DNA from: Pseudomonas bijieensis
GTDB taxonomy: Bacteria > Pseudomonadota > Gammaproteobacteria > Pseudomonadales > Pseudomonadaceae
Assembly: GCF_013347965.1 (NCBI RefSeq)
Contig: NZ_CP048810.1
Span: 5,765,501 to 5,829,500, forward strand
DNA length: 64,000 nucleotides
Direction of reading: 5' to 3'
Under the pieces are notes generated by a model, which saw only the letters and a list, made by a program, of their open reading frames with translations, searched no databases and had not been told where the DNA came from. Positions 1-64,000 of the stretch are shown piece by piece (the first letter of the stretch is position 1; every line of letters starts with the position of its first letter). The translations under genes were made by a program, and so were the position numbers.

Positions 1-1
1 G

Positions 2-2173
<2,172 letters not shown>

Positions 2174-2183
2174 GGCAGCGCCG

Positions 2184-2210
2184 CGGGCTCGTGGTCTAGT
2201 CACGAGCCCG
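2184..2210 (+). other. Perfect hairpin between alaS and lysC
   Basis: A 10-bp perfect inverted repeat (CGGGCTCGTG / CACGAGCCCG) with a 7-base loop lies just after the alaS stop. There is no T-run, so it is not a classical intrinsic terminator. It may moderate read-through into lysC or protect the alaS mRNA 3' end. Confidence 0.45.
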
Positions 2211-2262
2211 ATCGCTGTTGAGTGATTATTGGGCGCCCTTCATGGGCAGAGGCGGCTTTGAA

Positions 2263-3504
2263 ATGGCTTTGATCGTACAGAAATTTGGAGGCACCTCGGT
2301 CGGCAGTGTCGAGAGAATCGAACAGGTCGCCGACAAGGTTAAGAAATTCCGTGATGCGGGCGATGACCTGGTGGTTGTGCTGTCGGCAATGAGCGGCGAG
2401 ACCAACCGTCTGATCGATCTGGCCAAGCAAATCAGCGGCGACCAGCAACCGGTCCCGCGTGAGCTGGACGTGATCGTTTCCACCGGCGAGCAGGTGACCA
2501 TCGCCTTGCTGGCCATGGCGCTGATCAAGCGTGGCGTGCCGGCGGTGTCCTACACCGGCAACCAGGTGCGTATCCTGACGGACAGCGCGCACAACAAAGC
2601 GCGTATTCTGCAGATCGACGACCAGAAGATTCGCAGCGACCTGAAGGCTGGCCGTGTAGTGGTCGTCGCCGGTTTCCAGGGCGTGGACGAGCACGGCAAC
2701 ATCACCACCCTTGGCCGTGGCGGTTCCGATACCACTGGCGTGGCACTGGCGGCGGCCCTCAAGGCCGACGAATGCCAGATCTACACCGATGTGGATGGTG
2801 TCTACACCACTGACCCACGGGTAGTGCCTGTGGCTCAGCGCCTGGACAAGATCACCTTCGAAGAGATGCTGGAAATGGCCAGTCTCGGTTCCAAGGTGCT
2901 GCAGATCCGGGCGGTCGAATTCGCTGGCAAGTACAACGTTCCGCTGCGCGTTCTGCACAGCTTCAAAGAGGGTCCGGGCACCCTCATTACTATCGATGAA
3001 GAGGAATCCATGGAACAGCCGATCATTTCCGGCATCGCTTTCAACCGCGATGAAGCCAAGCTGACCATCCGTGGCGTGCCAGACACCCCCGGCGTGGCGT
3101 TCAAGATTCTCGGCCCGATCAGTGCCGCGAACATCGAAGTCGACATGATCGTGCAGAACGTCGCGCACGATAACACCACTGACTTTACCTTCACCGTGCA
3201 CCGCAACGACTACCAGTCTGCCGAAGCGATCCTGAAAAAAACCGCTGGCGAGATCGGTGCCCGGGAAGTGGTGGGCGATACCAAGATCGCCAAGGTTTCG
3301 ATCGTTGGTGTCGGCATGCGCTCCCACGCAGGCGTGGCCAGCCGTATGTTCGAATCCCTGGCCAAGGAAAGCATCAACATCCAGATGATCTCTACCTCGG
3401 AAATCAAGGTTTCCGTGGTGATCGAAGAGAAGTACCTGGAACTGGCCGTGCGTGCCCTGCACACGGCTTTCGAACTCGACGCAGCCGCCCGACAGGGCGA
3501 GTAA
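2263..3504 (+). CDS. lysC: Aspartate kinase (LysC), feedback-regulated
   Basis: Phosphorylates aspartate, the first step towards lysine, threonine, methionine and diaminopimelate. The protein is 413 residues, the usual pseudomonad length. The N-terminal kinase domain starts with the KFGGTSVG motif (residues 7-14) and carries the S-T-G-E substrate region. Two ACT domains occupy roughly residues 265-413 and would bind lysine and threonine. The ATG at 2263 is chosen over an upstream in-frame TTG at 2218 because AGAGGCGG precedes it at good spacing and the family begins MALIVQKFGG. An internal ATG at 3010, behind GAAGAGGA, could initiate a separate beta subunit (see findings). Confidence 0.97.
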   Translation: MALIVQKFGGTSVGSVERIEQVADKVKKFRDAGDDLVVVLSAMSGETNRLIDLAKQISGDQQPVPRELDVIVSTGEQVTIALLAMALIKRGVPAVSYTGNQVRILTDSAHNKARILQIDDQKIRSDLKAGRVVVVAGFQGVDEHGNITTLGRGGSDTTGVALAAALKADECQIYTDVDGVYTTDPRVVPVAQRLDKITFEEMLEMASLGSKVLQIRAVEFAGKYNVPLRVLHSFKEGPGTLITIDEEESMEQPIISGIAFNRDEAKLTIRGVPDTPGVAFKILGPISAANIEVDMIVQNVAHDNTTDFTFTVHRNDYQSAEAILKKTAGEIGAREVVGDTKIAKVSIVGVGMRSHAGVASRMFESLAKESINIQMISTSEIKVSVVIEEKYLELAVRALHTAFELDAAARQGE

Positions 3505-3517
3505 AGCGTTGTCTTGA

Positions 3518-3547
3518 GGGCGCGGCTGGACCGCGCCCTTTGTTTTT
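3518..3547 (+). terminator. lysC intrinsic terminator
   Basis: GGGCGCGG / CCGCGCCC stem with a 5-base loop, followed by TTTGTTTTT, starting 14 bases after the lysC stop. Confidence 0.85.
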
Positions 3548-3689
3548 CTGAATAGCGCGTCCCAAAACTGTTCTTTTGCCCGCGCTGGTCAATACTAGGC
3601 CTGTAGGCTTCGACCGTTTCGGTTGTAGGTCCAATGCCTCTTTTTTTGCAGACTGTTGTCCCTTAAGTGAATTGCGTGAGGAGAAAAGT

Positions 3690-3878
3690 ATGCTGATTCT
3701 GACCCGTCGGTGTGCAGAAAGCCTGATTATTGGCGATGGCGAAATCACCGTGACCGTGCTCGGCGTCAAAGGAAACCAAGTGCGTATCGGCGTCAACGCC
3801 CCGAAAGAGGTTGCTGTACACCGCGAGGAAATTTACCTGCGTATCAAGAAAGAGAAGGACGACGAACCAAGCCATTAA
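3690..3878 (+). CDS. rsmA: RsmA/CsrA post-transcriptional regulator
   Basis: A 62-residue RNA-binding dimer that binds GGA motifs in mRNA leaders and represses translation; it is titrated by the Gac-controlled small RNAs. The sequence begins [16 protein letters not shown] and contains the conserved [27 protein letters not shown] core, matching full-length CsrA. The start is preceded by GAGGAGAA. It sits between lysC and a tRNA-Ser gene, the conserved pseudomonad position. The window's last gene, gacS, encodes the kinase at the top of the same pathway. Confidence 0.97.
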
Positions 3879-3897
3879 TTTTTATCGATTTTTATGT

Positions 3898-3926
3898 TTG
3901 CAAACGGGGATGAAGGTGGTTAATAT
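3898..3926 (+). promoter_or_regulatory. Sigma-70-type promoter for tRNA-Ser
   Basis: TTGCAA (3898-3903), 17-base spacer, TAATAT (3921-3926), ending 14 bases before the mature tRNA. TATACG at 3924 is an alternative -10. Confidence 0.55.
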
Positions 3927-3940
3927 ACGCCCCGTGTTGC

Positions 3941-4031
3941 GGAGAGCTGGCCGAGTGGCCGAAGGCGCTCCCCTGCTAAGGGAGTACACCTCAAAAGGGT
4001 GTCGGGGGTTCGAATCCCCCGTTCTCCGCCA
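3941..4031 (+). tRNA. tRNA-Ser (GCU), CCA encoded
   Basis: A 91-nt class II tRNA. The acceptor stem GGAGAGC pairs with GTTCTCC (one G-T pair). Anticodon stem CTCCC/GGGAG encloses GCT at 3975-3977. A long variable arm typical of serine tRNAs and a GGTTCGAAT T-loop are present, and CCA is encoded at 4029-4031. Confidence 0.97.
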
Positions 4032-4096
4032 TTATTCGTTTAGTGCGTCAAAGCCTGGCTTGATCGGTAAGTGATTGAAATTACTGAAAAAAGCGC

Positions 4097-4124
4097 TTTA
4101 CAAAAGGAATTGACGACCTATAAT
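4097..4124 (+). promoter_or_regulatory. Promoter for the tRNA-Arg pair
   Basis: TTTACA (4097-4102), 16-base spacer, perfect TATAAT (4119-4124), 14 bases before the first tRNA-Arg. Confidence 0.7.
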
Positions 4125-4138
4125 GCGCGGCAACAAAT

Positions 4139-4215
4139 GCACTCGTAGCTCAGCTGGATAGAGTACTCGGCTACGAACCGAGCGGTCACAGGTTCGAATC
4201 CTGTCGAGTGCACCA
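4139..4215 (+). tRNA. tRNA-Arg (ACG), copy 1
   Basis: A 77-nt cloverleaf: acceptor GCACTCG/CGAGTGC, discriminator A, encoded CCA, and anticodon ACG in the loop CTACGAA closed by CTCGG/CCGAG. It reads CGU-family codons after deamination of A34. Confidence 0.97.
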
Positions 4216-4287
4216 TTTAAGAGTTTTTTGTAGCAATGCAAATAACTTGGCTTCAACCAGTTGTGATCTGGTATAAAACCACAACTT

Positions 4288-4364
4288 GCACTCGTAGCTC
4301 AGCTGGATAGAGTACTCGGCTACGAACCGAGCGGTCACAGGTTCGAATCCTGTCGAGTGCACCA
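4288..4364 (+). tRNA. tRNA-Arg (ACG), copy 2
   Basis: Identical in all 77 positions to the copy at 4139, with start-to-start spacing of 149 bases. The 72-base spacer shows no repeat of the tRNA flanks, so the two are probably one transcript from the promoter at 4097. Confidence 0.97.
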
Positions 4365-4370
4365 TATACC

Positions 4371-4399
4371 AAAAAGCCCGCGTTTAACGCGGGCTTTTT
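4371..4399 (+). terminator. Bidirectional terminator after tRNA-Arg
   Basis: AAAAAGCCCGCG / CGCGGGCTTTTT with a 5-base loop. It ends the tRNA transcript and also lies directly behind the convergent gene ending at 4405. Confidence 0.9.
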
Positions 4400-4404
4400 G
4401 CTGT

Positions 4405-4908
4405 CTACGATTTGCCCTTCACACATCCGCTCTCATCGAACACGACCTCTGCGCTGCGACCTTTCTTCGCCTTGTAGGTATACCGTGTGCTCGAATTGCG
4501 AATCTTGATTGAGTCTGGCTTGCCCAGGGCGCTCTCTACGTCCTGTTGGCTCATGCCGGCGATGATTCGTCGGTCGAGGATGGCATGGCGGCGTTGCCTG
4601 GCGTCGATGAGGTTCCCGCAGTGGTCCTGGAACTGGCCAACGACGGTCGGTTCCCTGCGGGTGGTTTTGTTGCTGGATGTTTGCCCACGCTCCGCTTCGG
4701 GCAGCATCGCCTCGGTCGTCGGTTCGGTCGAACCTGGGCGATACGGATGGATCTGTTGTAGTGACAGGGCTTCCCCCGCGCCGCAGCTCAGGGTCGTGAA
4801 TGTAACGTGCCCTGCGATATTTTCGCAGCGATGCACGGTCTGCCCGACAGCCCACAACGGCAGGCAGGGCAGGCAGGCGAGCAGGAACAGGCAGTGGTTG
4901 AGGTGCAT
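4405..4908 (-). CDS. Secreted small protein, DUF4124-like with SmpA/BamE-like C-terminus
   Basis: A 167-residue protein of unknown role. The N-terminus is a signal peptide (MHLNHCLFLLACLPCLPLWAVG). Next comes a short cysteine-containing segment (VHRCENIAGHVTF...SCGAGE) resembling DUF4124, a low-complexity polar linker, and a C-terminal segment (IIAGMSQQDVESALGKPD) like the SmpA/BamE fold repeat. The ATG at 4908 is preceded by GGAGGACAACCGG, which decides it over an in-frame ATG at 5037. It is probably periplasmic. The family assignment rests on motif resemblance only. Confidence 0.8.
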   Translation of the reverse strand: MHLNHCLFLLACLPCLPLWAVGQTVHRCENIAGHVTFTTLSCGAGEALSLQQIHPYRPGSTEPTTEAMLPEAERGQTSSNKTTRREPTVVGQFQDHCGNLIDARQRRHAILDRRIIAGMSQQDVESALGKPDSIKIRNSSTRYTYKAKKGRSAEVVFDESGCVKGKS

Positions 4909-5241
4909 CCGGTTGTCCTCCTTGACGGTGCAGAAGAGAAGGGTAGTCGCTGCATTTGTGCCGGAGCGTGTGTTTTCTTTTCCGGATAAGTCGTCGTAAA
5001 GGGACAGGTTCAGCCTATGTTCAGGTTTGTCTCGCAAGCGCTTGTTCTTGCCATGATTTTTTAACGTTTTACAGCGTCAAGACAGCATCAAGCGGTGTAT
5101 GATTGCGCCCGTCAGCCCCGCCGGGGCTTTGGAATATCTCCATGGACTTACCCAGTAGTTACTCAATATCTAGTTTTGCCAATCATGAATTAACTGATTG
5201 ATCCTTCCGGCGTGCTCCACTGCTGGGAGTGGAGTTCGCCT
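4909..5241. other. Intergenic region upstream of mgtE
   Basis: 333 bases between the divergent small secreted-protein gene and mgtE. A TATGAT at 5098-5103 could be the mgtE -10, but no convincing -35 precedes it. A GC-rich hairpin AGCCCC-GCC-GGGGCT followed by TTT lies at 5115-5132, in the would-be leader. No gene is seen. Confidence 0.4.
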
Positions 5242-6684
5242 ATGACCCAAGTAGAAGTAAAAAAAACGCAGGAAAGCCTTCAGGATCGCCTCGCTCAAGT
5301 CGTTGAGCTGCTGCAGCGCCAGCGGGTCGTCGAAGACCTGACGCATCGCCAGGAAGGTCCGCATCATGATCGGGTCGAGAACCTGGTCCACCGGCAGAAT
5401 CTCGTCGAGTTGCAACGCAAGCTCGATGATCTTCACTCCGCCGACGTTGCCTACATTCTTGAAGCCTTGCCACTGGAAGAGCGTCTGACGGTCTGGCAGT
5501 TGGTCAAGGCCGATCGCGACGGTGACATCCTGCTCGAAGTGTCGGACTCGGTTCGGGAAACCCTGATCGCCGACATGGATGATCACGAGTTGCTGGCGGC
5601 GGCCAAGGAAATGGACGCCGACGAGCTCGCCGACCTTGCGCCCGAACTGCCACGGGACGTTGTCCACGAACTGATGGAAGCCCTCGACGGCCAGCAACGT
5701 GAGCGTGTGCGCTCGGCGTTGTCCTATGACGAGGAGCAGGTCGGTGCGCTGATGGACTTCGAGATGGTGACGATCCGCGAGGATGTCAGCCTTGAAGTGG
5801 TCTTGCGCTACCTGCGGCGCCTCAAGGAGCTACCCGGCCATACCGACAAGCTTTTCGTGGTCGACTACGACGGCGTGCTCAAGGGCGTGCTGCCCATCAA
5901 GCGTCTGCTCGTCAATGACCCGGAAAAGCAGGTGGCTGAGGTCATGGCCAGTGATCCGGTGAGTTTTCACCCGGACGAAGACGCCTACGATGCGGCCCAG
6001 GCGTTCGAACGTTATGACTTGATTTCGGCACCGGTGGTCGACAAGAACGGCAAGCTGATCGGCCGTCTGACCATCGATGAAATGGTCGACTTGATTCGTG
6101 AGGAAAGTGAAAGCGAAGTCCTCAACATGGCCGGTCTGCGCGAAGAAGAAGATATCTTCGCCTCGGTCTGGAAATCCCTGCGTAACCGCTGGGCCTGGTT
6201 GGCGATCAACCTGATTACAGCCTTTGTTGCCTCTCGGGTCATTGGCCTGTTCGAGGGCTCCATCGAAAAGCTGGTGGCGCTAGCGGCGCTGATGCCCATC
6301 GTCGCCGGTATTGGCGGCAACTCCGGCAACCAGACCATCACCATGATCGTCCGCGCTATGGCGCTGGACCAGGTCAGCACCGGCAATACGTCGCGATTGA
6401 TGCGCAAGGAACTGGTGGTCGCCCTGATCAATGGTGTGATCTGGGGGGGCGTGATCGGTGTAGTGGCTTACCTGCTTTATGGTAGCTGGTCGCTGGGCGT
6501 GGTCATGACCGCCGCAATGACGCTCAACCTGTTGTTGGCGGCATTGATGGGGGTGTTGATTCCCATGACTCTGGCCCGCATGGGGCGTGATCCTGCCATG
6601 GGCGCCAGTGTAATGATCACCGCCATGACGGACAGTGGTGGGTTCTTCATTTTCCTGGGGTTGGCGACGATTTTCCTGCTCTGA
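5242..6684 (+). CDS. mgtE: Magnesium transporter MgtE
   Basis: Inner-membrane Mg2+ channel, 480 residues. In order: an acidic N-terminal superhelical domain (about 1-155) with LxELxxDLxPELPRDVVHELMEALD-type repeats, a pair of CBS domains (about 160-290) that sense cytosolic Mg2+, a plug helix, and five transmembrane helices with the conserved PIVAGIGGNSGNQT pore motif. The ATG at 5242 has GTGGAG upstream; the in-frame ATG at 5212 would add ten poorly conserved residues. A strong terminator follows immediately. Confidence 0.95.
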   Translation: MTQVEVKKTQESLQDRLAQVVELLQRQRVVEDLTHRQEGPHHDRVENLVHRQNLVELQRKLDDLHSADVAYILEALPLEERLTVWQLVKADRDGDILLEVSDSVRETLIADMDDHELLAAAKEMDADELADLAPELPRDVVHELMEALDGQQRERVRSALSYDEEQVGALMDFEMVTIREDVSLEVVLRYLRRLKELPGHTDKLFVVDYDGVLKGVLPIKRLLVNDPEKQVAEVMASDPVSFHPDEDAYDAAQAFERYDLISAPVVDKNGKLIGRLTIDEMVDLIREESESEVLNMAGLREEEDIFASVWKSLRNRWAWLAINLITAFVASRVIGLFEGSIEKLVALAALMPIVAGIGGNSGNQTITMIVRAMALDQVSTGNTSRLMRKELVVALINGVIWGGVIGVVAYLLYGSWSLGVVMTAAMTLNLLLAALMGVLIPMTLARMGRDPAMGASVMITAMTDSGGFFIFLGLATIFLL

Positions 6685-6697
6685 GTCGTTCATTCAG

Positions 6698-6723
6698 AAA
6701 CCCGCCTGTTTGGCGGGTTTTTT
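6698..6723 (+). terminator. mgtE terminator, insertion target of the group II intron
   Basis: AAACCCGCC / GGCGGGTTT with a 5-base loop and a T6 run. The group II intron begins five bases after the T-run. Confidence 0.88.
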
Positions 6724-7183
6724 ATTGGTGCGCCAGGCATGGCGCGTTGCGCGAAGCGCAACCAGTTTGGCTATGGTGGCCACGCTGGTGACTTGGAGGT
6801 GAAAGTCCTCTACACACCCGGCAAGGGGAAGTGTTAGCCAGAGGCAAGGGTGTCGCGGGTGACCGCGAATCTGAAGGAAGCCCGAGGCAAAATGCTGGCC
6901 TGACGAACAGGAAGCGGATAGAGGCGGCGCAGCGGGTAAGAAGGCCAATATCTTCAAAGCCCAATACTTGCACGGAACGCTGTGACGTAGATCCGACAGG
7001 CATAAGCAGGAAGGTCGCGCGAATTACCCTGGGAGATCTGCACGTTTGCCACTGTGCTACCGGGCGTCGAGAGGCGACGGGATGAGCGTGCAGAAGTCAG
7101 CCGAGGCCGTAGTAAGTGACGAGTAACCCAGTCACCAAGGGCCGAACAGGTTATGCCGCCAGTAGGCGTCAGAGTCTCGTCGA

Positions 7184-8575
7184 ATGTCGAAAAAGCAGAA
7201 ATCTCTCCACAAGAGGGCTGTAACCCCAAGTCCCGGACGGAATCCGGGGTTTGTGGCTGGCAGTGCGCAGACATCGGCGGCGTCTGTGGTGTGGACGAAC
7301 GCGGAGCTGGACACGCTGATGGAACGGGTGCTCGCACCCGCCAACCTCAGACGTGCGTATCAACGCGTGGTCAGTAACAAGGGCGCGCCGGGTGCCGATG
7401 GCATGACGGTCGCCGAATTGGCAGGCTACGTGAAACAGTATTGGCCGATCCTCAAAGCCCGACTGCTGGCCGGTGAGTACCAGCCGCAAGGTGTGCGCGC
7501 CGTTGACATCCCCAAACCCAAAGGTGGAACTCGGCAGTTGAGTATTCCCAACGTCGTGGATCGTCTGATCCAACAAGCCTTGCTGCAACAGCTCACGCCG
7601 ATTTTCGACCCCCTGTTTTCGGACTACAGCTACGGTTTTCGTCCGGGCAGAAGCGCTCATCAAGCCATCGAAACAGCCCGTGCCCACGTGGCGGCGGGTC
7701 AGCGTTGGTGCGTGGAACTTGATCTTGAGAAGTTCTTTGATCGTGTTAACCACGACGTTCTGATGGCCCATATAGAGCGCCAAGTCGAAGACAAGCGAGT
7801 GCTCAGGCTAATCCGCCGTTACCTCGAAGCCGGGATCATGTCGGGTGGCATCGCCAGCCGACGGCAGGAAGGGACTCCGCAAGGCGGCCCGCTCTCGCCG
7901 TTGCTGTCGAACATCCTGCTTAATGAACTCGACCGCGAGCTGGAACGGCGGGGCCATCGCTTCGTGCGCTATGCAGACGATGCGAACATTTATGTACGCA
8001 GTCATCGTGCAGGCGAACGGGTCATGACCAGTGTTGAGCGTTTCCTGAATCAGCGTCTTAAACTGACGGTGAACCGGGAAAAGAGCCGTGTGGCACGGCC
8101 TTGGACCTGTGATTACTTGGGCTATGGGATGAGCTGGCACAAACAGCCGAAGCTGAAAGTGGCAACGATGAGTCTGGGTCGCTTGCGCGACCGACTCAGA
8201 GAGCTGCTGCGCGGAGTACGGGGTCACAAGATGGCGAACGTCATCGAGCGGATAAACCCCGTAGTGCGAGGTTGGGCTGGCTACTTCAAGCTCAGTCAGA
8301 GCAAACGACCACTTGAGGAGTTGGATGGTTGGGTGAGACGCAAACTTCGTTGTGTCATCTGGCGGCAATGGAAGCAGCCCTCTACGAGGGCGCGCAACCT
8401 GATGCGCCTGGGGCTCGACGAAGGACGCGCCTGTAAATCAGCGTTCAATGGCCGAGGCCCGTGGTGGAACTCCGGAGCGCCACATGTGAATCAGGCGCTA
8501 CCGAAGAAGCTGTGGAATCGACTCGGACTGGTCTCGATACTGGATACGATAAACTGGCTTAACCGCATAGCCTGA
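7184..8575 (+). CDS. ltrA: Group II intron reverse transcriptase/maturase
   Basis: The 463-residue intron-encoded protein assists splicing and copies the intron into DNA. The reverse transcriptase region spans about residues 50-340, with DLEKFFD (first catalytic Asp near 180), QGGPLSPLL, and YADD at 263-266. A maturase domain X follows (about 345-420, including RGWAGYF). The C-terminus (PKKLWNRLGLVSILD...) lacks the Cys/His motifs of an HNH endonuclease. No frameshift is visible, so the element may be active. It lies wholly inside the ribozyme between domains IV and V. Confidence 0.93.
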   Translation: MSKKQKSLHKRAVTPSPGRNPGFVAGSAQTSAASVVWTNAELDTLMERVLAPANLRRAYQRVVSNKGAPGADGMTVAELAGYVKQYWPILKARLLAGEYQPQGVRAVDIPKPKGGTRQLSIPNVVDRLIQQALLQQLTPIFDPLFSDYSYGFRPGRSAHQAIETARAHVAAGQRWCVELDLEKFFDRVNHDVLMAHIERQVEDKRVLRLIRRYLEAGIMSGGIASRRQEGTPQGGPLSPLLSNILLNELDRELERRGHRFVRYADDANIYVRSHRAGERVMTSVERFLNQRLKLTVNREKSRVARPWTCDYLGYGMSWHKQPKLKVATMSLGRLRDRLRELLRGVRGHKMANVIERINPVVRGWAGYFKLSQSKRPLEELDGWVRRKLRCVIWRQWKQPSTRARNLMRLGLDEGRACKSAFNGRGPWWNSGAPHVNQALPKKLWNRLGLVSILDTINWLNRIA

Positions 8576-8640
8576 ACCGCCGTATACGGAACCGTATGTA
8601 CGGTGGTGTGAGAGGACGGCGGATGTAAATCCGTCTCCTA
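8576..8640 (+). ncRNA. Group II intron domains V and VI
   Basis: Domain V is the hairpin of ACCGCCGTA with TACGGTGGT; the CGC in its 5' strand is the expected catalytic triad of class C. Domain VI pairs GAGGACGG with CCGTCTCCT, with an unpaired A in the ATGTAAAT loop as candidate branch point. Confidence 0.75.
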
Positions 8641-8664
8641 CTCGATCGCGGAATTTTCTGCGTC

Positions 8665-9273
8665 TCAATGCATCAATGCCAGTCGTGCAGCCAGCAACAC
8701 AAAGGCTGACGAGAAGATGCGGCGCATCCACTGCAACACGGATGGACGCTCCAGAACATGGTGGCGCATCGATGCGCAGAACACGCCATAGATGACGAAG
8801 ATGGCAAAGGTGATTGCCATGAAAATGAAGCTCAGTTGCAGCATGCGCCACGTGGCATTCGTCTCTCCTGGCGTGAGGAATTGCGGTAGAAAAGCGAGGA
8901 AGAAAATCGACAGCTTTGGATTCAGCAGATTGAGCAGGATGCCCGAACAAATCACCGCGCCATTCGAGGGCGGCGTTTTGTTCGGGTCAATGTGCAAGGC
9001 TCCATGGCTCTGGAGCGTGCTCCATGCCATCCACAGCAGATAAGCGACGCCAAGATACTTGATGATCTCGAAGGCCAATGGGCTGGCGTGCAGCAGTGCG
9101 GCGAGGCCCGTGATGGCTGCCAGCATGTGGGGCACGACCCCCAGGGTGCAACTGAATGCGGCTACCACGCTCGCGCGCCAGCCTCGGGCCAGGCCGGCCG
9201 CTACCGTATAGACTACGCCAGTGCCAGGCGAAGCGGCCATGATCAGGGATGTGGCAAAAAATTCGAGGTCCAT
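8665..9273 (-). CDS. LysE/RhtB family amino-acid exporter
   Basis: A 202-residue inner-membrane exporter with about six hydrophobic helices. The N-terminus (FATSLIMAASPGTGVVYTVAAGLARG) carries the PGP/G motif and first helix typical of LysE/RhtB proteins, and NLLNPKLSIFFLAFLPQF is the conserved central motif. Length is normal. The AraC-type regulator gene lies 71 bases upstream on the same strand, the common regulator-exporter arrangement. The substrate cannot be read from the sequence. Confidence 0.92.
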   Translation of the reverse strand: MDLEFFATSLIMAASPGTGVVYTVAAGLARGWRASVVAAFSCTLGVVPHMLAAITGLAALLHASPLAFEIIKYLGVAYLLWMAWSTLQSHGALHIDPNKTPPSNGAVICSGILLNLLNPKLSIFFLAFLPQFLTPGETNATWRMLQLSFIFMAITFAIFVIYGVFCASMRHHVLERPSVLQWMRRIFSSAFVLLAARLALMH

Positions 9274-9344
9274 GCGACGCTGCTCTTGGAGTCATGAAGT
9301 CTCCAGCCTGTCTGCGATGGCGAGGGGTGTCTTGAACGAAATTG

Positions 9345-10154
9345 CTAGTGGCTTTGCCGGGCGTACATACCTGGTGAAAATCCAAAGCTGCGCACGAAGC
9401 ATCGAGTCATATGGCTCTGATCTGCGAAACCGCTGGCAAGGGACGCATCGGCCAGCGACATGCCCGCAGCGATCAACTGCCGTGCGCGCTGGATACGTCG
9501 TTGCAGTAGATAGGCGTGAGGGGGGAGTCCGCTCAGGCGGGTGAAGGCGCGCACGAGTTGAAAGCGGCTTAGGTCTGCTTCCTTGGCCAGCAACGCAAGC
9601 GACATAGGCGACTGCGGGTCGTCGTCGATCATGGTTTTCGCACGGTTTGCCGCGATACCTGGCGTCGGCGATATCGGCACGGGTTGATCCAGTAAATGTT
9701 CGAGCAGAAGCGAAAGCGTTTCATCTATCTTCATTTGGTCGCCAAACTCTTCGGCTTGGGCGATTGTTCGGTACAAGGTGCGGAATAATTCGGCCGCACG
9801 CCGGCTTTTCAGTACCGGATAAGCGAACTCGTGGGCGCATATACCCCCATCGTCCGTCATATCCTTGAATGCTTGGGTAATGAGCAGCGGGTCGAAATAC
9901 AGCATCTGCCAGCGGCGCGTTCCTTCTCCAATGGGGGCTCCGTCGTGCACTTCGGCCGGATTGACCGATATAAGCTCGCCAGCAATCGCTTGCACGGGGC
10001 CTCGGCCGCTGGCAGAGCGTTGCGCCCCACGCAAAAGCAAGCCAATGCCGAAATGTTCGTGCATGTGCCGGACAAATGTTCGATCCGAATCGGCCTCGAC
10101 GATTTCCACGCCCAGCCCTGCAATTCTTCTTACCTTGAATGCGTGACCTGCCAT
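9345..10154 (-). CDS. AraC family transcriptional regulator beside the LysE gene
   Basis: A 269-residue regulator: an N-terminal AraC-type cupin ligand domain (HMHEHFGIGLLLRGAQR, PAEVHDG) and C-terminal double helix-turn-helix (about 170-265; SLALLAKEADLSRFQLVRAF and SLADASLASGFADQSHMTRCF). It is transcribed towards the exporter gene and probably activates it; that role is inference from context. Confidence 0.92.
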   Translation of the reverse strand: MAGHAFKVRRIAGLGVEIVEADSDRTFVRHMHEHFGIGLLLRGAQRSASGRGPVQAIAGELISVNPAEVHDGAPIGEGTRRWQMLYFDPLLITQAFKDMTDDGGICAHEFAYPVLKSRRAAELFRTLYRTIAQAEEFGDQMKIDETLSLLLEHLLDQPVPISPTPGIAANRAKTMIDDDPQSPMSLALLAKEADLSRFQLVRAFTRLSGLPPHAYLLQRRIQRARQLIAAGMSLADASLASGFADQSHMTRCFVRSFGFSPGMYARQSH

Positions 10155-10278
10155 ACAGGCCTCCCAGCCCGTGCTTTTAGCGGATCAATTTAGCACCGCT
10201 GCCATCTATCGGCAGCAGTGTGGGTGGGGAGTGACTCTGATGAGCGCTAGAAATGCAGGTATGGGCCAAACCCCAGGC

Positions 10279-10303
10279 AAAAAAAAGCCAGCACAAGGCT
10301 GGC
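10279..10303 (-). terminator. amrZ terminator
   Basis: On the minus strand GCCAGC / GCTGGC with a 5-base loop followed by eight T, starting 20 bases after the amrZ stop. Confidence 0.85.
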
Positions 10304-10322
10304 TTGAGTGTTTTCTGTGTGA

Positions 10323-10649
10323 TCAGGTCGCGTCTGCGGCCATTTCCACGTCATGGGCTATCAGCGAAACAAGGGCGTTCTGCTGGCGATGGGAGAGTTG
10401 TCGGAAGCGTTGAAGCAGCTCACGCTCATGCAACGACAGCTCCGGGCTGTCCAGGCGCATGCTCAACTCTTCACCCAACGCGCCTTCCTGAATAAGGCTT
10501 TGCTCAAGGCGCGCGATGATTTCAGAGTTCATGCTGCGGTGATGATTGCGAGCCACTTCGGCAATGCGTTCCCGCATTCCGTCTGGCAGACGTACGACGA
10601 ATTTGTCAGCCGTACGGCTGGAATAAATTGCCTGTTTCAATGGGCGCAT
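10323..10649 (-). CDS. amrZ: AmrZ/AlgZ ribbon-helix-helix global regulator
   Basis: A 108-residue Arc-type DNA-binding protein. The ribbon-helix-helix is in residues 12-55 ([18 protein letters not shown]...[18 protein letters not shown]), followed by a C-terminal tetramerisation helix ([33 protein letters not shown]). It is nearly identical in plan to AmrZ of P. aeruginosa, which controls alginate, twitching and flagellar genes and cyclic-di-GMP metabolism, and represses its own gene. It has its own terminator and a long upstream region. Confidence 0.95.
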
Positions 10650-11173
10650 ATATTTAACCGGTTAGTTCAGGGGAGCGGTTCTCGGGATTGGCCGCAGGAT
10701 GTCGATAGGACAAGCTCCATTGCCAAATGTTCAACCTGAATTGTTAAGAGGCCCGCATCATGCCTCAAAATTGCCAGATCATTGGCGCCAATTCTGTGAC
10801 AAATTCTGATCCGGGTAAAGGCGTTATGCCAGTACCCTTCATCAAAAAATGCGGACTGGTTGGTAAAAATCAACAGGTCCGCATCTGTGACCGTCGGATT
10901 GTGTCTATGTGCCATACCGTCTGGCGGATAACGGAAATGGACAAAAACGCGTGCCGTCCCTGTCTTGTACAGGATAGTGGCAAATGGCCGATTTACTAGG
11001 ATAAGTGAGCCAGGACAGATGAATGGCGGCCAAACTTGGCGTTCACGGACGGTCAGCCTTACAGGGAGTACCATTTGCCTACACTTAAAAAGCCATGGGC
11101 GACATGACAAACGCAGGGTAGGTCGTTAACATGCACGCCGTCCTACGCACCGCGTCTCTTGTGGTCAATTCGT
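10650..11173. promoter_or_regulatory. Long upstream region of amrZ with palindromes
   Basis: 524 bases without a convincing gene. They contain TAACCGGTTA (10655-10664) next to the amrZ start, ATTGGCGCCAAT (10781-10792) and GCCAA-AC-TTGGC (11029-11040), all perfect inverted repeats. Several carry TTGGC, which resembles the core of AmrZ sites, so autoregulation is possible. A 147-codon minus-strand open frame here shows no family resemblance and was not called. Confidence 0.4.
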
Positions 11174-11250
11174 GTCTCAGTAGCTCAATTGGATAGAGCA
11201 TCCCCCTCCTAAGGGGAAGGTTGGCAGTTCGAACCTGCCCTGGGACACCA
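11174..11250 (+). tRNA. tRNA-Arg (CCU)
   Basis: 77 nt. Acceptor GTCTCAG/CTGGGAC, discriminator A, encoded CCA. The anticodon loop CTCCTAA gives CCT at 11208-11210, closed by TCCCC/GGGGA. It lies at the left edge of the accessory CDI region and is a typical integration target, but I found no repeat of its 3' end further right. Confidence 0.96.
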
Positions 11251-11589
11251 TTATAAACAGTGGGTTAGCGAAATCATCGCTGACTTTTCCGGTTTGCATC
11301 CCTATCTACCGCACGATCAACCTAGGCCTGAGCGCGATGTTCAGTCCAGGCACCGCCATTTCTCCCCCTTAGCTGTGACCGATTGCCCATTTCTAGCCAT
11401 TTGTATCGAGGATATTTCGGTAATGCGAAACTTTCTCCCCCCTTTGCTATCTGACCGTCTCGGTACGTTGTAGGACTTTTCCTTCGTTTTCGATGGAATC
11501 TGTACCTCTTTTTTATCTGTGTCAGCGCCAATGCCGCGTCCGGCGGGCCTGACTCATCGTGTCTTTGATTCAGGCCACAAGGATGTGAC
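11251..11589. other. Upstream region of the CDI operon
   Basis: 339 bases between tRNA-Arg(CCU) and cdiB. An imperfect direct repeat, TTTCTCCCCC...GCT..TGACCG, occurs at 11359-11381 and 11432-11457, 73 bases apart. It could be regulatory. No clear sigma-70 promoter or gene was recognised. Confidence 0.35.
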
Positions 11590-13371
11590 ATGCGCCCAGC
11601 CGCACCCTGCCGATCGCGTAAACCGAGCAGCGCTCCTCGCCGCGTTGACAGAACCCGTTCATCTGCCCAAAACGCCAAGCGCCTCGCACTGCTGTTGATG
11701 GCGGCGTGGATGACAGGTTCGTGGAGTGCGGCACAGGCAGCCGGGCCTGAAGAAGAGCTGCTGCGCCAGCGTGAGCGCGAACGGGTATTGAGGGAGCAGT
11801 TGGAATCCCGGCCGGATGTGCGCCTGCAAGCGGCGCCCGTAGCTGAAGGTGTCGATCGCTTGCCCGCCAAGGAAAGTCCCTGCTTTGCCATCAATGACAT
11901 CCGTCTGATCGGCGAGGCATCGGAACAATTCCAATGGGCATTGCGCGCCGCCAACCCCCAGGATGACCCCGCCTTTGGTCGGTGCCTTGGTGGCGGCGGG
12001 ATCAACCTGACGATGAAACGCATGCAGAACGCGATCATCGAGGCCGGCTACGTCACCACTCGCGTGCTCGCCGAAGCCCAGGACTTGAACAGCGGGGTCT
12101 TGGTCTTGACCTTGGTGCCCGGGCGCATTCGCGAGATTCGTTTCGAGGAGGGCACCAGTTCCCGCGCCAATGCCTGGAACGCGATGCCGGCCAATCCTGG
12201 CGATCTGCTCAACTTGCGCGACATCGAGCAGGCGCTGGAAAACTTCAAGCGTGTGCCCACCGCCGAGGCCGATATCAAGATCGCCCCGGCCCGTGCCGCC
12301 GACGCCAAACCCGGTGAGAGCGACGTGGTGATCGCCTGGAGCCAGCGGTTCCCCGCCCGTGTGAGCCTGTCGGTGGACAACTCGGGCAGCAAGACCACGG
12401 GGAAATACCAGGGCAACGTGTCGCTGTCCTTGGACAACCTGCTGTCGCTCAACGATTTGTTCTACGCCAGCGTCAACCATGACCTGGGCGGTGGCGAGTC
12501 GGGGCACCGCGGCTCCGATGGCAGCACCCTGCATTATTCGTTGCCGTTCGGCTACTGGCAGTTGGGGTTCACCAGCAGCGAATACAACTATGAACAATCT
12601 GTCGCTGGCGCCAACCAGACCTATCAATACCGAGGCGAGAGTCGCAACAACGAGTTGCGTCTGTCCCGTCTGCTTTACCGCGACGCCGTACGCAAGACCA
12701 CCGCCTGGGGCAGCCTGTGGACGCGCTCGTCGGAGAATTTCATCGACGACACCGAAATCGGCAACCAGAAACGGCGCATGGCCGGCTGGCAATTGGGGCT
12801 GGACCATCGGGAGTTCATAGGCGCTTCGATTCTTGACCTGGGCGTCGCCTATCGTCGTGGCACCGGTGCCCATGACTCGCTCAAGGCCCCCGAGGAAGAT
12901 TTTGATGCCGGCACGTCACGCTCGCAGATCATCACCGCCGACGCCCAGTTACAGGTGCCGTTCCAGGTCGGCGATCAGCGATTGCGCTACATCGGCGGCT
13001 GGCGCGCGCAATGGAACCGTACGCCGCTGGTGCCCCAGGATCGTTTCTCCATTGGCGGGCGCTACAGCGTGCGGGGCTTCGATGGTGAAAACATTCTTTC
13101 CGCCGACCGTGGCTGGACCCTGCGCAACGAAATCGGCCTGTCCCTGGGGCAAACCGGCCAGGAGCTCTACACCGGTATCGACTATGGCGAAGTCAGTGGC
13201 CAGGCCAGTGAGTTCCTGATCGGCCAGCGCCTGGCAGGAGCCGTGGTGGGTATACGCGGCGGTTACAAGGGCCTGTCCTATGACTGGTCGGTGGGTACGC
13301 CGTTGAAGAAACCCGATGGTTTCGAGACGGCCAACGTGACCAGCGCCTTCACCGTCATCTGGTCATTCTGA
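11590..13371 (+). CDS. cdiB: Two-partner secretion outer-membrane transporter (CdiB/ShlB family)
   Basis: The 593-residue outer-membrane barrel exports the CdiA filament. A basic N-terminus and hydrophobic segment (LALLLMAAWMTGSWSAAQA) form a long signal peptide. A coiled, charged helix follows (LLRQRERERVLREQLESR), then POTRA domains (about 100-250, with CFAINDIRLIG and GYVTTRVLAEAQDL) and a C-terminal 16-strand barrel with the RYSVRGFDGE motif (VRGY/F-type box) that contacts the channel-plugging loop. The final residue is Phe, as required for BAM insertion. The start has AAGGATG upstream. It is first gene of the locus, nine bases before the acyltransferase. Confidence 0.95.
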   Translation: MRPAAPCRSRKPSSAPRRVDRTRSSAQNAKRLALLLMAAWMTGSWSAAQAAGPEEELLRQRERERVLREQLESRPDVRLQAAPVAEGVDRLPAKESPCFAINDIRLIGEASEQFQWALRAANPQDDPAFGRCLGGGGINLTMKRMQNAIIEAGYVTTRVLAEAQDLNSGVLVLTLVPGRIREIRFEEGTSSRANAWNAMPANPGDLLNLRDIEQALENFKRVPTAEADIKIAPARAADAKPGESDVVIAWSQRFPARVSLSVDNSGSKTTGKYQGNVSLSLDNLLSLNDLFYASVNHDLGGGESGHRGSDGSTLHYSLPFGYWQLGFTSSEYNYEQSVAGANQTYQYRGESRNNELRLSRLLYRDAVRKTTAWGSLWTRSSENFIDDTEIGNQKRRMAGWQLGLDHREFIGASILDLGVAYRRGTGAHDSLKAPEEDFDAGTSRSQIITADAQLQVPFQVGDQRLRYIGGWRAQWNRTPLVPQDRFSIGGRYSVRGFDGENILSADRGWTLRNEIGLSLGQTGQELYTGIDYGEVSGQASEFLIGQRLAGAVVGIRGGYKGLSYDWSVGTPLKKPDGFETANVTSAFTVIWSF

Positions 13372-13380
13372 GGTGATCCC

Positions 13381-13899
13381 ATGCAATTCGAGACGCTAGA
13401 CATTATCGCCCCTGGCCTGATCGATGAACCCTGGAGCGAGGCCGCGGTATTCGGTTCCGCCACCTGGTTGTGGATGCACTCCAAGGCCCATCGCGATGCG
13501 CCGTTGCACACCTTGCCGACGCTGCTGTTGCCGGCGCTCAAGCATCGCCAGTTCGTGCTCGGCTCTGAACACGGCAAGCCAGTGTTCTACCTGTCCTGGC
13601 TCAACCTCGACGAGGCGGCAGAGCGACGTTACCTGCGCCAGTCGCCGCTGGCGCTAACGCAGGACGACTGGAACAGCGGCGAGCGTCTCTGGCTCAACGA
13701 CTGGGTTGCCCCTTTTGGCCACACAGCGGTATTGAGTCGTTTGTTGCAACGTCATCTTTTCATCGATCGCTGCGCCCGTGCCCTCTACCACCGAGGCGAT
13801 GAGCGCGGCCTGCGGGTCAAGACATTCCAAGGGATCGGGGTCATTCCCGAGCAGGCCCAGGCCTGGTTTGCCGCCCACCCACTGGCAATCGAAGCGTAA
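13381..13899 (+). CDS. cdiC: Toxin-activating lysine acyltransferase (HlyC family), CdiC-like
   Basis: A 172-residue cytosolic enzyme. HlyC-family proteins transfer a fatty acyl group from acyl-ACP to lysines of an exported toxin. The diagnostic WLWMHSKAHRD motif places the catalytic His at residue 37, and NDWVAPFG places the catalytic Asp at 107; both align with His23 and Asp92 of HlyC. The segment LPALKHRQFVL..GKPVFYLSW also matches the family. It lies between the transporter and effector genes, nine bases after the first and 46 before the second, so CdiA or CdiB is the likely substrate. CDI loci with such a gene are known but a minority. Confidence 0.9.
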   Translation: MQFETLDIIAPGLIDEPWSEAAVFGSATWLWMHSKAHRDAPLHTLPTLLLPALKHRQFVLGSEHGKPVFYLSWLNLDEAAERRYLRQSPLALTQDDWNSGERLWLNDWVAPFGHTAVLSRLLQRHLFIDRCARALYHRGDERGLRVKTFQGIGVIPEQAQAWFAAHPLAIEA

Positions 13900-13944
13900 C
13901 TCCAACCACTGCTCGTGCGGGCTGGCTCCGCAAATGGAATTGCT

Positions 13945-16900
13945 ATGAACAAGCATCTGTACAGAATCGTTTTCAACAAGGCCCGTGGACTGCTGATGGT
14001 CGTGGCCGAGAACGTCACCAGCCAGGTCAAGGCGCCGGGGACCCGCTCCGGTCCGTCGACGGGCGCATCGGCTTGTACGGCGACGCTCGGGGCGTTGCGC
14101 TTTGCCTTGATGACGGCGATTGGTCTGGTGTCCTTGAGCGTGGCACCGGCCTGGGCTGGAACCATCGTCGCCGACCCGGGGGCTCCAGCCGGCCAGCGAC
14201 CCACCGTGATACAAAGCGCCAACGGTACGCCGCAGGTCAATATCCAGGCCCCCAGCGCCGGCGGTGTCTCGCGCAACACCTACAACCAGTTCGATGTCGA
14301 TAGCCGTGGCGTGATCCTCAACAACGGCACCGGCAATAGCCAGACGAAACTGGGCGGCTGGATCGAAGGCAACCCGATGTTGGGCAATGGCAGTGCGCGG
14401 GTCATCCTTAACGAAGTCAACGCCAGCAATCCCAGTCAATTGCGCGGTTACGTCGAAGTGGCCGGCCAGCGCGCCGAAGTGGTGATCGCCAACCCGTCCG
14501 GCATCACGTGCAACGGTTGCGGCTTCATCAACGCCGACCGGGCCACCCTCAGTACTGGCCGGGCGCAGTTGGAGAACGGTCGCATCACCGGCTACACCGT
14601 GCAGGGCGGCACTATCAACATCGAAGGCAAAGGCCTGGATGCCCGTGAGAGCGACTACACGGATCTGATCGCCCGCTCGGTGCAGGTCAACGCCGGGGTG
14701 TGGGCCAACGACTTGAAGGTCACCGCCGGACGCAATCAGGTCAATGCCGACAACACCCAGGCCACGCCGCTGCCAGCCGCCGATGGGGAAAAACCCACCG
14801 TTGCCATCGACGTTGCCAAATTGGGCGGCATGTATGCAGGCAAGATCATGCTGGTGGGCACCGAATCCGGCGTCGGTGTGCGCAACGCCGGGCAGATCGG
14901 CGCCATGGCCGGTGAGGTGGTAATCAGTGCTGACGGCAAACTGCAAAACCAGGGCGCTATCAGCAGCGCAACAGCGACCCGAATCAATGCCACCAGCGTT
15001 GACAACAGCGGCACGCTCTACGCCAAGGGCGACCTGAGGCTCGACAGCGCCGGTGACATCGACAACAGCGGCACCGTTGCCAGCCAGAACAATACGACGC
15101 TGACCGCCAAGACCATTCGCAGCACCAAGACCTCGAGCCTGGCGGCCGGCGTCGGGGTGGACGGCAAACTGGGTAGCAGCGGCAACCTTGCGCTGCGGGC
15201 CACCACGGTCAAGGCGCAAGGTCAGAATCTTGCTGGCGGCGATGTCGGTATCGGTGCCGCTGACCTGGATCTGAGCGACAGCCAGACCCAGGGCCGCAAC
15301 GTCACTCTGACGGCCAGCGTCGGCGATGCCAATCTCAGTGGTAGCCAAGTCGATGCGACCCAGGTGCTGACCGCAAAAGCGGCCAAGACCCTGCGCACCG
15401 ATGCAGCCAAAGTCAGCGCCGGCAACCTGCAATTGAGCGCGCGGGATGTTTCCAATACCGGTGGTGAGCTGGTGCAGACAGGCACCGCCGATACGTCGAT
15501 CACAGCCGTCGCCACGCTCGACAACAGCAGTGGGCGGATTGCCTCCAACGCTGGCAACGTGAAGCTTGGCGCCAATCGTCTCGACAACAGCGAGGGTAAG
15601 GTCGAGCACGCTGGCAAAGGCACCCTGGACATCCAGGCCAACCAGTTGGCCGGCAGCAAAGGCACCTTGGCGAGCAATGGCAAGTTGAGCGTCAAGGCCG
15701 GTGAGGTGGTGGTTGATGATGGCTTGACCCAAGGTCAACAGATCACGCTCGACACCACGACCTTGTCCAACCAGCGCGGACGCATTCTCCAGACTGGCGC
15801 GCAGCCAATGCAGGTCACCGCCCGTGAACGTTTTGACAACCAAGCCGGGCAAGTCAGTAGCCCCGGGGCGGTGGTCCTGAAGGTTGGTACGTTGAATAAC
15901 CAGGGCGGTAAAATCCTCGCCACCGATAACGGGGCGTTGACCGTCACTGCCGACAACGAAGTCAACAACGGCGGCGGGACGCTGGCCGCCAGCGGTACGA
16001 CAAGGGTCAGCGGCGAGCTGCTGGATAACACTCAAGGCACCGTGAGTGCTGGCGGTGAGCTGCACGCAGAGTTCGACCGCTTGAACAATATCGGCGGCAC
16101 GCTCGCCGCCACCCAGCGCATGGAGATCATCGCCGGCCAATTGAACAACACCAACGGTGTGCTGGGTTCGGTGAAGTCCGGGTTGCTGGTCAACGTCTCG
16201 GCCGATGCATTGAACAATAGCGGCGGGCGCCTTGAAGCGCTGGGCGATATCGATCTATCGGCCCAGGGCCTGAATAACCAGAGCGGGGTGATCAGTGGCC
16301 AGGCCCTGGACCTGGACAGCCACGGCATGCTGGTGGACAACAGCCAGGGCACGCTGAATGCCGGTGCGACCCTCGACCTGCGCAGCGGTGAATTGCGCAA
16401 CGCGGCGGGCCTGATCCAGGCCAAGGGCAAGCTGTTCATCGACACTGGCAGCCAGGCGCTGAACAACCTCCAGTCGGGCACCACCCAAGGCATCAGCGGT
16501 CAGGACGCCGTCGAAATCCACAGCGCCAACTTCAACAACCGTACGGGGTTCCTCGGCGCCAAGGGTGCCCTGGTGCTCAAGACCACCGACCTTGGTAATG
16601 GCAGCGGTGGCCAGATCATTGGCGAGAAGACCGTGTGGGTCGAAGGCGCCCGAGTGGATAACCGCGGCGGTCAGTTGCAAGGCCTTGGCGATGTCCAATT
16701 GGTGCTGGGTGAGACGCTCAACAACCAGGGTGGACTGGTGCGCAGCGCGGGGACGCTGGGCGTGAATGCCGGCGTGCTCGACAACAGCGCCACCCAAGGT
16801 ACCAACCAAGGCCTCGAAGGCCGCGCCATGAGCCTGGCGCTCAACACCTTCGGCAACCAGGCTGGTGCCGTGCGCGCCGACGAAGGCTTGTCCATCGGTG

Positions 16901-19900
16901 TCAGCCAGGTGCTGGATAACCAGGGCGGCCTGATTTCCGCAGGGAAAGGCCTGACCATCACCGACCGCGATACGACGCAACGTCGCCAGGCCGTGCACAA
17001 CCTCGACGGGACCCTGCTCGCCGGCAGCCTGTTGTCCCTCAATGCCGCTTATTACGCGGGCACCGGTCGGGCCCTGAGCCTGGGCGATCTGACGTTCAGC
17101 CTGCAAAGTGGCCTGGACCTGAGTGGACAGATCCAGGCCAATAACAAGGTTGACCTGAGCACCGACGGGGCTTTCAACAACAGCGGAAAACTGCTGGCGG
17201 GCGGCCTGTTGCAAGTTCACTCGCAAACGCTGGACAACGCCGCCAACGGCGAGATCAGCGCCGGCCAGGTGCGCCTGACCGTCAACGACAGCCTGACCAA
17301 CCGTGGCCTGATCGACGGCCAGCAGGTGCGCGTGCAAGCGTCGTCGCTCAACAACCTGGGCACGGGGCGTCTGTACGGTGATCGATTGGCGATCGCCACC
17401 TCGGCACTGAGCAACCGCGATGAGAACGGCATCGCCGCGACCATCGCCGCCCGCGAGACGCTGGACATTGGCACCGGCACCCTGGACAACCGCGAACAGG
17501 CACTGATCTTCAGTGCCGGCGACCTCGCCATCGGCGGTGCGCTGAGCGCCACTGACAAGGCCCAGGACCGTGCTCAACTGCTGACCAACGCCAGCGCGAC
17601 CATCGAGGCCCTCGGCAACCTGTCGCTCGATGTGCAAAGCGTGCGCAACACCAACGAACACTTCAGCACCCAACAGGTGGAAGTCAGCCGCACGGCCTTG
17701 CAGGAATTCCAGCTCAGCGGTTCGCCGAACCGCTACCAGGGCGACCAGATTTCCCTGCGCCACGATGAGGTCTATTACCTCAACACTCCAGAGGGCCGGA
17801 AAGACAACTGGAATCGCTACGACTACACCCGCGTGGTGCAGGAAACCCAGATCGCCACCTCGGCACCGGCGCAGATCCTTTCTGGCGGGACCATGCAGAT
17901 CAATGCAGGCGATGTGCTCAATGACAAGAGCCGCATCATTGCCGGTGGGTTGTTGCAGGCCAACATTGCCAGCCTGACCAACACTGAATTGACCGGCCAG
18001 CGCACCACCACCGACAGCGGCACCGCTACGAATTTCTATCGCATCCAGCGCAAGGGCCGGGACCGTCAGGGAACGGCCGTCACCGCCTACACGCCCGCAC
18101 CCTTGATCCAGGACATTACCCTGCAACCGACCGTGTTCGCCCAGAACGCCGCCGGCAATGGGACGGGCACCCAGATCGGCGCCCGCGCCACACAGGGTGT
18201 CAGCGAGCAGATAGCCGCCACAGGCACGGTCAGCGCCCCGGTTGGCAGGACCTATGAAGTGACGCCCATCGTTCAGGTCGCGGCCCAGACTACCCTGAAC
18301 AGCAAAGGTGTGGCCGAGCAGATTCGCAGCGGCGGGCCATCCCTGGCATTGCCGAACAACAGCCTGTTCACCACCAGTCCCCAGACCACCAGCCGCTACC
18401 TGATCGAAACCGACCCGCGCTTTGCCAGCTATCGCACCTGGCTGTCTTCGGACTACATGTTGCAGCGCCTGCAAGTCGATCCGGCACTGACGCAACAACG
18501 TTTGGGCGACGGCTTCTATGAACAGAAATTGATTCGCGAACAGATCGCGCAACTCACCGGCCGACGTTTTCTCGATGGCTATGCCAATGACGAAGTGCAG
18601 TACCGCGCCCTGATCGACAACGCCGTGACCGTCGCCAGCCAATGGCAACTGGTCCCCGGCGTGGCCCTGACCTCTGCGCAGATGGCCCAGTTGACCAGTG
18701 ACATCGTCTGGCTGGTCCAGAAGCAGGTCACCCTGGCCAACGGTGACACCCGCAATGTACTGGTGCCGCAAGTGTACGTGCGGGTCCAGGAAGGCGACCT
18801 CAATGGCTCCGGCGCCTTGATTGCCGGGCAACAGTTGAACCTGAACATCGCCGGCGACCTGGTCAACAGTGGCAGCCTGGCCGGGCGCAGCGTCATGGCG
18901 ATCACCGCGCAGAACATCGAAAACCTCGGTGGGCGCATCCAGGCCGACAAGGTATCGCTCACCGCGCGGGAAAACCTCAACAACCTCGGCGGCCTGATCG
19001 GTGCCGTGGACAGCCTGTCGGTCAAGGCCGGGCAGGACATCAACGTCATCTCCAGCAGCCGGGACAGCAGCAGCGCCCAAGGCACCCGCACCAACCTGTC
19101 GCGGGTGGCCGGGCTGTTCGTCAGCGGTGCCCAGGGCACGATGGGGGTCAGTGCCGGCAACGACCTCAACCTCACCGGTGCCCAGGTGGTCAACGCTGGC
19201 AAAGGTGGCAGCACGTTGCTGGAGGCGGGCAACAACATCAACCTGGCCACCGTCGGCGAAGCGCACCAGCAAGCGCTGACCTGGAACAGCAGCAACTGGC
19301 GCAAGGATGCCAGCCAGACCGAAGTCGGCTCCCTGATCCAAGGACAGGGCGACGTGCGCTTGAGCGCGGGCGAGGACCTCAACGCCCGCGCCGGCCGTGT
19401 CACCAGCGAGCAAGGCGCGGTGTTTGCCGAGGCCAAGCGCGACGTCAACCTGACCGCCGGCCAGAATTACCAGTTCGCCGATGAAGCGCACAAGGTCAAA
19501 GGCAGCAACGGGATGTTCTCCAGCAAGACCACCACCACCCGTGACACGATCAGCCAGACCTCGGCCGAAGGCTCCACCCTGAGCGGCGAGCAGACCTATG
19601 TGCAGGCCGGTCGTGACATCAACCTCAAGGGCAGCAACGTGGTGTCCACGACCCAGACTGTCCTGGTGGCGGACAACAACGTCAACATCGAAGCGGACAC
19701 TGACAGCAGCAGCGAACGCCACGACAAGTCCGTGAAGAAAAGCGGCCTGTTCAGCGGCGGTGGCATTGCCGTCACCCTGGGCACCCAGCAACAGAGCGTC
19801 AAGGACCTCACCACCGAGCATACGGCCGTGGCCAGCACCGTCGGTTCGACCGCTGGCGATGTGCTGATCGAAGCCGGCAAGGGCTATCGCCAGGTGGGCA

Positions 19901-22900
19901 GCCAGGTGTCGGCGCCCCAAGGCAACATCGACGTCACGGCGCAGACCATCGACGTCGTCGAGGCGCGCAACACCCGCGAGCGCGAGCGCGAGACGCTGTT
20001 CAAGCAGACCGGGTTCACCCTCACCGTGACCAACCCGGTGATCAGCGCGATCCAGACATCCCAGCAAATGAAACGGGCGTCGGAGAAAACCGACGACGGG
20101 CGCATGAAGGCCCTGGCCGCCGCCACTGCGGTGATGGCCGCCAATAATGCCGCCACCGCCGTGGCGATGGACCCGGGCGCGGCGGGCGGGATCAACATCA
20201 GCCTGTCCCTGGGCACCAAGAAGAACGAAAGCACCACCACCTACACCAGCGACAGCGCGGCCGGCTCGACCATGACCGCCGGCAACGACGTCCGCCTGCG
20301 TGCCACGGGCGCTGGAGCCGCCAGCAACATCACCGTACAAGGCAGCGATATCAAGGCCGGACGCAACGCCAGCCTGCTGGCGGACGGTGACATCAACCTG
20401 CTCGCCGCCCGCAATATCGACAAGCAGGAGACCGACAGCAAAGGCAGCAGCGCGAGCATCGGCATCGGCTTCTCCCTCGGTGCCCGCAACGGCTTCACCC
20501 TGGACCTGGGTGCATCCGGCAGTCGTGGCCAGGCGGATGGCGATGGACTCACCCATACCAATACCCATGTCCAGGCGGGCAACCAGTTGCTGCTGTCCTC
20601 CGGCGGTGACACCAACCTCAGAGGCGCGGTGGCGAGCGGCAAGCAGGTACTGGCCGATATCGGCGGTGACCTGAACATCGAAAGCCTGCAAGACACCAAC
20701 ACCTACGTGGTCGATGAGAAGAACCTGGGCGTTGGCATCAGCCTGTGCATTCCGCCGTTCTGCTACGGCATGAGTTCAGTCAACGGCGTCAGCGGCAGCT
20801 TCGGCGCCACGGACATCGATTCCAACTACGCCAGCGTGATCGAGCAATCGGGCATCAAGGCCGGCGACGATGGGTTCGACATCCGCGTGGGGGGCAACAC
20901 CGACCTGGTCGGCGCTGTCATCGCCAGCAGCGACAAGGCCGTGCAGGATGGCAAGAATCGTCTGGTCACCGCCAGCCTCACCAGCCGCGACATCAAGAAC
21001 AAGGCCGAGTACGACGCCAGCACTGTCAGCGTCGGTGGCGGCTATCGCGAAGTCGGCAAGGACCAGCAGGGCAACGCCACCAGCGGCGGCACGCAGACCC
21101 CTGGCACCGACCTGCCGAAGAACGACAACGACCTCAGCGCCACGATGCCGATCGCCATCAGTGCCAGCGACGATGCCAGCAGCGTCACCCGCAGCGGCAT
21201 CAGTGGCGGCACCATCGTCATCAGCAACGACGCCGAACAACAGAAACGCACCGGCAAGAATGGCGAGCAAACCGTCGCCAGCCTCAATCGCGATGTCTCC
21301 AGCGACCGCGACACCAGCAACACGCTCAAGCCGATCTTCGACGAAGACGAAATCCGTGCCGGTTTCGAGATCGTCGGGGCGTTCTCCAACGAAGCCAGCA
21401 CCTTGCTCGCCAACAAGGCCAAGGAAGTCGACCTCAAGCGCAAACAGGCCGAGGCTGACCGTGCCAAGGCACTTGACCCGAACGCCGACCTGACCGACGT
21501 CCAGCGTCTGGCCTTGCTCAACAATTCCCAGCGGCTGAATGCAGAAGCCCGCGGCATCGCCGACAAGTGGGGCGCGGGCGGCACCTACCGGCAGATCACC
21601 ACCGCCCTGGTCGGCGCGGCCAGCGGCAATATCAGTGGCGGCAACAGTGCCTTCGTCCAGGGGCTGGTGGTCAATTACGTGCAACAGCAGGGCGCCGGCT
21701 ACATCGGCGACCTGGTGGCGAACGGCAAACTCACCGAAGGCTCACCGCTGCACGCCGCGCTGCACGGCATTGTCGCCTGCGCGGGCGCCGCCGCCAGCAG
21801 CCAGAGCTGTGGCAGCGGCGCGGCAGGCGCGGCGGCGTCGAGCCTGCTCACCGGCCTGTTCTCCGAAGCCAGCCCCGATGAAAGCGAATCCCAGCGCGAA
21901 GCCAAGCGTAACCTGATCGTCAGCATCGTCACCGGGCTGGCCGCCACCAGCTCCTCGCTCGACCCGGCCACTGCCAACAGCGCCGCCGGTGCAGCGGTGG
22001 ACAACAACTGGCTGGCGACCCAGCAGTTGGTCCAGGCCGAGAAGGAGTACAGCGAGGCTGACGGTCTCGGGGCCAAGGCGAAAGTGATCGCCAAATGGGC
22101 GTACATCAACCAGAAACAAGATGTACTGACCCGCTTCGGCCTGGGCAAAGGCCTGGTGCAGGCGGGTTGGGGCGACGTCGAGGGCCTGGCGCAATTTCTC
22201 CTCCATCCGGTGGATGGGATCAACGGCTTGAAAGCACTGATCAACGACCCCGAGGCCCGCAAGCAATTCGGCGACGGTGTGGTCAACGAACTCAACGCCA
22301 AACTCGACCGTGTTAAAGATGCCCTGGAAAACGGCGGGGATGATCGCGCCGTGCAATTGGGCCAGGACATTGGCGAACTCGTCTGGCAGGTTGGCAGCAT
22401 CGCCACCGGCGTCGGTGGGGCGGCCAAGGGTGGCGTGGCGTTGGCGAAAGCCGGGATCAAGGTGGGGACGGAAGGGCTTGAAAAGATGGCCGATGTGGCC
22501 AAAATTGCGAAAGCTGACGTGTCGGCCGGTAAGCCGCTGCAGTGGAGCAGCGTGGAGGGAGCGTATAGCGGAAAACTTGAGGGGGGGTATGGCCCTGGTA
22601 CGACGACTGTTAATGGGAAGGTTGTTGAGAATCCTGGGGATTATAGTGCTGGGATAAAAAAACCTAGTAAAGTGCTTCGCGAAGTAGAAATTAACTCTGG
22701 TGGTAAGGGGGCTTGGTCCAAAGAGCTAAATAAACCTGAGCCCGATACAATTTATAAAGTGGATGGGAACAAAATTTATCAAACGGATAGTTTGGGGCGT
22801 GTTGAAAAGGTTGAATCCGATCTTTCTTTTGTGAAAAATGACAGGAATACCTATCAGCAGTGTATCGCAGGTAAGTGCGGGGTGGCGGGTGATGAAGGTG

Positions 22901-23163
22901 GGCATCTAATTGCAAGTATTTTTAACGGTCCTGGTGAGAAGTTGAATTTACTCCCCATGAATGGGAACTTAAACAAGGGTGTCTGGAAAACAATGGAAAA
23001 TGCTTGGGCAGACGCTCTAAAGGAGGGGAAATCTGTTAGGGTAAAAATTGAGCCTGTTTACTCTGGTGGGAATGTTCGACCCGATAGTTTTAACGTCGAG
23101 TACTCGATTGGTGGTGGTCGCCCTAAAGAAATTTTGTTTAATAATTCGCCAGGAGGTATTTGA
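13945..23163 (+). CDS. cdiA: CdiA-type contact-dependent inhibition effector, nuclease tip
   Basis: A 3072-residue exported filament. In order: extended signal peptide region (MNKHLYRIVFNKARG, residues 1-24) with hydrophobic core to the AWA-G cleavage site near 71; TPS/haemagglutination-activity domain (about 72-330, NPSGITCNGCGFIN at about 183-196); many filamentous-haemagglutinin repeats; a second repeat block after about 1600; a pretoxin region with VDNN at 2685-2688 (a variant of VENN); and a C-terminal nuclease domain with EGGHLIA (His2987), NLLPMNGNLNKGVW and RPDSFNVEYSI, resembling Endonuclea_NS_2 DNA/RNA non-specific endonucleases. From about 22,560 the bases become clearly AT-richer, marking a swapped toxin module. 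ATG 13945 is chosen because it starts the extended signal peptide. Confidence 0.94.
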   Translation: MNKHLYRIVFNKARGLLMVVAENVTSQVKAPGTRSGPSTGASACTATLGALRFALMTAIGLVSLSVAPAWAGTIVADPGAPAGQRPTVIQSANGTPQVNIQAPSAGGVSRNTYNQFDVDSRGVILNNGTGNSQTKLGGWIEGNPMLGNGSARVILNEVNASNPSQLRGYVEVAGQRAEVVIANPSGITCNGCGFINADRATLSTGRAQLENGRITGYTVQGGTINIEGKGLDARESDYTDLIARSVQVNAGVWANDLKVTAGRNQVNADNTQATPLPAADGEKPTVAIDVAKLGGMYAGKIMLVGTESGVGVRNAGQIGAMAGEVVISADGKLQNQGAISSATATRINATSVDNSGTLYAKGDLRLDSAGDIDNSGTVASQNNTTLTAKTIRSTKTSSLAAGVGVDGKLGSSGNLALRATTVKAQGQNLAGGDVGIGAADLDLSDSQTQGRNVTLTASVGDANLSGSQVDATQVLTAKAAKTLRTDAAKVSAGNLQLSARDVSNTGGELVQTGTADTSITAVATLDNSSGRIASNAGNVKLGANRLDNSEGKVEHAGKGTLDIQANQLAGSKGTLASNGKLSVKAGEVVVDDGLTQGQQITLDTTTLSNQRGRILQTGAQPMQVTARERFDNQAGQVSSPGAVVLKVGTLNNQGGKILATDNGALTVTADNEVNNGGGTLAASGTTRVSGELLDNTQGTVSAGGELHAEFDRLNNIGGTLAATQRMEIIAGQLNNTNGVLGSVKSGLLVNVSADALNNSGGRLEALGDIDLSAQGLNNQSGVISGQALDLDSHGMLVDNSQGTLNAGATLDLRSGELRNAAGLIQAKGKLFIDTGSQALNNLQSGTTQGISGQDAVEIHSANFNNRTGFLGAKGALVLKTTDLGNGSGGQIIGEKTVWVEGARVDNRGGQLQGLGDVQLVLGETLNNQGGLVRSAGTLGVNAGVLDNSATQGTNQGLEGRAMSLALNTFGNQAGAVRADEGLSIGVSQVLDNQGGLISAGKGLTITDRDTTQRRQAVHNLDGTLLAGSLLSLNAAYYAGTGRALSLGDLTFSLQSGLDLSGQIQANNKVDLSTDGAFNNSGKLLAGGLLQVHSQTLDNAANGEISAGQVRLTVNDSLTNRGLIDGQQVRVQASSLNNLGTGRLYGDRLAIATSALSNRDENGIAATIAARETLDIGTGTLDNREQALIFSAGDLAIGGALSATDKAQDRAQLLTNASATIEALGNLSLDVQSVRNTNEHFSTQQVEVSRTALQEFQLSGSPNRYQGDQISLRHDEVYYLNTPEGRKDNWNRYDYTRVVQETQIATSAPAQILSGGTMQINAGDVLNDKSRIIAGGLLQANIASLTNTELTGQRTTTDSGTATNFYRIQRKGRDRQGTAVTAYTPAPLIQDITLQPTVFAQNAAGNGTGTQIGARATQGVSEQIAATGTVSAPVGRTYEVTPIVQVAAQTTLNSKGVAEQIRSGGPSLALPNNSLFTTSPQTTSRYLIETDPRFASYRTWLSSDYMLQRLQVDPALTQQRLGDGFYEQKLIREQIAQLTGRRFLDGYANDEVQYRALIDNAVTVASQWQLVPGVALTSAQMAQLTSDIVWLVQKQVTLANGDTRNVLVPQVYVRVQEGDLNGSGALIAGQQLNLNIAGDLVNSGSLAGRSVMAITAQNIENLGGRIQADKVSLTARENLNNLGGLIGAVDSLSVKAGQDINVISSSRDSSSAQGTRTNLSRVAGLFVSGAQGTMGVSAGNDLNLTGAQVVNAGKGGSTLLEAGNNINLATVGEAHQQALTWNSSNWRKDASQTEVGSLIQGQGDVRLSAGEDLNARAGRVTSEQGAVFAEAKRDVNLTAGQNYQFADEAHKVKGSNGMFSSKTTTTRDTISQTSAEGSTLSGEQTYVQAGRDINLKGSNVVSTTQTVLVADNNVNIEADTDSSSERHDKSVKKSGLFSGGGIAVTLGTQQQSVKDLTTEHTAVASTVGSTAGDVLIEAGKGYRQVGSQVSAPQGNIDVTAQTIDVVEARNTRERERETLFKQTGFTLTVTNPVISAIQTSQQMKRASEKTDDGRMKALAAATAVMAANNAATAVAMDPGAAGGINISLSLGTKKNESTTTYTSDSAAGSTMTAGNDVRLRATGAGAASNITVQGSDIKAGRNASLLADGDINLLAARNIDKQETDSKGSSASIGIGFSLGARNGFTLDLGASGSRGQADGDGLTHTNTHVQAGNQLLLSSGGDTNLRGAVASGKQVLADIGGDLNIESLQDTNTYVVDEKNLGVGISLCIPPFCYGMSSVNGVSGSFGATDIDSNYASVIEQSGIKAGDDGFDIRVGGNTDLVGAVIASSDKAVQDGKNRLVTASLTSRDIKNKAEYDASTVSVGGGYREVGKDQQGNATSGGTQTPGTDLPKNDNDLSATMPIAISASDDASSVTRSGISGGTIVISNDAEQQKRTGKNGEQTVASLNRDVSSDRDTSNTLKPIFDEDEIRAGFEIVGAFSNEASTLLANKAKEVDLKRKQAEADRAKALDPNADLTDVQRLALLNNSQRLNAEARGIADKWGAGGTYRQITTALVGAASGNISGGNSAFVQGLVVNYVQQQGAGYIGDLVANGKLTEGSPLHAALHGIVACAGAAASSQSCGSGAAGAAASSLLTGLFSEASPDESESQREAKRNLIVSIVTGLAATSSSLDPATANSAAGAAVDNNWLATQQLVQAEKEYSEADGLGAKAKVIAKWAYINQKQDVLTRFGLGKGLVQAGWGDVEGLAQFLLHPVDGINGLKALINDPEARKQFGDGVVNELNAKLDRVKDALENGGDDRAVQLGQDIGELVWQVGSIATGVGGAAKGGVALAKAGIKVGTEGLEKMADVAKIAKADVSAGKPLQWSSVEGAYSGKLEGGYGPGTTTVNGKVVENPGDYSAGIKKPSKVLREVEINSGGKGAWSKELNKPEPDTIYKVDGNKIYQTDSLGRVEKVESDLSFVKNDRNTYQQCIAGKCGVAGDEGGHLIASIFNGPGEKLNLLPMNGNLNKGVWKTMENAWADALKEGKSVRVKIEPVYSGGNVRPDSFNVEYSIGGGRPKEILFNNSPGGI

Positions 23164-23495
23164 TGCGTAACGATAGTGATATTTATAATGACATTGGCGC
23201 GATTTTATTAGATGTCGCCCCAAAGGGGGCGTGTAAGGTTGTGATGCGCGCCCAGTTGGCGCAGGAGCTGGATAGCTGCGAGTATGAATATGACTTCGTA
23301 GATGAGCAAGGTAAGGTGTCTTGGTTTACCGCTGGAGGGCGTGCAAATACGGATATGCTGAAGCTGTTGGTGGAGCTCCGACATTGGTATTTCCAGAATA
23401 ATCTAACGGCAGGTATGTCTGTTTGGAGCGGCTGCGAAGTAACGATTGACTTGGTTAAAGGGAAAATTGGAATTGAATTTATATATTCGAAATGA
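23163..23495 (+). CDS. cdiI: CdiI-type immunity protein, YezG-like
   Basis: A 110-residue protein. Its layout (NDIGAILLDVAP... at the start, ..DMLKLLVELRHWYFQ.. in the middle, and VWSGCEVTIDLVKGKIGIEFIY at the end) resembles the YezG/DUF600 family, the immunity proteins of nuclease toxins such as YeeF. The ATG overlaps the cdiA stop by one base and is preceded by AGGAGG at ideal spacing; an in-frame TTG three bases earlier is possible. The gene shares the AT-rich composition of the cdiA tip, so toxin and immunity probably arrived together. The pairing is inferred from position and family. Confidence 0.82.
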   Translation: MRNDSDIYNDIGAILLDVAPKGACKVVMRAQLAQELDSCEYEYDFVDEQGKVSWFTAGGRANTDMLKLLVELRHWYFQNNLTAGMSVWSGCEVTIDLVKGKIGIEFIYSK

Positions 23496-24124
23496 ATGGG
23501 GGGCGGAAAATTATGAATCCTAAGTTTTTATGGGGGCGGGGATGGGGTGTTACAACAGAAAGAAGGAAATTTAATCTTTAGGTACAGAGGGATGGGAGTG
23601 TTTATTTATTTTCTAAGTAATTTTTTTCTCTGTTTTATGAATTTTTCTGGGGCGAGGCAATGGAGAGGGAGGATGTTGTCTTAATGGGCTTGCTCTCAGA
23701 GTATTGACGAGGGGTTGACGGTTTATAGGAAACTGCCAACTGAAGCTAAAGGTGGGATGCCTATCCGACATTTGGCGGCTCTAGCAATAGCAGGGGATGC
23801 TGGGCGTTTAGACGAATATAAAAGGAGTTTTGAGAAAGGCGACAGGCTCGAATTTGTGCCTTACCTTTAGGGTTCGCAGGTCTTGAGCTTCCGGCCGCCC
23901 CTAGTTGCGGCGACGGGTTGATTGCTACCTATACTGTTAAGCTTCCCATCAGAGGGAAAGAGGGAACGGATTTATTTGTTAAAAGGGGCGGATTTATTTA
24001 ATTGTTAGGCTCCTAGGTTTACAAAAAAATCTGTCTCCTTTTCTTGGTAGTCAGTATTTTAGTCCTGTTGCTATCTTCGAGAAAATTTTTCAGGTGAGGT
24101 TGTTGTACCTCGGAATGCTTTGTA
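23496..24124 (+). other. Degenerate AT-rich region behind cdiI
   Basis: 629 bases without an intact gene. They hold the broken immunity-like fragment at 23685-23870 and a second open stretch at about 23886-24001, which reads LELPAAPSCGDGLIATYTV and onward to a TAA, with no start. Composition matches the neighbouring cdiA tip. This looks like decayed toxin/immunity modules left by earlier exchanges. Confidence 0.6.
23685..23870 (+). pseudogene. Immunity-like protein remnant
   Basis: Sixty-one codons in one frame read WACSQSIDEGLTVYRKLP, continue with KGGMPIRHLAALAIAG, and end EKGDRLEFVPYL before TAG. This is a protein-like C-terminus with no start; a stop lies immediately upstream. An open stretch beginning MEREDVVL (23660-23683) would join it if one A in TTAATGG were removed, so a frameshift is one cause of the break. 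I believe this C-terminal pattern recurs in small pseudomonad immunity-type proteins, but cannot name the family. Confidence 0.55.
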
Positions 24125-24481
24125 ATGAAGTTGAAAATTGAATTTCCCAAGAATTTGGTTGCTGATGAGCTGCTACGGCAGGAACGGATCCCCTGTGTAT
24201 GCAAAATAGCCAGGGAATTTGAGATTTTTTTTGCGGAAACTATTCCTGAGTCGTCTGGAGTGGTGGTGGAGTGGGATCGGAAAGAACTGGAGTTAAGAGC
24301 TGTTGCAGGGGCGGGTGGTCAGTACACGCATCATGCTTCTGGTTTGATTACCCTGAAGGAGGTTGGGGATGGGGTGTATGAAATAATTGATCTTGAGATG
24401 TTTTATAGGAGTTTTGGTTGGTGCGCTATCTTGAAGAATGGTGAATATGCACCACCAGGGGACTTCTGGGACGAAGAGTGA
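24125..24481 (+). CDS. Unassigned 118-residue protein in immunity-gene array
   Basis: Not recognised. The protein is cytosolic by appearance: no signal peptide or membrane segment, acidic, starting MKLKIEFPKNLVADELLRQE and ending PPGDFWDEE. It alternates short beta-like segments (GVVVEWDRKELELRAV, GLITLKEVGDGVYEIIDLEMF). Small size, acidity, AT-rich bases and position behind a CDI module suggest an orphan immunity protein. The ribosome-binding site is weak. Confidence 0.6.
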   Translation: MKLKIEFPKNLVADELLRQERIPCVCKIAREFEIFFAETIPESSGVVVEWDRKELELRAVAGAGGQYTHHASGLITLKEVGDGVYEIIDLEMFYRSFGWCAILKNGEYAPPGDFWDEE

Positions 24482-24532
24482 AGGTTGCGGGGATTTATTG
24501 CTGCCTTCACCAGAAAATGGTGGAAATTAGAC

Positions 24533-25153
24533 ATGAAGTCTTTGTTGTCCGACTGGTGCGCCTTCTGTGAGGGAAAGGCAGTCTTCGATAAATCTCATTT
24601 TTTGGGATTGTTGAAAGCGCATAGTGGTTCTGAGGAAGTTCGACGTATATTCAGCTATTTTCCGTTTTCGGAAAAGTTGGTTGATAGAGCTGAGCGCGTT
24701 CTTGCTTCTGGAAATTTGGAGAAGTCCCTGTATCTCCTGCCAAAATTTAAAGTTGGAGAGGTCGAATTGATTCGGCTAGGCCGGGAGTGGCTCAAGGAGC
24801 AAGAAAGAGTATGTGGGGTACTCGGCGATTCCGAAGTTCTAAAAATTTGTGAAGATGCCCGAGTGGTTTTTGTTGATGGTCACGATATGGACCACTGGCT
24901 TCAACGAGATATTCCTCATTATTGGTTGTTTGATGAGGTTGGGGATGTAGTCAGGGGAAGCAGGGTTTCTGATACTGACCAAACTTACGCGCTGTTCGAG
25001 GCGCTTTATGGATTGGCTGCGGATTATTATCTTGCTTGGTACATTGGGCGGCCATTATTTAAGTTTGATATTGATTTGGAACCCTATTTTAGATTCTGGC
25101 GGGCTGGAGGAAGGTGTGCTCTCACCGAGAGTGGGTTCTTTGTAACCAACTAG
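24533..25153 (+). CDS. Unassigned 206-residue protein in immunity-gene array
   Basis: Not recognised. The protein starts MKSLLSDWCAFCEGKAVFDK, is rich in aromatic residues and acidic patches (VVFVDGHDMDHWLQRDIPHYWLFDE), and has no signal peptide. An in-frame TTG at 24485, four bases after the previous stop, could add 16 residues; the ATG is preferred though its ribosome-binding site is only moderate. Composition and position again suggest an orphan immunity protein of a type I cannot name. Confidence 0.6.
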   Translation: MKSLLSDWCAFCEGKAVFDKSHFLGLLKAHSGSEEVRRIFSYFPFSEKLVDRAERVLASGNLEKSLYLLPKFKVGEVELIRLGREWLKEQERVCGVLGDSEVLKICEDARVVFVDGHDMDHWLQRDIPHYWLFDEVGDVVRGSRVSDTDQTYALFEALYGLAADYYLAWYIGRPLFKFDIDLEPYFRFWRAGGRCALTESGFFVTN

Positions 25154-25208
25154 AAGTAGCATGGTAAACGGAAGGGCGTCCGTACTGGCGTCAAAGGAGC
25201 GCACCTGA

Positions 25209-26084
25209 ATGGATGAAATCAACGTCCGGCTTCATCAGCACCGGTGCTGGCTGTCACAGGCGGACGGCCTGACGGCGCAAGAGCTTGACTATATCGATGA
25301 GGATCTTGCCAGCGACTCATTAAACGGATTGGACAATGTGGCTGACTCGCTGGGGATGCTGGCGACTTATTACGGTATTCGGGGTGAAGTCGCCATCAGT
25401 GACGGAGAGGCTTCTGGCTGGGAGCAGGTTTCGCGCTCGATGATGTACCGTTATTGGGCGCTGATGCTCAAGGCAAAGGCTTTCACCAAAACGAGTTTTC
25501 TTCAAGGCATCCAAACTGTCCCCAATCTGACTAACCAGTTGAGCATTGCTGGGTGCTTGCTGGCCGGGTTGATAGTGGCTGATCGTCGTGATCTGGCTGC
25601 GTCCGTGGCCGATGTGCTCGCGGGAATGTTGACCGTCAAAGGCGCCGTCGATTCTGGCTATCTTGAGCAGCGTCGATTCGAACCTTTCATGCTCTGGCTT
25701 TATTCAGTCTATTCGCAAGGTCCTGCGCTTCCAGAGATCAAGTCGACGGATCTGGGAATTTATCAAAGCGTGATAGACGAGTGGACAAATGGAAAAGGGC
25801 TTGCTCATGCACTGGAAGGGCTATGTCACTATCACTTATCCAAAGCTGAAGACAACGGTGGGCCCTGGGACCCTGAGTTCAAATATGCGCCTTTCGATTT
25901 GTTGCCCTTGGAGGTCCACGCCATTTTCCGGGTTCGGCAGCAACTAGGTTTGACTGTTCCAGCTATTTCGAGCCCTTTGTTGTCCGCAAAGACAGCTGCG
26001 CTAGAAAACCTGGTCATCATTTCTGATCAGCTTGCTGTCCGGGTGGAGGCTGCCTACGAGCGTTTCTTCGGGCTTTCGACGTAG
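25209..26084 (+). CDS. Imm49-like immunity protein (tentative)
   Basis: A 291-residue, mostly helical protein without signal peptide. The pattern of helical repeats with ALEGLCHYHLSKAED and a later DLLPLEVHAIFRVRQQLGL resembles immunity proteins of the Imm49 type, which have a conserved C-terminal LCxYHL...PLE...G region. This is from memory of the family pattern and unverified. A good ribosome-binding site (AAAGGAGCG) precedes the ATG. Base composition is closer to the chromosome than that of the two genes upstream. Confidence 0.6.
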   Translation: MDEINVRLHQHRCWLSQADGLTAQELDYIDEDLASDSLNGLDNVADSLGMLATYYGIRGEVAISDGEASGWEQVSRSMMYRYWALMLKAKAFTKTSFLQGIQTVPNLTNQLSIAGCLLAGLIVADRRDLAASVADVLAGMLTVKGAVDSGYLEQRRFEPFMLWLYSVYSQGPALPEIKSTDLGIYQSVIDEWTNGKGLAHALEGLCHYHLSKAEDNGGPWDPEFKYAPFDLLPLEVHAIFRVRQQLGLTVPAISSPLLSAKTAALENLVIISDQLAVRVEAAYERFFGLST

Positions 26085-26119
26085 GCGCGACCTTAAGCAA
26101 TGACATGCGGCGAGCTGAA

Positions 26120-26716
26120 ATGAAATATTACTTGTTGCGAGAAGATGTGCAGTTTCCTGAGCGCTGGTATTTGGGCGATATAAAGCACTGTAATAACTGG
26201 CTCTTTATCGATCCCCCTTCTGAGTACATGGAGCCATGTACCTACGCCCTTGAGGTTCTTGAGGAAGGTGTGAGTCTAGATTTTTCCTTGGCTGGATATG
26301 CCTCTGTGCCGATCTTGAGCGAGAAAGCCAGGGACGCATTGGTGGGGATTCCCGACGTTGATGAGCCGTATATGAATGTCGTGCTTGAGCCTGTGACGGT
26401 GGCGGGTGAGCGAGCTCACGATCGTCACTATGTAATGATTGTCGAGACCCAATTGGATTGTGTAGACGAATCACGGTCCGCTTTCAAAAAATATGAGGTC
26501 AATGATCCCGTACGATCTGATCGAGCTGGCGAATACAGCGTCTTTCTGAATCTCGTCATTGATCCTGCCAAGGTTCAGGGGAAACATATTTTTCGTGTCA
26601 GGAAACACTTGGGGGCATTGATCGTTAGCGAAGATGTGAAGCTTCGGCTGGAGCGAGCGGGGCTCACAGGGATGCTATTCGAGGGTGTGAATGGCGAGAG
26701 CGAAGTTATTTGCTGA
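26120..26716 (+). CDS. Imm11 family (DUF1629-like) immunity protein
   Basis: A 198-residue protein starting MKYYLL, the usual opening of Imm11/DUF1629 proteins, with the family-like C-terminus FRVRKHLGALIVSEDVKLRLERAGLTGMLFEGV. The ATG at 26120 is preferred over 26105 for that reason. No signal peptide. Imm11 proteins are known as immunity partners of polymorphic toxins; no partner toxin is present here, so this is an orphan. Last gene of the accessory stretch. Confidence 0.68.
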   Translation: MKYYLLREDVQFPERWYLGDIKHCNNWLFIDPPSEYMEPCTYALEVLEEGVSLDFSLAGYASVPILSEKARDALVGIPDVDEPYMNVVLEPVTVAGERAHDRHYVMIVETQLDCVDESRSAFKKYEVNDPVRSDRAGEYSVFLNLVIDPAKVQGKHIFRVRKHLGALIVSEDVKLRLERAGLTGMLFEGVNGESEVIC

Positions 26717-27222
26717 TTAGCGGAAACCAGTACATGCCTGGCGAGGCAAGAGGCTGAATCGCCTGCTACGGTGGTGAAGAATAAGGTGATTTTCTGTTGA
26801 GGTGTTGGCGCGTCGTGAGTGAACCCAGTTTCGCGTTGATGGGTTGAGGGATGAAGCCTGACACCACCCGTGGCGAGGGAGCTTGCTCCCGCTCGGTTGC
26901 GCAGCAGCCGCCAAAAACAGGTCCGCTGCGCGGCCCAGCGGGAGCAAGCTCCTCGCCACGGGGGTTCAGCCAACCCCCTGCGCTCGGTTTCTCCCACTCG
27001 TTCCTCTTAACGGAATGCCATCGCCTGCCGATAACCCGATGAGCCCGGTTTTCTCCAGCGTTTCGGCTCGCAATGTGCGTCACGACACAGCCAGGCCAAG
27101 CGGTTGCTGAAACCCCTTGAACGTTGCCGGCTGGTGGCTATCATCTGCGCGCCTCGGGGCTGTGACACGGCGTTTCGTTGTTATGCCATTGGGTTATTTT
27201 CTTACTTGCCTGGACATCCTCG
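26717..27222. other. Intergenic region at the right end of the accessory block
   Basis: 506 bases with a REP pair (26867-26963) and no gene. I looked for a copy of the tRNA-Arg(CCU) 3' end that would mark an island boundary and did not see one. Confidence 0.4.
26867..26963. repeat. REP palindrome pair, GTGGCGAGGGAGC type
   Basis: Inverted arms CCCGTGGCGAGG(G)AGCTTGCTCCC and its complement flank a GC-rich centre. It is the first of the many REP elements seen from here rightwards. Confidence 0.8.
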
Positions 27223-28830
27223 ATGCTGGCGTACCACCAAAAAAGTTTTCTGATCGTCGATGATTTCTCGGATTTCCGCAGTTCGATCCGGTCCATGCTG
27301 CGTGAGCTGGGCGTCAAGGACGTGGACACCGCCGACACCGGTGAAGTGGCGCTGCGCATGTGCTCGCAGAAGCGTTATGACTTCATCCTGCAGGACTATC
27401 ACCTGGGCGACGGGCGCAAGAATGGCCAGCAGGTGCTCGAAGACCTGATGGTCGAGAAGTTGATCAGCCATGAAAGTGTGTTCCTCATGGTGACCGCCGA
27501 GACCAGCCAGGCGATGGTGCTCAGTGCCCTGGAGCATGAGCCCGATGCGTACCTGACCAAACCGTTCAACCGCTCCGGCCTGGCCCAGCGGCTGGAACGG
27601 CTCGAGCAGCGCAAGACCTTGCTCAAGCCGATCCTGCAGGCCCTGGATCGTGGCAAGCCAATGGAAGTGCTCAATGCCTGCATCGCCCTGTGCAAGCAGG
27701 ATCCGCGCTACGGGCCGTTGTGCCTGCGTTATCGCGCCGATGCGTTGCGCGACCTGAATCAGAACGAAGCCCTGGAGCGACTGTACAACTCCATCCTCGC
27801 GGATCGCCCGTTGCCGTGGGCCTACGCAGGGCTGGGCAAGTTGATGTTCAAGCGCGGCCAGGTGGGGCAGGCCAAGGCCGTTTATGAAAAGGCCCTGAAA
27901 GTCTTCCCGATGATGCCGGCGTTGTACGACGGCATGGCTGAGGTGTTGGTGGCCGAAGGTGACACCAAACAGGCGCAGCAGGTGCTGGAAGAGGCGGTGC
28001 GCCTGTCGCCGCTGGCGGTGCGTCGTCAATCGTTGCTGGGCAAGCTGGCGATGACCAACGAAGACTACGACACGGCGTCCAAGGCCTATCGCCAGGCGGT
28101 CGGGCAGGGCGCGCAGTCGCGCTTCAAGGACCCGGAAAGCAACCTCGGCCTGGCCCATGCGCTGATCAGCAAGGGCAGCGAAAAAGGTCTCGACACCCGG
28201 ACGCGGCTGGAGATCAACACCACCCTCAGCGCCGTGGCGAAGGAGAACCTCAACGACCCGGGTCTGCAGGTGCGGGCGCGGTTGATGAAAGCCACTAGCC
28301 TGTTGCTCAACGATGCCGAGACCGCCGAGAAACTCACCGAACAGGCTTTGCAGCGTCTCGATGGCATGGAGCAGTTCATGAGTGCCGAGGCCGCGTTGCT
28401 GGTGGCCAAGCAGTTGCAAATGCTCGGACAGACCAGCGCCGGCGAATCGATGCTCAAGAACTGCGCGGAAATCTACGGTGATGACCCGACGGTAATGCAA
28501 GGCATCGCCAAGCTGACCGACGACCCGAACATCCTCAACCAGGGCAATGCCGCCGCCGAGCTCAACCGCGAAGGCGTGCGGGTCTACAAGACCGGCGCGT
28601 TGCCGGAGGCACGGGAGCTGTTCCGCCGGGCCCTGAAGATGCAACCGAAGAACATCAGTATTGCCCTGAACATGGCGCAATCGCTGCTGCATGGCACCGA
28701 CACCAATGTGGAGTCGGAGCTGCTGCTGGAGTGCCGCGCCTGCCTGAAACTGGTGGGCATGATGCCCGACACCGATGCGCGTTTTGCGCGTTATCAAAAA
28801 CTGCGAAGCAAGGCATTTGGCGATGAATGA
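27223..28830 (+). CDS. Response regulator with receiver and TPR-like C-terminal region
   Basis: A 535-residue protein. The receiver domain occupies residues 1-125: acidic pair at 13-14, phospho-acceptor Asp58 in LQDYHLGDG, and TKPF near 115. The rest is a long array of TPR-like helical pairs (for example AYAGLGKLMFKRGQVGQAKAVYEKALKVFP and GVRVYKTGALPEARELFRRALKMQP). No DNA-binding or enzymatic output domain is visible, so output is probably through protein contacts. The stop overlaps the start of the kinase gene by eight bases, so the pair is co-translated. ATG 27223 is chosen because it opens the receiver domain. Confidence 0.9.
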   Translation: MLAYHQKSFLIVDDFSDFRSSIRSMLRELGVKDVDTADTGEVALRMCSQKRYDFILQDYHLGDGRKNGQQVLEDLMVEKLISHESVFLMVTAETSQAMVLSALEHEPDAYLTKPFNRSGLAQRLERLEQRKTLLKPILQALDRGKPMEVLNACIALCKQDPRYGPLCLRYRADALRDLNQNEALERLYNSILADRPLPWAYAGLGKLMFKRGQVGQAKAVYEKALKVFPMMPALYDGMAEVLVAEGDTKQAQQVLEEAVRLSPLAVRRQSLLGKLAMTNEDYDTASKAYRQAVGQGAQSRFKDPESNLGLAHALISKGSEKGLDTRTRLEINTTLSAVAKENLNDPGLQVRARLMKATSLLLNDAETAEKLTEQALQRLDGMEQFMSAEAALLVAKQLQMLGQTSAGESMLKNCAEIYGDDPTVMQGIAKLTDDPNILNQGNAAAELNREGVRVYKTGALPEARELFRRALKMQPKNISIALNMAQSLLHGTDTNVESELLLECRACLKLVGMMPDTDARFARYQKLRSKAFGDE

Positions 28831-29515
28831 CAGCGAACAGGCACTCGATTTTTCCACGGTGATCGCGTCTACCGTGCACGACATGAAAAACTCCCTGACC
28901 TTGCTCATGCAGGCGCATACGCAATGGCTCGAGCGCTTGCCCGATGTCGAGCGACAGACCTCGGAGCAGGGCGTCATCGAGTTCGAGTTCGCCCATCTCA
29001 ATGGCCTTATGGTGCAGTTGCTGGGGCTGTACAAGCTCGGCGTCAACCAGTTGCCGCTACACCCGGCCTATCATGAGCTGGACGATTTCATCGAGGCGCA
29101 ACTGGCCGGCCATCAGGATGTATTCCGCAGCCGGGGGATCATGGTCACCTACGAGGTCGACCCGCTCAGCCCCCTGGGCTTTTTCGACCGCGAGCTGGTG
29201 GCTTCGGTGCTCGACAACTGCATCAACAACGCCATTCGCCATGCGCGCCAGACGCTGCTGATCAGCGTGAGTGATGAGGCCGGGCAACTGGTGCTGACCA
29301 TCAATGACGACGGCGAAGGTTACCCACCAGAGATGATCGAGCGTCAGGCCGAGTATGTGCAGGGCATCAACCACAGCAGCGGCAGCACCGGGTTGGGCTT
29401 GTACTTTGCTGCGCGGATTGCCGGGCTGCACCAGCGTGGCGGCGTGAGCGGGCGCACCGAGATTGCCAATGGCGGGGTGTTGGGCGGTGGGGTGTTCCGG
29501 CTTTACTTGCCCTGA
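28823..29515 (+). CDS. Small sensor histidine kinase, partner of the TPR response regulator
   Basis: A 230-residue soluble kinase with no membrane segment or sensor domain. The H-box is STVHDMKNSLTLL (His19). The HATPase domain covers about 130-230: N-box LDNCINNAIRHA, G1 NDDGEGYP, G2 STGLGLYFAARIAG. Phosphate must come from signals sensed by another protein or by the short N-terminal region. It overlaps the response-regulator gene. Confidence 0.9.
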   Translation: MNDSEQALDFSTVIASTVHDMKNSLTLLMQAHTQWLERLPDVERQTSEQGVIEFEFAHLNGLMVQLLGLYKLGVNQLPLHPAYHELDDFIEAQLAGHQDVFRSRGIMVTYEVDPLSPLGFFDRELVASVLDNCINNAIRHARQTLLISVSDEAGQLVLTINDDGEGYPPEMIERQAEYVQGINHSSGSTGLGLYFAARIAGLHQRGGVSGRTEIANGGVLGGGVFRLYLP

Positions 29516-29560
29516 GCGTGCGCCCCATAAATCCCCCCTACCAGCCAAATCTCCTGTGGG

Positions 29561-29646
29561 TGGGAGCGAGCCTGCTCGCGATGGCGGTGCACCAGTCAAC
29601 TCAATATTGGCTGAACCGACACCATCGCGAGCAGGCTCGCTCCCAC
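29561..29646. repeat. REP palindrome pair, GTGGGAGCGAGCCTGCTCGCGA type
   Basis: TGGGAGCGAGCCTGCTCGCGAT and its inverted copy enclose about 45 bases, behind the kinase gene. Confidence 0.85.
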
Positions 29647-29758
29647 AATGTATTCCAAGGCTTGTTGTTTATTTTTTCAGGTGCTTGATATTCCGAACAG
29701 CCGAAGCCTATTTTGTACGGGTTGCCGTTCGCGGCTCGCACATAACAAGGATTGCGTC

Positions 29759-31102
29759 ATGACGACCGATGGCCAGCGTTCATTCGCGCAGCGACTGACG
29801 GGCATTGATGAGATTGAATGCGTTACGCCGGATTTGAATGGCGTGCCGCGGGGCAAGGTGATGACCGCCGAAGGTTTCCTCGAAGGCCGACGGTTGCAAC
29901 TGGCGCGGGGGGTATTGCTGCAATGCATCATGGGCGGTTACCCACCGTCGCGTTTCTACGGCAGCGATGACGGTGACCTGGCGCTGGTGGCGGACCCGAA
30001 ACAGATCCACCGCCTGCCTTGGAGCCAGCAGCCTCGTGCGCTGGCGATTTGCGATGCCGACGAACTGACCGGTGAAAGCTCCCGACTCTCCACGCGCGGC
30101 CAGCTCAAGGCCGTTGTCGCTCGTTATGCAGCCCTGGGCCTGGCACCGGTGGTGGCGACCGAGCTGGAGTTCTTCGTGTTCGCCCCCAATCCTGACCCGA
30201 CCCAGCCGTTCCAGCCGCCGCTGGGCCTGGATGGGCGTCGCGAGGACGGCCAGTCGGCGTTCAGCATCAGCTCTAACAATGGCCTGCGCCCGTTCTTCAG
30301 TGAAGTCTATGAATGCATGGCGGCGCTGGGCTTGCCTCGCGACACCTTCATGCATGAAATGGGCGTGAGCCAGTTCGAGATCAATCTGCTGCACGGCGAC
30401 CCTTTGTTGCTGGCCGACCAGACGTTCCTGTTCAAGCACCTGCTCAAGGAAGTGGCCCTCAAGCACGGCCTGACCGTGGTTTGCATGGCCAAGCCGCTGG
30501 CTCACACGCCGGGCAGTTCGATGCATATCCACCAAAGCGTTGTCGAGGCAGGCAGCGGCTGTAACGTCTTCAGCGACGGGGCGGGCGAACCGACGGCCAC
30601 TTTCCGGCATTTCATTGGTGGGCAACAGGCGTGCCTGGCGGATTTCACCGCCTTGTTCGCGCCGAACGTGAATTCCTATCAGCGCCTGTGCCACCCGTTC
30701 GCGTCACCGAACAATGCCTGTTGGTCCCATGACAATCGTTCGGCCGGCTTGCGGATTCCGGCCAGTTCGCCGGTGGCCCGGCGGGTCGAGAACCGCTTGC
30801 CGGGGGCCGATGCCAACCCCTACCTGGCGATTGCCGCCAGCCTGGCTGCCGGGTTATACGGGATTGAACATCGCCTGGAGCCGAGCGCGGCGATCCAGGG
30901 TGAATTCGAAGTGCCGGATAATCTGTCGCTGCCATGTACCTTGCATGCTGCCTTGGAGCGTCTGAAGCGTAGTCATCTGGCGAAGGAACTGTTCGGCACG
31001 GAGTTCATCGAAGGCTACATCGCTTCCAAGACCCTGGAGCTGACCAGCTTCTTCGATGAAATCACGCCCTGGGAGCGACGTGTCCTAGCGGCCCAGGCAT
31101 AA
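29759..31102 (+). CDS. Glutamine synthetase family protein (gamma-glutamylpolyamine synthetase type)
   Basis: A 447-residue cytosolic ligase, shorter than the GlnA housekeeping enzyme and resembling the PuuA/PauA group that glutamylates putrescine or other polyamines. It has the N-terminal beta-grasp domain (about 1-110) and catalytic domain with TELEFFVF, SQFEINLLHGDPLLLADQ, SSMHIHQS and the ATP/Glu-binding RIPASSPVARRVENRLPGADANPYLA region. AAGG precedes the ATG. In P. aeruginosa a homologue (PA3356, from memory) sits beside the same flagellar cluster. The substrate is not certain. Confidence 0.9.
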   Translation: MTTDGQRSFAQRLTGIDEIECVTPDLNGVPRGKVMTAEGFLEGRRLQLARGVLLQCIMGGYPPSRFYGSDDGDLALVADPKQIHRLPWSQQPRALAICDADELTGESSRLSTRGQLKAVVARYAALGLAPVVATELEFFVFAPNPDPTQPFQPPLGLDGRREDGQSAFSISSNNGLRPFFSEVYECMAALGLPRDTFMHEMGVSQFEINLLHGDPLLLADQTFLFKHLLKEVALKHGLTVVCMAKPLAHTPGSSMHIHQSVVEAGSGCNVFSDGAGEPTATFRHFIGGQQACLADFTALFAPNVNSYQRLCHPFASPNNACWSHDNRSAGLRIPASSPVARRVENRLPGADANPYLAIAASLAAGLYGIEHRLEPSAAIQGEFEVPDNLSLPCTLHAALERLKRSHLAKELFGTEFIEGYIASKTLELTSFFDEITPWERRVLAAQA

Positions 31103-31172
31103 AGAACCGCCGCATTCGGGCTATCTTCAATAGATAGCCCTTACTCACCTCAAGGAGCCGCTCGGAACGCCG

Positions 31173-32540
31173 ATGCGCCAAATCTGGAAACCTTTTCGAG
31201 CGCTTTATTTCGCCTCGCTGATGATGTTGATCGGCTCGGGCCTCTTGAGTACTTACCTGGCCTTGCGCCTGGCCGCCGACCATGTGGACAGCCTCTGGGT
31301 CGGTGCGCTGATGGCCGCCAACTATTTCGGCCTGGTGCTGGGTGGCAAGATCGGCCATCGGCTGATCGCCCGCGTCGGGCACATTCGCGCTTATTCGGCC
31401 TGCGCCGGGATCGTCGGCGCGGCAGTGCTGGGCCATGGCCTGGTGAACTGGCTGCCGGCCTGGATCGTGCTGCGGATGATCGTCGGCCTCGGGATGATGT
31501 GCCAATACATGGTCATCGAGAGCTGGCTCAACGAACAGGCCGATGCCAAGCAACGGGGAGTGGTGTTCAGCGGCTACATGATCGCCTCGTACCTGGGCTT
31601 GGTGCTGGGTCAGTTGATCCTGGTCATGCACCCGGCCCTGGGCCTGGAGCTGCTGATGCTGGTGGCGCTGTGTTTCGCCCTGTGCCTGGTGCCGGTGGCG
31701 CTGACCCGGCGGATTCACCCGGCCCCGCTGCGTCCGGCGCCGATGGAGCCGCGTTTCTTCATCAAGCGTGTCCCCCAGTCGTTGAGCACGGTACTGGGGT
31801 CGGGGCTGATCGTTGGCTCGTTCTATGGCCTGGCGCCGCTGTACGCGTCCCAGCAGGGCCTGTCCACCGAGCAGGTCGGCCTGTTCATGGGTAGCTGCAT
31901 CTTCGCCGGGCTGCTGGTGCAGTGGCCGCTGGGGTGGCTGTCCGACCGTTATGACCGGGCGATGCTGATTCGCTGTTTTGCGCTGTTCCTGGCGATCTGC
32001 GCACTGCCGCTGGCGATCCTGCCGAAGGTGCCGCTGGAAGTGTTGTTTGTGGCGGGCTTCTGCTGTTCGCTGGTTCAGTTTTGCCTGTACCCGTTGGCAG
32101 TGGCCTTTTCCAACGACCACGTCGAAGGGGATCGCCGGGTGTCGCTGACGGCCATGTTGCTGGTGACCTATGGCATTGGTGCCAGCATCGGGCCGCTGGT
32201 GGCCGGCGTGCTGATGAAGATGTTCGGCAGCCAGATGCTGTACGGTTTTTTCGCTTTCTTCGCCTTGGTACTGGTATGGCGGATCCGGCCGAAAGCGGTG
32301 ACCAACCTGCATCAGGTCGATGACGCGCCGCTGCATCACGTGGCGATGCCGGACAGTATGTCGAGTTCGCCTTTGGTGGCGTGCCTCGATCCCCGGGTGG
32401 ATGAGCAGGTGGTGCAGGAGCAGATGCAGACGCCGGCCAATCCGGACGTGGAGCCTGAGCCGGTCGCAGAGCCGGCTACTGAAGCCGAAGCGGCGTCTGA
32501 CGAACCGGAGACACCCAGCTTTACCCAGGCCAGGCCTTGA
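31173..32540 (+). CDS. MFS transporter
   Basis: A 455-residue inner-membrane carrier with 12 hydrophobic helices in residues 1-375, resembling the YcaD group. The signature between helices 2 and 3 reads GGKIGHRLIARVGHIR, and GWLSDRYDR follows in the second half. The last about 80 residues form an acidic, proline-rich cytosolic tail (EPEPVAEPATEAEAASDEPE), unusually long for the family. Substrate unknown. The ribosome-binding site AAGGAG lies rather far from the ATG. Confidence 0.9.
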   Translation: MRQIWKPFRALYFASLMMLIGSGLLSTYLALRLAADHVDSLWVGALMAANYFGLVLGGKIGHRLIARVGHIRAYSACAGIVGAAVLGHGLVNWLPAWIVLRMIVGLGMMCQYMVIESWLNEQADAKQRGVVFSGYMIASYLGLVLGQLILVMHPALGLELLMLVALCFALCLVPVALTRRIHPAPLRPAPMEPRFFIKRVPQSLSTVLGSGLIVGSFYGLAPLYASQQGLSTEQVGLFMGSCIFAGLLVQWPLGWLSDRYDRAMLIRCFALFLAICALPLAILPKVPLEVLFVAGFCCSLVQFCLYPLAVAFSNDHVEGDRRVSLTAMLLVTYGIGASIGPLVAGVLMKMFGSQMLYGFFAFFALVLVWRIRPKAVTNLHQVDDAPLHHVAMPDSMSSSPLVACLDPRVDEQVVQEQMQTPANPDVEPEPVAEPATEAEAASDEPETPSFTQARP

Positions 32541-32551
32541 AGCAGGCATAA

Positions 32552-32590
32552 AAAAAACGGGCAGTCACCGCAAGGGACTGCCCGTTTTTT
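32552..32590. terminator. Bidirectional terminator between MFS gene and flgZ
   Basis: AAAAAACGGGCAGTC / GACTGCCCGTTTTTT, working on both convergent transcripts. Confidence 0.9.
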
Positions 32591-32602
32591 ATGGCTCGAC
32601 GA

Positions 32603-33349
32603 TCAGAGGTCGTCTTTATCGAAGCGCCGCGCTTCACGCTGGAGCTGGTAGACGAACCGCTCGACCTGCCGTTGCACCAGGCCACTGATGTTGTGGAAGC
32701 GTACGCCGGCGAACGTGGTGTTGATCCTTTCTTCGAAATGCAGGTAACGCAGCTCGACTGGCGCGGTCATGTTGCCAAACGGCAGGGCTGCGATGAAGCG
32801 CTCATACACCTGGCCCAATTGCAGCCGTTCGGTGATGTCGCCGTCGAAACGCAATTTGCAACCGGTGGCGGAGATGTCCAGCAGCTTGCCGTCCACGGGT
32901 GACTTGAGCTTGTCGCCGCCCAGTTCAACGTTCACCAGTTGCGCCAGTTTCAGGGCGGCGCGGAAGGCGTTGCGGCGTTGGTGATAGACCACTTCGTCGG
33001 GCAGGGCACCGCGATAGCAGCGACCGTCGCTGGATTCGTCAATGGTCAGTGGACCCTTGCCATCCCATGCGATGCGCACGCCATCATGAAAACCCTCGAC
33101 ACGAAACGGCTCGCCGGCCAGCAGGAAACGCTCGCCATCCCGGGGGATCATTTCATCCAGGGCGATGGAGTTGGTCTCGCGATCGACGTTGACCAGATAG
33201 CTCTGGAAGCGCTGGGTGCGTTCATGGAACGTAATGATCAGCGGGTCGTGGCTATCTTGCAGCATCCGCAGGTTGCCGGAGATTTCCAGGGGCGTGGTGA
33301 GGACCTTGGGTGGCTGCGGAGCATCATCCGCGTTTGAGGCATTGAACAC
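32603..33349 (-). CDS. flgZ: FlgZ, PilZ-domain cyclic-di-GMP receptor (YcgR type)
   Basis: A 248-residue flagellar brake protein. The N-terminal YcgR-like domain covers about 1-120 and the PilZ domain about 125-235, with the cyclic-di-GMP motifs RRNAFR (RxxxR) and [11 protein letters not shown] (DxSxxG). Translation starts at a GTG with GGAG upstream; no ATG fits. Gene order flgA-flgM-flgN-flgZ is the standard pseudomonad arrangement. It would bind cyclic-di-GMP and act on the flagellar motor, lowering swimming. Confidence 0.95.
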
Positions 33350-33441
33350 GGTGGGTCAATCTCCAGGCAAAATACGACTACGAATAGCCAGCATTTTGCC
33401 AGCATGTATCGCGCGTTGATAGAGCGAAGGCATTGTTCGTT

Positions 33442-33909
33442 TCATGCCTGGCTGAGCGGGCGGTGCTTGACCATTCTGGCCGTCGAGCCGCTAGCGTCAT
33501 ACAGCGTCGGGATCTCACCACCGTTCAGGATGCGCAATTGGTTGGCGGTGGCGGCCTGCTGCATCTGGATCGACTGGCCGTTGCGGGCGTTGGTCGCCTG
33601 GCATTGGGCGAGCAGGTCGTTGAGCACTTTACTCTGGGACAGCAACTGGTCGCCGATCGTCGACTGGCTGGCCAATTGCTCAAGGCCGTCATGACTGGCG
33701 GGCAAGTTGAGGCTGGCGAGGATCTCGCTGCGTTTGCGGCCATGCTGGTCAAGCAAGATGATCAATGCCTGTTTCTGCGCCAGGATGTTCTCCAGCAGAG
33801 GCATGTCGCGACCGTGCAGTGCCACGGATTCGGCCTGCAACAATTCCAGCAATTGTTGCGCTGGAACAAAGTCGTCGATGATCAGTTGCAATAAATTAGT
33901 ATCGTGCAT
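33442..33909 (-). CDS. flgN: FlgN flagellar export chaperone
   Basis: A 155-residue helical chaperone for the hook-associated proteins FlgK and FlgL. It is a long helical bundle (LLQLIIDDFVPAQQLLELLQAE at the start, LLAQCQATNARNGQSIQMQQ in the middle) with a disordered tail. It lies 50 bases downstream of flgM on the same strand. Confidence 0.92.
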   Translation of the reverse strand: MHDTNLLQLIIDDFVPAQQLLELLQAESVALHGRDMPLLENILAQKQALIILLDQHGRKRSEILASLNLPASHDGLEQLASQSTIGDQLLSQSKVLNDLLAQCQATNARNGQSIQMQQAATANQLRILNGGEIPTLYDASGSTARMVKHRPLSQA

Positions 33910-33959
33910 GGCTGGCCTTGGGTCTTAAGCGTCCAAAAGCCTGGCGCAGGCGGGGCGGC

Positions 33960-34277
33960 CTAGCGCTGGGCTTCGAAGTTGAGCAGTTTGCTGGCTACGC
34001 GGTTGCTGTCGACTTTGTAGCTGCCATCAGCGATGGCTGCTTTCAACTCGGCCACGCGGGCCTTGTCGACGACAGGTTGATCGCGCAGCTTGTCAGTGAC
34101 CTTCTGCAACTGCTGAGCCTCATTGCTGAGGTGTACCGACTCCCCGTTGCTGACCTGTTCGGCTGCTGTAGGCAGCGGCGCGGATTTACCGGCTTCGGCG
34201 GTTTCCTTGGTCGCGCTGGTACGCGTAGTGCCTGTCAACGGTGAAGAGCTGTTTAAACGATTGAAATCGATGACCAT
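33960..34277 (-). CDS. flgM: FlgM anti-sigma-28 factor
   Basis: A 105-residue protein that holds FliA (sigma-28) inactive until export through the finished hook. The N-terminal half is disordered (polar, Ser/Thr-rich) and the C-terminal sigma-binding part contains [34 protein letters not shown] strong sigma-28 promoter lies just upstream, giving the usual feedback loop. Confidence 0.95.
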
Positions 34278-34313
34278 GGTAAAAAACCTCTGGGTATTTG
34301 GACGCTTGCCATG

Positions 34314-34340
34314 TTTTCGGCCATCCCCAAAAAAACTTTA
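34314..34340 (-). promoter_or_regulatory. Sigma-28 (FliA) promoter of flgM
   Basis: On the minus strand TAAAGTTT, an 11-base spacer, GCCGAAAA. The consensus is TAAAGTTT-N11-GCCGATAA, so 15 of 16 positions match. Confidence 0.85.
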
Positions 34341-34449
34341 GGCTCATTTATTCAATGAGCATGCGCACGTCTGCGCTTGCCTTTGCGTAAGGCACAGTCT
34401 AGGGAACACCGGGATCAAGCGCCAGCTTTCTACCTCCTTTACCGGATCA

Positions 34450-35214
34450 CTACATCGCCACTTCCACTTGGCCTGGGGCCATCACTTGCGCCTTGATCAC
34501 GCGTTGGGAGTTGAGGTTTTTTACCCGTATCTGTTCACGCATGCCGCCGTTGGACAGGGCCTCGCCGGGCATCCGCACGGCCAGGGAGCCACTGCGGGCG
34601 GTGATGACCACCTGGTCGCCCTTGCGGACCACTTCGGCCTGCTCCAGGTGCACCAGCGTCACGACCTGATCGGCGACCATTGGTCGGACAAGTTTCTGCC
34701 CGATGGCCTGGTCAACGGAGGTCAGGAAACCTTGGGTGATCTGGCTGATGTCCCGTTCGCGCAACATCACGTCCTGGGGCTCGACAATCCCGGCCCGCTT
34801 GAGCGGACGAGTGGTCGTGACAATTTCTCGAAACAGGCGCACTTGAGCCGGCACGAACACCGTCCAGGGCGCGGCGCTGTCGCAACGAACCTTCACCGTG
34901 ACGCGGCCCAGGGGCCTGGCCGGACTCTCCAGCGAAGCAGTCAATTCCTTGTCGCACATCGGCATGCGCAGGCGCGGGTCGAGCTGGTTGACTTCGATTT
35001 CGTAGCGCCCTTCGGTTTGACTGGTAGCCAGATAGTCTTCTACGGTGAATTCAAGAAAGCCCTGAGTGACGCCGATAAGGAGATCAGGCAAGGTAACCGG
35101 AACAGCAGCAAGGGCAGGACCGCCCGAAGTGAACAGGCAGACAGCCAGCAGTGCACCGAGCCAATGGCGGCAGTGAGTGGTCAGGCGTCGAGAAAATGTC
35201 GTTTGTGCGTTCAT
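34450..35214 (-). CDS. flgA: FlgA, flagellar P-ring assembly chaperone
   Basis: A 254-residue periplasmic protein with a signal peptide (about 1-36, LGALLAVCLFTSGGPALA). SAF domain and C-terminal beta-clip follow (LKRAGIVEPQDVMLRERDISQITQGFLTSV, ITARSGSLAVRMPGEALSNGG...IRVKNLNSQRVIKAQV). It helps FlgI assemble into the P ring. It is transcribed divergently from cheV with only 78 bases between, and a sigma-54 promoter lies 11 bases from the start. Confidence 0.95.
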   Translation of the reverse strand: MNAQTTFSRRLTTHCRHWLGALLAVCLFTSGGPALAAVPVTLPDLLIGVTQGFLEFTVEDYLATSQTEGRYEIEVNQLDPRLRMPMCDKELTASLESPARPLGRVTVKVRCDSAAPWTVFVPAQVRLFREIVTTTRPLKRAGIVEPQDVMLRERDISQITQGFLTSVDQAIGQKLVRPMVADQVVTLVHLEQAEVVRKGDQVVITARSGSLAVRMPGEALSNGGMREQIRVKNLNSQRVIKAQVMAPGQVEVAM

Positions 35215-35225
35215 GCCGGTTCAAT

Positions 35226-35241
35226 AGCAAGCCCCGTGCCG
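35226..35241 (-). promoter_or_regulatory. Sigma-54 promoter of flgA
   Basis: Minus strand CGGCAC-GGGGC-TTGCT, matching the -24/-12 pattern with the invariant GG and GC ten bases apart. flgA is a class II (FleQ/RpoN) gene in P. aeruginosa, which agrees. Confidence 0.75.
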
Positions 35242-35292
35242 TTTAGTGATGAATGCGCGTCGGACACATTAGCGTTATGTAGGAGTCAGGGC

Positions 35293-36219
35293 ATGGCGGG
35301 AGTAATGGATTCGGTAAACCAGCGCACTCAGCTGGTCGGTCAAAATCGCCTGGAGCTGTTGTTGTTCCGTCTCGACGGCCAACAAATGTATGGGATCAAC
35401 GTCTTCAAGGTCCGCGAGGTGCTGCAATGCCCCAAGCTGACGTTGATGCCCAAGTCCAGTCCCGTTGTGTGCGGGGTGGCCAATATCCGGGGAGCGACCA
35501 TCCCGATCCTCGACCTGGCGATGGCGACCGGTTCCGGTCGGTTGCTGGACCAGAGCAATCCGTTTGTGATTATCACCGAGTACAACACCAAGACCCAGGG
35601 TTTCCTGGTGCGCTCGGTGGAACGCATCGTTAACATGAACTGGGAGGAGATCCATCCACCGCCCAAGGGTACTGGTCGCGATCACTACCTGACGGCAGTG
35701 ACCCGGGTCGATAACCAGTTGGTGGAAATCATCGACGTGGAGAAGATCCTCGCTGAAGTGGCTCCCACTCCGGAGGCTATTTCCGCGGGTGTGGTGGACG
35801 CCGAGACCCAGCACAAGGCGATTTCGCTGCGGGTATTGACCGTCGATGATTCTTCGGTGGCACGTAAGCAGGTGACCCGCTGTCTACAAACGGTCGGTGT
35901 CGAGGTAGTGGCGTTGAACGATGGGCGTCAGGCGCTGGATTATCTGCGCGCGCTGGTCGACGAGGGCAAGAAGCCCGAGGAAGAATTCCTGATGATGATC
36001 TCCGACATCGAGATGCCGGAGATGGACGGGTATACCCTGACGTCGGAAATCCGCAGCGACCCACGTATGCAAAAGCTGCATATCATCTTGCATACTTCGT
36101 TGTCCGGTGTTTTCAACCAGGCGATGGTCAAGAAGGTCGGTGCCGACGATTTCCTGGCGAAATTCCGGCCCGATGACCTGGCTTCCCGGGTAGTCGATCG
36201 GATCAAGGCAGCAGAGTAA
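35293..36219 (+). CDS. cheV: CheV chemotaxis coupling protein
   Basis: A 308-residue hybrid with an N-terminal CheW domain (about 15-160, LLLFRLDGQQMYGINVFKVREV) and a C-terminal receiver (about 180-305; DD pair in LTVDDSSVARKQ, phospho-acceptor Asp in MMISDIEMPEMDG). It couples chemoreceptors to CheA, with phosphorylation tuning adaptation. AGGAG lies upstream of the ATG. cheR follows 57 bases later. Confidence 0.95.
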   Translation: MAGVMDSVNQRTQLVGQNRLELLLFRLDGQQMYGINVFKVREVLQCPKLTLMPKSSPVVCGVANIRGATIPILDLAMATGSGRLLDQSNPFVIITEYNTKTQGFLVRSVERIVNMNWEEIHPPPKGTGRDHYLTAVTRVDNQLVEIIDVEKILAEVAPTPEAISAGVVDAETQHKAISLRVLTVDDSSVARKQVTRCLQTVGVEVVALNDGRQALDYLRALVDEGKKPEEEFLMMISDIEMPEMDGYTLTSEIRSDPRMQKLHIILHTSLSGVFNQAMVKKVGADDFLAKFRPDDLASRVVDRIKAAE

Positions 36220-36276
36220 GCAAAGGTCGGGCGCGTTGTGCGCCCGGCAAGTCAACGCGATGAAAGAGGCGGTATC

Positions 36277-37104
36277 TTGTCTACGGGTAATTTGGATTTC
36301 GAACAGTTCCGGGTCTTCCTGGAAAAAGCCTGTGGCATCTTGCTTGGTGAAAACAAGCAATACCTGGTGTCGAGCCGTCTCAATAAATTGATGGAACAAC
36401 AGGGCCTCAAGTCATTGGGCGAACTGGTGCAGCGTATCCAGAGCCAGCCGCGCAGTGGCTTGCGCGAGATGGTGGTGGACGCGATGACCACCAACGAAAC
36501 CTTGTGGTTTCGTGACACCTATCCGTTCGAGGTGTTGAAGAATAAGGTGCTGCCGGCGGCCATCAAGGCCAGCCCGGGCCAACGCCTGCGAATCTGGTCG
36601 GCGGCCTGCTCGTCGGGACAGGAACCCTATTCGTTGTCGATGACCATCGATGAGTTCGAACGGTCCAACCTCGGCCAGTTGAAAGGCGGCGTGCAGATCG
36701 TCGCCACTGACCTGTCCGGGACCATGCTCAATAACTGCAAGACCGGCGAGTACGACAGCCTGGCCATCGGCCGGGGCCTGTCGCCGGATCGCCTGCAACG
36801 CTACTTCGACCCGAAAGGGCCGGGCAAATGGGTGGTCAAGGCGCCGATCAAGAGCCGGGTGGAATTCCGCTCGTTCAACCTGCTGGACAGCTACGCCAGC
36901 CTGGGCAAGTTCGACATCGTGTTCTGCCGCAACGTGTTGATCTATTTCTCCGCCGAAGTGAAGAAGGACATCCTGCTGCGCATCCACGGCACGCTCAAGC
37001 CGGGCGGCTACCTGTTCCTTGGCGCCTCCGAAGCGTTGAACGGTTTGCCGGATCATTACCAGATGGTCCAGTGCAGCCCGGGGATCATCTACCAGGCGAA
37101 GTGA
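36277..37104 (+). CDS. cheR: CheR chemoreceptor methyltransferase
   Basis: A 275-residue enzyme that methylates chemoreceptor glutamates with S-adenosylmethionine. It has the N-terminal helical domain (about 1-85) and the SAM-binding domain (RIWSAACSSGQEPYS, IVATDLSGTML, FDIVFCRNVLIYF). The TTG at 36277 is taken as start: AGAGGCGG precedes it and the CheR1 family begins at the following DFEQFRVFLE segment. A GTG at 36238 would add 13 residues without a ribosome-binding site. Confidence 0.94.
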   Translation: MSTGNLDFEQFRVFLEKACGILLGENKQYLVSSRLNKLMEQQGLKSLGELVQRIQSQPRSGLREMVVDAMTTNETLWFRDTYPFEVLKNKVLPAAIKASPGQRLRIWSAACSSGQEPYSLSMTIDEFERSNLGQLKGGVQIVATDLSGTMLNNCKTGEYDSLAIGRGLSPDRLQRYFDPKGPGKWVVKAPIKSRVEFRSFNLLDSYASLGKFDIVFCRNVLIYFSAEVKKDILLRIHGTLKPGGYLFLGASEALNGLPDHYQMVQCSPGIIYQAK

Positions 37105-37119
37105 TTCGTTCAGGTTGTC

Positions 37120-37158
37120 AAAAAAAAACGGGAGTCCCTTGGGGCTCCCGTTTTTTTT
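37120..37158 (+). terminator. cheR terminator
   Basis: CGGGAG / CTCCCG stem with A9 before and T8 after. Confidence 0.9.
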
Positions 37159-37190
37159 GTGCCAGTTTTTTCCAATTCACTACAGCTTCC

Positions 37191-37280
37191 TGTGGGAGCG
37201 AGCCTGCTCGCGATGCGGTATTCCAGGCGACATTGATGTGGACTGACACACCGCTATCGCGAGCAGGCTCGCTCCCACAA
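37191..37280. repeat. REP palindrome pair, GTGGGAGCGAGC type
   Basis: TGTGGGAGCGAGCCTGCTCG and its inverted copy, about 90 bases in total, between cheR and flgB. Confidence 0.85.
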
Positions 37281-37404
37281 CGGAACGCATCCATCCTGCA
37301 GAAGCGGCAGAAAAGCGGCAGCCAGCGGAAACCAGTTGCCGCTTTTCTGGCATTGCCGCCTTGCCGGTGTCCGCAAAGCCCCGGTTTATGGGGTTTTTTG
37401 GAAA

Positions 37405-37420
37405 TGGCACGACGCTTGCT
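37405..37420 (+). promoter_or_regulatory. Sigma-54 promoter of flgBCDE
   Basis: TGGCAC-GACGC-TTGCT, a full match to the -24/-12 consensus, 43 bases before the flgB start. FleQ would be the expected activator. Confidence 0.9.
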
Positions 37421-37463
37421 TTAGCCGTCGTACGTACATTCTGGTCACCCAAAGGTTTCCGAC

Positions 37464-37871
37464 ATGAGCATCAGCTTCGATAAAGCGCTCGGTATCCACG
37501 AACAGGCCCTGAGCTTCCGCGCCCAGCGTGCCGAAGTCCTGGCCAATAACATCGCCAACGCCGATACCCCGAACTACAAGGCTCGGGACCTGGACTTCTC
37601 CAAAGTGCTCGCCGAGCAGAACGAGAAGACCAAGAACGGCCATTTCGCCCTGAACATGACCAACAGCCGTCATATCGAGGCAGAAGGCCTGGGCAATGGC
37701 GACGAATCGCTGATGTATCGCACGCCGATGCAGCCTTCGATCGACCAGAACACCGTGGACGCTCAACTGGAACAGTCCAACTACGCGGAAAACTCCGTGA
37801 ACTTCCAGGCCAGCTTCACCCTGCTCAACAGCAAGTTCAAAGGGCTGGTATCGGCCCTGCGCGGAGAGTAA
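37464..37871 (+). CDS. flgB: FlgB proximal rod protein
   Basis: A 135-residue rod component exported by the flagellar apparatus. The conserved rod/hook N-terminal motif reads LANNIANADTPNYKARDLDF, and the C-terminal helix ends FTLLNSKFKGLVSALRGE. First gene of flgBCDE; flgC starts four bases after its stop. Confidence 0.96.
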   Translation: MSISFDKALGIHEQALSFRAQRAEVLANNIANADTPNYKARDLDFSKVLAEQNEKTKNGHFALNMTNSRHIEAEGLGNGDESLMYRTPMQPSIDQNTVDAQLEQSNYAENSVNFQASFTLLNSKFKGLVSALRGE

Positions 37872-37874
37872 GCC

Positions 37875-38318
37875 ATGTCGATTGCTAGCGTATTCAACAT
37901 TGCCGGCAGTGCCATGAGTGCCCAGACCACTCGCCTGAACACCGTCGCCAGTAACATTGCCAACGCCGAAACCGTTTCGTCGAGCATCGACCAGACCTAC
38001 CGCGCCCGCCACCCGGTATTCGCCACCATGTTCCAGGGCGGCCAGTCCGGCGGCAGCGACTCGCTGTTCCAGGAACAGGACGCGGCCGGTCAGGGCGTAC
38101 AGGTGCTTGGCGTGGTCGAAGACCAGAGCAACCTCGAAGCCCGTTATGAGCCCAACCATCCGGCTGCGGACGCCAAGGGTTACGTCTACTACCCGAACGT
38201 CAACGTCGTCGAAGAAATGGCCGACATGATTTCCGCCAGTCGTTCGTTCCAGACCAACGCCGAAATGATGAACACCGCCAAAACCATGATGCAGAAGGTC
38301 CTGACCCTCGGTCAGTGA
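37875..38318 (+). CDS. flgC: FlgC proximal rod protein
   Basis: A 147-residue rod protein. The N-terminal motif is LNTVASNIANAETVSS and the C-terminal rod helix region is PNVNVVEEMADMISASRSFQTN. GGAGAG lies ahead of the ATG. Confidence 0.96.
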   Translation: MSIASVFNIAGSAMSAQTTRLNTVASNIANAETVSSSIDQTYRARHPVFATMFQGGQSGGSDSLFQEQDAAGQGVQVLGVVEDQSNLEARYEPNHPAADAKGYVYYPNVNVVEEMADMISASRSFQTNAEMMNTAKTMMQKVLTLGQ

Positions 38319-38333
38319 TAAGGGGCGAGTCAC

Positions 38334-39056
38334 ATGAGCGTTACCAGTACAACAAGTGGTTTGAGCCTCAACGAGATTCTGGCCAACTCCTCGGTCAAGA
38401 CCAACACCACCACCGATGGCCTGGGGAGTGCGACAAAGGCTGCGAGCGGCAACCAGGAGCTGGGCAAGGATGCGTTCTTGCAGTTGCTGGTTACCCAGCT
38501 GAAAAACCAGAACCCGTTGGAGCCACAGGATAACGGCGAGTTCGTTGCCCAACTGGCACAGTTCAGCAGCCTGGAGGGCATCACCACCCTCAACGAGACC
38601 GTGAGCGGCATCGCCGGCAACTACAACTCGTCCCAGGCCTTGCAGGCTTCGTCCCTGGTCGGGCGCTCGGTCATTGCCCCGGGCGACAAGGCCGTGGTCG
38701 ATACCTCCAAGAGCCTCAACGGCACCGTGGTGGTACCGACATCGGTGTCCTCCGTTGCCGTCAAGATCGTGGACAAGGACGGCAAGACCGTTCGCACCAT
38801 TGACCTGGGTAGCCAGAAGGCCGGCAACTCCGCCTTCATCTGGGATGGCAAGAACGACGCGGGCACGACGGTCGAATCGGGCACCTACACCTTCGCGGCC
38901 TCGACCACCATCGACGGCAAGGCCACGTCGCTGATCACCAACCTGCCGGCCACGGTCAGCAGCGTGACGATCAGCCAGACGGGCGGTGAGCTGATGCTCA
39001 ACCTGGCCGGGCTGGGCAGCATCGCCCTGTCCAAAGTACAAACTATTGGTATGTAG
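38334..39056 (+). CDS. flgD: FlgD hook-capping protein
   Basis: A 240-residue scaffold that caps the growing hook. The N-terminal export and capping region has LGKDAFLQLLVTQLKNQNPLEPQDNGEFVAQLAQFSSLEG, followed by the FLG/tudor-like and fibronectin-like C-terminal part (GQS/F-type FIWDGKNDAGTTVESGTYTF). Confidence 0.95.
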   Translation: MSVTSTTSGLSLNEILANSSVKTNTTTDGLGSATKAASGNQELGKDAFLQLLVTQLKNQNPLEPQDNGEFVAQLAQFSSLEGITTLNETVSGIAGNYNSSQALQASSLVGRSVIAPGDKAVVDTSKSLNGTVVVPTSVSSVAVKIVDKDGKTVRTIDLGSQKAGNSAFIWDGKNDAGTTVESGTYTFAASTTIDGKATSLITNLPATVSSVTISQTGGELMLNLAGLGSIALSKVQTIGM

Positions 39057-39084
39057 AGCCGACTAACCGGCAAAAGGAGTCAAC

Positions 39085-40401
39085 ATGTCTTTTAACATCG
39101 GCCTTAGCGGTCTCTATGCAGCCAACAAACAGCTGGACGTGACCGGCAACAACATCGCCAACGTGGCGACCACCGGTTTCAAATCGTCCCGCGCGGAATT
39201 CGAAGACGTCTACTCGGCCACCAGGCTGGGCTCGGGCAGCAAGACCGTCGGCAACGGCGTGCGCCTGGCCAACGTTTCCCAGCAGTTCGGCCAGGGTGAC
39301 GTGAACAACACCGGCAACGTGCTGGACATGGGTATCCAGGGCCAGGGCTTCTTTGTCCTGAGCAACGACGGCTCCCTGAGCTACACCCGTGCCGGTACCT
39401 TCAAGACCGACAAGGAAGGCTACATCACCAACAGTGACGGCACTGCGCGCCTGCAGGGCTATGGCGTGGATGCCAACGGCAAGATCCAGAACGGCATCCT
39501 GACCGACCTGCGCATCGACACCTCCAACCTGCCGCCGACGGCCACCAGCCTGGTGTCCTCGACGATCAACCTGAACTCGACGGCGACGGCGATCACCGCG
39601 GCGTTCAATCCGGCCGACACGGCCACGTTCACCAAGCAGTTCACCACCCCGGTCTATGACACCCAGGGCAACCAGCACTCCATGGACCAGTACATGGTCA
39701 AGACTGCCGGCAACACCTGGAACGTCTATACCTTGATCGATGGTCGTAACCTGAACGGCACCGCGCCGACCACGACCGGTGCGAACGCTCCCATTCCTTC
39801 GACCATGAGCTTTGATTCGAGCGGCAAGCTGACTCAGGTCAGCACGCCGCCAGTGCCGCCTGCCACTACGCCGACCATCAACAGCGACCTGGTGTTGACT
39901 GGCTGGGTACCTGGCACCGTGACCAACGGCGTATGGGCCGCCAACGGCGCCGCGAGTGCACCCACTATCACGATTTCCATGGGCAACACCAGCCAGTACA
40001 ACGCCGATACCGCGCGCTCGATTCCGACCCAGAACGGCTACGCCACCGGCCAGATCACCAACCTGACCATCGACGGCAGCGGAGTATTGCTGGCCAACTT
40101 CAGCAACAACCAGACCAAGCCGATCGGTCAGCTCGCGCTCGCCAGCTTCACCAACGAGCAAGGTCTGCAGCCGGTAGGTGGTACCAGCTGGAAGGAAACC
40201 TTCGCCTCGGGTATCCCAGGCTACGATGCTCCGCAAACCGGCACCTTGGGTTCGATCGTCTCCAACGCCCTGGAAGAGTCCAACGTCAACCTGACCAACG
40301 AACTGGTCGAGTTGATCAAGGCCCAGAGCAACTACCAGGCGAACGCCAAGACCATCTCCACCCAGAGCACCATCATGCAGACCATCATTCAGATGGCTTG
40401 A
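39085..40401 (+). CDS. flgE: FlgE hook protein
   Basis: A 438-residue hook subunit. The N-terminal D0 helix reads FNIGLSGLYAANKQLDVTGNNIANVATTGFKSS, variable D1-D2 domains follow, and the C-terminal D0 reads NVNLTNELVELIKAQSNYQANAKTISTQ. AAAGGAG precedes the ATG. A terminator and REP elements follow, and the next gene is nrdA, so flgFGHIJKL are not adjacent in this genome. Confidence 0.95.
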   Translation: MSFNIGLSGLYAANKQLDVTGNNIANVATTGFKSSRAEFEDVYSATRLGSGSKTVGNGVRLANVSQQFGQGDVNNTGNVLDMGIQGQGFFVLSNDGSLSYTRAGTFKTDKEGYITNSDGTARLQGYGVDANGKIQNGILTDLRIDTSNLPPTATSLVSSTINLNSTATAITAAFNPADTATFTKQFTTPVYDTQGNQHSMDQYMVKTAGNTWNVYTLIDGRNLNGTAPTTTGANAPIPSTMSFDSSGKLTQVSTPPVPPATTPTINSDLVLTGWVPGTVTNGVWAANGAASAPTITISMGNTSQYNADTARSIPTQNGYATGQITNLTIDGSGVLLANFSNNQTKPIGQLALASFTNEQGLQPVGGTSWKETFASGIPGYDAPQTGTLGSIVSNALEESNVNLTNELVELIKAQSNYQANAKTISTQSTIMQTIIQMA

Positions 40402-40426
40402 TGTCAACGGTTGCTTGAAGCTGCAC

Positions 40427-40457
40427 AAAGAGCCCCTCGCAAGAGGGGCTTTTTTTG
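40427..40457 (+). terminator. flgBCDE operon terminator
   Basis: AGCCCCTC-GCAA-GAGGGGCT followed by seven T. Confidence 0.9.
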
Positions 40458-40530
40458 TGTGCGGCGATTTTTTTGGCGCCTGTCCCGGCCTCATCGCGAG
40501 CAGGCTCACAACAGGTGGGCGCATTCCAAT

Positions 40531-40620
40531 GTGGGAGCGGGCTTGCTCGCGAAAGCGGTGGGTCTGCTTGCGGCGATGATGAATGTGCCAACGCCTTCGC
40601 GAGCAAGCCCGCTCCCACAG
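40531..40620. repeat. REP palindrome pair (GTGGGAGCGGGCTTGCTCGCGA)
   Basis: Full inverted pair. A partial arm (CATCGCGAGCAGGCTCAC) lies just left at about 40493-40510. The 378 bases between flgE and nrdA hold only repeats and terminators. Confidence 0.85.
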
Positions 40621-40644
40621 TAGTGATGTGTACCGCCTGACCTT

Positions 40645-40669
40645 TGTGGGAACGAGCCTGCTCGCGATG
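40645..40669. repeat. Single REP arm
   Basis: TGTGGGAACGAGCCTGCTCG and a few more bases, with no inverted partner nearby. Confidence 0.75.
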
Positions 40670-40704
40670 AGCGCCGGGTCAGGCGCTGATTTCCTCCAGG
40701 CAAA

Positions 40705-40740
40705 AGAAAACCCCCGATAAACCAGCGGTCTATCGGGGGC
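40705..40740 (-). terminator. nrdA terminator
   Basis: On the minus strand CCCCCGATA / TATCGGGGG followed by TTTTCTTTT. Confidence 0.85.
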
Positions 40741-40779
40741 TTCTTCAGCGGGCGCTTTTTACACGCCCGCTCGCTCAGC

Positions 40780-43671
<2,892 letters not shown>

Positions 43672-44024
43672 GGGTGTCTCCACGTTCTTTATGTTTGTTT
43701 GGGCACCATCACGGTGCCCACCGTTCCGTCCTGAAGCACTACAACCGACTGGCGCCGGGCATAACAACTTCGGGACAGTAGGAAGCAGGCGTTTAATGCC
43801 GCTTCCATCCGAAGTTCTCAGGTTGCGAGCAGGGCTCGAAACCGGGTTGTCGGGGTGGCAGCAATTGACTGCAACACCCGTACCGTTTCGGTCGTTTTCG
43901 ACCTTGAAACAGCTGCCATCCGCAGGGGCGGTCTGGGCTTGGGGAAATACGGTGTTTCAGCTGGACAGAAGCAAGAAAAGCGCTTGAATTCTCTGTCCGA
44001 CTTGTGTTTGGTTTTTGGCCTGAA

Positions 44025-44040
44025 ACCCTACATGTAGGGT
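44025..44040. promoter_or_regulatory. Candidate NrdR box
   Basis: ACCCTACATGTAGGGT, a perfect 16-bp palindrome fitting the NrdR pattern ACACwATATATwGTGT at most conserved positions. NrdR boxes usually come in pairs three helical turns apart; I see no convincing second one. Followed by T6, so a terminator-like role is an alternative. Confidence 0.5.
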
Positions 44041-44097
44041 TTTTTACGCGGCGGGCTACAAGATAATGCGTTTTCGGGGGGTATGCAACGTACTACC

Positions 44098-44106
44098 TGT
44101 GGATAA
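44098..44106 (-). promoter_or_regulatory. DnaA box upstream of nrdA
   Basis: TGTGGATAA, the exact complement of the consensus TTATCCACA. DnaA regulates nrdAB in E. coli; in this genome the role is inferred. Confidence 0.5.
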
Positions 44107-44375
44107 GCCTGTGCGTAATTTGTGTGAGAAACCTGGAACTGCTCTGTAGGCCGCGACCTAGCTGGAGTGGACCTTTTTTCATCGGTTTCGACGATCAGAA
44201 AACAGCCCGGTGGTTTTTTGCGGGCGCGGACGTTACCACATAAAACCGACCCGATCGAAACACATTTGTCCGCTTGTTTTCTGTGCAGGTGACGTTTATA
44301 CAATCGGCCCGTGCATGAGTGTGTTTATCCTCCTTTAACATGACAAAAAGATGGGGGAGCGGTATCCGAAGCGGT

Positions 44376-44503
44376 CCCTTGTGGCGAGGGGATTTATCCC
44401 CGTTGGGCGGCGAAGCGGCCCAGAATTGGCGACCGTGCGGGTCAGACAGAACGCAGGGGGCCGCTCCGCGACCCAGCGGGGATAAATCCCCTCGCCACAA
44501 GGG
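44376..44503. repeat. REP palindrome pair, GTGGCGAGGGGATTTATCCCC type
   Basis: Perfect long arms starting CCCTTGTGGCGAGGGGATTT and ending with the complement, flanking about 75 bases. Confidence 0.85.
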
Positions 44504-44549
44504 GCGATGCTGATCCTTCCTTTTATATTCGCAGCAAGAGGGGCCCCCA

Positions 44550-45272
44550 GTGGAACAAGAAGCCTGGCAGATATTGATCGTCGAGGATGACCAGCGTCTG
44601 GCCGAGCTGACCCGGGAATACCTCGAAAGCAACGGACTGCGTGTCGCCATCGAAGGCGATGGCGCGGTGGCGGCCGCGCGGATCATCGCCGAGCAGCCGG
44701 ACCTGGTGGTCCTCGACCTGATGCTGCCCGGCGAAGACGGCCTGAGCATCTGTCGCAAGGTGCGCGAGCAGTATGATGGGCCGATCCTGATGCTCACAGC
44801 TCGTAGCGACGACACCGATCAGATCCAGGGCCTGGACCTGGGCGCCGATGATTACGTCTGCAAGCCGGTGCGCCCGCGCTTGCTGTTGGCGCGCATCCAG
44901 GCCTTGCTGCGGCGCAGTGAGCCGGAGCCGAGCGCCGCGCAAAAGCAGCGACGCCTGCAGTTCGGCCCACTGGTGGTCGATGATGCCCTGCGCGAGGCCT
45001 GGTTGCAGGGCAACGGTATCGAGCTGACCAGCGCTGAATTCGACCTGCTGTGGCTGTTGGTGTCCAATGCCGGGCGCATCCTGTCCCGGGAAGAAATCTT
45101 CACTGCCCTGCGCGGCATCGGGTATGACGGCCAGGACCGTTCCATCGATGTGCGCATTTCGCGCATCCGCCCCAAGATCGGCGACGACCCGGATCATCCA
45201 CGGCTGATCAAGACCATCCGCAGCAAAGGCTACCTGTTCGTTCCTGAAGCTTGCGTAGACCTGGCGCCGTGA
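44550..45272 (+). CDS. OmpR-family response regulator, RstA-like
   Basis: A 240-residue DNA-binding regulator. The receiver (1-120) has Asp56 in VLDLMLPGEDG and KP near 106. The winged helix (about 140-232) has LTSAEFDLLWLLVSNAGRILSREEI and DVRISRIRPKIGDD. It starts at GTG with AGAGGGG upstream. Its stop overlaps the kinase start (GTGA), so they form one operon. Confidence 0.92.
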   Translation: MEQEAWQILIVEDDQRLAELTREYLESNGLRVAIEGDGAVAAARIIAEQPDLVVLDLMLPGEDGLSICRKVREQYDGPILMLTARSDDTDQIQGLDLGADDYVCKPVRPRLLLARIQALLRRSEPEPSAAQKQRRLQFGPLVVDDALREAWLQGNGIELTSAEFDLLWLLVSNAGRILSREEIFTALRGIGYDGQDRSIDVRISRIRPKIGDDPDHPRLIKTIRSKGYLFVPEACVDLAP

Positions 45273-46879
45273 ATTCGATCTTCCTGCGCATTTATGGCGG
45301 CATGTGCGCGGCACTGGTGCTGGTGGCGGTGCTCGGCGTACTGGCCCTGCACTTGCTCAACCAGACCCGCAGTGAGCAATACCGCGAGCGCCTGGCCCAC
45401 GGCACGTTTTCGCTGATGGCTGACAACCTGCGGCCGATGAACGACACCGAACGGCGGCGAGCCTTGGCGGTGTGGGAGCGCCTGCTGGGCATCCCCCTGG
45501 CGTTGCAGACCTTCGCCCAGACCGACCTCGATCTCGGGCAGCGCACCCGCGTATTACGCGGCCAGGCCTTGGTGGAACAGACCGGGCCGCATGCGGCGAA
45601 GGTCTATCGGCTGGTCAGCGATGGCGAGCAACTGATGCTGGTGGGGGAAGTCCAGCAGATCAGCGAACAACTGGCCCGTGCGACTATTTACCTGCTGGCC
45701 GACGAATTGGTGCGCTACCCGGTGGGTGAGCAGCCCGAACGGCTCGCGCAACTCAAGGAGGAAAAAGGCTTCGGTTTCGACTTGCGACTGATGACCGTCG
45801 TACAGGCGGACATGGACGAAGACCAGCGCCGTCGGGTGTCCGAGGGCGATACGGTGATGGCGCTGGGCAAGGGTGGCGACTCCATCCGGGTATTCGCCGG
45901 CATGGTCGGCACGCCATGGGTGCTGGAGATCGGTCCGCTGTACCAGATGAACCCTTATCCGCCGCAATGGCTGGTGCTGATCGCGGCGCTGGGGTTGAGC
46001 CTGATCGGATTGATCGTCTACCTGTTGGTGCGTCAACTGGAGCGGCGCTTGCGTGGCCTGGAGTCAGCCGCCACCCAGATCGCCCAGGGCAGCCTGGAAA
46101 CCCGGGTGCCGGCCCGCGGTGCCGATTCGGTCGGGCGACTGGCCGCGGCCTTCAACGGCATGGCCGAGCACTTGCAGCAACTGTTGGCGATTCAGCGGGA
46201 GCTGGTGCGCGCGGTGTCCCACGAATTGCGCACGCCGGTGGCGCGCCTGCGCTTCGGCCTGGAAATGCTCGGCAGCGCCACCACGCCCCAGGCCCGGGAC
46301 AAGTACCTGGCGGGCATGGACCACGACATCGAGGACCTGGATCGGCTGGTGGACGAAATGCTCACCTACGCGCGCCTGGAACAAGGCTCACCGGCCTTGA
46401 ATTTCCAACGGGTGGATCTGGACGCGCTGGTCAATCAAGTGATCGATGAGCTGGGGCCGTTGCGGGCCGGAATCACGGTCGAGCGCGGTCTATGCCTGTC
46501 GGCCGCCGATTGCGACGGCGCCTGGGTCGAGGCCGAACCGCGCTTCCTGCATCGCGCCCTGCAGAACCTGGTGGGCAATGCCATGCGCCACGCCAATTCC
46601 CGGGTCACCGTCAGTTACCAGGTGGGCCAGTTGCGCTGTCGGGTGGACGTGGAAGACGACGGGCCCGGCGTGCCGGAAGCGGCCTGGGAACGGATCTTCA
46701 AACCCTTCCTGCGCCTGGACGACAGCCGCGCCCGGGCTTCGGGCGGCCATGGGCTGGGGCTGTCGATCGTGCGGCGAATCATCCACTGGCACGATGGTCG
46801 GGCGCTGATCGGCAAGAGCAAGAGCCTGGGCGGGGCCTGTTTCAGCTTGAGTTGGCCGAGGCATCAGGACCGGTCTTGA
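45269..46879 (+). CDS. Membrane sensor histidine kinase, RstB-like
   Basis: A 536-residue inner-membrane kinase. It has an N-terminal transmembrane helix (about 8-30), a periplasmic sensor of about 200 residues, a second helix (about 232-252), and a HAMP domain (RLRGLESAATQIAQGSLETRVPARGADSVG). The H-box is AVSHELRTPVARLRF, and the HATPase domain has N-box LQNLVGNAMRHA, DDGPGVPE and GHGLGLSIVRRI. GTG start. The signal is not known from sequence. Confidence 0.92.
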   Translation: MNSIFLRIYGGMCAALVLVAVLGVLALHLLNQTRSEQYRERLAHGTFSLMADNLRPMNDTERRRALAVWERLLGIPLALQTFAQTDLDLGQRTRVLRGQALVEQTGPHAAKVYRLVSDGEQLMLVGEVQQISEQLARATIYLLADELVRYPVGEQPERLAQLKEEKGFGFDLRLMTVVQADMDEDQRRRVSEGDTVMALGKGGDSIRVFAGMVGTPWVLEIGPLYQMNPYPPQWLVLIAALGLSLIGLIVYLLVRQLERRLRGLESAATQIAQGSLETRVPARGADSVGRLAAAFNGMAEHLQQLLAIQRELVRAVSHELRTPVARLRFGLEMLGSATTPQARDKYLAGMDHDIEDLDRLVDEMLTYARLEQGSPALNFQRVDLDALVNQVIDELGPLRAGITVERGLCLSAADCDGAWVEAEPRFLHRALQNLVGNAMRHANSRVTVSYQVGQLRCRVDVEDDGPGVPEAAWERIFKPFLRLDDSRARASGGHGLGLSIVRRIIHWHDGRALIGKSKSLGGACFSLSWPRHQDRS

Positions 46880-46894
46880 GAGATGTGGCGACCC

Positions 46895-46916
46895 CATCGC
46901 GAGCCTGCTCGCGATG
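46895..46916. repeat. Decayed REP hairpin between convergent genes
   Basis: CATCGCGAGC / GCTCGCGATG with a 2-base loop, a shortened relative of the GTGGGAGCGAGC family. It may help terminate the two convergent transcripts. Confidence 0.6.
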
Positions 46917-46940
46917 AGGCCCTTCCAAACACCACAAATC

Positions 46941-47675
46941 TCAGGCCTTGATCCCCACCAGGCTCAATAGCTGCCCATCCTTCACCCCAAACCGCGCCTG
47001 CAATTCACTGCCATGGCGCCACTCCGCCGACAGGTCCGTCAGCAAGCGCAGGCGCACCTGCCCATCGTGTGTCCAGTCCAGCACTTCGGCATGCTCGAAA
47101 TAAAAGCGCTGCCTGACGATGGGATACAGCGCCTTGAACAGGCTTTCCTTCACTGAAAAGGTCAGGGTCACCAGTAAGGCCCGCTCATCGCGCGTGAGCT
47201 GGGCCATACGCTGCAACTCTGGCGATGTGAGGATTTCACCGGCCAGGCGTTCGGCGCGCTCGGGGTCGAGCAGGTTCTCCACGTCCATGCCCAGCCCCTG
47301 CCAGTGTTCTTTTCTCGCGACGATTGCCGCTGCACGGCCAGTGCTGTGGGTGATCGAACCACTGACGTGAGCAGGCCACACCGGGGCACGGTCTTCGCCG
47401 ATGGCCGGCACGCAGGTTTGACCGTCGAGCCTCTGCAAAGCCGCCCGGGCACAGATCCGCCCGGCCAGGAATTCTGCCTGGCGCTTGGCTACCGAGCGCT
47501 GGATGCTTGCCGGTGGCTCGATGGCACTGTTAGGGAAGTCGGCGCCCACCAGCAACAACGGGTCGAAGCGGGTGCTCAGCAGCACTGTTCCGGGCAGGGC
47601 ATCGGGCAGGAGCCAATGTTCATCCAAAGGCGAGCAGCAGGCGGGCAGGGCGGGGAGTGTATTCATGCCGGGCAT
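46941..47675 (-). CDS. pcpS: 4'-phosphopantetheinyl transferase (PcpS)
   Basis: A 244-residue Sfp/EntD-type enzyme that attaches the phosphopantetheine arm to acyl and peptidyl carrier proteins; in P. aeruginosa PcpS serves both fatty-acid and siderophore synthesis. Motifs: EDRAPVWPAHVSGSITHS, GLGMDVENLL (Mg2+-binding Asp and Glu) and FSVKESLFKALYP (W/FxxKEAxxK type). It aligns almost end to end with PcpS. An internal ATG at 47666 is an equally plausible start; neither has a clear ribosome-binding site. Confidence 0.94.
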   Translation of the reverse strand: MPGMNTLPALPACCSPLDEHWLLPDALPGTVLLSTRFDPLLLVGADFPNSAIEPPASIQRSVAKRQAEFLAGRICARAALQRLDGQTCVPAIGEDRAPVWPAHVSGSITHSTGRAAAIVARKEHWQGLGMDVENLLDPERAERLAGEILTSPELQRMAQLTRDERALLVTLTFSVKESLFKALYPIVRQRFYFEHAEVLDWTHDGQVRLRLLTDLSAEWRHGSELQARFGVKDGQLLSLVGIKA

Positions 47676-47737
47676 TTTGCCGGGTTGGCTTGAGGCTGGG
47701 TAGTGGCGTGGTTGTTATGTGGGGCATGGCTGGCTTT

Positions 47738-47858
47738 TGTGGCGAGGGAGCTTGCTGTGGGAGCAAGGCTTGCCCGCGATGAAGGCGATGTGGTCCTCCA
47801 GAAATCGAGTCGCCTGGGTCGCGAGCAAGCTTTGCTCCCACAATCCCCTCGCCACAGG
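47738..47858. repeat. Nested REP elements of two types
   Basis: A GTGGGAGCAAGGCTTGCCCGCG...GCTTTGCTCCCAC pair sits inside an outer GTGGCGAGGG...CCCCTCGCCAC pair. Confidence 0.8.
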
Positions 47859-47867
47859 AGGGATGTA

Positions 47868-48656
47868 TCAGAAGATTTTCTTGAAGAATTTCTGCATATC
47901 CGCCCACGACTTCTCATCGGCTTCTTTGTTGTAGCCGATGTCCGGTCCGCCATGTTCGCCGTGGCTCAACCGGTCGGCGTCGGGGTTGCTGAAACCGTGC
48001 TTGGCGCCTTCGAGGCTGACGAATTTATAGTCGGCACCGGCCTTGTCCATCTCGCTCTTGAACGCAGTGACGTTGTCCTGGGTGACCATGCTGTCCAGGG
48101 CTCCATGCTCGACCAGCACCTTGGCCTTGACGCTGCCCGGCGTTGCCGGGGTGTTGGTCACCAGCGCACCGTGGAAGCTCACTACGCCGGCCAGCGGCAC
48201 GCCTTGGCGCGCTGCATCGAGTACTACCTTGCCTCCGAAGCAGTAGCCGATGGCGGCGAGTTTGTCCGGATCGGTCTGGGGCTGTTTCTTCAGCAGGTCC
48301 AATCCGGCCTGGAAACGGGCGCTGGCCGCCTTGCTGTCCTTGAGCGCCGCTTGCATGAAGGCCATGGCGTCCTTGGGATGCTCGGTGTTCTTGCCGTCGC
48401 CGTACATGTCGATGGCCAGGGCGCTGTAGCCCAGGCCCGCGAGGTCACGGGCGCGGCGCTTGGCGTAGTCGTTGAGCCCCCACCATTCATGCACCACTAC
48501 CACACCTGGGCGCGGGCCTTTGACGGCGTCGTCATAGGCGTAATAACCGATCAGCTTGGTGCCGTCGGCGCTGGTGTAGGGGATTTCCTGGGTCTGGATG
48601 GCGGCGAGGCTCGCACCGCTAAAGGCCAGAAGTACAACTGCAAGCAGCCTGCGCAT
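47868..48656 (-). CDS. Dienelactone hydrolase family protein, exported
   Basis: A 262-residue alpha/beta hydrolase with an N-terminal signal peptide (LLAVVLLAFSGASLA). The nucleophile elbow GYCFGG supplies a catalytic Cys, and GALDSMV and KHGFSNPDA supply the Asp and His. A periplasmic DLH-type hydrolase next to oprH; the substrate is unknown. GGAGATCC precedes the ATG. Divergent from oprH, sharing a 143-base region that holds the PhoP boxes. Confidence 0.92.
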   Translation of the reverse strand: MRRLLAVVLLAFSGASLAAIQTQEIPYTSADGTKLIGYYAYDDAVKGPRPGVVVVHEWWGLNDYAKRRARDLAGLGYSALAIDMYGDGKNTEHPKDAMAFMQAALKDSKAASARFQAGLDLLKKQPQTDPDKLAAIGYCFGGKVVLDAARQGVPLAGVVSFHGALVTNTPATPGSVKAKVLVEHGALDSMVTQDNVTAFKSEMDKAGADYKFVSLEGAKHGFSNPDADRLSHGEHGGPDIGYNKEADEKSWADMQKFFKKIF

Positions 48657-48699
48657 GATGGATCTCCTTAAAAAATGGTTCGCTCAGATTAGCCGATTC

Positions 48700-48737
48700 A
48701 TTCAGCGCAGGTTCAGAGAACGTTCAAGGGGTGTTCA
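48700..48737 (+). promoter_or_regulatory. Four-copy PhoP-box array upstream of oprH
   Basis: ATTCA/GTTCA repeats begin at 48700, 48711, 48722 and 48733, an exact 11-base period, as in the PhoP direct-repeat box ((T/G)GTTTA-N5-(T/G)GTTTA). They end 62 bases before the oprH start. Confidence 0.75.
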
Positions 48738-48799
48738 GGGACCGCTGGTTAACGTGACAGCGACTTCACACACCACCCACGTTGCAAAGGAACTTGATC

Positions 48800-49399
48800 A
48801 TGACTGCTATGAAAAAACTGCTGTTGGCTTTCACCGTGCTGGGTGCCACTGCCATGGCCCACGCCGATGACAACTTCGCCAGCCTGACCCTTGGCCAGAC
48901 CAGCGACAAAGTCAAGAAATCCAACGCCTTGGACAGCGCCCTGAACAACCCCAACGCCGACGGCGTCATCGGCAAGGACACCACGTATGGCCTGCGACTG
49001 GGCAAGCAAAACGACCAGGGCCGCTACTACGCCACCTACGACAACGTCTCGGGCACCCACAACGGCATCAAGTTGCGCCAGGAAAACCTGCTGGGCAGCT
49101 ACGATGTGTTCTATCCGGTCACCAGCAGCACCAAACTGTTCGGCGGCGGCACGGCGGGCCTGACCAAGCTGACCCAGGACTCTCCCGGCTACAGTCGCGA
49201 CAGCGACATCGGCTACGCGGTGGGCCTGCAAGGGGGCGTCCTGCAACAAATTTCGCAAAACACCTCGGTTGAACTGGGTTACCGTTACCTGCGCAGCAAC
49301 GCCAGCACCGAGATGAGCCCGCACGGCGGCGACAAGGTCGGCTCGCTGGACCTGACCAGCAGCGCCCAGACGTACCTGTCCGCCAACTACACGTTCTAA
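48800..49399 (+). CDS. oprH: OprH outer-membrane protein
   Basis: A 199-residue eight-strand barrel that stabilises lipopolysaccharide when Mg2+ is low. The signal peptide ends near AMAHA, and the mature part matches P. aeruginosa OprH over its length (GRYYATYDNVSGT, LRQENLLGSYDVFYPV, RDSDIGYAVGLQGG, YRYLRSNASTEMSPHGGDK) and ends in Phe. The ATG at 48800 with AAGGA is chosen over the TTG at 48782. It is followed by phoP-phoQ, as in P. aeruginosa. Confidence 0.95.
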   Translation: MTAMKKLLLAFTVLGATAMAHADDNFASLTLGQTSDKVKKSNALDSALNNPNADGVIGKDTTYGLRLGKQNDQGRYYATYDNVSGTHNGIKLRQENLLGSYDVFYPVTSSTKLFGGGTAGLTKLTQDSPGYSRDSDIGYAVGLQGGVLQQISQNTSVELGYRYLRSNASTEMSPHGGDKVGSLDLTSSAQTYLSANYTF

Positions 49400-49422
49400 G
49401 CGGTCGATGGTGAGCGTATCCA

Positions 49423-49448
49423 GCCGGATCGGTCGAAGACGATCCGGC
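49423..49448 (+). terminator. Hairpin between oprH and phoP
   Basis: A 9-bp perfect stem GCCGGATCG / CGATCCGGC with no T-run. Probably an attenuating hairpin that lets some transcription pass from oprH into phoPQ. Confidence 0.5.
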
Positions 49449-49505
49449 GCCTTTCGTTGAGGTGCGTGGTGCTGGATTGTTTGATTTTGCCTGTGGAGAG
49501 GCTCC

Positions 49506-50183
49506 ATGAAATTACTGGTCGTCGAAGACGAAGCGCTGTTGCGTCATCACCTGCAAACCCGTCTTAGCGACAGCGGCCATGTGGTGCAGGCCGTGGCCAA
49601 TGCCGAAGAGGCCTTGTACCAGGTCCGCGAGTTCAACCATGACCTGGCGGTGATCGACCTGGGCCTGCCGGGCATCAGCGGGCTGGAACTGATCCGCCGG
49701 CTGCGCTCCCAGGACAAGACGTTTCCGATCCTGATCCTGACCGCCCGCGGCAACTGGCAGGACAAGGTCGAAGGCCTGGCCGCCGGCGCCGATGACTACG
49801 TGGTCAAGCCGTTCCAGTTCGAAGAGCTGGAGGCCCGCCTGAATGCCCTGCTGCGTCGCTCCAGCGGCTTCACCCAGTCGACCATCGTGGCTGGCCCGCT
49901 GTTGCTCGACCTCAATCGCAAGCAGGCGTCCCTGGGCGACGAGCCGCTGGCGCTGACCGCCTACGAATACCGAATCCTTGAATACCTGATGCGTCATCAC
50001 CAGCAGGTGGTCGCCAAGGATCGCTTGATGGAACAGCTTTATCCCGATGACGATGAGCGCGATCCCAATGTCATCGAAGTGCTGGTCGGGCGCCTGCGCC
50101 GCAAGCTGGAAGCCCCCGCCGGCTTCAAACCCATCGACACCGTGCGCGGCCTGGGCTACCTGTTCAACGAGCGCTGCCAGTGA
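49506..50183 (+). CDS. phoP: PhoP response regulator
   Basis: A 225-residue OmpR-type regulator responding to low Mg2+ and cationic peptides. The receiver has Asp51 in AVIDLGLPG, and the winged helix follows with LTAYEYRILEYLM and DPNVIEVLVGRLRRKLE. GGAGAGG precedes the ATG. The stop overlaps the phoQ GTG. Confidence 0.95.
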   Translation: MKLLVVEDEALLRHHLQTRLSDSGHVVQAVANAEEALYQVREFNHDLAVIDLGLPGISGLELIRRLRSQDKTFPILILTARGNWQDKVEGLAAGADDYVVKPFQFEELEARLNALLRRSSGFTQSTIVAGPLLLDLNRKQASLGDEPLALTAYEYRILEYLMRHHQQVVAKDRLMEQLYPDDDERDPNVIEVLVGRLRRKLEAPAGFKPIDTVRGLGYLFNERCQ

Positions 50184-51634
50184 TTCGTTCGCTTCGGCTG
50201 CGGTTGATGCTGGCTGCCATGACCTTGGCAGTGCTGTTCATGCTGGCACTGTTGCCGGCCATGCAAGGCGCGTTCAGCCTGGCGTTGCAGGAGTCCATCG
50301 AGCAACGCCTGGCCTCGGACGTGACCACGCTGATTTCCGCCGCCCGGGTGGAAAACAACCGCTTGAAGATGCCGACGCAACTGCCCGATGAGCGCTTCAA
50401 CCTCGCTGACGCCCGCCTGCTGGGCTACATCTATGATCGCGAGGGGCGGCTGGTGTGGCGCTCCAAGGCCACCCAGGAAGAAAACATCAATTACACGCCG
50501 CGTTATGACGGCCAGGGCAATCAGTTCGCGCGCATTCGCGAGAACGACGGCCAGGAGTTTTTTGTCTATGACGTCGAGATCAAGCTGCTCGGCGGCCAGA
50601 ACGCGGCGTTCAGCATCGTCACCCTGCAACCGGTGCGCGATTACGAGGTGACCCTGCAAGGCTTGCGGGACAATCTCTACCTGGGCTTCGGCGCTGCCTT
50701 GGTGGTGCTGCTGGCGCTGCTGTGGATCGGCTTGACCTGGGGCCTGCGGGCGCTACGACGGCTGAGTCAGGAGCTGGACGAGATCGAAAGCGGAGCCCGG
50801 GAAAGCCTCAGTACCGAGCACCCTCGGGAGCTGTTGCGCCTGACCGGTTCCCTCAACCGCCTGCTCTACAGCGAACGGGAGCAGCGCAGCCGTTACCGCG
50901 ACTCTCTTGATGACCTGGCCCACAGCCTGAAAACCCCGCTGGCGGTATTGCAGGGTGTCAGCGAAGACATGGCCCGGCGTCCCGAGGATCGTGGGCAGGC
51001 CTGGGTGTTGCAGAGCCAGATCGAGCGCATGAGCCAGCAGATCGGCTATCAGTTGCAGCGCGCCAGCCTGCGCAAAAGCGGGCTGGTGCGCCATCAGGTG
51101 CGCTTGCGCCCGGTGCTGCAAAGCCTGTGCGATACCTTGGACAAGGTCTATCGCGACAAACGGGTCAATGTCAGTTTCGATCTGCCGGAGCAGTGTCAGG
51201 TGCCAATCGAACAGGGCGCCTTGCTGGAGATGCTCGGCAACCTGTTGGAGAACGCCTATCGGCTATGCCTGGGCGAGGTACGCGTGAGCGTGCACCAGAC
51301 CCTCGGTGGCATGGAGTTGAGTGTCGAGGACGACGGGCCGGGCGTGCCACCGGATCAACGAGCGCGGATTCTCCAGCGTGGTGAGCGGCTGGATCGCCAG
51401 CATCCGGGGCAGGGCATTGGCCTGGCGGTGGTCAAGGACATCATCGACAGCTACGGCGCCAAGTTGACTTTGGGGGGATTCAGAGCTGGGCGGGGCGGCG
51501 TTCCGGATTCATTTTCCGGTGGTTTGACTGGGATATTTTCGGTGTGTGTGCGGGCCTCTGTGGCGAGGGGATTTATCCCCGCTGGGCTGCGTAGCAGCCC
51601 CCAAACAGACAACTCGGTGTGCCAGGTAGATTGA
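50180..51634 (+). CDS. phoQ: PhoQ sensor kinase, C-terminus frameshifted
   Basis: Mg2+-sensing membrane kinase. The N-terminal membrane helix, acidic periplasmic sensor, second helix (about 165-188), HAMP, H-box (DLAHSLKTPLAVL) and HATPase (LGNLLENAYRLC, DDGPGVPP, GQGIGLAVVKDIID) are all present. At GGGGGG (51472-51477) the frame shifts: removing one G gives the family-like ending GDSELGGAAFRIHFPVV and a stop at 51525-51527 (448 residues). As printed, the frame instead runs through a REP element to 51634 with an unrelated tail of about 50 residues. GTG start overlapping phoP. Confidence 0.9.
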   Translation: MIRSLRLRLMLAAMTLAVLFMLALLPAMQGAFSLALQESIEQRLASDVTTLISAARVENNRLKMPTQLPDERFNLADARLLGYIYDREGRLVWRSKATQEENINYTPRYDGQGNQFARIRENDGQEFFVYDVEIKLLGGQNAAFSIVTLQPVRDYEVTLQGLRDNLYLGFGAALVVLLALLWIGLTWGLRALRRLSQELDEIESGARESLSTEHPRELLRLTGSLNRLLYSEREQRSRYRDSLDDLAHSLKTPLAVLQGVSEDMARRPEDRGQAWVLQSQIERMSQQIGYQLQRASLRKSGLVRHQVRLRPVLQSLCDTLDKVYRDKRVNVSFDLPEQCQVPIEQGALLEMLGNLLENAYRLCLGEVRVSVHQTLGGMELSVEDDGPGVPPDQRARILQRGERLDRQHPGQGIGLAVVKDIIDSYGAKLTLGGFRAGRGGVPDSFSGGLTGIFSVCVRASVARGFIPAGLRSSPQTDNSVCQVD

Positions 51635-52722
51635 GTCACTGCTTTAGGGCTGCTGCGCAGCCCAACGGGGATAAATCCCCTCGCCACAGGGGCAGCACCC
51701 CGCAGGAACTGGATGCCACCACTCAGTTCTCCATCGCCCGATAAGCCCCCCGGTGTCAGCCCCGTCCACTTCTTGAATGCTCGGTGAAACGCCGACGGTT
51801 CGGAGAACCCCAACTGCTCGGCGATCTGTTGTAGTGACAGGTCCGCGCGTCCCAGGTGATAGATGGCGATATCCCGCCGCAACTGATCCTTGAGTTCCTG
51901 GAAGCTGGTGCCTTCCTCCCGCAAGTGCCGGCGCAAGGTCTGCGGGCTGAGGTGCAGATGGGCGGCGACGGTGTCCAGGTCGGGCCAGCGTGCCGTGTCG
52001 CGGCTGAGCAGGCGGCGCAGTTGGCTGCTCAGGCTGTGGCCGTCGTCCGGACGCGACAGCAGGTCGGCGGGGGAGCGCTCGAGGAAATGCTTGAGGGTGC
52101 GTTCGTCCTGCAGCAGCGGCATTTCCAGGTAGCGACTATGGAACAACAGGCTGCTGCTGCGGGCGTCGAACACCAGCGGACAGGGAAACAATAAGTCGTA
52201 TTCGGCGCCGTGGGCGGGTTTGGTATAGCCGAAGGTCGCCTGTTCCAGGCCGATCCGCTGGCCGATCAGCCAACTGGCGAGGCGATGCCAGACCACCAGC
52301 AGGCTTTCAGTCAGGAAGTGATCGGGGTCCCAGAGCGTCGAATCGTCCAGCACCAGTCGCACTCGCTCGCCTTCGGTTTCCAGCGTCAGGCTCGGGGCGT
52401 CGGGGAACAGGCTGTAGAACAGCAAGCCACGCTGAAGAGCCTTGCCCAGGGTCCGACAGTGAATCAACGCGTGACACATCATGGCAAACGTCCCGGGTTT
52501 ACTCGCCGCCCGGCCGAATCCCAGGTATTCGTCCCCCAGTGCCAGCCACAGAGCCTGCAACAGGCGGGCGAATTGCTCGGGCGCAATCCGCGCCCGCGGC
52601 TCATCCAACAGCTCAGGGCTGATGCCCAGCTGTTGCAGCAGGGGAAAATAGTCGAAGCCTTGCCGACGCGCACCGCCCAGGGCGGCGCGGGCGAAGTGGC
52701 TGGCGATCGTGCGTTGGCGCAT
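51451..52722 (-). CDS. AraC family transcriptional regulator, C-terminus frameshifted
   Basis: N-terminal ligand-binding domain of the Arabinose_bd type (FPLLQQLGISPELLDEPRARI) and C-terminal HTH_18 (VAAHLHLSPQTLRRHLREEGTSFQ, LSLQQIAEQLGFSEPSAFHRAFKKWTGLTPG). After TPG the family continues AYRAMEN-stop. Removing one base from the C6 run at 51746-51751 restores exactly that, ending at 51723 (332 residues). As printed the frame continues through a REP element for about 95 residues and falsely overlaps phoQ. It lies divergent from dctA; the target is unknown. Confidence 0.88.
   Translation of the reverse strand: MRQRTIASHFARAALGGARRQGFDYFPLLQQLGISPELLDEPRARIAPEQFARLLQALWLALGDEYLGFGRAASKPGTFAMMCHALIHCRTLGKALQRGLLFYSLFPDAPSLTLETEGERVRLVLDDSTLWDPDHFLTESLLVVWHRLASWLIGQRIGLEQATFGYTKPAHGAEYDLLFPCPLVFDARSSSLLFHSRYLEMPLLQDERTLKHFLERSPADLLSRPDDGHSLSSQLRRLLSRDTARWPDLDTVAAHLHLSPQTLRRHLREEGTSFQELKDQLRRDIAIYHLGRADLSLQQIAEQLGFSEPSAFHRAFKKWTGLTPGGLSGDGELSGGIQFLRGAAPVARGFIPVGLRSSPKAVTQSTWHTELSVWGLLRSPAGINPLATEARTHTENIPVKPPENESGTPPRPALNPPKVNLAP
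51558..51690. repeat. REP palindrome pair, GTGGCGAGGGGATTTATCCCC type
   Basis: Long inverted arms between the true ends of phoQ and the araC-type gene. The out-of-frame tails of both genes read through it, explaining the shared GFIP/GLRSSP-like residues. Confidence 0.85.
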
Positions 52723-52777
52723 GGCAGAAATCCGTCCGTTAAGCGGGCGATGGTAGCAGGGGGGGAGGGCTGAACAA

Positions 52778-52832
52778 GGCGGATATCCGCCAAATCCCGG
52801 AATGCGAAACGGCTTGTAGGCGGAAATCCGCC
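52778..52832. promoter_or_regulatory. Paired palindromic operators upstream of dctA
   Basis: GGCGGATATCCGCC (52778-52791) and GGCGGAAATCCGCC (52819-52832), centres 41 bases apart (about four helical turns). They lie about 80 bases before a sigma-54 promoter, fitting enhancer sites for a DctD-like activator. A third, weaker match lies near 52857-52868. Confidence 0.7.
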
Positions 52833-52909
52833 ACCTTACACGTCACGTTTAATCCCTGTGGAATCCGCTAACCCGTCTGCTATACCGGATGTAGGGGGTT
52901 TCGCAAAAA

Positions 52910-52925
52910 TGGCACGCGCTTTGCG
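52910..52925 (+). promoter_or_regulatory. Sigma-54 promoter of dctA
   Basis: TGGCAC-GCGCT-TTGCG with the required GG/GC spacing, 130 bases before the dctA start. Confidence 0.85.
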
Positions 52926-53054
52926 AAGGGTTAGGTAGGTCTGCCGCGTGCAGCCGACAAAAAACAAATCCCTCCAGTGCAGGAGGGTTCGCAATTGAGG
53001 TGCCGTTGATGACAGGTGGATGTCGTCATGCGGGACTCTTGAGGAAGGTTTGCC

Positions 53055-54407
53055 ATGACGACTCGTCAGCCACTGTACAAATCCCTGTATTTCCAGGTGA
53101 TCGTAGCCATTGCCATCGGTATTTTGCTCGGCCACTTCTACCCGCAGACCGGTGTTGCCCTCAAGCCATTCGGCGACGGGTTCATCAAACTGATCAAAAT
53201 GGTCATCGCCCCCATCATCTTCTGTACCGTCGTCAGCGGCATCGGCGGCATGCAGAACATGAAATCGGTGGGCAAGACTGGCGGCTATGCGCTGCTGTAC
53301 TTCGAAATCGTCTCCACCATCGCCCTGCTGATCGGCCTGGTCGTGGTCAACGTCGTACAGCCGGGCGTTGGCATGCACATCGACGTGGCAACCCTGGACA
53401 CCAGCAAGATCGCCGGTTTCATCTCGGCTGGTAAAGACCAGAGCATCATCGCCTTCATCCTCAACGTGATCCCGAACACCATCGTGGGTGCGTTCGCCAA
53501 CGGCGACATCCTGCAAGTGTTGATGTTCTCGGTGCTCTTCGGTTTCGCCCTGCATCGCCTGGGTGCCTACGGCAAGCCGGTGCTGGACTTCATCGATCGC
53601 TTCGCCCACGTGATGTTCATCATCATCAACATGATCATGAAGCTGGCGCCTATCGGTGCGTTCGGTGCCATGGCCTTCACCATCGGTGCCTACGGTGTCG
53701 GTTCGCTGGTGCAACTGGGCCAGCTGATGATCTGCTTCTACATCACTTGCGTGGTGTTCGTGCTGGTGGTGCTGGGCGCCATCTGCCGCGCCCACGGTTT
53801 CAGCGTGGTCAAGCTGATCCGCTACATCCGTGAAGAACTGCTGATCGTGCTGGGTACTTCCTCGTCGGAATCGGCCCTGCCACGCATGCTGATCAAGATG
53901 GAGCGCCTGGGTGCCAAGAAGTCGGTCGTAGGCCTGGTCATCCCGACTGGCTACTCGTTCAACCTCGACGGTACTTCGATCTACCTGACCATGGCTGCGG
54001 TGTTCATCGCCCAGGCCACCGACACCCCAATGGACCTGACTCACCAGATCACCCTGCTGCTGGTGCTGCTGCTGTCGTCCAAAGGTGCTGCTGGCGTGAC
54101 CGGTAGCGGTTTCATCGTACTGGCGGCCACCCTGTCGGCCGTGGGCACCTTGCCGGTGGCCGGCCTTGCACTGATCCTGGGTATCGACCGCTTCATGTCC
54201 GAAGCCCGCGCCCTGACCAACCTGGTGGGCAACGCCGTTGCCACGATCGTGGTTGCCAAGTGGGTCAAGGAGCTGGACGAGAACCAACTGCAGACCGAAC
54301 TGGCTTCCGGCGGTCGCGGTATCTCCGACGTCCGTGAAGATGACGAGCAGATTGCGGCGGCGCAGATTGCAGCGGCAGAGTCCTCTGCTCCAGGCGCTGT
54401 GAAGTAA
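53055..54407 (+). CDS. dctA: C4-dicarboxylate transporter DctA
   Basis: A 450-residue cation symporter for succinate, fumarate and malate in the inner membrane. Many hydrophobic helices, with the DAACS-family motifs [39 protein letters not shown] and [19 protein letters not shown]. The C-terminal about 30 residues are a hydrophilic tail. The control region (two enhancer-like sites and a sigma-54 promoter) suggests DctB/DctD control. Fully intact. Confidence 0.95.
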
Positions 54408-54423
54408 GCTACAGGCTGTAATG

Positions 54424-54448
54424 AAAAACCCGCTTCGGCGGGTTTTTT
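54424..54448 (+). terminator. dctA terminator
   Basis: AAAAACCCGC-TTCG-GCGGGTTTTTT. Confidence 0.92.
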
Positions 54449-54508
54449 ATTGCGCCTGAGTTCGCAAGATAAGTGTGCTTTTGTGCCAAGGGGATTTATC
54501 CCACACTC

Positions 54509-54594
54509 TGTGGGAGCAAGGCTTGCCCGCGATGAAGGCGATGCGGTCTTTCAGGATTGAGGCGCCTGTTTCGCGAGCAAGCTTTGCTCCCACA
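54509..54594. repeat. REP palindrome pair, GTGGGAGCAAGGCTTGCCCGCG type
   Basis: Inverted pair occupying most of the 313-base gap between dctA and the CoA-transferase gene; the rest of that gap shows no gene. Confidence 0.8.
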
Positions 54595-54720
54595 GCCCAG
54601 CGTCGCCACACGGATCTGTGCCAGCCATGAGCACAATCGTCATTCGATGTGACACCTGCGGTAATTGCCCCACCGCCAACCCCTGCCTAGTCTTTCACCA
54701 TCACCCCTCGGAGATCGCTC

Positions 54721-55902
54721 ATGCAAGGCCCACTGGCATCGCTCAAGGTTCTGGACTTCTCGACCCTGCTGCCCGGCCCATTCGCCTCGCTGTTGCTGGC
54801 GGACATGGGAGCCGAGGTGTTGCGCATCGAGTCGCCGACCCGCCAGGACCTTTTGCGGGTACTACCGCCCCATGACCGGGGCGTATCGGCCAGCCACGCC
54901 TACCTCAACCGCAACAAGCGCAGCCTGGCCCTGGACCTCAAGCAACCGCAAGCGTTGGAGGTGGTCACGCAGTTGCTGGCGGACTACGACATCCTGCTGG
55001 AGCAGTTCCGCCCTGGCGTGATGGAGCGACTGGGCCTGGGGTATGAGGCCTTGAAGGCGATCAACCCACGGTTGATCTATGTGTCGATCACCGGCTATGG
55101 CCAGACCGGCCCCTATAAGGACCGCGCCGGGCACGACATCAACTACCTGGCCTTGGCGGGGCTGGCCAGTCATACCGGCCGCGCCGACAGCGGCCCACTG
55201 CCGCTGGGGATCCAGGCGGCGGACATTGCTGGCGGTTCGCTACACGGGGTGATCGGGCTGTTGGCAGCGGTGATTGCCCGTCAGCAGACCGGGCAGGGCC
55301 AGCACCTGGATGTGAGCATGACCGACTGTGTATTCAGCCTGAACGCCATGGCCGGTGCCGGTTACCTGGCCTGTGGGGTGGAACCGGGTTGGGAAAACCA
55401 GATGCTCAACGGCGGCAGTTTCTACGACTATTACCGCACCCGCGATGGTCGCTGGATGTCGGTGGGCAGCCTGGAACCGGCCTTCATGCAGGCGCTGTGC
55501 GAGGCTTTGGGGCGACCGGAGCTGGCGGCCCAGGGGCTGTCGCCTCAACCCGAGCAACAGCGCATGCTCAAGCAGGCACTGCAAGCGGAGTTCGAGAAGC
55601 ATGATTTCGCCGAGCTTTGCAGCTTGTTCGCCGGGATCGATGCCTGTGTCGAACCGGTGCTGAGTCTTGAGGAAACCATCAGGCATCCGCAGCTACAGGC
55701 TCGGGAGCTGGTGACACAGGTGCCCCGTGGCGATGGTTCGAGCCAGGCGCAGATGGCCTGTCCGCTGAAATTTTCCGAAGGGTTGCCCGAGCCTCGGCAT
55801 ATTGGCGCGGGGCTGGGGGCGCATACGGATCAGGTGTTGGGGGAGTTGGGGTTCAGTGTTGAGCGGATTGCTCAATTGCGCAGTGCCCAGGTGATTTTGT
55901 AG
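54721..55902 (+). CDS. CaiB/BaiF family (class III) CoA-transferase
   Basis: A 393-residue enzyme moving CoA between carboxylic acids. The N-terminus (LASLKVLDFSTLLPGPFASLLLADMGAEVLRIE) and NRNKRSLALDLK are typical, and the catalytic Asp is in the AGHDINYLALAG segment. GGAG is upstream of the ATG. It stands alone with REP elements on both sides; substrates are not deducible. Confidence 0.92.
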   Translation: MQGPLASLKVLDFSTLLPGPFASLLLADMGAEVLRIESPTRQDLLRVLPPHDRGVSASHAYLNRNKRSLALDLKQPQALEVVTQLLADYDILLEQFRPGVMERLGLGYEALKAINPRLIYVSITGYGQTGPYKDRAGHDINYLALAGLASHTGRADSGPLPLGIQAADIAGGSLHGVIGLLAAVIARQQTGQGQHLDVSMTDCVFSLNAMAGAGYLACGVEPGWENQMLNGGSFYDYYRTRDGRWMSVGSLEPAFMQALCEALGRPELAAQGLSPQPEQQRMLKQALQAEFEKHDFAELCSLFAGIDACVEPVLSLEETIRHPQLQARELVTQVPRGDGSSQAQMACPLKFSEGLPEPRHIGAGLGAHTDQVLGELGFSVERIAQLRSAQVIL

Positions 55903-55918
55903 TGCTTTCAAGTGCCCT

Positions 55919-55993
55919 TCGCGAGCAGGCTCGCTCCCACAGTGGATCCATGTACGACGCAAATCCCCCTGTGGGAGCGAGCCTGCTCGCGAT
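55919..55993. repeat. REP palindrome pair, GTGGGAGCGAGC type (inverted order)
   Basis: TCGCGAGCAGGCTCGCTCCC then its complement, between convergent genes. Confidence 0.85.
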
Positions 55994-56022
55994 AGGGCCA
56001 GTCGAAACTCTACAAAAAATTG

Positions 56023-56517
56023 CTATTCGACCCGCGTCTCTCCACTGAACACCAAGGTCTGTCGACAACTACGACACAAATATCGCCGTCCCTGGCGCAC
56101 CAGGCTGTGGCGCTGGGCCGAAAACGGGAAGTCACTGCCGTCGCAGGGGCATTTGTAGATGTAGCGGGTCACGCTGCGGCGTTTGATTTCGTAGGTGTGG
56201 CAACGGTTGGGCGGCAGTTCGTACACCCCGCGCATGATCAGTTGCCATTCTTCGCCATGGGGCTGGATGCGCTCGCCAAACAGTTGGTGGGCGATCAGGT
56301 GCGCGACTTCGTGAGCGACGGTCTGCTTGAGGAAGTCTTCGGCGTTTTCCCGGTACAACTGTGGATTGAAGCGCAGCAGATTCTCATGCAGGTGCGCGAC
56401 ACCGGCCTTCTGGCCACGCAACTTGAGGCTGACCACCGGGCGTTTGAAAGGACGTTTGAAAAAGGATTCGGCTTGTTGGTAACACTCTTCGACGCGGGTA
56501 TTGAGTTGCTCGAGCAT
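56023..56517 (-). CDS. sprT: SprT family zinc metalloprotease
   Basis: A 164-residue SprT-like protein with the zinc-binding HEVAHLIAHQLFG motif and a C-terminal zinc ribbon (CPC near 123, CRSC near 149). The biological substrate in bacteria is unclear; the fold is shared with Spartan proteases. Full family length. Confidence 0.93.
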   Translation of the reverse strand: MLEQLNTRVEECYQQAESFFKRPFKRPVVSLKLRGQKAGVAHLHENLLRFNPQLYRENAEDFLKQTVAHEVAHLIAHQLFGERIQPHGEEWQLIMRGVYELPPNRCHTYEIKRRSVTRYIYKCPCDGSDFPFSAQRHSLVRQGRRYLCRSCRQTLVFSGETRVE

Positions 56518-56615
56518 GCTTTACGGGTCTCCAGAAATCCGAGTATGCCGCAAGCGTCGGCCGTTGCGAATCGTTCAGGCGCCCAGTGGTCGTTTCCACC
56601 CTCGCAAACACAGGA

Positions 56616-56635
56616 AGGCCGCCTTGCGGCGGCCT
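56616..56635 (-). terminator. GC-rich hairpin after the Yip1-type gene
   Basis: AGGCCGCC-TTGC-GGCGGCCT with a short, impure T-stretch; possible terminator. Confidence 0.45.
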
Positions 56636-56676
56636 GTGTTGGCAGATCCTGCTTCTTATTGGAGAGCTTCAATCAT

Positions 56677-57279
56677 TCAGTTGGTATACACCGGGCCGAC
56701 GCCCAGCCCCCAGACGATGACCGTGAACGCCATGATTGCCACCAGCACTACCAGGCCGACGGCGAGCACCGAACTGGAAAACAGGAAACCTTCGTCCTGG
56801 GGAATGTTCATGAACGTTGGCAGACCCACATACAGCAGGTAGACCGTGTAGCAGATCGCCGCCGTGCCGACGATCATCCCCAGCCACATGTGCGGGTAGA
56901 GCGCCGCCAGGCCGCCGATGAACAAAGGTGTTGCGGTGTAGGTGGCGAACGCAACGCAACGGGCCAGACTCGGATTGGCATCATAGGTGCGGGCCATCCA
57001 ATGGATGAAAGCGCCCATCACTGCCACACCGCCCAACATGGCCAGGTACGACATGATGGTCATCCACAGCGCGCTTTCCTGGGTGAGCATGACCGGTGGG
57101 CGATTGCCGATGACCCATCCTACCTGTGTGGTACCGATGAACGCCGACACGGCGGGAATAGCCGCCAGGATCAGCGTGTGGGTGAGGTACATGTGGCTGA
57201 TGCTTTCCTCCTGATCGCCACGGATTTCTTTCCATTCTTGATCAGGGTGGGTAAAGAGCCCCACGACATGATGGATCAT
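56677..57279 (-). CDS. Yip1 family inner-membrane protein
   Basis: A 200-residue protein of unknown function. Begins MIHHVVGLFTHPDQEWKEIR (a Yip1-domain opening) followed by five hydrophobic helices. AAAGGAGTGAC lies upstream of the ATG. Single gene. Confidence 0.9.
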   Translation of the reverse strand: MIHHVVGLFTHPDQEWKEIRGDQEESISHMYLTHTLILAAIPAVSAFIGTTQVGWVIGNRPPVMLTQESALWMTIMSYLAMLGGVAVMGAFIHWMARTYDANPSLARCVAFATYTATPLFIGGLAALYPHMWLGMIVGTAAICYTVYLLYVGLPTFMNIPQDEGFLFSSSVLAVGLVVLVAIMAFTVIVWGLGVGPVYTN

Positions 57280-57690
57280 AGTCAGTCACTCCTTTGTTAT
57301 TGCCATCGCCCCCCAACGGAGCGCCTACGGGCCAAATGGCCGGGTAAGTAAAGGTCTGTAAGTGTGTGCGACCTTATGTCGCAGTATAGAAAGGAGTCGC
57401 CGCGAGGGGGATGGGGGGCTTAGAGCAAATCGCGCTGTAGGCGATGGTGTTAATCGCCGATGGGTCTGTACATGACTTGGCAACGAAATTCACTTTGTGG
57501 CGAGGCGATTGTGGGAGCAAGGCTTGCCTGCGATGGAAGCGATGCGGTCTTTCAGAAACCGAGGCGTCTGTTTCGCGAGCAAGCTTTGCTCCCACAATCT
57601 TGACCACAACAGTGGTGCATCAACCCTTCGCCGACGGCGGATTTTTGCGTAAAATGCCGGCCTTTCGTCACACCTCACGGATTTCGCGTC
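57280..57690. other. Intergenic region before ttcA
   Basis: 411 bases with a REP pair (57508-57597) and no gene. Confidence 0.4.
57508..57597. repeat. REP palindrome pair, GTGGGAGCAAGGCTTGCC type
   Basis: ATTGTGGGAGCAAGGCTTGC and its inverted copy. Confidence 0.85.
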
Positions 57691-58515
57691 ATGGGCACTC
57701 TTACGGTCAACCAGAACAAACTGCAAAAGCGCCTGCGCCGCCAGGCCGGTGAGGCGGTCGCCGATTTCAACATGATCGAGGACGGCGACAAGGTCATGGT
57801 CTGCCTGTCCGGTGGTAAGGACAGCTACACCTTGCTCGATGTGCTGATGCATCTGCAGAAGGTTGCGCCGATCAAGTTCGACATCGTCGCGGTGAACATG
57901 GACCAGAAGCAGCCCGGTTTCCCCGAGCATGTGCTGCCGGCCTACCTTGAGTCGCTGGGCGTGGAATACCACATCGTCGAGAAAGACACCTATTCGGTGG
58001 TCAAGGAACTGATTCCCGAAGGCAAGACCACCTGTTCGCTGTGCTCACGCCTGCGGCGCGGCACGCTCTACACCTTCGCCGACGAGATCGGTGCGACCAA
58101 GATGGCCCTGGGTCACCACCGTGACGACATCGTCGAAACGTTCTTTTTGAACATGTTCTACAACGGCTCGCTCAAGGCCATGCCGCCCAAGCTGCGCGCC
58201 GATGACGGGCGCAATGTGGTGATCCGCCCGCTGGCCTATTGCAGCGAGAAAGACATCCAGGCCTATTCGGATTTCAAGCAGTTCCCGATCATCCCCTGCA
58301 ACCTCTGCGGCTCCCAGGAAAACCTGCAACGTCAGGTGGTCAAGGAGATGCTTCAGGAATGGGAGCGCAAGACCCCGGGCCGTACCGAGAGCATTTTCCG
58401 CGGCTTGCAGAATGTCATCCCATCGCAACTGGCGGACCGCAACCTGTTCGACTTCACCAACCTGCGCATCGACGAAAACGCCACGCCGCGGTTCGTCAAT
58501 GTGGTGAACCTCTGA
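57691..58515 (+). CDS. ttcA: TtcA, tRNA 2-thiocytidine synthetase
   Basis: A 274-residue iron-sulphur enzyme that thiolates cytidine 32 of tRNAs. The PP-loop [11 protein letters not shown] activates the base, [10 protein letters not shown] supplies the CxxC cluster ligands and CNLCGSQ the third region. Full length. A terminator follows. Confidence 0.95.
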
Positions 58516-58535
58516 CGAGGGCAAGGGCTTTATTC

Positions 58536-58558
58536 ACGGCGCTCGCGGGCGCCGTTTT
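58536..58558 (+). terminator. ttcA terminator
   Basis: ACGGCGC / GCGCCGT stem followed by a short T-run; 18 bases before the next start, so some read-through is likely. Confidence 0.65.
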
Positions 58559-58575
58559 CATTTCAGGGAGAGGGC

Positions 58576-59250
58576 ATGCGCGATTACAAGTGGTTACACG
58601 AGTATTGTCTGAACCGCTTCGGTTCGGCGGCTGAACTGGAAGCTCACCTGCCGGTTCCCAAGACCCCGGCGCAACTGCGCAAGATCAGCGACGACCGCTA
58701 CCTCTCGACCATGGCGCTGCGGGTCTTCCGTGCCGGGCTCAAGCACAGCCTGGTGGACGCCAAGTGGCCGGCCTTCGAAGAGGTGTTCTTCAAGTTCGAT
58801 CCGGAAAAAGTCGTGCTGATGAGCGCCGAGCACCTGGAGCGGCTGATGCAGGACGCACGGATCATTCGCCACCTGGGCAAGCTCAAGAGCGTGCCGCGTA
58901 ACGCGCAGCTGATATTGGACGTGGCCCATGAAAAGGGCAGCTTCGGCGCGCTGGTAGCCGACTGGCCGGTGACCGATATCGTCGGCCTGTGGACCTATCT
59001 GAAAAAGCATGGCCATCAGTTGGGTGGCCTATCGGCACCGCGCTTCCTGCGCATGATGGGCAAGGACACCTTCGTGCCCAGCTATGACGTGGTGGCGGCG
59101 CTCAATGCCCAGGACATCATCGACAAAGTCCCCACCAGCCTGCGCGACCTGGCGACAGTGCAGAACGCCTTCAACCAGTGGCATGAAGAGAGTGGGGGAC
59201 GGCCGATGAGCCAGATTTCGATGATGCTGGCGTATACCGTGAATCATTGA
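58576..59250 (+). CDS. DNA-3-methyladenine glycosylase I family protein
   Basis: A 224-residue HhH-fold protein resembling the Tag family of base-excision enzymes. Features: LSTMALRVFRAGLKHSLVDAKWPAFEEVF, ARIIRHLGKLKSVPRNAQLI, and a helix-hairpin region. The Tag zinc-site residues are not obvious, so substrate specificity may differ from classical Tag. GGGAGAGG precedes the ATG. Confidence 0.85.
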   Translation: MRDYKWLHEYCLNRFGSAAELEAHLPVPKTPAQLRKISDDRYLSTMALRVFRAGLKHSLVDAKWPAFEEVFFKFDPEKVVLMSAEHLERLMQDARIIRHLGKLKSVPRNAQLILDVAHEKGSFGALVADWPVTDIVGLWTYLKKHGHQLGGLSAPRFLRMMGKDTFVPSYDVVAALNAQDIIDKVPTSLRDLATVQNAFNQWHEESGGRPMSQISMMLAYTVNH

Positions 59251-59256
59251 GATCGC

Positions 59257-59330
59257 ATCGCGAGCAGACTCGCCCCACACTGGATCTGTGGCGTTCACAA
59301 CACCTCTGTGGGAGCGAGCCTGCTCGCGAA
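59257..59330. repeat. REP palindrome pair, GTGGGAGCGAGC type
   Basis: ATCGCGAGCAGACTCGCCCC and a matching GTGGGAGCGAGCCTGCTCGC arm; one arm has diverged. Confidence 0.8.
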
Positions 59331-59340
59331 TAGCAATTTA

Positions 59341-60714
<1,374 letters not shown>

Positions 60715-60828
60715 GAGCGGGTCGCATCTTGCGTAAGGTGGCGGCTATTCTACTGTGCCGCGAAGTCCCTAGCACCTTAGAGAGGCGACGGGTCGCAGCA
60801 GCGTTCACATTCAGACAAGGATTGGTAC

Positions 60829-61293
60829 ATGACAAGGCGATTGACGGCGGCATTGATCTTCATGGGCAGCTTATTGCTCGCCGGCTGCGGGAACGACTAC
60901 GGGGTGGACCAGAACGGTCAGGCCATCGCCTCGCAGCGGCTGGACAAACAGTGGGTGGTACTTAACTACTGGGCGGAATGGTGCGCACCGTGCCGCACCG
61001 AAATCCCGGAATTCAATGCCTTGGCCGAACAGCTCAAGGGCCGCAACGTCGGTGTGTTCGGGGTCAATTTCGACCAGGTGCAGGGCGAAGAACTCAAGAG
61101 CGCCAGCGACAAGATGGGGATTCGCTTCACGGTGTTGGCCCGGGATCCGGCCGAGATATTCGATCTTCCTCGCAGCGAAGGGCTGCCGGTGACTTACATC
61201 ATCGATAACCAGGGCAAGGTGCGCGAGCAGTTGCTGGGGGGAGCAGACGGCGGCGGGGGTGATGGCCAAGCTGGAGGCGTTGCAGGCGCTTAA
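60829..61293 (+). CDS. TlpA-type thioredoxin-like lipoprotein, C-terminus frameshifted
   Basis: An exported disulfide-handling protein. The signal ends in a lipobox (LLLAGC), and the thioredoxin fold has the active site WCAPC and cis-Pro in GLPVTYII. At GGGGGG (61236-61241) removing one G restores the reading GEQTAAGVMAKLEALQALK and a stop at 61295-61297 (155 residues). As printed, the protein ends in a glycine-rich artefact. Divergent from arsC. Confidence 0.88.
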   Translation: MTRRLTAALIFMGSLLLAGCGNDYGVDQNGQAIASQRLDKQWVVLNYWAEWCAPCRTEIPEFNALAEQLKGRNVGVFGVNFDQVQGEELKSASDKMGIRFTVLARDPAEIFDLPRSEGLPVTYIIDNQGKVREQLLGGADGGGGDGQAGGVAGA

Positions 61294-61320
61294 ATAGCAC
61301 ACGTTGTAGCTTGGGGCTTT

Positions 61321-61446
61321 TGTGGCGAGGGAGCTTGCTCCCGCTGGGCTGCGAAGCAGCCCCAAGATGTATCTGTCACCTCAATGCTTCAGGCCGAACG
61401 CGTGGGCCTGCTGCGCAGTCCAGCGGGAGCAAGCTCCCTCGCCACA
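61321..61446. repeat. REP palindrome pair, GTGGCGAGGGAGCTTGCTCCC type
   Basis: Inverted arms with an inner GCTGGGCTGC...GCGCAGTCCAGC pair. The printed frame of the META-domain gene runs into it. Confidence 0.85.
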
Positions 61447-61879
61447 GGTGCTTTGGCACACTCGGGAATAGCCTCAGCCTTCTTCCAACCACCAACGCAA
61501 CGGCTTGCCCTGGGCCGGCCAGAAGCGCATTTGCTCGATGGGCGAGATGTCCCAGCGTTCGACCTTTTCCAGGGCCTGCAAAAAAGCGCGTCTCCTGCTC
61601 CATCACCGCCGGGGAACAGAGTTTGCGCGTGCTGCCGATCTTGCCGAAGCTCAAACGGTGGCCTTCCAGGGTATAGGGCGCGAACCAGTGGTTGCAGCCG
61701 CCGTTGCCATAGGCGCGACCGTCATCCCCAAGGGTGATGGTCAGGTGGCTGTAGTCCATCAATGGCCGTTCGCCGATCCATTCCAGGATGTAGCTGCGGT
61801 TGTGTTGCAGTTGCACAGGTTCAGCGGCACACCCCATCAGGCTCAGGCCGATCGACGCGCACAGGGCCAAACGTTTCAT
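61376..61879 (-). CDS. META-domain lipoprotein, C-terminus frameshifted
   Basis: The lipobox is LSLMGC, followed by an HslJ/META-like domain (LTITLGDDGRAYGNGGCNHW, LSFGKIGSTRKLC). At the run of six A on the plus strand (61580-61585, TTTTTT in the gene), removal of one base restores LQALEKVERWDISPIEQMRFW and then PAQGKPLRWWLEEG with a stop at 61474-61476. As printed the frame is wrong after CRF-type residues near 100 and continues to 61376. The start ATG overlaps the stop of the upstream gene (ATGA). Confidence 0.82.
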   Translation of the reverse strand: MKRLALCASIGLSLMGCAAEPVQLQHNRSYILEWIGERPLMDYSHLTITLGDDGRAYGNGGCNHWFAPYTLEGHRLSFGKIGSTRKLCSPAVMEQETRFFAGPGKGRTLGHLAHRANALLAGPGQAVALVVGRRLRLFPSVPKHLWRGSLLPLDCAAGPRVRPEALR

Positions 61880-62313
61880 CAGGCGGCTTCCCGGCATTTC
61901 GGGCACAGGTGTTTTTCACCGACGGTGGTCCAGCCCAGTTCGGCGATTCGCGCGGTGGCGGCCGGTTTCTCGGCCTTGACGCCGAGCTTGGCATCGACGG
62001 CGAATTCGAAGCTCAGTTCCTTGGCGCAAGCGTCACAGTTGACCTGCCAGGTATGGATCGCCAGTTCGCCGAATACCGGGCCGGTGGTCATGGCGGTCCA
62101 TTGGCCCATGGGCTTGAGCAGGTGCCGAACGGTGTCCACGGTCAGGCGCATGGACAAGTCCTTGCTGCCCTTGAGCGTGACGAGCAACACATCGTTGGCC
62201 TGGATCGAACCGCCGTTGCCGGTGACCTGGTAACGGCCCGGCGCCAAGGCGCGGACTTCGGTCAAGGTGTGCTGCGGGTTCATCAGGGTGTAGCGGAAAT
62301 CGTGTTCGGCCAT
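61879..62313 (-). CDS. Conserved hypothetical protein with C-terminal zinc-ribbon cysteines
   Basis: A 144-residue cytosolic protein of unknown function. Two CxxC pairs (CDAC about 95-98, CPKC near the end) suggest a zinc site. GGAGGACCC lies before the ATG at 62313. Translationally coupled to the META-domain lipoprotein gene. The name PA-type orthologue is not certain. Confidence 0.82.
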   Translation of the reverse strand: MAEHDFRYTLMNPQHTLTEVRALAPGRYQVTGNGGSIQANDVLLVTLKGSKDLSMRLTVDTVRHLLKPMGQWTAMTTGPVFGELAIHTWQVNCDACAKELSFEFAVDAKLGVKAEKPAATARIAELGWTTVGEKHLCPKCREAA

Positions 62314-62393
62314 GGGTCCTCCAAATAGGCGCGATATGCTAGCACGGGGCATGGCTTGGGACAGTTCGGATGCTGGTCAGGCGACGAAATCCA

Positions 62394-62485
62394 CTGTGGG
62401 AGCGAGCCTGCTCGCGATAGCGGTGTGTCAGTCGACATTAATGCTGACCGATCTACCGCTATCGCGAGCAGACTCGCTCCCACAG
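62394..62485. repeat. REP palindrome pair, GTGGGAGCGAGC type
   Basis: CTGTGGGAGCGAGCCTGCTC and its inverted copy with one mismatch. Confidence 0.85.
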
Positions 62486-62513
62486 GAGGTATGTGTTGGC
62501 TGATAGAGCGGGG

Positions 62514-63503
62514 TCAGCTATCCACCAGATTTTGTGGCGCGCCTTTCGCCCAGGCAGCGATGTTGTCCAGGGTCGTCATGGCAATCGCCGCCAGCGCTTC
62601 ATGGGTCAGAAACGCCTGGTGAGCGGTGACGATCACGTTGGGGAAGGTCAGCAGCCGTGCCAGCACATCGTCCTGCAAGGGCTGGTCGGAACGGTCCTTG
62701 AAGAACAACTGTGCCTCTTCTTCATAGACATCCAAGCCCAAATAGCCGAGCTGGCCGCTTTTCAAGGCCTCGATCAGGGCCGGCGTGTCCACCAGGCCGC
62801 CACGCCCGGTGTTGATCAACATCGCGCCGCGTTGCATGGCCGCCAGTGAATCGGCATTGATCAGGTGCCGGCTCTGTTCGTTCAGCGGGCAGTGCAGACT
62901 GATGATCTGCGCTTGTGCCAGCAGATCGGCCAAGGGCAAGTAGCGAGCCCCCAGGGCTTCGACCTGCGGGTTGGGATAGGGGTCGTAGGCCAGCAACTGG
63001 CAGCCGAAGCCGGCCATGATCTGCGCGAACGTAGCGCCGATCTGCCCGGTACCGATCACACCGACGGTCTTGCCCACCAGGTCGAAACCGGTCAGCCCAT
63101 GAAGGCTGAAGTTGCCGTCCCGGGTGCGGTTGTAGGCACGGTGCAGGCAGCGATTGAGGGCCATGATCAACGCCACGGCATGTTCGGCCACGGCATGGGG
63201 CGAGTAGGCCGGTACCCGGACGATGCTCAAGCCCAGGTGCTTGGCGGCGAGCAGGTCGACATGGTTGTAGCCGGCCGAGCGCAGGGCGATCAGCCGCGTG
63301 CCACCTTCGGCCAGCCGCTCCAGCACCGGGGCGCTGAGGTCATCGTTGATGAAGGCGCACACCACTTCATGGCGTTCGGCCAGGGCCACGGTGTCGAGGT
63401 TCAGGCGGGCGGGCTGGAATTGCAATTGAAGGCCCGCAGGCGTCGGGGCCTTGGTGAAACTGTCGCGGTCGTAGGTCTGGCTGCTGAAAAAAATCACGCG
63501 CAT
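62514..63503 (-). CDS. ldhA: D-lactate dehydrogenase, NAD-linked (LdhA)
   Basis: A 329-residue 2-hydroxyacid dehydrogenase reducing pyruvate to D-lactate. NAD-binding GTGQIGATFAQIMAGFG, NTGRGGLVDTPALIEAL and catalytic Arg/Glu/His region ending NVIVTAHQAFLTHEAL. AGGAGG precedes the ATG at 63503, which decides it over an in-frame start at 63575. It lies directly downstream of gacS on the same strand, as in P. aeruginosa. Confidence 0.94.
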   Translation of the reverse strand: MRVIFFSSQTYDRDSFTKAPTPAGLQLQFQPARLNLDTVALAERHEVVCAFINDDLSAPVLERLAEGGTRLIALRSAGYNHVDLLAAKHLGLSIVRVPAYSPHAVAEHAVALIMALNRCLHRAYNRTRDGNFSLHGLTGFDLVGKTVGVIGTGQIGATFAQIMAGFGCQLLAYDPYPNPQVEALGARYLPLADLLAQAQIISLHCPLNEQSRHLINADSLAAMQRGAMLINTGRGGLVDTPALIEALKSGQLGYLGLDVYEEEAQLFFKDRSDQPLQDDVLARLLTFPNVIVTAHQAFLTHEALAAIAMTTLDNIAAWAKGAPQNLVDS

Positions 63504-63590
63504 GGCGGCCTCCTGGTAAAAAACAAGCCCTACAGTCCGGGTAGGAGCATGGATTTTCAGCGATTCCGGTTCCAAGGGTATTGCCCTGGA

Positions 63591-64000
63591 TCAGGCACTG
63601 ATACGCGCTTCGCTCGCCAGGCGATTGATGGCACGCTCCAATTCTTCCAGGGCCGCGGCAGCCTTGGGGTCCTGTTGCTTGAGCAGGGTTTCGCTGCGCT
63701 GGCAGGCCGCACGCAACTGCGGCACGCCACAGTAGCGGGTGGCGCCGTGCAGGCGGTGGACCCGCTCGATCAGGGCGTTGTGATCGTTGGCCTCGCTGGC
63801 CTGGCGGATCGCTTCGCGATCGGCTTCCAGGGACGCCAGCAACATCGCCAGCATGTCCGCCGCCAGGTCGGCCTTGCCGGCGGCCAGGCGCAGGCCTTCC
63901 TCGTGATCGAGCACCAGCAGTTCGCTGCCGCCCTGGGCGTCGCCGCTGCGCTCCGGTGATTGGTTGCGCAGGGCCAGGCCGGTCCATTTGAGCACCACCT
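63591..64000 (-). CDS. gacS: GacS hybrid sensor kinase, C-terminal HPt part only
   Basis: The last about 136 residues of a tripartite hybrid kinase; the rest lies beyond the right edge. The histidine phosphotransfer domain is visible, with phospho-His in ALIERVHRLHGATRYCGVPQL, and the C-terminal helix ALEELERAINRLASEARISA. Location next to ldhA supports GacS over other BarA-type kinases. GacS-GacA drives the small RNAs that titrate RsmA, encoded at 3690. Confidence 0.88.
   Translation of the reverse strand, partial: VVLKWTGLALRNQSPERSGDAQGGSELLVLDHEEGLRLAAGKADLAADMLAMLLASLEADREAIRQASEANDHNALIERVHRLHGATRYCGVPQLRAACQRSETLLKQQDPKAAAALEELERAINRLASEARISA

Follow-up and report, generated by a model that had tools for sequence, protein, structure and literature searches.

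Residual errors of long-read assemblies are mostly homopolymer-length errors, and in the accessible text of one study these often outlast short-read polishing in repeats, where short-read alignment is unreliable (PMC8812927). The accessible part of a review describes Illumina indel error as raised around inverted repeats (PMC4719071), and inverted-repeat folding is mentioned as a suggested error source in a section of another paper (PMC3334598). The stretch analysed here (the window, 64,000 nucleotides, G000:C1:5765501-5829500) comes from a Pseudomonas chromosome assembled as one contig of 6.73 Mb, and it holds four genes in which one extra base in a six-base homopolymer breaks the reading frame. 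An earlier, sequence-only reading had ascribed these defects to systematic homopolymer miscalls, and this is still the best reading, reinforced by the proximity of REPINs, which that reading could not see: with a probability of about 0.92, the extra bases would be residual homopolymer-length errors of this assembly and not mutations. The figure is not set higher because the indels in the rRNA copies differ in sign from those beside REPINs, and because replication elsewhere in the genome was uneven.

The positions reported for the four runs were correct. They comprise a G6 run at 51472-51477 (plus strand, 88 bp from REP marks), a C6 run at 51746-51751 (minus strand, 68 bp), a G6 run at 61236-61241 (plus strand, 86 bp) and an A6 run at 61580-61585 (minus strand, 144 bp), the C6 and A6 being given in plus-strand letters, and every aligned relative has one base fewer at each of them. 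A six-base run as such is unremarkable in the window, which contains 58 runs of at least six bases, 40 of them of exactly six; the unusual part is the difference from relatives. This was assessed against a first set of 80 loci and a second, genome-based set of 58, which overlap in part and are therefore not independent, counting only those members that reach each site. At 51472, 51746, 61236 and 61580, respectively, the relatives were one base shorter than the window in 80/80, 74/74, 51/51 and 39/39 comparisons of the first set (244/244 in sum) and in 27/27, 15/15, 25/25 and 29/29 of the second (96/96), the one-base gap being placed 4-12 nt from the run start in six comparisons (1 + 1 + 4). 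Relatives carrying the same six-base runs, which the sequence-only reading had regarded as evidence against miscalls, were sought and are present among no aligned relatives. Its expectation of five bases per run held in that the relatives are one base shorter, but many of them have shorter or interrupted runs at the four sites.

DNA homology to relatives extends beyond each of the four runs, which places the frame breaks at the extra base or very close to it, so that the frame defect described for all four genes is borne out. The C-termini said to be regained on removal of one base also appear to be genuine, judged from this DNA homology beyond each run and not from translation. The sensor histidine kinase ORF (50180..51634, plus strand), named phoQ-type in the sequence-only reading and tested here through its domains alone, is broken near its 3' end and has a HATPase_c and a weak HisKA match before the run; its closest named protein matches include P. 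brassicacearum, P. kilonensis and P. thivervalensis (97-98%), and the nearest among the genomes scored across 53.1-55.9 kb is G060 (93%). For three of the four genes, domain matches point the same way as the homology. In the kinase, the part before the run ends at HATPase_c position 88/111, and the intact protein of the complete relative G409 continues to 109. The AraC-type regulator ORF (51451..52722, minus strand; Arabinose_bd, HTH_18) is likewise broken near its 3' end, ending before the run at HTH_18 position 71/80 (79 in the intact G409 protein), and its out-of-frame tail runs through a REPIN. In the TlpA/thioredoxin-type ORF (60829..61293, plus strand; AhpC-TSA/Thioredoxin) the last codons are out of frame, the domain being complete already upstream of the run. 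The META-domain ORF (61376..61906, minus strand) has a broken frame, with the part before the run ending at META position 75/109 (104 in the intact G409 protein) and an out-of-frame tail that enters a REPIN.

The four sites thus lie in two convergent gene pairs, each with one REPIN between its members and the runs 68-144 bp away. The first element (51554..51693, unstranded) has inverted arms of 55 nt (51554-51608/51639-51693; 89% complementary) with a spacer of 30 nt, and the second (61321..61446, unstranded) has arms of 44 nt (61321-61364/61403-61446; 93% complementary) with a spacer of 38 nt. Both fit the definition of a REPIN, namely a pair of inverted REPs separated by a short spacer and present in many genome copies, the copies being judged from the 51.5 kb element, which has many similar copies elsewhere in the genome. 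Across the 44,448 window bases covered by at least three of six relatives, 11 small indels (1-10 bases, non-multiples of three) are specific to the window with every covering relative in agreement, and all of them are +1 insertions (11/11), with no deletions. Seven of the 11 lie in runs of at least six, and four are at positions with no homopolymer of at least three bases (3640, 33927, 40672 and 59329). Eight of the 11 lie no more than 300 bp from a REP cluster, a zone that holds 17.5% of the sites so covered; two of these eight (40672 and 59329) are at REPs and outside homopolymers. A fifth window gene, absent from the sequence-only reading and with no family found, has the same +1 defect in a T6 run at 37394-37399 (plus strand), 135 bp from the marks of a further REP pair at 37200-37259.

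A three-genome survey compared the 5.44-5.84 Mb region of this genome, window included, with the syntenic stretches of the complete relatives G409 and G310, the mutual divergence of the three being ~7-8% over an aligned extent of ~340-344 kb. Alignments shorter than 500-600 bases (250 or 200 at REPIN loci), below 80% identity or non-collinear were left out, as were indels longer than 10 bases or in multiples of three; indels within REPs were excluded as evidence because REPs vary naturally. A genome-specific indel was required to have the same left-aligned position in both comparison genomes and was otherwise dropped, a rule that misses sites where intergenic DNA aligns poorly, may depress the non-coding counts, and removed the 61236 site from the coding list of this survey, although that site was detected in two other comparisons. 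Genome-specific 1-nt insertions and deletions over ~340 kb numbered 64/29 in this genome, 42/39 in G409 and 43/55 in G310, and +1 insertions in runs of at least four numbered 37, 13 and 11. With a first REP pattern, 29/37 of those in this genome fell within 277 bp of a REP cluster, the next one being at 712 bp; with a broader pattern, 31/37 fell within 300 bp (27/32 outside the window), as compared with 3/13 and 4/11 in the relatives, the aligned sites so placed near REP clusters making up 14%, 13.5% and 11%, respectively. The REP pattern was noticed in the same stretch that was later counted, and the p-values given here do not come from a blind test. Two apparent outliers (5444017 and 5444292) flank a REPIN family outside the first pattern. 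Of the three genomes, this one alone has an excess of homopolymer +1s, mostly within ~280 bp of a REP or REPIN in the main stretch, and what unites these insertions is a REP cluster close by.

Three gains away from REPs (5483787, 5505612 and 5798050) lie beside ordinary hairpins, outside called genes; they were weighed as terminator poly-A/T runs, a reading that was set aside, and may reflect either natural variation or the error seen beside REPs. Within 300 bp of REPs, the proportion of runs with a +1 in this genome was 8/1634 for an ancestral run length of 3, 6/392 for 4, 11/104 for 5, 3/35 for 6 and 1/18 for 7 or more, so the rate rises up to a run length of 5, not beyond. No excess of homopolymer deletions beside REPs was found for this genome in the three-genome survey, nor a substitution excess peculiar to it, the substitution rates beside and far from REPs being 0.036/0.028 here, 0.033/0.036 in G409 and 0.038/0.030 in G310. 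Inside the REPs themselves, substitutions are more frequent in this genome (0.095 vs 0.056 and 0.061). Genes called in both other genomes contained 20 of the +1s of this genome, 13 of those of G409 and 9 of those of G310, and, read from the list, 16/20, 1/13 and 1/9 of these were within 300 bp of a REP mark.

The distribution of lengthened runs between coding and non-coding DNA bears on selection. Among runs of ancestral length at least 5, a +1 or +2 was found within called genes in 15/74 within 300 bp of REPs and in 0/452 beyond, and in non-coding DNA in 2/89 near REPs and 3/182 beyond. In this first count the relatives' genes were partly defined by the calls of this genome; moreover, the gene caller takes the longest ORF, and an extra base near a called start may precede the true start. 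The count was repeated without the calls of this genome and with 120 nt trimmed from the start of every called gene. In the gene bodies so defined, 10/59 runs of at least 5 were lengthened near REPs and 0/378 beyond (p 1e-9), the corresponding near-REP figures in the relatives being 0/47 and 0/43; at the 5' edges, the figures were 5/15 and 0/74. When the gene calls were taken from G310, the bodies gave 10/57 near and 0/361 beyond, and non-coding DNA near REPs gave 3/85. Near REPs, lengthened runs are therefore not scarcer in genes than between them, and selection has left no mark; the gene bodies in fact exceed the non-coding DNA (10/59 vs 2/89, p 0.003), which is the reverse of the trace expected from selection. 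Beyond REPs, extra bases in runs of at least 5 are confined to non-coding DNA, as selection would leave them. The argument is not absolute, as many of the +1s are close to the ends of genes, and genes may tolerate a genuine frameshift there.

The rRNA operons within one genome are normally near-identical, and they offer an independent view of the assembly. Relative to an operon of genome G287, the four readable operons of this genome have 9, 13, 29 and 19 indel bases in 16S and 23S together, one incomplete 16S copy being left out because of N letters in the stretch. By hand count, 58 of the 70 indel bases are in runs of at least 3, at positions that differ between copies; one G5 run is shortened in two copies, lengthened in one and unchanged in one. 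In G310, two copies have no indel bases and the other two at most one in 16S and 23S. The G409 copies have 14, 8, 9 and 10, only 3/41 being in runs of at least 3, and that genome has no REPIN halo. Such inconsistent homopolymer indels among rRNA copies imply homopolymer-length errors in the longest repeats of the assembly. However, 67/70 of the rRNA indel bases are deletions whereas the REPIN-side ones are insertions, and a single error process does not obviously account for both.

Outside the main stretch, replication was partial. In a second stretch (5.04-5.44 Mb, 187 kb aligned, pairwise with G409 only), runs longer in this genome were within 300 bp of REPs in 6/17 cases, as compared with 5/27 of those longer in G409, amounting to little or no excess near REPs; the same pairwise count in the first stretch gave 44/65 and 16/41. 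Among the near ones in runs of at least four in the second stretch, three break genes (5.367-5.391 Mb). A third stretch (40 kb) gave 1/3 within 300 bp. Four distant REPIN loci (2.58, 0.54, 3.65 and 2.90 Mb) were picked because they resemble the REPIN at 51.5 kb, irrespective of their errors, with L002 (inside the first stretch), L007 (no good anchor) and L008 from the same list left out. Two of the four (L003, L005) have an adjoining +1 against all four relatives, one (L004) has an adjoining +1 against 2/4, and at the last (L006) the only gains fall within the REPIN itself or are seen against just one relative. The effect is thus not confined to one place, yet it is uneven.

The genes with a +1 or +2 are varied. 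Their G409 orthologues above the NCBIfam cut-off include mannose-1-phosphate guanylyltransferase, MltF, RuvC and ApbC, in all of which the extra base lies inside the family-aligned part, together with peroxiredoxin C, a PQQ membrane dehydrogenase and a NosR-family response regulator. A diguanylate cyclase orthologue is above cut-off as a GGDEF domain only, two indels in an RlmF orthologue leave a net shift, and PhoH-like, LysR-type, Vmh-type and FabG-type orthologues are mostly matches below the model cut-offs; Pfam matches among affected genes include a polysaccharide deacetylase, a PAS/HTH regulator and a pilus-type domain. In the orthologues of glycerol-3-phosphate dehydrogenase and L-serine ammonia-lyase the extra base is near the called start and, judged from where the family match begins, likely precedes the true start. 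Many extra bases are in the last 220 nt of the gene, so not every gene would be dead, and family searches of the G409 orthologues identified no strictly essential gene among those affected.

The preferred reading, assembly error, would involve a consensus with homopolymer errors that accurate reads corrected over most of the chromosome but not in repeats or next to strong hairpins, for which short reads may have been ambiguous or scarce. The alternative closest to the observations is that the mutations are real, with REPIN hairpins or the RAYT transposase provoking local +1 slippage in nearby homopolymers of this strain. The REPIN would then be the centre of a small frameshift zone, in which real, recent and almost insertion-only slippage reaches to ~280 bp and alters neighbouring genes. 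Such slippage would agree with the tie of the +1s to REP clusters, with 17/133 runs of at least 5 near paired or longer clusters being lengthened vs 0/30 near single REPs, and with the +1s lying on both sides of the clusters (14 left, 19 right). Both the slippage mechanism and the frameshift zone are nevertheless very improbable, given that relatives with similar numbers of REP clusters (81 and 75 vs 82) lack a comparable halo, that gene bodies show no selection against the extra bases, that neither homopolymer deletions nor substitutions peculiar to this genome are in excess beside REPs, and that several conserved genes would have been altered simultaneously; it is unlikely that so many would be altered at once by real mutation. 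If the runs were real, the pattern would point strongly towards mutagenesis driven by repeats.

A strain that is decaying or a general mutator, and that gathers frameshifts throughout its genome, might be read from a crude count of net frameshifts in this genome (65/286 G409 genes and 46/284 G310 genes), a count that takes in multi-indel cases and gene-end differences. This is more improbable still, since more than 300 bp from REPs the genic runs of at least 5 are unaffected and only 1/1409 genic runs of 4 is lengthened, much like the relatives. The least credible explanation is that conserved, slippery 3' ends undergo slippage, either programmed or transcriptional, a reading akin to the slippage-prone 3' ends that the sequence-only reading had offered should the runs be real. 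All four of its sites are indeed homopolymers near a gene 3' end, but the longer run occurs in no aligned relative, and among the 16 genic +1s near REP marks 11 are near gene ends and 5 near called starts (read from the list), which led to a shared 3'-end slippage being set aside. Six-base runs are also short for transcriptional slippage. If the extra bases are assembly errors, as is preferred here, the genome annotation is not to be taken as loss of the kinase, araC-, tlpA- and META-type genes, and the same caution extends to other genes beside REPINs in this genome. REPIN-rich Pseudomonas assemblies may conceal spurious frameshifts clustered alongside short repeats, misleading pseudogene surveys. 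A REPIN-centred halo was not found by title or abstract start in a narrow literature search covering few subscription journals.

The locus resembles polished long-read assemblies, as described in the accessible text of PMC8812927, in having frame-breaking homopolymer indels that survive preferentially at repeats, and differs from them in that the halo here extends ~280 bp into the flanks of REPINs and consists almost solely of insertions. Its repeats resemble the Pseudomonas REPINs of PMC3116915 and PMC8049555, which in the accessible parts of those papers are paired, inverted, intergenic REPs with many copies per genome. The mobility of these elements is known, whereas +1 insertions in flanking homopolymers, as found here, are absent from those parts of the two papers.

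A fifth gene of the window is affected in the same way as the four genes with an extra homopolymer base: its T6 run at window 37394 is one base longer than in the relatives, and a REP pair lies 135 bp away from it. The orthologue of this gene in the complete Pseudomonas genome G409 has no family match in NCBIfam (threshold 1e-20) or Pfam (threshold 1e-5). An additional base specific to this P. bijieensis genome is also present in an A8 run (window 32550), which is adjoined by a hairpin with 15-bp arms, and in a T7 run (window 40450), located 46 bp from a REP cluster; both runs are beyond the span of the four genes (50180..61906).

In the 5.44-5.84 Mb region of the P. bijieensis chromosome, the most frequent 14-letter words are of the GAGCCTGCTCGC type, while those in G409 and a second relative, G310, are of the GAGCTTGCTCGC type. 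Substitutions inside REPs are also more numerous in this P. bijieensis genome, and the two differences possibly reflect a shift of its REP population.

Four rRNA operons of the P. bijieensis assembly (L252, L253, L254 and L255) each contain 9-29 indel bases in 16S+23S, scored against a G287 operon, which are for the most part single-base losses in homopolymers and differ from copy to copy. Indel bases are also present in the G409 rRNA copies (L262, L263, L264 and L265), where most fall outside homopolymers (3/41 in runs of at least 3), suggesting an assembly error of a different kind.
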